Source: a virus. Taken from it: a stretch of 20,028 nucleotides of DNA. Position numbers and translations under genes: made by a program. Positions 1 through 20,028 of the stretch are shown here, one piece after another. The stretch is taken from the IMG/VR virus record IMGVR_UViG_3300034062_000826, positions 1 to 20,028 of that record; one strand, given 5' to 3'. How positions within the stretch are numbered: position 1 is the stretch's first letter; every line of letters starts with the position of its first letter. The notes under the pieces were generated by a model. It did not search any database, was not told the origin of the DNA, and worked only from the letters and a program-made list of their open reading frames with translations.

Positions 1-173
1 CCTGCGAGATGGCGCCAGAGTTTGGCGTCGAACCGTCGCCCCAGGTGCAGCGGATCGCCATGACCAGCAAGCGCAACCTCAAGCGCATCAACAACCCTGA
101 CGACATCATGTCCATGCCGTACAGCATTGTGGCGACCCGTCAGCGGTTCAACATTTTCGCAGGGAACTACTGA
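1..173 (+). CDS. C-terminal end of a P22 gp4-like tail accessory / head-completion protein (partial)
   Basis: The frame is open from the window edge (first whole codon at 3) to TGA at 171-173, giving the last 56 residues of a protein whose start lies outside. The visible part contains APEFGVEPSP, a run of basic residues, and ends FNIFAGNY. In P22-like phages gp4 is a small protein that attaches below the portal and closes the filled head; family members often carry a similar 'APEFG' stretch near the C-terminus. The gp10-like gene two genes downstream supports this reading, since gp4 and gp10 are neighbours in P22. The assignment comes from a short tail of sequence and position, so another connector protein is possible. 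The next gene starts 3 bases downstream. Confidence 0.55.
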   Translation, partial: CEMAPEFGVEPSPQVQRIAMTSKRNLKRINNPDDIMSMPYSIVATRQRFNIFAGNY

Positions 174-175
174 CG

Positions 176-1567
176 ATGGCTAACGTCAAAATCTCCGAAC
201 TTCCCGCAGCCACAGTTCCGCTGGCCGGCACTGAAGAAATGCCGGTTGTGCAGAGCGGCGTCACCAAGCGCGCAGCGGTCAACAACATTGGCTTTCAACC
301 GGCAGGCGCAAACGCCGTGTTGCGTACCGCTCAGACCAAAATGCTCGAAACCATTTCCGTGGCCGACTATACCAGCCTGACCGCCGCAATTACAGCCGCC
401 AAAGTCAGCGGGCGTCCTACGGTCATTCTCATCAACGGTGACATTACCGTATCTGCGACCATTGTCGTGGACGCCCCGAACATCACACTGCAAGGCGCGG
501 GCAGCGACACTTCGCACGACGTCGGAACGCAAGGCGCCGGCGCACGGGCCAAGCTAATCTGGGCGGGCAGTGCAGGCGGCACGGTGTTGCAGTTTGCCAG
601 CCCGGTGGGTGCTGCCAACCAGGCGTGCGGCGGCGGCGGCGCGACTGGCCTTTACATTGCTTGCGGCAATAGCGCGGCCATCGGCTTGCAAGTGCTGTCA
701 TGGCGTAAAGGCACTTTTGAAAATTTGCACTTTGACAACCCGACAACGGTTGGCCTTGATGTCGGCGTGGTGGCCACTCTGGGCGAAGCGCGCGATACGC
801 AAAATTGTTATTTCCGCAATCTGAGCAGCCGTCACTACGAAGTGACGAGCGGTACCGGCGGCCTAATCCGGCTGGGCGGCGATGCAACGGCAAACACCTC
901 GCTGAATTTGTTTGAGCAGCTTGATTGTTCGTTTCTCAACGGCACCGCCTATCTGTTCAACAACAGCGATAACAACTATTTGGTTCGCCCCCGCGCTTTT
1001 CGCGGCGGCGGCGGCACCGGCAGCGCGGTGGTGTTCAACGGCAGCAACGCAAGCACGTCAGAAGTTGCGCGGTCAAACACAATCGTTAACCTTTCGACCA
1101 ATGGTGCGTTGCCGATCATCTGCCGTGGCACGACTACCTTTACCAACCCAAGCATTGACAACAGTTTGCTGCTGCTGGACTTTGACAACGGCTACACGCC
1201 GCCAACAATTGAAACCGGCGCGTCAGCAGCGTGGAGCGACACACGCGGTTTGCAAGCGCGTTTTGGCTATATTGGCGTGCCTGCGGGCGAAGATATAACC
1301 AACACAGTGGCCGCTGAAGCCCGGCTTGGTACCAGCACGCTTCATGTCGTTAACGGTGCTGAAAACCATATGCGCCTGTCTAACGCAGCAGGCACAACCG
1401 AATGGTCGTTGTCGATTGACGGCAGCGGCAATCTACGCATCCTGCGTATCGCTGGGTCAGGCAATTTCAATATGCCGACCACGTCCGCTTACAACAGCGG
1501 CGCGATTACGTTGGGCGCAGCAGACAGTGGTGGCACCGGCTTCCGTGTCTTGAGAGTGCCGAACTAA
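176..1567 (+). CDS. tailspike/tail-fibre-like protein with predicted right-handed beta-helix
   Basis: This 463-residue protein begins MANVKISELPAA, an N-terminal pattern common in phage fibres and spikes that probably anchors them to the virion. Residues about 60-340 read like a pectate-lyase-type beta-helix: short strands separated by Asn, Gly and Ser turns, with phrases such as DAPNITLQGAGSDT, GTFENLHFDN and YFRNLSS. The last 100 residues are richer in Gly and Ser and resemble a fibre tip or trimerisation part. Its likely role is receptor binding, perhaps with surface-glycan cleavage, but no catalytic residues can be assigned by eye. It starts 3 bases after the gp4-like gene and stops 1 base before the gp10-like gene. 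Its position between those two is unlike P22, where the spike gene is distant. Confidence 0.6.
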   Translation: MANVKISELPAATVPLAGTEEMPVVQSGVTKRAAVNNIGFQPAGANAVLRTAQTKMLETISVADYTSLTAAITAAKVSGRPTVILINGDITVSATIVVDAPNITLQGAGSDTSHDVGTQGAGARAKLIWAGSAGGTVLQFASPVGAANQACGGGGATGLYIACGNSAAIGLQVLSWRKGTFENLHFDNPTTVGLDVGVVATLGEARDTQNCYFRNLSSRHYEVTSGTGGLIRLGGDATANTSLNLFEQLDCSFLNGTAYLFNNSDNNYLVRPRAFRGGGGTGSAVVFNGSNASTSEVARSNTIVNLSTNGALPIICRGTTTFTNPSIDNSLLLLDFDNGYTPPTIETGASAAWSDTRGLQARFGYIGVPAGEDITNTVAAEARLGTSTLHVVNGAENHMRLSNAAGTTEWSLSIDGSGNLRILRIAGSGNFNMPTTSAYNSGAITLGAADSGGTGFRVLRVPN

Positions 1568-1568
1568 A

Positions 1569-3110
1569 ATGAAATCGCCCATCCTCGGCTCAAGCTATGT
1601 CGCCCGCAGCATCAACGCTGCGGACGCGCGCATGGTGAACCTCTTTCCAGAGGTTGTGCCAGAAGGTGGGCAGATGCCTGCGTTCCTTAACCGTGCGCCA
1701 GGGCTGAAGCTACAGCAGGCCGTTGGCACCGGGCCGATCCGGGGGCTGTGGGCGCACCAGACGCAAGGCTCTGACTTCTTCGTCGTGTCGGGCAACGAGG
1801 TCTACAAACTGTCTTCGCTGACCGGCACGCCGGTGCTGCTGGGGACAGTCAATGGCACTGGGCCGGTGTCCATCGCCGACAACGGCGACCAGATCGTCTT
1901 CGCGTGCAACCCGGACGCTTTTGTCTACACCGAATCCACCAACACGTTTGTGCAAGTCACTGATCCTGACTTCCCCGGCGCGGTGACGGTCGGCTATCTC
2001 GACGGCTACTTCGTGTTCAACCCACCCAACAGCCAGCGGCTGTACGTCACCAGCCTGTTGGATGGCACGCAGATCGACCCGCTGGATTTCGTCAGCGCCG
2101 AAGGATCGCCGGACGGCATCGTCGGTTTGATCGTCGATCACCGCGAAGTGTGGGTGTTCGGCACCGACAGCACCGAAGTCTGGTACAACGCCGGCACGGC
2201 GGACTTTCCGCTGGCGCGCATTCAAGGCGCGTTCAACGAGATCGGCTGCGTCGCGCCCTATTCCATCGCCAAGCTGGACAACGGCGTGTTCTGGTTGGGA
2301 ACCGACGCCCGCGGCCAAGGCATCGTCTACCGGGCGACTGGCTACGTTGGCCAGCGCGTGTCCACGCACGCGGTTGAGTGGCAAATCCAGCAATATCTGA
2401 ACATGTCCGACGCGGTGGCTTACACTTACCAGCAAGACGGCCACGCCTTTTACGTCCTGAACTTCCCTTCTGCCAACACAACGTGGGTTCTTGATGTCGC
2501 CACCGGGGCTTGGCACGAACGGGCTTATTTCAGCGAAGGCGTGTTCTCGCGTCACCGCGGCAACAGCCAGTGCAACTTCCTCGGCAACATCGTCATCGGC
2601 GATCACCTGAACGCCAACATCTACACCTTTGACCTGACGACCTACGCTGACAACGGCACGCCGCAGAAGTGGCTGCGGTCGTGGCGGGCGCTGCCGACCG
2701 GCCAAAACAACCTGAAGCGCACGGCGCAGCACAACCTCCAGATCATGTTCGAGTCTGGCGTGGGTCTGTCGGGCCTTGATCCATCCGATCCTTTTTTTGG
2801 TTTGCTGTTGACCGAAGGTGGCGACTTTCTTGTTACCGAATCGGGCGACTACATTGAAGTCACTCCGCTGACAGTGCAAGGCGCAAACCCGCAGGTTATG
2901 CTGCGCTGGTCGGACGACGGCGGCCACACATGGTCGAACGAGCATTGGGTGTCTATTGGTAGGATCGGAGGCTACGGCCAGCGCGCCATCTGGCGCCGCC
3001 TGGGCATGACGATGAAGCTGCGCGACCGCGTGTACGAGGTGTCTGGCACTGACCCGGTCAAGCTGGTCATCATTGACGCCGAACTGATGATAAGCGGCAC
3101 CAATGCCTAA
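1569..3110 (+). CDS. P22 gp10-like packaged-DNA stabilisation protein
   Basis: This is a 513-residue protein of the phage-stabilisation family; P22 gp10 is somewhat shorter (about 470). In P22, gp10 forms a hub below gp4 that keeps packaged DNA in the head and carries the needle. Family-like stretches include YVARSINAADARMVNLFPE near the N-terminus, VWVFGTDSTEVWYNAG in the middle (about residues 195-210) and MLRWSDDGGHTWSNEHW near the C-terminus. ATG at 1569 comes one base after the previous stop. Between FESGVGL and GANPQVMLRW lies a locally AT-richer segment with two near-copies of a TExGDxL phrase, probably a small insertion. The last codons overlap the next gene by 8 bases. Confidence 0.85.
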   Translation: MKSPILGSSYVARSINAADARMVNLFPEVVPEGGQMPAFLNRAPGLKLQQAVGTGPIRGLWAHQTQGSDFFVVSGNEVYKLSSLTGTPVLLGTVNGTGPVSIADNGDQIVFACNPDAFVYTESTNTFVQVTDPDFPGAVTVGYLDGYFVFNPPNSQRLYVTSLLDGTQIDPLDFVSAEGSPDGIVGLIVDHREVWVFGTDSTEVWYNAGTADFPLARIQGAFNEIGCVAPYSIAKLDNGVFWLGTDARGQGIVYRATGYVGQRVSTHAVEWQIQQYLNMSDAVAYTYQQDGHAFYVLNFPSANTTWVLDVATGAWHERAYFSEGVFSRHRGNSQCNFLGNIVIGDHLNANIYTFDLTTYADNGTPQKWLRSWRALPTGQNNLKRTAQHNLQIMFESGVGLSGLDPSDPFFGLLLTEGGDFLVTESGDYIEVTPLTVQGANPQVMLRWSDDGGHTWSNEHWVSIGRIGGYGQRAIWRRLGMTMKLRDRVYEVSGTDPVKLVIIDAELMISGTNA

Positions 3111-3828
3111 CCCCGTCAACATCACCAACATCACGCCGCCGCGTGTGCAGTTGGCTGACCCGAACACAGGGCTGGTCAGCCGCGAATGGTTCAGGTTTTT
3201 CCAAAGCCTGTTTCAGTTAACCGGCAGCGGCCAGAACGACTTCACGCTGCAAGACTTGCAGATTGGCCCTGACAGCGACGCTGCGTCGCTGGCGGCTGTG
3301 TTGCAGACCGAAATCCAGAACCTATCGGTGTCGCCGCCGTACACGCCGCAGTTGGTTCGCCATCGCTACGGTTCGTTCTACGACACCACCACGCAGACCG
3401 CAGCGGCTATTAACACCGTCTACGCGATGACGTTCAACAACACGCAGTTCAGCCAAGGCGTCACCCGCGGCACGACAACGTCGCGTATCTACGTTGACAC
3501 GCTGAACATCTACAACATTCAGTTTTCCGCGCAGATAGTTAACACTACCGGCGGCGGCGCGCACCGCGCTTGGATTTGGCTACGCAAAAACGGCGTTGAT
3601 GTACCTGACAGCGCGACCGTTATCCGCATCCAAGGTAACAACACGGAGGCTGTTGCGGCGTGGAATTTTTTGCTAGAGATGAACCAAGGCGACTACTTCG
3701 AACTGATGTGGGCCGTTGATAACACGGGTGTTCAATTGCAGACATTTGCCGCCTCCGCATTTTACCCGGTAGTTCCGTCGATCATCCTTACCGTGACCAA
3801 CAACATTAGCTCAGATGGGGGCTACTAA
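3103..3828 (+). CDS. putative virion/tail structural protein, 241 residues
   Basis: The protein starts MPNPVNITNITPP and includes SREWFRFFQSLFQLTG, an N-terminal arrangement I associate with phage structural proteins found next to gp10-like genes. The second half (about residues 85-240) alternates hydrophobic and polar residues (YAMTFNNTQF, NIQFSAQIVNTTGGG, AWIWLRKNGVDVPDS, GDYFELMWAVDNTG) like a C1q/TNF-type jelly-roll, which suggests a trimeric fibre or knob. The gene occupies the place where P22 encodes its tail needle gp26, but I see no coiled-coil needle pattern, so gp26 is not claimed. It overlaps the gp10-like gene by 8 bases, and its TAA shares a base with the next ATG, which suggests translational coupling. 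Confidence 0.55.
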   Translation: MPNPVNITNITPPRVQLADPNTGLVSREWFRFFQSLFQLTGSGQNDFTLQDLQIGPDSDAASLAAVLQTEIQNLSVSPPYTPQLVRHRYGSFYDTTTQTAAAINTVYAMTFNNTQFSQGVTRGTTTSRIYVDTLNIYNIQFSAQIVNTTGGGAHRAWIWLRKNGVDVPDSATVIRIQGNNTEAVAAWNFLLEMNQGDYFELMWAVDNTGVQLQTFAASAFYPVVPSIILTVTNNISSDGGY

Positions 3829-4682
3829 TGGCCGTTCTTTCTCCTTCACCCAAAGCGCAGTTTCTGGACGCCTCTGGCGCGCCGCTGGTCGGCGGTAAGG
3901 TCTACACCTACGCCGCCGGCACGACCACGCCGCTGGCGACCTTCACGACCGGCGCCGGCACTGTGGCCAACACCAACCCGGTGATCTTGGACTCCCGCGG
4001 CGAGGCCAACATCTGGTACAGCAACGGCACGTCGTACAAGGTTGCGCTGACCGATTCGGCTGACGCTTTGATCTGGACGGTGGACAACATCGTCACGATT
4101 GGGTCGATGGCGTTCCAGAACGCCGACGCCGTGGCCATCACCGGTGGCACCATCGGGTCGGGCGTGACGTTCAACGGCAACACCACTGGCACGGCGTCCA
4201 ACGTCACCGGCGTCGTTGCAGTCGTCAACGGTGGTACAGGCTCAACCACGGCTGCCGCCGCGCGCACCGCCCTTGGAGCGGCAGCGTCTGGGGCCAACGC
4301 TGACATCTTGTCGCTGCGGCAGGACGTGGCGCTTGTAGATGCTGGCACGATTGGCGCAACCAGCATCGGTTACCGCGGCGCACCGCAGAACGCCCAAACG
4401 TCAGCCTACCAACTGGCGCTGACCGACAACGGCAAGCACATCTCGATCACCACCGGCGGCGTCACGATTCCGGCCAACAGCGCAGCGGCGTTCCCGATTG
4501 GCGCGACGGTTGTTATCTACAACAACAGCGGCAGCAGCCAGAGTATCGGCATCACGACCGACACGCTGCGGCAGGCTGGCACGACCAACACCGGCACGCG
4601 GACGCTGGCCAACTATGGCCTGGCAACGTGCGTCAAGGTGGACACGACTGTGTGGGCCATCACTGGCGCAGGGCTGTCCTGA
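3828..4682 (+). CDS. tail fibre protein
   Basis: This is a 284-residue protein. The N-terminal 85 residues (for example FLDASGAPLVGGKVYTYAAG, VILDSRGEANIWYSNG, YKVALTDSADALIWTVDNI) form a virion-anchoring module seen in many phage tail fibres and spikes, recalling head-binding domains of spikes. The centre has VVNGGTGSTTAAAARTALG, the typical fibre linker, and the last 100 residues look like a compact beta domain that may contact the receptor or cap the trimer. It begins at ATG 3828 by sharing a base with the upstream stop (TAATG) and ends by sharing a base with the next start (TGATG). The fibre role is well supported by pattern; the receptor is unknown. Confidence 0.75.
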   Translation: MAVLSPSPKAQFLDASGAPLVGGKVYTYAAGTTTPLATFTTGAGTVANTNPVILDSRGEANIWYSNGTSYKVALTDSADALIWTVDNIVTIGSMAFQNADAVAITGGTIGSGVTFNGNTTGTASNVTGVVAVVNGGTGSTTAAAARTALGAAASGANADILSLRQDVALVDAGTIGATSIGYRGAPQNAQTSAYQLALTDNGKHISITTGGVTIPANSAAAFPIGATVVIYNNSGSSQSIGITTDTLRQAGTTNTGTRTLANYGLATCVKVDTTVWAITGAGLS

Positions 4683-5107
4683 TGAGCGGCGCGGTGCTGT
4701 CCTTGCTGGGTACGTCGGGTGGGGCGGCGTCTGCCGTGACCATCACGGTCGATCCCGCAACGATCACAGGCATCAACATCGGGCTTACCGCGTCGGCCCA
4801 GTACCAGCTTAACAGCAGCGGCAGCGCGTTCCAGATCGTCAACGGCGGCGGTGCCACACTGTTATACGCTTGGTGCATCCCGGCGTCGCAGGCGGCCAAC
4901 TACGAAGTGTACGCCAGCCTGGTGTCAGGGTCGTTGAGCGGCGGCAGTTCGGCTACTGACACTTGGCTGGCGCTGACATCGACACGCAATTGGCTGGTCA
5001 GCACCACCACACTTCAGTACGCAACGCTCAATGTTGGTATCCGGCGTATCGGCACCACCACCATTTTGGCGGCGGCTGACATCGAACTAGCCGCCGAAGC
5101 AGTATAA
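4682..5107 (+). CDS. small virion-associated protein, 141 residues, function unknown
   Basis: The chosen start is ATG 4682, which overlaps the fibre stop by one base; the frame is open upstream to 4628, but that would run deep into the fibre gene. The protein is rich in Ser, Thr, Ala and Gly, with alternating strand-like stretches (VTITVDPATITGINIGLTAS, AFQIVNGGGATLLYAWCIP, YATLNVGIRRIGTTTILAAA). It looks like a beta-rich structural or fibre-associated protein. I do not recognise a family. It is probably co-translated with the fibre, so an accessory tip or fibre-chaperone role is possible. That is an inference from position only. Confidence 0.6.
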   Translation: MSGAVLSLLGTSGGAASAVTITVDPATITGINIGLTASAQYQLNSSGSAFQIVNGGGATLLYAWCIPASQAANYEVYASLVSGSLSGGSSATDTWLALTSTRNWLVSTTTLQYATLNVGIRRIGTTTILAAADIELAAEAV

Positions 5108-5116
5108 GGATAGGCC

Positions 5117-5452
5117 ATGTCTGTTACCGCCAAAGCCCTGATCCCGGCCAAGGTCGCCGAAGATACGCAGTCCACGCAGTACACTGCGACCAACGTGACG
5201 ACGATCATCGATAAGTTCACGGCCACCAACTACGGCGCGTCCGCTGCGTCGATCAGCGTCAACCTGGTGACGGCAGCCGACACCTCTGGCACGCAGAACC
5301 TGATCGTGAAGACCAAGACGCTCCAGCCGTCCGAAACCTACACGTTCCCGGAACTGGTGGGCCACGTCCTGAACCCAAACGGGTTTATCTCGACGCTGGC
5401 GTCGGCGCCGCTGACGATCAACATCCGCGCGTCAGGACGTGAGATTAGCTGA
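5117..5452 (+). CDS. small structural-type protein, 111 residues, function unknown
   Basis: The ATG at 5117 follows an AAGGATAG Shine-Dalgarno-like stretch that begins at the previous stop codon. The protein reads as a single beta-sandwich: YTATNVTTIIDKFTATNYG, SISVNLVTAADTSG, LIVKTKTLQPSETYTFPEL, and an end with TINIRASGREIS. Short proteins of this style occur among phage tail and fibre genes and may be decoration or adaptor proteins. I do not recognise a defined family. The TGA at 5450-5452 shares a base with the ATG of the cupin-SET gene, so the two are probably co-translated. Confidence 0.6.
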   Translation: MSVTAKALIPAKVAEDTQSTQYTATNVTTIIDKFTATNYGASAASISVNLVTAADTSGTQNLIVKTKTLQPSETYTFPELVGHVLNPNGFISTLASAPLTINIRASGREIS

Positions 5453-6306
5453 TGTTGGCGCGCGTTGATGATCTTGTGCCGACCGCGCCGTTTACGGAAG
5501 CGGACGTGGAGAAGTTGGAGACGGCTTTTCTTCAGCATGAACAGGCTGACTGCCCAGTTCATCACCACTTTGGCCCAGGCGTTTACATTCGCGAAGTTGT
5601 GTTGCCAACCGGGGCGTATGTCATCGGGCATCGGCACAAGACCCCGCACATCAACATTATGCTGGAAGGCCGCATCACGCTGATCGGCCAAGACGGCGGC
5701 CACACCGAACTGACCGCGCCCCAGACGTTTGTCAGCGGCGCCGGTCGCAAGATCGCCTACATCCATGAGACGGTGCGCTGGCAGAACGTGTACGCCACCG
5801 ACGAGACAGACGTGGAAACGCTGGAGGCGCAGCTTCTGGACAAAAGCATTGCTTTTGAGGAAGCCCAAGAAGCCAACAGCCTGCTTTTGTCGTATGACAC
5901 CCACGCAGATCAGGACGACTTTGCTGCGGCAATTTCTGAGTTCGGCTTCGACGCCGACACAGTCTGGGCCATATCGGCAGATGAGAGCGACCAGATTCCA
6001 TTACCGCACGGCGGCTACAAGATGATGGTGGCGCCATCGCTGATCCACGGCAAGGGTGTGTTCGCCACCGGCGACATCGCCGCCCATGAGTTGATAGCCC
6101 CGGCTAGGCTCGGCGGAAAACGCACTCCCGCCGGTCGGTTTACCAACCACTCAAAAACGCCGAACGCAATTATGGTCAAAAGCGACAACGGCGATATTTT
6201 TTTGTTCTCAAGCCAGTCGATTTCTGGCTGCAAAGGTAGTAGTGTCGGCGCGGAGATAACCGTGGATTACAGACAGGCGCTATCGCTGTCGGTAGGAGTT
6301 GAATGA
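5452..6306 (+). CDS. cupin-SET domain fusion protein (putative protein-lysine methyltransferase)
   Basis: This is a 284-residue protein with two recognisable domains. Residues about 35-118 form a cupin barrel: GAYVIGHRHKTPHINIMLEG supplies His60, His62 and His66, and IHETVRWQNV supplies His105 as possible metal ligands, while the usual cupin glutamate is not obvious. Residues about 196-276 look like a small SET domain: HGKGVFATGDIA (the GxG cofactor strand), FTNHSKTPNA (the NHSxxPN motif) and GAEITVDYR (the EIxxDY motif). SET proteins transfer methyl groups from SAM to lysines of proteins. An acidic linker (about 119-185) joins the domains. The gene sits among fibre and ejection genes, so the target could be a virion protein or a host protein; the substrate is unknown. 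AT content rises in the last 150 bases. Confidence 0.7.
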   Translation: MLARVDDLVPTAPFTEADVEKLETAFLQHEQADCPVHHHFGPGVYIREVVLPTGAYVIGHRHKTPHINIMLEGRITLIGQDGGHTELTAPQTFVSGAGRKIAYIHETVRWQNVYATDETDVETLEAQLLDKSIAFEEAQEANSLLLSYDTHADQDDFAAAISEFGFDADTVWAISADESDQIPLPHGGYKMMVAPSLIHGKGVFATGDIAAHELIAPARLGGKRTPAGRFTNHSKTPNAIMVKSDNGDIFLFSSQSISGCKGSSVGAEITVDYRQALSLSVGVE

Positions 6307-6307
6307 G

Positions 6308-7117
6308 ATGTCAGCAGTAGCAGCAGCAGTTATTGGCGGCGTAGCGCAGCTGGGTGGTGGTCTGATTGCAGCCGGTGGGGCCAAGAAGGCTGCCAACATT
6401 CAAGCGGAGTCATCGCGGGAAGCGCGGGCAACCGACGAACGGATGCTGGAGCGCCAGATCGGGCTGCAAGAGCCGTTCCGCCAAGCTGGCCTGACCGCGC
6501 AAGAGCAGATCATGCAGTTGCTGGGGATCGGCGGCGACGCATCGGCGGCGGGTTACGGCAGTCTGGCCAAGCCGTTTAGCCAGACTGACTTTGAGCAAGA
6601 CCCAGGTTACGCCTTTCGCCAAGCGGAAGGTATGCGTGCGCTGGAGCGCAGCGCGTCGGCCCGCGGCAATCTGCTGTCAGGTGGCACGCTGCGCGGCATC
6701 CAGCGGTTCGGGCAGGACTTGGCCAGCCAAGAGTATGGCAACGCCTTCAACCGCTACCAGATTGAGCGCAGCGCACGTTTGAACCCGCTTCAATCGCTGA
6801 TGGGTTCTGGCCAGTCGGCGACCAACGTCACGACGGGCAATATCGGTCAGTCGAGCCAGAACCAGCAGGCTAACATTTTGGGCGCCGGGCAGGCCCGCGC
6901 GTCTGGCTACGTCGGTCAGGCTAACGCGCTCAGTGGGGCGTTGGGTAGCATCGGCCAAGCGGCAGCGTCGTACCCTCTTATGCAAGCACAGATGAACTAT
7001 TTCAATTCGTTGCCCCGCGGCGGCGGCGGCGGCAATGTTGGTTCAGTTATTCAACCTTACGCTGCGCCGGGGCTTAACGTGCCGCCCACATATATGCCCG
7101 GATTTGGCCGCGGTTAA
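6308..7117 (+). CDS. P22 gp7-like DNA ejection / internal virion protein
   Basis: This is a 269-residue protein starting at ATG 6308, one base after the SET stop and 9 bases after a GGAG site at 6295-6298; the in-frame TTG at 6299 touches that site and is less likely. The N-terminus is a hydrophobic, Gly/Ala-rich stretch (AVIGGVAQLGGGLIAAGGA) that may insert in membrane. The middle has the phrase DPGYAFRQAEGMRALERSA followed by GNLLSGGTLRGIQRFGQDLA, which is typical of a widespread phage DNA-transfer family. The C-terminus is Gln/Gly/Ala-rich with a run of Gly. Such proteins are packed in the head and ejected to form a channel across the cell envelope. It is followed by two larger ejection-type genes, as gp7 is followed by gp20 and gp16 in P22. 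Confidence 0.75.
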   Translation: MSAVAAAVIGGVAQLGGGLIAAGGAKKAANIQAESSREARATDERMLERQIGLQEPFRQAGLTAQEQIMQLLGIGGDASAAGYGSLAKPFSQTDFEQDPGYAFRQAEGMRALERSASARGNLLSGGTLRGIQRFGQDLASQEYGNAFNRYQIERSARLNPLQSLMGSGQSATNVTTGNIGQSSQNQQANILGAGQARASGYVGQANALSGALGSIGQAAASYPLMQAQMNYFNSLPRGGGGGNVGSVIQPYAAPGLNVPPTYMPGFGRG

Positions 7118-7130
7118 CTAAGGACGGACA

Positions 7131-8765
7131 ATGGCTAACCAAGCAATCGCCCTTCAAGCCCGCGCACCGCAAGGCAACTTCTTGGCGCCTGCGATCCAGC
7201 AGGGCGCGCAGTTCATCAACATGATGTCGCAGCAGCGCGCCGCTGAACGCCAGGCAGCGGCGCAAGAACAGTCAATGCGGCTTCAGATGGCTGGTGAAGG
7301 ACGGGCCGCAGCGGAAGCGGCGCGGGCGGCTGAATTGCAACCGTTTAAGGTCGAGGAAGCCAAAACTAAATCAATCAAAGATGCTATCGAGGTTGGCATG
7401 GAGTTCAACAAATACATCAACACGTCTGCGGCAGACGCTAACTCGCCGGAAGATTTCCGTGCGTTTGCGGCGGACATTGCGGCTAACCCTTTGTTTCAAT
7501 CAAATATATTTAAAAATGGGTTGGCGCAAGTCGTTGCGTCTATACCAAACGACCCCGCGCAGTTTCCTGAGTGGAAACGTCAAACCGGCCTCAAGACTGT
7601 CGCCCGCGACAAACTCTACAAGGCCGAATTGATTAAACAGGAGACCGCAGACGGTACGCGTTATCTTGCCGTTGATCCGTATGGGGATGGCAGCGCGTCA
7701 GTTGTACCGGGGTCGGAAATCAACCTCGGCCAAGAGATTACCTACCTCAAAGGTGGCGATGGCTCGTACATCCCCATGCCGAAGCGTATGGCGCCGGCTG
7801 GTGATGGCTTGGTTGGCGGCGCCCGCGGCGGCGGTGGTGGTGTTACACCAGTGGCTACGGCGCTTCAGACCAACCCAGGCGCGATCCGCGATGGTGGGTT
7901 TGCGCGTTCACAGCCCGGCTACGCCGGCGCCAGCGGCGGTTTTGCTACGTTTGATACGCCGCAAGCAGGCGTTGCCGCGCAGGAAAACTTGCTGCGTAAG
8001 GATTACGTTGGCAGGGGCTTTAACACGATCAACAAGATCGTTAGCCGCTACGCACCTCCCGGCGGCGAGAACCCGCCCGCGGCTGTTGCTAACTACAAGA
8101 AATACGTTGCCCAGCAGACCGGCATTGACATGGACGCGCCGATCACTGCCGCGCAAGTCCCGGCGATTGCAGCGGCTATGCGTCAGTTTGAAACTGGACA
8201 ACGTCCCGCTGGCGCACCTGCTGCCGCGCCTGCGGCTGGCGGCGGCATTCAGTTTGGCGTGCCTATCCCCGGCACCAGCAAACCGCCAAAGCCTAAAGCG
8301 GGAGAGATTTCGCCGGAGAAAAAACTGGCGCGGGATAGGGCGGTTCAAGATTTGTACGACGCGGTCGTGGATGCCCAGAAAAAAGGCCATCTTGTTTCTG
8401 ATAGGCAAAGTTTTATGGCAAATCGGGCGCAAGAACTTCGGCAGGGGCGCGCGTATCTGCCGGGTGGCACAGAACAAAAGTCAAGCGTAGAGACTATTGA
8501 AGCAACAGCGGCTCAACTTTTGCGTCAATTGATTGAAAAAGGCACATCTGGTACGCTGAACGCATTGGGGGAGCAGAAGCTATTTTTGCGGAGCGTCGGC
8601 GGCGCTGATTCTACTTACGAAACACGCATGAATGCAATCCGCAATTTTGCTAAACAGAATGGCATAGCGTTGAATGATTACGCTTCTGATAAACCGCAAG
8701 CGTTAAACGCTGAAACACCGACAAGCAAACTGTCGTCAAAAACCCGCGCAAAATACGGATTATAA
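7131..8765 (+). CDS. ejection-type virion protein with P5-like (putative peptidoglycan-active) domain
   Basis: This is a 544-residue protein; ATG 7131 follows AAGGACGG. Residues 1-90 are Gln/Ala/Glu-rich and probably helical. Residues about 247-356 form a recognisable module: NPGAIRDGGFARS, FATFDTPQAGVAAQENLLRK, INKIVSRYAPPGGENPPAA and NYKKYVAQQTG. This resembles the 'structural protein P5' type domain found in phage virions, thought to help pass through peptidoglycan. Gly- and Pro-rich linkers flank it on both sides (for example GGARGGGGG). The last 170 residues are helical and charged. The place between gp7-like and the long internal protein matches P22 gp20 by order, but sequence similarity to gp20 is not claimed. 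Catalytic residues cannot be fixed by eye. Confidence 0.65.
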   Translation: MANQAIALQARAPQGNFLAPAIQQGAQFINMMSQQRAAERQAAAQEQSMRLQMAGEGRAAAEAARAAELQPFKVEEAKTKSIKDAIEVGMEFNKYINTSAADANSPEDFRAFAADIAANPLFQSNIFKNGLAQVVASIPNDPAQFPEWKRQTGLKTVARDKLYKAELIKQETADGTRYLAVDPYGDGSASVVPGSEINLGQEITYLKGGDGSYIPMPKRMAPAGDGLVGGARGGGGGVTPVATALQTNPGAIRDGGFARSQPGYAGASGGFATFDTPQAGVAAQENLLRKDYVGRGFNTINKIVSRYAPPGGENPPAAVANYKKYVAQQTGIDMDAPITAAQVPAIAAAMRQFETGQRPAGAPAAAPAAGGGIQFGVPIPGTSKPPKPKAGEISPEKKLARDRAVQDLYDAVVDAQKKGHLVSDRQSFMANRAQELRQGRAYLPGGTEQKSSVETIEATAAQLLRQLIEKGTSGTLNALGEQKLFLRSVGGADSTYETRMNAIRNFAKQNGIALNDYASDKPQALNAETPTSKLSSKTRAKYGL

Positions 8766-8768
8766 TAT

Positions 8769-11213
8769 ATGGCTACTGTCGCGCAACTAGAAGCCGCTCT
8801 GATGAAAGCCGACGCTGCGGGTGATGACGCGGCGGCGCGCGAAATCGCGGCAGAAATCAAACGTGTGCGCGCTGTTCAGCCTTCGGCGCAACCAAAAAGC
8901 ACTTCCGTTGGCAGGGGAACCGCAATCAGTAAAGGTTCTGCGCGGGGTCTTAGTGATGTGTCCGATACGCTGGTCAAAGCCGCCGCAAATATCGTTGATA
9001 GGTTTGGTGTTTCGCCCGCTGAAGCTGTGGCTTGGGCGGCTGAAAACGTCAGCGGCTACAGCAAAGCCGACGCGGCTAAAATCGCGGATAACCTTACAAA
9101 ACTACCCAATTTCCAGACCATCGTGGAAGCTGGATCGCAAGCTAACAAAGACCGCGATAAAGCCGTGCAGGCGGAATACCCATATTCATATGGTGGCGCT
9201 CGTGTAGGGGGGCAAGTATTTGGCACTGCCCTTTTACCGGGTCTTGCGGGTAAAGCTGTTGCCCGCGTAGCTGGCGGTACAAAGGTAGGTAAGACCGCAG
9301 CGACCGCGCTGGGGTCTAGCGGATTTACGACAGGTCTGTTGCCGACACGCGCAGCCGTAAAAACAGGGTTGGCGCAAGCCCCAAAACTTGTTGATCGTGT
9401 TGTAGATATAGCTGTTCGCGGTGCGGCTGGTGCAACGGTAGGCGCTGGCACAAGTGCTGCTTCAGGGCAGGACGTAGGTTTAGGCACCGCTATAGGTGCG
9501 CTTATGCCAACGGTAGGGTCTGCAACTTTCCGTACTGTAACGGACAAAGTCTTGCTGCCTACCTGGGAGCGTCTGTCTGGGCAGCTTGGGGTTCAGCGGG
9601 CCGCCGCCATATTCCGTGATTCGTTTAACATGACCATTCAAGAGGTGCGCGCCCTTGCCCGCAGCGCCCAAGGCGATACGTCGTTTGCCAAAGTCGTGGC
9701 GCGATCCGGCGCTGAAGAACCAACTGTTCAAGCGTTGTTCAAAACGGTTTCAGAAGGTGCGGGCAAAAATGTTTACGCACCGCTTGAGCGCGCCGAAACA
9801 CAAGCCCAGCAAAATGTGCTTAACGCTATGGCGCGCGGCGGTACGGAACGCGAATCGCGTAATGTGCTGGCCCAAGGCAAGAGCGCGCTTGGTGAGCAAT
9901 ACGCCACCGCCCAAGAACGTGCGTTTGAACGAGCCAACCTCGGCGGCAAAGTCATCCCTAAATTGGAAACGCAAAGCGCGCAAGCAACGCAGGATGCCGC
10001 AACGCAATCTGAATTGGCCCGCCGTTTTACGTTGGGCGCAGAGCGGGCAGAAACGCGGCTTGGTCAAATGGAAGATGAGATGGCGGCGCTGGGGAAAGCA
10101 TTTGACCCTGCGGCTGTTGGCCGTGAGCGCGGTATCGCCGGCGCCATGACGCAACGCGGTGAGCAGGCTGCGCTTGGCGCTATTGGCTTGCGCGGTGAAG
10201 CAGCAGCAGCGCAGCAACAAATCGCTGACTTGGCCGCGCAAGGTATCCGCGCGCTTGAGACGCGGCCTCTCGCAAACCAAATTCGTGCAATGGCTAGTGC
10301 GGAAGGCGCTGGCGAAGTTCAGCGTAAAGCGTTGCTTGATGTAGCTAGGCAAATTGAAAACGAAGGCGCTATCATTCGAGCCGGCGATTTGGACGCTATC
10401 CGTCGCGGTGTTAATGTAACTATCGCGCGGCTCAATCAAGGGCTAGATGTGGGCAGCGTGAACAAAGCCGCCGCAGGCGTAGTAGGTCAAATCAAACCGC
10501 TTATCGACACTTCCATTGAAACCGCTGGCGGCCAAGGATACGGAGCGGCTAAGACCGCTTTTGCAACCGGCTCCACCGATCTAGAGCGCCAGGCTTTCGC
10601 TGGTGATTTGGCGGGTATGTTTGAGAAAAACCCGGCGCAGTTTGCGGCTACGGTTGGCGGCGAGCGCGGTACTACCGGCGCGGTTGAAGCGGCGTTCCCG
10701 CGGGGTGGGCGTCAAAACTTTGACATCCAAGAAATGATGGGTGTGCCGGGCGGCGCTGCTGGCCCATCACGTATGCCTGCCCTAGAAAATATCGCAAGCG
10801 AAGTCCGACTTAACCAAAACATGGCAAGGCAAGCCGCCGAAGGCGAAAACGTCGCTAAAAATCTACTTAAATTTCCACGGGAAGAAGTAGATATTTTCCA
10901 TAAATATTCGCCGCTGGGGATGACATACAACGCAGCAGATGCGTTGCTAAGGTTCACCAAAATTTTGTCGAACTCAGGGTTGGATGAACAAATCCAGAAG
11001 ACGCTGGCGCAAGGTTTCCGCAGTGGCCGAAGCGCCGAAGAATTGCTGATGACCCTCCCTCTGGCTGACCGCGCACAAGTAAGCCGCCGGTTGGCGGACA
11101 ATGGTCTTCTTGGTGCAAAGTCAATGCTGGGCATTTCATCGTTCAACGCTATGAACACGCCGCCCGACCAAGTTTTAGACAACAGAGTATCTGTCAACAG
11201 GATGAGGCGCTGA
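8769..11213 (+). CDS. large internal virion / DNA ejection protein, 814 residues
   Basis: The N-terminus (ATVAQLEAALMKADAAGDDA then AREIAAEIKRVRA) is a short helical hairpin often seen at the start of large phage ejection proteins. It is followed by a Ser/Lys/Gly linker. Residues about 130-260 contain Gly/Ala-rich hydrophobic stretches (VGGQVFGTALLPGLAGKAVA, RGAAGATVGAGTSAASG) that could cross or disturb membrane. From about 300 to 640 the protein is dominated by Ala, Gln, Glu and Arg and is probably long coiled helix. By order (third and longest after gp7-like) it would correspond to P22 gp16, though sequence similarity cannot be judged by eye. It starts 3 bases after the previous stop, with no strong Shine-Dalgarno site. 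Confidence 0.65.
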   Translation: MATVAQLEAALMKADAAGDDAAAREIAAEIKRVRAVQPSAQPKSTSVGRGTAISKGSARGLSDVSDTLVKAAANIVDRFGVSPAEAVAWAAENVSGYSKADAAKIADNLTKLPNFQTIVEAGSQANKDRDKAVQAEYPYSYGGARVGGQVFGTALLPGLAGKAVARVAGGTKVGKTAATALGSSGFTTGLLPTRAAVKTGLAQAPKLVDRVVDIAVRGAAGATVGAGTSAASGQDVGLGTAIGALMPTVGSATFRTVTDKVLLPTWERLSGQLGVQRAAAIFRDSFNMTIQEVRALARSAQGDTSFAKVVARSGAEEPTVQALFKTVSEGAGKNVYAPLERAETQAQQNVLNAMARGGTERESRNVLAQGKSALGEQYATAQERAFERANLGGKVIPKLETQSAQATQDAATQSELARRFTLGAERAETRLGQMEDEMAALGKAFDPAAVGRERGIAGAMTQRGEQAALGAIGLRGEAAAAQQQIADLAAQGIRALETRPLANQIRAMASAEGAGEVQRKALLDVARQIENEGAIIRAGDLDAIRRGVNVTIARLNQGLDVGSVNKAAAGVVGQIKPLIDTSIETAGGQGYGAAKTAFATGSTDLERQAFAGDLAGMFEKNPAQFAATVGGERGTTGAVEAAFPRGGRQNFDIQEMMGVPGGAAGPSRMPALENIASEVRLNQNMARQAAEGENVAKNLLKFPREEVDIFHKYSPLGMTYNAADALLRFTKILSNSGLDEQIQKTLAQGFRSGRSAEELLMTLPLADRAQVSRRLADNGLLGAKSMLGISSFNAMNTPPDQVLDNRVSVNRMRR

Positions 11214-11214
11214 C

Positions 11215-11382
11215 GTGACGACCATCGACCAGACCGAAGCGCGGCTGAACACGCATGAGGAGGTGTGCGCCTTGCGGTATGACGGCATCTGTGCGCGACT
11301 GAAACGTCTGGAGAATATCGGCGTAGGCGTGGCTGGCACGATCATCATGCTGCTGGTCACTATCGTAATGAAGATTAGCTAA
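11215..11382 (+). CDS. small XhlA/holin-like membrane protein, 55 residues, GTG start
   Basis: This frame is easily missed because it begins with GTG at 11215, one base after the previous stop; a GATGAGG site at 11201-11207 lies 7 bases upstream. The product starts (M)TTIDQTEARLNTHEEVCALR, a charged helix with heptad-like spacing through ARLKRLENI. It ends with one hydrophobic segment (GVGVAGTIIMLLVTIVM) and a short basic tail. This layout, a cytoplasmic helix then a single C-terminal membrane span, resembles XhlA-type haemolysin/holin accessory proteins and similar small proteins near phage lysis genes. It could aid host lysis or be an inner-membrane anchor. The TAA is at 11380-11382; 41 bases follow before the next gene. 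Confidence 0.6.
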   Translation: MTTIDQTEARLNTHEEVCALRYDGICARLKRLENIGVGVAGTIIMLLVTIVMKIS

Positions 11383-11423
11383 CCACCGCGGTCTGTTCAA
11401 AAGACTGCTTTGTAGGGTGATTC

Positions 11424-12470
11424 ATGGCAGTCAATCAGTACGACGTTGACCCAGAGGGCGACGCCAAAATTGCTGAGTTAGCCGCCGATCTCGGCAGTCA
11501 GAACGCAACAGCACTTCATCTAAACATCAGCCGGGCGGCGGTGCAGAACGCCTGCCGCCGTCATGTGGCGCGGACAGCCGCGGTTCTGTCGCTCGACACG
11601 CCCAAGGCAGACCCGCTGCCGCCAGCCGATCTGCCGTTTGCAGAGCGGCTGGCGCTGATGAAGAAGCGCAACGCACTGCGGATCGCGCACGCGCAGGCGC
11701 AAGCCTGGCAGACCGTGCGGATACCGATCAAAGGGCCATACGCCATCTGCTGGTTCGGCGATCCGCACCTCGACGATCCGTTCTGCGATCTGGTCGGCTT
11801 CGAGCGTGACGCGCGCATCTGCGCCGAAACCGAAGGGCTGTACGGCGCCAACGGCGGTGATTCGATCAACAACTGGGTGGGCAGGCTAGAGCGCCTGTAC
11901 GGCGAACAATCCGCCACGGTATCAGAAGGCTGGGAACTGGTCGAGTGGGCGCTGAAGCATCTAGGCGTCAACTGGCTGGTGTGGATTTTGGGCAACCACG
12001 ACACATGGAACTACGGCAAACGCATATTCGACGGCATGAACACCGAACGCATCCTGATGCGCGACTGGGACGCCAAGCTGCAACTGGCGTCGCCGTGCGG
12101 CGGTATCACCCGCGTCTGGGCGCGGCACGACTTCAAGGGCCACTCAATGTACAACGAGTTGCACGGCTTGAAGCGGGCGGCGATGATCGACGAACACGCC
12201 GACATCTACGCTGCGTTCCACCGGCACACGTTCGGCACCGGCCAGGGCGAGTTTGCCGGCGGGCGGCGCTACACGCTGGTGCGCGCCAAGGGCTACAAGG
12301 AGAGCGACGACTACGCGCTCAAGGGCCAGTTCGCAGAACAGCGCAGCGGACAGTCGGTCGTGACGGTCATCACGCCGCGCAACGGCGCTGCCCCGGCAGT
12401 CAGCGTGTTTGAGGATGTGCAGGAAGGCGCGGACTTCCTGACCTACAAGCGCAGAAAGGCTGGGTTGTGA
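11424..12470 (+). CDS. metallophosphoesterase with N-terminal helix-turn-helix
   Basis: This 348-residue protein carries the calcineurin-like phosphoesterase motifs in order: FGDPHLDD (111-118, Asp113 and His115), GGDSINNW (144-151), GNHD (190-193), ARHDFKGH (233-240) and FHRHT (265-269). These residues bind two metal ions that hydrolyse phosphate esters. Residues about 13-50 (AKIAELAADLGSQNATA then LHLNISRAAVQNACRRH) look like a DNA-binding helix-turn-helix. Phage relatives with this build exist, but the substrate (nucleic acid, nucleotide or protein) is not known. ATG 11424 has a GTAGGGTG site just upstream. The gene lies between the ejection genes and the lysis genes rather than among the replication genes on the other strand. 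Confidence 0.8.
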   Translation: MAVNQYDVDPEGDAKIAELAADLGSQNATALHLNISRAAVQNACRRHVARTAAVLSLDTPKADPLPPADLPFAERLALMKKRNALRIAHAQAQAWQTVRIPIKGPYAICWFGDPHLDDPFCDLVGFERDARICAETEGLYGANGGDSINNWVGRLERLYGEQSATVSEGWELVEWALKHLGVNWLVWILGNHDTWNYGKRIFDGMNTERILMRDWDAKLQLASPCGGITRVWARHDFKGHSMYNELHGLKRAAMIDEHADIYAAFHRHTFGTGQGEFAGGRRYTLVRAKGYKESDDYALKGQFAEQRSGQSVVTVITPRNGAAPAVSVFEDVQEGADFLTYKRRKAGL

Positions 12471-12525
12471 TCGACCTTCTGTGGTATTATACCTTCCGGT
12501 ACGGAAAACGCATGGGCGTTACGCA

Positions 12526-12918
12526 ATGAGCATTGTCCTTGGCCCCCGGTCTATCGCCCGTTTGCAGGACGTGCATCCTGACCTAGTGCGCGTTGTCCGC
12601 CGCGCTGCTGCCATGTCTAGTCTGGACTTCACTGTGCTGGAGGGGCTGCGAACGCTACCTAGGCAGAAGCAGTTGCTGGCGCAGGGTGCGACCCGCACGC
12701 TGAACTCTCGGCACCTGACTGGCCACGCTGTCGATCTGGCGCCAATGATCGGCGGCACCGTGTCGTGGGATTGGCCGCTGTATAACCGTCTGGCCAAGAT
12801 CGTGAAGGCGGCAGCGGCGCACGAAAAAGTCCCGATTGTCTGGGGCGGCGACTGGCGGACTTTCAAGGACGGCCCACATTGGGAATTACCGTGGAAGCAA
12901 TACCCCAAAGGAGAATGA
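12526..12918 (+). CDS. endolysin, M15-family D,D- or L-alanyl-D-glutamate peptidase
   Basis: This is a 130-residue peptidase of the VanY/T5-endolysin type that cuts peptidoglycan cross-links at lysis. The fold markers are EGLRTLPRQ (39-47), SRHLTGHAVDL (61-71; His63 and Asp70 match the SxHxxGxAxD zinc motif) and GGDWRTFKDGPHWEL (107-121; His118 as third zinc ligand with Asp115 and Glu120 nearby). ATG 12526 is chosen because the family begins close to LGPRSIARLQDVHPDL; an in-frame GTG at 12481 would add an atypical 15-residue tail without a good ribosome site. There is no signal peptide, so release needs a holin, which fits the small membrane protein directly downstream. Confidence 0.85.
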   Translation: MSIVLGPRSIARLQDVHPDLVRVVRRAAAMSSLDFTVLEGLRTLPRQKQLLAQGATRTLNSRHLTGHAVDLAPMIGGTVSWDWPLYNRLAKIVKAAAAHEKVPIVWGGDWRTFKDGPHWELPWKQYPKGE

Positions 12919-12919
12919 C

Positions 12920-13096
12920 ATGAAGTTTGTTTCTTGGCTTGTGAACCGGCTCAAAGAGCCTAGCACCTACGCCGGCGTCGCCAGCCTCGCGCTGGCGCTG
13001 GGCCTGACGGACGTGCAGTGGGAAGCCATCTCGGCAGCGGTTGCCGGTCTGGCTGGGCTTGCCGCCGTGTTCCTGATGGAAAAGCCTGAGGCGTGA
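12920..13096 (+). CDS. holin-like small membrane protein, 58 residues
   Basis: ATG 12920 follows AAAGGAG at 12907-12913 and lies one base after the endolysin stop. The protein has a basic amphipathic start (MKFVSWLVNRLKEPS), a hydrophobic segment (YAGVASLALALGL), a short polar turn (TDVQWEA) and a second hydrophobic segment (ISAAVAGLAGLAAVFLM), then EKPEA. Two membrane segments with a charged start and location between endolysin and spanins suggest the holin that permeabilises the inner membrane. It could instead be an antiholin or a pinholin-type protein. The TGA overlaps the GTG of the i-spanin gene (GTGA). Confidence 0.65.
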   Translation: MKFVSWLVNRLKEPSTYAGVASLALALGLTDVQWEAISAAVAGLAGLAAVFLMEKPEA

Positions 13097-13296
13097 TCAA
13101 ACTCCTGACGCTCTTGCTGTCGCTGCTTGACCGGGTGTTTACCGATTTCGGAAACGCCAAGCTGCGGGCGCAAGGGCGTCAGGATGCACAGGAGCAACTT
13201 GATGCGAATGTTGCCAAGGCTGAAGCCGCTATGGACGCTGACGATCCCGCTCGTCTTGACCGGCTGCGTGACAGGTTCGACCGCGCTCGTCGGTGA
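13093..13296 (+). CDS. i-spanin (Rz-like), 67 residues
   Basis: GTG 13093 overlaps the holin-like stop. The product has an N-terminal hydrophobic segment (IKLLTLLLSLLDRVF) that can anchor in the inner membrane, then a charged helical domain (NAKLRAQGRQDAQEQLDAN, then KAEAAMDADDPARLDRLRD) likely to form a coiled coil in the periplasm. This is the layout of Rz-type inner spanins, although 67 residues is short. The decisive support is the second gene in another frame over its 3' part, encoding a lipoprotein, which reproduces the nested or overlapping Rz/Rz1 arrangement. Together they would fuse the two membranes at the end of lysis, implying a Gram-negative host. Confidence 0.65.
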   Translation: MIKLLTLLLSLLDRVFTDFGNAKLRAQGRQDAQEQLDANVAKAEAAMDADDPARLDRLRDRFDRARR

Positions 13297-13438
13297 TTAC
13301 TGCCGCATCGCCAAGCCGATCAGCTACGACAGCAAGACGGACACCGCTGAAACGGTGAAGGCAATTGAGACGCACAACTCTACGTGGGTGTGTCTGTGTG
13401 AATCAGACTGTCCCGCCAGCACTGCAAATACCAAATAG
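13202..13438 (+). CDS. o-spanin (Rz1-like) outer-membrane lipoprotein, 78 residues
   Basis: ATG 13202 has AGGAG at 13190-13194, 7 bases upstream; the frame is open further upstream, but that start gives the proper signal peptide. The product begins MRMLPRLKPLWTLTIPLV and then LTGC, a lipobox with Cys22 as the lipidated residue. The mature part (VTGSTALVGDYCRIAKPIS, then ETHNSTWVCLCESDCPA) is short and has Cys34, Cys64, Cys66 and Cys70. It overlaps the i-spanin gene by 95 bases in another frame, like Rz1 over Rz. Its last 59 bases also overlap, in antisense, the end of the DUF3310 gene. Confidence 0.7.
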   Translation: MRMLPRLKPLWTLTIPLVLTGCVTGSTALVGDYCRIAKPISYDSKTDTAETVKAIETHNSTWVCLCESDCPASTANTK

Positions 13439-13610
13439 CCTTGCCGATCTCCTGCACCGTGGCGTCCTTATGCCCGGCGCGGCTCATGTACTTCAGCGCG
13501 TTCCCACGGCAGTAGCCGGCGAACTCCTCTGGCGACAGCTTGGCCTGGAGGTAGTCAATCGTCTCAATACCGCCGACCTTATAGTGGTCGGGATTAACTG
13601 CGTCCGTCAT
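13380..13610 (-). CDS. DUF3310-domain protein
   Basis: This 76-residue protein shows the DUF3310 pattern: VNPDHYKVGGIETIDYLQAK (5-24), then YCRGNALKYMSRAGHKD (33-49), then KAIWYLQCW (57-65). The family is common in phage early regions and is related to T7 gp1.7-type sequences, where a nucleotide-kinase role is described for the longer protein; whether this short version is enzymatic is unknown. ATG 13610 overlaps the upstream stop (ATGA), so it is the last gene of the coupled minus-strand operon. Its 3' end runs under the o-spanin gene of the opposite strand. Confidence 0.8.
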   Translation of the reverse strand: MTDAVNPDHYKVGGIETIDYLQAKLSPEEFAGYCRGNALKYMSRAGHKDATVQEIGKAIWYLQCWRDSLIHTDTPT

Positions 13611-13798
13611 GCGCCCAGCCTCGCCATCAGTTCGGCGCGCTCCCGCGCGTTACGCAGCATGGCGTACCGCTGGTGCAGGCGGCGCACGATCCCGATGCGG
13701 CGGCGCGTCGCCATCTCGTCGTCCAGCAGGCGCTTGACCTCGGCTTCCGACATGGACGTGAGCGTGGCGGCCAGCGACCGCCAATCAACCTTGTTCAT
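13607..13798 (-). CDS. small helical protein, 63 residues, function unknown
   Basis: ATG 13798 is preceded by AAGGAG inside the helicase 3' end, 8 bases upstream; the gene overlaps the helicase end by 14 bases and the DUF3310 start by 4. The product is almost wholly helical and basic: MSEAEVKRLLDDEMATRRR, then IGIVRRLHQRYAMLRNARER. I do not recognise a family beyond small phage proteins of similar composition next to helicases. The good ribosome site and coupling on both sides make it a real gene. It may bind nucleic acid or assist the helicase or the DUF3310 protein, but this is a guess from context. Confidence 0.65.
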   Translation of the reverse strand: MNKVDWRSLAATLTSMSEAEVKRLLDDEMATRRRIGIVRRLHQRYAMLRNARERAELMARLGA

Positions 13799-15092
13799 TC
13801 TTCAACTCCTTCATCGCTATGTCTGACACGGCACGCTTTTCGTGAAGGGCCGCCCAGATGCGTTCGTCAATCGTTTTTTCGGTCAGCATCACGTAGACCC
13901 ACACCGCATGGCGCTGCCCACCGCGGTGCAGGCGTCCGACTGTCTGCTCGTACAACTCCAGCGACCACGGCAGCGACACGAACACCATGTGGCAGCCGCC
14001 GTGCTGAAGGTTCAGGCCGTGGCCTGCGGACTTCGGATGCACCAGCAGCAGTTCGACCTTGCCGGCGTTCCACCGCTCAATCACGTCCTTGTCCTCTATG
14101 GTCTGGGCGTGCGGGAAACGCCGGCGCAGTTCGGCCAGTTCCTCTTGGTAGTTGTACACCACGATGGTGTTGGCGCGCTGGTTCTCATCCAGCAGTTCCT
14201 CCAGCCGGTCAAACTTGTGGCTGCTGAACCAATGCACCGGCAGCGGCCCCTCGCGGTTGTAGACGAACCCCGACGCCATCTGTTGCAGCTTGGTCGTCAC
14301 CGACGCGGCGTTCTGGGCGATGACGCGGTCGTCGCCGAACTTGACGACGTAGTCGCGCTTCATCTTCTCATACGGCCCGCGATCCGCAAGCTGAACCCGC
14401 GTCTCAACGACATGGCACGGCGGCAGCTTGTCCTTGTAGTCGCCTGGGTCAAGCACGAACGTCGCCGGCTTGATCCGTTCCATCACCTGTTCCAGCGCGC
14501 CGGGTGCCGGCGTCCACTGACCAAACTCGCGGTTGACGCAGTGGAAGTACTGCTGGAGGAACGCGCCCTTGGCGCGGCCCAGCAAGCCTTGGTCAATGAT
14601 CTTGCACTGGCCAAACACATCCTCAAGGCCGTTCGACGTGAACGAGCCTGTCAATCCCCACCGTATCGCCATCGTAGACATAAGTTTCTCCAGTGTTTTG
14701 AACCGCTTCCCGCTGGGGTTCTTCAGCCGCGTCAGTTCGTCGAACACGACGCCGTCAAAACCTGACAAATCCTCTAGCTTATCAAGGTTGTCGTAGTTGA
14801 TCACGACCACAGGCGCGGCGCTGGCCAACGCCGCTTTACGCTGCGCCGGGGTGCCGACCGCCAGCGCCGGCGTGATGTTAGACCACTTCGGGGCTTCGAC
14901 CGGCCACACGTCCGTGCAGACGCGCTTGGGGGCAACCACCAGCCACCGCTTGACCAAGCCGTCGTTCAGCATCGCCTGCATGGCTGTCAGCGTGATCGCG
15001 GTCTTGCCAGCGCCCACCGGCGCCAAGATCATCGCCCGGTCGCGCTCGTACAGGAAGTCGGCGGCGTCGTCCTGGTAGGGGCGCAGTCTCAC
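13785..15092 (-). CDS. SNF2-like superfamily 2 DNA helicase/translocase
   Basis: This 435-residue protein has the SF2 motifs in order: RPYQ (4-7), Walker A APVGAGKT (24-31), FDELT (117-121, the DEAH-box position), LTGSF (147-151), and in the second RecA-like lobe HPKSAGHGLNLQ and QTVGRLHRGGQ with the arginine fingers. It would use ATP to move along double-stranded DNA and may open or remodel replication or recombination intermediates. Compact SNF2-like helicases of this kind are frequent in phages and often sit near VRR-NUC nucleases, as here. GTG 15092 overlaps the methyltransferase stop (GTGA), indicating coupled translation. Confidence 0.88.
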   Translation of the reverse strand: MRLRPYQDDAADFLYERDRAMILAPVGAGKTAITLTAMQAMLNDGLVKRWLVVAPKRVCTDVWPVEAPKWSNITPALAVGTPAQRKAALASAAPVVVINYDNLDKLEDLSGFDGVVFDELTRLKNPSGKRFKTLEKLMSTMAIRWGLTGSFTSNGLEDVFGQCKIIDQGLLGRAKGAFLQQYFHCVNREFGQWTPAPGALEQVMERIKPATFVLDPGDYKDKLPPCHVVETRVQLADRGPYEKMKRDYVVKFGDDRVIAQNAASVTTKLQQMASGFVYNREGPLPVHWFSSHKFDRLEELLDENQRANTIVVYNYQEELAELRRRFPHAQTIEDKDVIERWNAGKVELLLVHPKSAGHGLNLQHGGCHMVFVSLPWSLELYEQTVGRLHRGGQRHAVWVYVMLTEKTIDERIWAALHEKRAVSDIAMKELKNEQG

Positions 15093-16204
15093 GGCGCGCA
15101 GTCCATCACAGCCGCTACGAACTGCGTTGCCGTTTCAGCGTCAAGGCCGTTTCCGTAGGCGCGCAGTCGTCCCACGCGGCTGGCAGCCGCATCAGCCAGC
15201 GGGAATGTGCCGGGTTCAACCGGCCTCCACTTGTCATCCCGGCAGTAGAGCCAGTCAGCAGCGTCCCGTCCCAGCATAGGCGCATGGGGCCGGTCGTCGC
15301 CATTTCCGCCAGCCCCCGCACAATCCCACCCATCAGCGGTTCGCCCTTCCGGTCGCCGCTTCTGCTGGACTGCCCGCCCGTCATGGTGTTCGGCGTCGGC
15401 CAGCCCGCTAACACTGCTCCGTGGTTCAGCGTAATATTCTTCGTTGCAAAGTTTTGAGATGGTTGGCGAACGCTGTCGTTGGTGGTCGGCGTCGGCCAGC
15501 CCGCCAGATAGGTCGCTGTTGATGGCAGATCGTCCAGCCGTCCCTTCCTCGCAATTTCCGCTTCGCAGCCTTCCGCCGTCCTCGACCCCTTGTCGCCGTC
15601 CGTCGAGCGGGGTGTTGGCCAGCCCGCTAGTTCCACTGCGTTCGGCAGTTCCGACACTTTGTGCGCGGCTTTGCCCGCCCGTCCTCTGGCGTCCGCTGCC
15701 AACGGTGTCGGCCACCCCCGTGAAATAAAGTCGCTGCCGGATGTGCGCGCCGCCGAACCCCGCAGCGCACAAATCTGCCGCCCCAAAGGCGTAGCCCGCG
15801 CTTTCCATGTCAGTTGATACAAGATCGAGCCAATCGAGCGCGCTTGCAACCTGTTCGCCAAGGACGATTGCAGGGTGGCACTGGCGGATGAGATTGAACC
15901 AGGTGGGCCAGAGATGGCGCTCGTCAGCGAAGCCTTCCTGCTTGCCTGCGGCGCTAAACGGCTGGCAAGGGCAACTGCCCGTCCAGACGGGCCGGTCGTC
16001 GGCCCATCCGGCTTGGCGCAGGGCGTGGCCCCAGACGCCGATTCCTGCGAAGAAGTGACACTGGTCGAAACCAAGAAGGTCATCAGGTTGAATTTCTGTG
16101 ATACTGCGCTCATCAACTTCACCTTTCGCCAAGTGTCCTGCCGCGATCAGGTTCCTGAGCCATTGCGCGGCGTATGGGTCTATCTCATTGTAGTATACTG
16201 TCAT
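15089..16204 (-). CDS. DNA cytosine-C5 methyltransferase
   Basis: This 371-residue enzyme would transfer methyl from SAM to C5 of cytosine. Motif I is HFFAGIGVWGHALRQAG (50-66). Motif IV is GSCPCQPFSAAG (76-87), with Cys80 as nucleophile. Motif VI is LGEQV (115-119), where the usual ENV is EQV. Motif VIII is IRQRLYF (155-161), and motifs IX/X lie near RVGRLRAYGNGLDAETA (343-359). Between VIII and IX, where target recognition sits, are four repeats: VADT, LANT, LADAD and LADAE (164-272). The open frame reaches 16345, but ATG 16204 is chosen because it overlaps the VRR-NUC stop (ATGA) and leaves a family-like N-terminus. It probably protects phage DNA from host restriction. A long ORF in another frame lies inside it. 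Confidence 0.88.
   Translation of the reverse strand: MTVYYNEIDPYAAQWLRNLIAAGHLAKGEVDERSITEIQPDDLLGFDQCHFFAGIGVWGHALRQAGWADDRPVWTGSCPCQPFSAAGKQEGFADERHLWPTWFNLIRQCHPAIVLGEQVASALDWLDLVSTDMESAGYAFGAADLCAAGFGGAHIRQRLYFTGVADTVGSGRQRTGGQSRAQSVGTAERSGTSGLANTPLDGRRQGVEDGGRLRSGNCEEGTAGRSAINSDLSGGLADADHQRQRSPTISKLCNEEYYAEPRSSVSGLADAEHHDGRAVQQKRRPEGRTADGWDCAGAGGNGDDRPHAPMLGRDAADWLYCRDDKWRPVEPGTFPLADAAASRVGRLRAYGNGLDAETATQFVAAVMDCAP
15115..16113 (-). CDS. overlapping out-of-frame ORF inside the methyltransferase gene, GWPTP-repeat protein (tentative)
   Basis: On the same strand as the methyltransferase but in another frame, about 1 kb is open without a stop. It could start at ATG 16113, with AAAGG 8 bases upstream at 16126-16122, or at GTG 16122; TAG is at 15115-15117. 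Numbered from the GTG, the 335-residue product has SILYQLTWKARATPLGRQIC (99-118), four GWPTP repeats (136, 167, 208, 240) and a distinctive end, RLNPAHSRWLMRLPAAWDDC (301-320). From memory, sequences with GWPTP repeats and an 'NPxxSRWLMGxP' end are common in phage annotations; I cannot check this here. It may be a real overprinted gene or a by-product of repeats under selection in the methyltransferase frame. Confidence 0.35.
   Translation of the reverse strand: MSAVSQKFNLMTFLVSTSVTSSQESASGATPCAKPDGPTTGPSGRAVALASRLAPQASRKASLTSAISGPPGSISSASATLQSSLANRLQARSIGSILYQLTWKARATPLGRQICALRGSAARTSGSDFISRGWPTPLAADARGRAGKAAHKVSELPNAVELAGWPTPRSTDGDKGSRTAEGCEAEIARKGRLDDLPSTATYLAGWPTPTTNDSVRQPSQNFATKNITLNHGAVLAGWPTPNTMTGGQSSRSGDRKGEPLMGGIVRGLAEMATTGPMRLCWDGTLLTGSTAGMTSGGRLNPAHSRWLMRLPAAWDDCAPTETALTLKRQRSS
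15392..15720 (-). repeat. four dispersed copies of a 17-base repeat in the methyltransferase recognition region
   Basis: On the + strand, GGCGTCGGCCAGCCCGC occurs exactly at 15392-15408 and 15488-15504. Close variants are at 15611-15627 (GGTGTTGGCCAGCCCGC) and 15704-15720 (GGTGTCGGCCACCCCCG). The start-to-start distances are 96, 123 and 93, all multiples of three, so each copy keeps the same phase. Read on the minus strand it gives GLADA-type residues in the methyltransferase frame and GWPTP in the alternative frame. The sequence between copies is not repeated. Confidence 0.9.
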
Positions 16205-16476
16205 TTTATTTTCCTTTCCCAATCGTCCACGTCCTCTTTCGACCACAGCAATGCGTAATTCTGGTTCATCTCGGCCATGTTTTCGGCAAATATCTCTTGC
16301 AGCGGCGACAGCCGCCCGCCGGGCTTCTTCATTTCCACGAACCACGTCTGGCCGTTCGGCAGGCAGGCGATGCGGTCAGCCACGCCCCGCTGCGTCACGC
16401 TGCGGAACTTGTAACTGTACCCGCCCAGCGCCTTCACGCGCTTCACGAAGTAGGCTTCGATCTCTTTCTCGGTCAT
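16201..16476 (-). CDS. VRR-NUC domain nuclease
   Basis: This 91-residue stand-alone VRR-NUC protein belongs to the PD-(D/E)XK nuclease fold. Key residues visible are Glu5 in the first helix, GVADRI (31-36, Asp34), VEMKKPGG (47-54; Glu48 and Lys50 form the ExK core) and Gln60 in SPLQ. In phages such proteins act as structure-specific or Holliday-junction-type nucleases and are often encoded next to SNF2-like helicases. Here the methyltransferase gene lies between the two. ATG 16476 has AGGAT 6 bases upstream. The stop overlaps the methyltransferase ATG. It is the first gene after the terminator, so it probably opens its own transcription unit. Confidence 0.85.
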   Translation of the reverse strand: MTEKEIEAYFVKRVKALGGYSYKFRSVTQRGVADRIACLPNGQTWFVEMKKPGGRLSPLQEIFAENMAEMNQNYALLWSKEDVDDWERKIK

Positions 16477-16482
16477 GGCGCT

Positions 16483-16511
16483 ATCCTATGGGTGCAAACA
16501 TTCTGTTGCAA
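16483..16511 (-). promoter_or_regulatory. weak candidate promoter for the VRR-NUC operon
   Basis: On the minus strand TTGCAA (16511-16506) and TAGGAT (16488-16483) are separated by exactly 17 bases, each matching 4 of 6 consensus positions. A start point would fall at or next to the VRR-NUC ATG at 16476, giving a nearly leaderless message, and the same AGGAT could simply be the ribosome site. The only reason to take it seriously is that a strong terminator lies just upstream, so a new start or read-through is needed. Confidence 0.2.
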
Positions 16512-16526
16512 GGGCCAAGCAAAAAG

Positions 16527-16560
16527 AAACCCCCGGCGCAGTGAGGCGCGCCGGGGGTTT
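16527..16560 (-). terminator. rho-independent terminator after the primase-helicase gene
   Basis: A perfect 13-base stem (16527-16539 pairing with 16548-16560, core CCCCCGGCGC) encloses an 8-base loop. In the minus-strand direction the stem is followed by TTTCTTTTT, the expected U-rich tract; on the plus strand only three T follow, so termination should be mainly for minus-strand transcripts. It lies 7 bases beyond the primase-helicase stop and about 50 bases before the VRR-NUC start. Confidence 0.9.
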
Positions 16561-16566
16561 CCGTCA

Positions 16567-18939
16567 TCAACCGCGCTGGTTTGGGGTGCGCTGTTGATGA
16601 ATCCCTACCACCTTCGCCCCGGTGGTATCAATGTTTTCTACCATCCGGCGAAGGTCGGATTTGGTATGAACTCTGGCAATCTCCGGGGCTGCGAAGATAT
16701 GCCGCTTGGTGTGGAAGTCAGCCGACCCCAGACGCCCGCAGTCCGTCCAACCGGCTTCCTTGAAGGCGTGCAGCAGTGCAGCCTGCGGCACTTTGACACC
16801 CGCAGGAACCTTACCCTCTGTGACCAAAAGATCACACAGCTTGTGGAACGGCCCGCCGACAACGCCCGACGCAAACGGCCCCACGCGCAGGCGCATCATA
16901 TCGACCAAGTAGCTCTCGGCTACACTCATGCCCTGCTCGACCATGTTCAGCTTCCACTCGGTCACCGGCGGCGCAGCGGCAGCGCCGAACGCCGACACGT
17001 CGCGCAGATGCAACCAAGCCGCGATCTTCTCGTAGCCGCCGGCCTTGTACCAATCCCACAGCGCGTCTGCCTCTGGCTTGGTCATCCGCGGTGCGCGCGA
17101 CCACACGCAGAACCAGCGGCGATCCTGCGTCGGCAGCGTGATCGGCAGCGGGTCGTTTGTGAACGCCACCACCTGAACCCGGTTCAGCATCTCGTAAGGG
17201 TGCAGGCCCTTGCGGTTGATCAGCAGCGTCTCTGGCGGCGCGGCGATGATCGGCTTGAGCTTGTTGGCCAACGCCCGGCGCTCCTTCGCCTCCGGTTCGC
17301 GCAGTTCGTTCAGGATCAGAACTTCAGCCTCCAGGTTGTACCCCCACTGGCTGTTGATCTCGCCCGTCTCAATGATCGACCGGTTGTGCTGGTGCTTGCC
17401 GCCGATGGCCCACAGGAACGGCGCCCACATGGTGTCCTTGCCGCTGCCTTCGTCGCCGCCGTGCAGCACCGCGTGGTTGATCTTCACGTTCGGGTGTTGA
17501 ACCTTGTACGCCATCACGTCGAAGATATGCTCCAGTTCGGACGGCTCCTCGATCAGACTGCGGCAGTGATCCAGCCACGGCGCGATCTGCGCGTCACTGA
17601 CTGACGCCGTGGCGCTCATGTCGGGGCGGGCATTGACCCAGCGGTTGCCGTAGACCAGCCCATCGCGCGCCACTAGCACCTCCTCGCCGGCGGCGTAGGT
17701 TATGCCGGTCAGCGCCTTCGCACCAAACTCCTGTCGGCGCTCGTCGTAGTAGACCGACGCGGCAACTTGCCGCTTGTTGTTGTGGATCGACCGGCAATCG
17801 ACGTGGCGGAACAGCGCGTTGAACACCTGACGCGGCACTTCTTGGCGCGTCACCATGTCGAAATAGCTGTCGTCGGACTGCACGTAGGCGAACCGGTCGA
17901 ACCACTCGGTCTTGGTCAGCCGCCCGGCCTCCTTGCGCTCCACCTCCTTGACGGTGATGGCGGCCTGATCCGGGAACGCTTCGGTTGGCGAGATTTTCTC
18001 GGCCATCAGCCTCATGCGTTCGGCGATCAGTTCGTCGCGCAGCCCTGGCGTCACGGTCGGGCCGCCGTTGTCCGACACCCACTTCAGGAACGTCGTGCTG
18101 GTGAGGTCTTGGCAGTGGCCGTGATAGCAGCAGTAGGAGCGATCCAGCGGCTTGTAGCGGCCCTCAATGCTGCCGTCCGAATGCGCGGCATGGTTGGGGC
18201 AGACGACGCCGCACCAGCCCTCGTTGTTGACCCGCGACAGCACCATGCTGTTGTCCGACAGCCACGCCAGCACGTTGTCTTGGCCGGTGTCGCGTATCTT
18301 GATGCTCTTGATCTCAGCGGTGTCCGATTCGGGCGGCACAACGCCCAGCGCCGCGCACACTTCGTCCAGCGTGTACTCGCGGTCACGGTGGAACTCGACC
18401 AGCCGCGCCTCGAAGTTGCCCCTGCCCCGCTTCAGGTTGACGCTGCCGGGGATGCGGCAGTTGCGGACGGCGTTGGTTGCGCCTGGGTCAGTGTAGCCCG
18501 CATCCGCAATGGCGGTGATGGCCGCGGTGAAGTCTGCCTTGGACGGCTGTTCGCTGAAGGCGTAGCCCCACTGGAACGACCCTTCGGACGTTTCCATAAT
18601 CCACGTCGGAGCCAGCGGCGGCTCCTTGGACTTGGTGCCGATGTCGTCCAGCATCATGAACAGGACATACTCGACGTTCTCTGACTTGGCCGATGGCTTG
18701 CCATCCACGAAGCGGTCAACGATGAACGACCCGGTGTTGACGTACCATGCGTCGCCCGGCTTGATGTTGGCCTTGGCCGGCAGGAACGACGGGAAGGTCG
18801 CCTTCGGCGCCCCATCGCCGTGGTAGACCATCTCGCCGCCGACCAGCGTTGGCTTCTGCTTCAGCAGCAGCGCCGTCTCGCCCGTCTCGAACGCCAGCTT
18901 AGTGACGTATTCGATAAACTTGATGCGATCCTCACTCAT
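16567..18939 (-). CDS. primase-helicase: RepB/PrimPol-like primase domain, zinc-finger-like segment, SF3 helicase
   Basis: This 790-residue replication protein has several parts. Residues about 60-185 resemble RepB/AEP-type primases: YVLFMMLDDIGTK (91-103, candidate acidic metal site), METSEGSFQWGY (115-126) and RNCRIPGSVNLK (159-170). Residues 243-276 hold Cys/His pairs (CGVVCPNHAAH, then CCYHGHC) that could bind zinc. Residues about 470-620 form a superfamily 3 (DUF5906-like) helicase: Walker A HGGDEGSGKDT (493-503), acidic LILNELREPE (541-550), VQVVAFTNDPLPI (588-600, sensor Asn) and QDRRW (605-609). It would make primers and unwind DNA for the polymerase encoded just upstream. TAGGAG overlapping the polymerase stop is the ribosome site, 8 bases before ATG 18939. 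The gene ends at a strong terminator. Confidence 0.8.
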   Translation of the reverse strand: MSEDRIKFIEYVTKLAFETGETALLLKQKPTLVGGEMVYHGDGAPKATFPSFLPAKANIKPGDAWYVNTGSFIVDRFVDGKPSAKSENVEYVLFMMLDDIGTKSKEPPLAPTWIMETSEGSFQWGYAFSEQPSKADFTAAITAIADAGYTDPGATNAVRNCRIPGSVNLKRGRGNFEARLVEFHRDREYTLDEVCAALGVVPPESDTAEIKSIKIRDTGQDNVLAWLSDNSMVLSRVNNEGWCGVVCPNHAAHSDGSIEGRYKPLDRSYCCYHGHCQDLTSTTFLKWVSDNGGPTVTPGLRDELIAERMRLMAEKISPTEAFPDQAAITVKEVERKEAGRLTKTEWFDRFAYVQSDDSYFDMVTRQEVPRQVFNALFRHVDCRSIHNNKRQVAASVYYDERRQEFGAKALTGITYAAGEEVLVARDGLVYGNRWVNARPDMSATASVSDAQIAPWLDHCRSLIEEPSELEHIFDVMAYKVQHPNVKINHAVLHGGDEGSGKDTMWAPFLWAIGGKHQHNRSIIETGEINSQWGYNLEAEVLILNELREPEAKERRALANKLKPIIAAPPETLLINRKGLHPYEMLNRVQVVAFTNDPLPITLPTQDRRWFCVWSRAPRMTKPEADALWDWYKAGGYEKIAAWLHLRDVSAFGAAAAPPVTEWKLNMVEQGMSVAESYLVDMMRLRVGPFASGVVGGPFHKLCDLLVTEGKVPAGVKVPQAALLHAFKEAGWTDCGRLGSADFHTKRHIFAAPEIARVHTKSDLRRMVENIDTTGAKVVGIHQQRTPNQRG

Positions 18940-18949
18940 CGCAGTACTC

Positions 18950-20028
18950 CTATTTTCCGTATCGTTGCATGATAGCCACTTCCGCGTTCAGCGGCAGGCC
19001 AGCGGCCCAGAGCGGCGGTGTACACATGATCTTGACCAGCGCGGCAGCGGCGTCCTCGGCGGTGCTGGCGTCTGTCTCCAGCACGATTTCGTCGTGGACG
19101 TGCAGCACTACGTCGAATCCTTCTTCCTCCAACCGCCGCAGCGCGTGCCGCAGCAGATCGTTGGCGATGGCCTGTGTGATGTTTTCGCAGGCCAGACCGC
19201 GCCACAGGCGGGCGCGGGGCCATTCCTTTGCGTCAGCGGCGGGCTTCCACGCCGCCTTGGCGTATGTGATGTTGCCCTCCTCATCGAAGCGGGCGAACGG
19301 GTAGCATAGCACACGGCCTGACGGCAGGGCATACCAAAGATGCTGCTTGTCGAACAAATATGTCACGCGCCCGGCGCTGATCTCTTTGCCTGGGTGGCGC
19401 ATGGCGCCGGTGTACGCCCGCTCCAGCGCCGTCCAGTAGTTGACCGACCACGGGTTCGCCCGTCGCCAGCCGTCCACCATCTTGCGGCTGTCGCTCTCGG
19501 TCAGGATGACGTTGTAGATGCGGCCCATGCTGGCGAAGGCACCCACGCCGCCGGCAAAGCCGCAGGCCAACTCCTGCACCTTGCCGATCTGGCGCTGATC
19601 CTTGTCCACGTCGTCATAGCGGACGTGGAAGGTCGCTGCGGCGTTGTGCTTGTACACGTCCTCGCCGCGCGCGAAGATGCCCAACTTCTCGGCGCCGCTG
19701 TTGGTGTTCGACGCCCAGGGCGTCACCCGCGCCTCAATGGCGGCCCAATCGGCCACCACCAGCCGCTTGCCTTCAGGGGCCATCAGCGCCGGGCGCAGCA
19801 TCCCCTTCAGCACGTCCGTGATCCGGCGTCCGAACTGCGGCACGATCTTGTGACCGCGCACCATCGCTTGCCGTGCTAGTGCAGGGTCTGCGGCACATCG
19901 CCGTGGGAAATTATGAACTTGCAGTCCAAATGATGAAGCGCGGCCTGTAGCACTACCTCCAGCGAATACGAACGCTCCTCTAACTCGTTGATCCTCATCG
20001 TCTGAGAGCGCAGCCGCGCGCGCAAACT
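18950..20028 (-). CDS. family A DNA polymerase, C-terminal part (5' end outside window)
   Basis: The frame is open from the window edge to TAG at 18950-18952, about 359 residues; the internal ATG at 19864 is not the true start, because upstream codons encode FAGGSATGRASSFGLQ and HNFPR, the conserved TGR..N.PR region of PolA enzymes. Motif A is VVADWAAIEAR (Asp39 counted from Met at 19864). Motif B is RQIGKVQELACGFAGG (91-106). Motif C is VHDEIVLE with the catalytic Asp. It replicates phage DNA together with the primase-helicase 10 bases downstream. In motif B the residue aligned with E. coli Phe762 is Leu (codon at 19570-19568). Any exonuclease domain would lie outside the window. Confidence 0.88.
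   Translation of the reverse strand, partial: FARAAALSDDEDQRVRGAFVFAGGSATGRASSFGLQVHNFPRRCAADPALARQAMVRGHKIVPQFGRRITDVLKGMLRPALMAPEGKRLVVADWAAIEARVTPWASNTNSGAEKLGIFARGEDVYKHNAAATFHVRYDDVDKDQRQIGKVQELACGFAGGVGAFASMGRIYNVILTESDSRKMVDGWRRANPWSVNYWTALERAYTGAMRHPGKEISAGRVTYLFDKQHLWYALPSGRVLCYPFARFDEEGNITYAKAAWKPAADAKEWPRARLWRGLACENITQAIANDLLRHALRRLEEEGFDVVLHVHDEIVLETDASTAEDAAAALVKIMCTPPLWAAGLPLNAEVAIMQRYGK

Follow-up and report, generated by a model that had tools for sequence, protein, structure and literature searches.

The window analysed here, a whole stretch of 20,028 nucleotides from IMG/VR virus record IMGVR_UViG_3300034062_000826, was found to encode a protein in which a cupin domain is joined through a helical linker to a minimal SET domain, directly before a P22-gp7-like DNA-ejection gene (Table 1). 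The protein is best explained, with a probability of about 0.5, as a two-domain podophage morphogenesis protein consisting of a cupin core and an active SET lysine methyltransferase that would act on ejection or tail proteins. The enzyme fold is a known one, while the architecture and the genomic setting are new, and the databases hold the family without a function. Protein-lysine methylation by SET domains has hardly been studied in bacterial viruses, and it is tied here to the poorly understood DNA-ejection genes of podophages; if the proposed reading is correct, a post-translational step would be added to the assembly or infection of short-tailed phages.

Table 1. Features of the cupin-SET region (window positions, 5' to 3')
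Feature	Position	Strand	Evidence
Tail hub / head closure Hc3 (P22 gp10-like), upstream landmark	1569..3110	+	phrog_578 E 4.5e-127
111-aa gene directly upstream of cupin-SET, no known family	5117..5452	+	weak phrog_20100
Cupin-linker-SET protein gene, 284 aa	5452..6306	+	ORF; PHROG 34170 E 8.4e-82, residues 15-278
Cupin (double-stranded beta-helix) domain, about residues 15-145	5494..5886	+	phrog_12032 E 4.8e-34, phrog_24280 E 3.5e-29; AF2 strands 36-114; Foldseek cupins
Helical linker, about residues 146-184	5887..6003	+	AF2 helices 121-128, 133-163, 168-176
Minimal SET domain, residues 185-284	6004..6303	+	Pfam SET 26.4 bits; AF2 pLDDT 91.2; Foldseek MLL1, vSET
SET-N motif HGKGVFAT (SAM-binding GxG), residues 199-206	6046..6069	+	G200, G202 27/27
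KRTPAGRFTNHSKTPNA, residues 223-239, SET-C motif 1 (NHxxxPN, SAM binding)	6118..6168	+	R224, T225, G228, R229, N232, H233, P237 27/27
EITVDYR, residues 268-274, SET-C motif 2, candidate catalytic Tyr273	6253..6273	+	E268, T270, D272, Y273 27/27
P22-gp7-like DNA-ejection protein gene, ATG just past cupin-SET stop	6308..7117	+	phrog_598 E 9.5e-36

A fusion of cupin and SET domains had been proposed in an earlier note on this DNA, and was borne out by a Pfam SET match above the cut-off and by an AlphaFold2 (AF2) model in which both folds were recognised by Foldseek. The model of the whole protein (input of 30 sequences from the window and viral contigs) reached a pLDDT of 88.5 and a pTM of 0.85; its N-terminal part matched cupins, and its C-terminal part the SET domains of MLL1 or PRC2. 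PHROG 34170, of unknown function, spans nearly the whole protein, while PHROGs 12032 and 24280 cover the first half only. The SET hallmarks read from the letters (HGKGVFAT, NHSKTPNA at residues 232-239, and EITVDYR) were all present in the ORF. The helical linker travels with the SET domain, a similar linker being found by sequence comparison in Pseudoalteromonas phage PH1 as well as in the split and reversed arrangements described below.

The window protein exceeded the Pfam SET (PF00856) cut-off of 22.4 bits with a single-sequence E-value of 1e-5, and 28 of 30 family members matched the same profile (best E 1.3e-9). S196 and every residue scored 27/27 in Table 1 were invariant among 27 diverse members, so that the motifs persist in homologues; in distant forms the Asp before the Tyr is sometimes Asn, and the Tyr is kept. 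The GxG, NHxxxPN and ExTxDY positions correspond to the motifs with which SET enzymes bind SAM and carry out catalysis. Values of dN/dS in the SET domain ranged from 0.03 to 0.12 in unsaturated close pairs, showing purifying selection. When the SET domain was modelled separately, the predicted fold was that of a SET domain: all 50 Foldseek matches listed were SET lysine methyltransferases, including vSET of PBCV-1, and the match extended over the whole of the modelled domain. The domain is most likely a catalytically competent SAM-dependent protein-lysine methyltransferase. The modest single-sequence E-value might be taken to indicate chance resemblance or an annotation artefact, but the probability of this is negligible in view of the family-wide Pfam matches, the confident fold match and the conserved motifs. 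Such an origin is excluded by the invariant motif residues together with the presence of both halves in 54 of the 55 whole-protein relatives obtained in one scan of IMG/VR (the exception, L056, being cupin-only).

The best Foldseek matches, the SET domains of MLL1 and PRC2 (about 22% identity, same motifs), belong to chromatin enzymes of eukaryotes that have SET-I and post-SET elements, whereas the phage domain lacks the post-SET elements and has almost no SET-I, with only about a dozen residues between SET-N and the NH motif. These elements are not universal among SET domains and their absence is not decisive, but with SET-I almost missing, substrate binding must differ from that of the studied enzymes. 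The vSET of chlorella virus PBCV-1 (PDB 3kma), a histone methyltransferase that a eukaryotic virus encodes as a free-standing protein, is likewise a minimal viral SET domain, with a TM-score of 0.66/0.65 to the SET model. It has no cupin, and a further difference is the family-specific GCxGG insert that most of the phage family carries before ExTxDY (missing in PH1). The reduced SET-I is also what might be seen if the domain were a non-catalytic beta-clip that gave a tail or assembly protein a structural or binding part, and the location of the gene among structural genes and the structural use of beta-clip folds elsewhere point the same way. This explanation is nevertheless quite unlikely, as the invariant residues are those of cofactor binding and catalysis and not those that a purely structural role would keep.

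By sequence, the cupin half matched Cupin_2 below threshold (Pfam E 0.003); by structure it was clear, the AF2 model having the double-stranded beta-helix fold and Foldseek returning cupins. The earlier note had described a His-rich cupin site made up of H60, H62, H66 and H105. All four histidines exist, and H60 (26/27) and H66 (24/27) are conserved, but H62 (5/27, mostly Gln in the other members) and H105 (7/27) are not, and the motif 1 and 2 metal ligands, expected to be conserved in metal-dependent cupins only, were not kept as a set across the 27 members. The supposed metal site is therefore not a feature of the family; a metal-enzyme cupin was rejected on this ground, and the idea of a metal- or sugar-binding type of cupin is weakened. 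The relatives of the cupin fall in PHROGs named short tail fiber (12032) and tail fiber adhesin (24280), and a Ralstonia phage cupin has been annotated as a short tail fibre/adhesin without experiment (PMC8703784). Taken at face value, these names would make the cupin a short tail fibre or adhesin that binds receptors, with the SET domain modifying or binding a target at the cell surface. We regard this as improbable, since the names come from annotation, no SAM is to be expected in the extracellular space, and conservation of the cupin core is high (67% mean column identity), unlike that of typical receptor-binding tips.

The placement of the gene among virion genes, also suggested earlier, was confirmed by PHROG matches to its neighbours and by its relatives. 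A gp7-like ejection gene lay directly after the cupin in 258 of 287 loci, 12 of the others being at contig ends and 17 having no detected homologue. Upstream, small genes separate the Hc3/gp10 hub from the cupin-SET gene, and a homologue of the 111-aa gene occupied the corresponding position in 85 of 280 cupin loci. In several relatives the end of the gene overlaps the start of the ejection gene (ATGTCAGCAGTAG), which suggests translational coupling; in the window the ATG follows almost immediately past the stop. A Cys motif that recurs at the C-terminus (CQQ, CQE, CHG) was discarded, as it arises when the start of the next gene, ATGTCAGCAGTAG, is read out of frame. Cupin-only phages use the same slot before the gp7-like gene, among them Vibrio phage VvAW1 and Shewanella phage X14 (PHROGs 12032 and 24280), whose cupins lack SET and share about 28-42% identity with the window protein over the cupin only. 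In one T7-like genome the cupin has tail tubular protein B on one side and internal virion proteins on the other. The same full-length architecture and gene position were found in members of PHROG 34170, among them gp30 of Rhodoferax phage P26218 and a protein of Caudoviricetes sp. MW202744 (about 42-50% identity to the window protein), records that come with no functional analysis, the GenBank MW202744 member being named 'pbcV-1 histone H3-lys 27 methyltransferase structure'.

In tblastn searches, eight phage records covered at least 80% of the query, including Rhodoferax phage P26218, Pseudoalteromonas phage PH1 and Manatee Spring podoviruses, and about 48 records matched the cupin half only. 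Profile searches of IMG/VR gave at least 509 confirmed places for the SET domain and 419 for the cupin. The counts of neighbouring genes and domain arrangements given here refer to loci and not to species, some loci being the same contig more than once. The family is common in environmental viromes, with P26218 and PH1 as cultured members. The earlier statement that SET domains are uncommon in bacterial viruses has to be tempered in view of the IMG/VR matches, even though this module is found in few cultured phages. In GTDB a close relative was found on one contig only, from a MAG, and searches of NCBIfam, PADLOC (defence systems) and PDB sequences returned nothing useful. One apparent split form (L052) was a frameshifted copy of the normal fusion, and four viral rows without SET (L159, L180, L207 and L209) were rejected as losses, being truncated at contig or locus ends.

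The cupin is the constant part before the P22-gp7-like gene in podophages, with or without SET, and SET is its mobile partner. Among ORFs with both domains, the cupin-SET order dominated (269), and two had the reversed SET-cupin order before the ejection gene (L260:5878-6741 and L266:2950-3816). The two domains were also found as neighbouring genes, with the cupin gene first in L245 and L247 and the SET gene first in L263. The ejection gene came next in L247, L260, L263 and L266, and was present wherever the contig reached that far. That the two domains keep being paired, in either order or as adjacent genes, gives good grounds to conclude that they work together. In L056, on the other hand, SET was cleanly lost within the fused clade and the cupin kept, so SET is not essential everywhere. 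In the cupin tree the PH1 cupin grouped with those of SET-less Vibrio and Shewanella phages, and nine architecture changes were counted against a minimum of three, an approximate figure as the tree is short (118 columns) and many of its forks are open. A SET domain of the same type without cupin was observed in a different viral genome, with a portal-like gene on one side and scaffold- and capsid-like genes on the other (L280:5063-5635), and Pelagibacter phage Kolga EXVC016S has a distant SET-like gene that stands alone, away from the structural slot (L218:5980-6288).

Under the proposed morphogenetic role, the cupin would dock on nascent ejection or tail proteins that share its transcript, the tethered SET domain would methylate lysines on them, and methylation would tune the packing or release of the ejection proteins; the cupin-SET protein itself would be part of the virion or of an assembly intermediate. 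Given the genomic linkage, proteins of phage morphogenesis or ejection are the probable target, and methylation during assembly is favoured in particular, since the gene keeps a fixed place beside theirs and is coupled with them. The intact catalytic motifs would also suit an active methyltransferase, phage-delivered or phage-made, that modifies host proteins (nucleoid, translation or envelope) and not those of the phage. Eukaryotic SET relatives methylate histones, and some phages, such as Kolga, have a SET-like gene by itself elsewhere than in the structural slot. A host target is nonetheless unlikely, as the gene stays with late structural genes, abutting or overlapping the ejection gene, and its SET domain is tied to a cupin that also occupies that slot by itself, without SET. 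A conserved lysine specific to SET-bearing phages was sought in the gp7-like ejection protein, and none was found: the only lysine column that exceeded 40% was common to SET-less phages too. The substrate may therefore be another protein or an unaligned region.

The same slot may also hold other protein-modifying enzymes. In phage vB_PaeM-G11 the gene before the ejection protein, ORF39, is annotated as a GNAT acetyltransferase (PMC10142737), and annotated acetyltransferases lie at or near the slot in Pseudomonas phage PfAn1 (L225:2423-2887) and Xanthomonas phage PBR31 (L221:1693-2064). These GNATs resemble the cupin-SET protein in being putative protein-modifying enzymes before the first ejection protein (PfAn1, with a Pfam score below the cut-off, and ORF39), but their fold and chemistry are unrelated to SET. 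The slot products T7 gp13 and P22 gp14 were considered as GNATs and rejected, gp13 giving a non-significant match only (E 0.39) and gp14 none. Taken together, the annotated cases suggest that the slot recruits protein-modifying enzymes. It is possible, if doubtful, that podophages methylate lysines of their own ejection proteins to switch a step in morphogenesis, with interchangeable modifying enzymes (SET on a cupin carrier, GNATs elsewhere) acting on the DNA-ejection machine from this position. As a lead, gp13 goes unmentioned in a cryo-EM study of T7 that resolved gp14, gp15, gp16, gp6.7 and gp7.3 in the virion (PMC11784390), which would fit an assembly factor.

Searches of the open-access literature gave no account of a cupin-SET fusion or of the family; one phage paper merely listed a SET ORF, and 'SET domain' matches in the structural papers examined referred to Ig 'I-set' or 'C2-set'. 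Elsewhere in the window, on the minus strand, a 418-aa ORF with repeated GLAD/GLAN motifs (15089-16345) appears cytosine-methyltransferase-like, a name given from its letters alone, and is overlapped almost entirely, in another frame of the same strand, by a 335-aa ORF with repeated GWPTP motifs (15115-16122).
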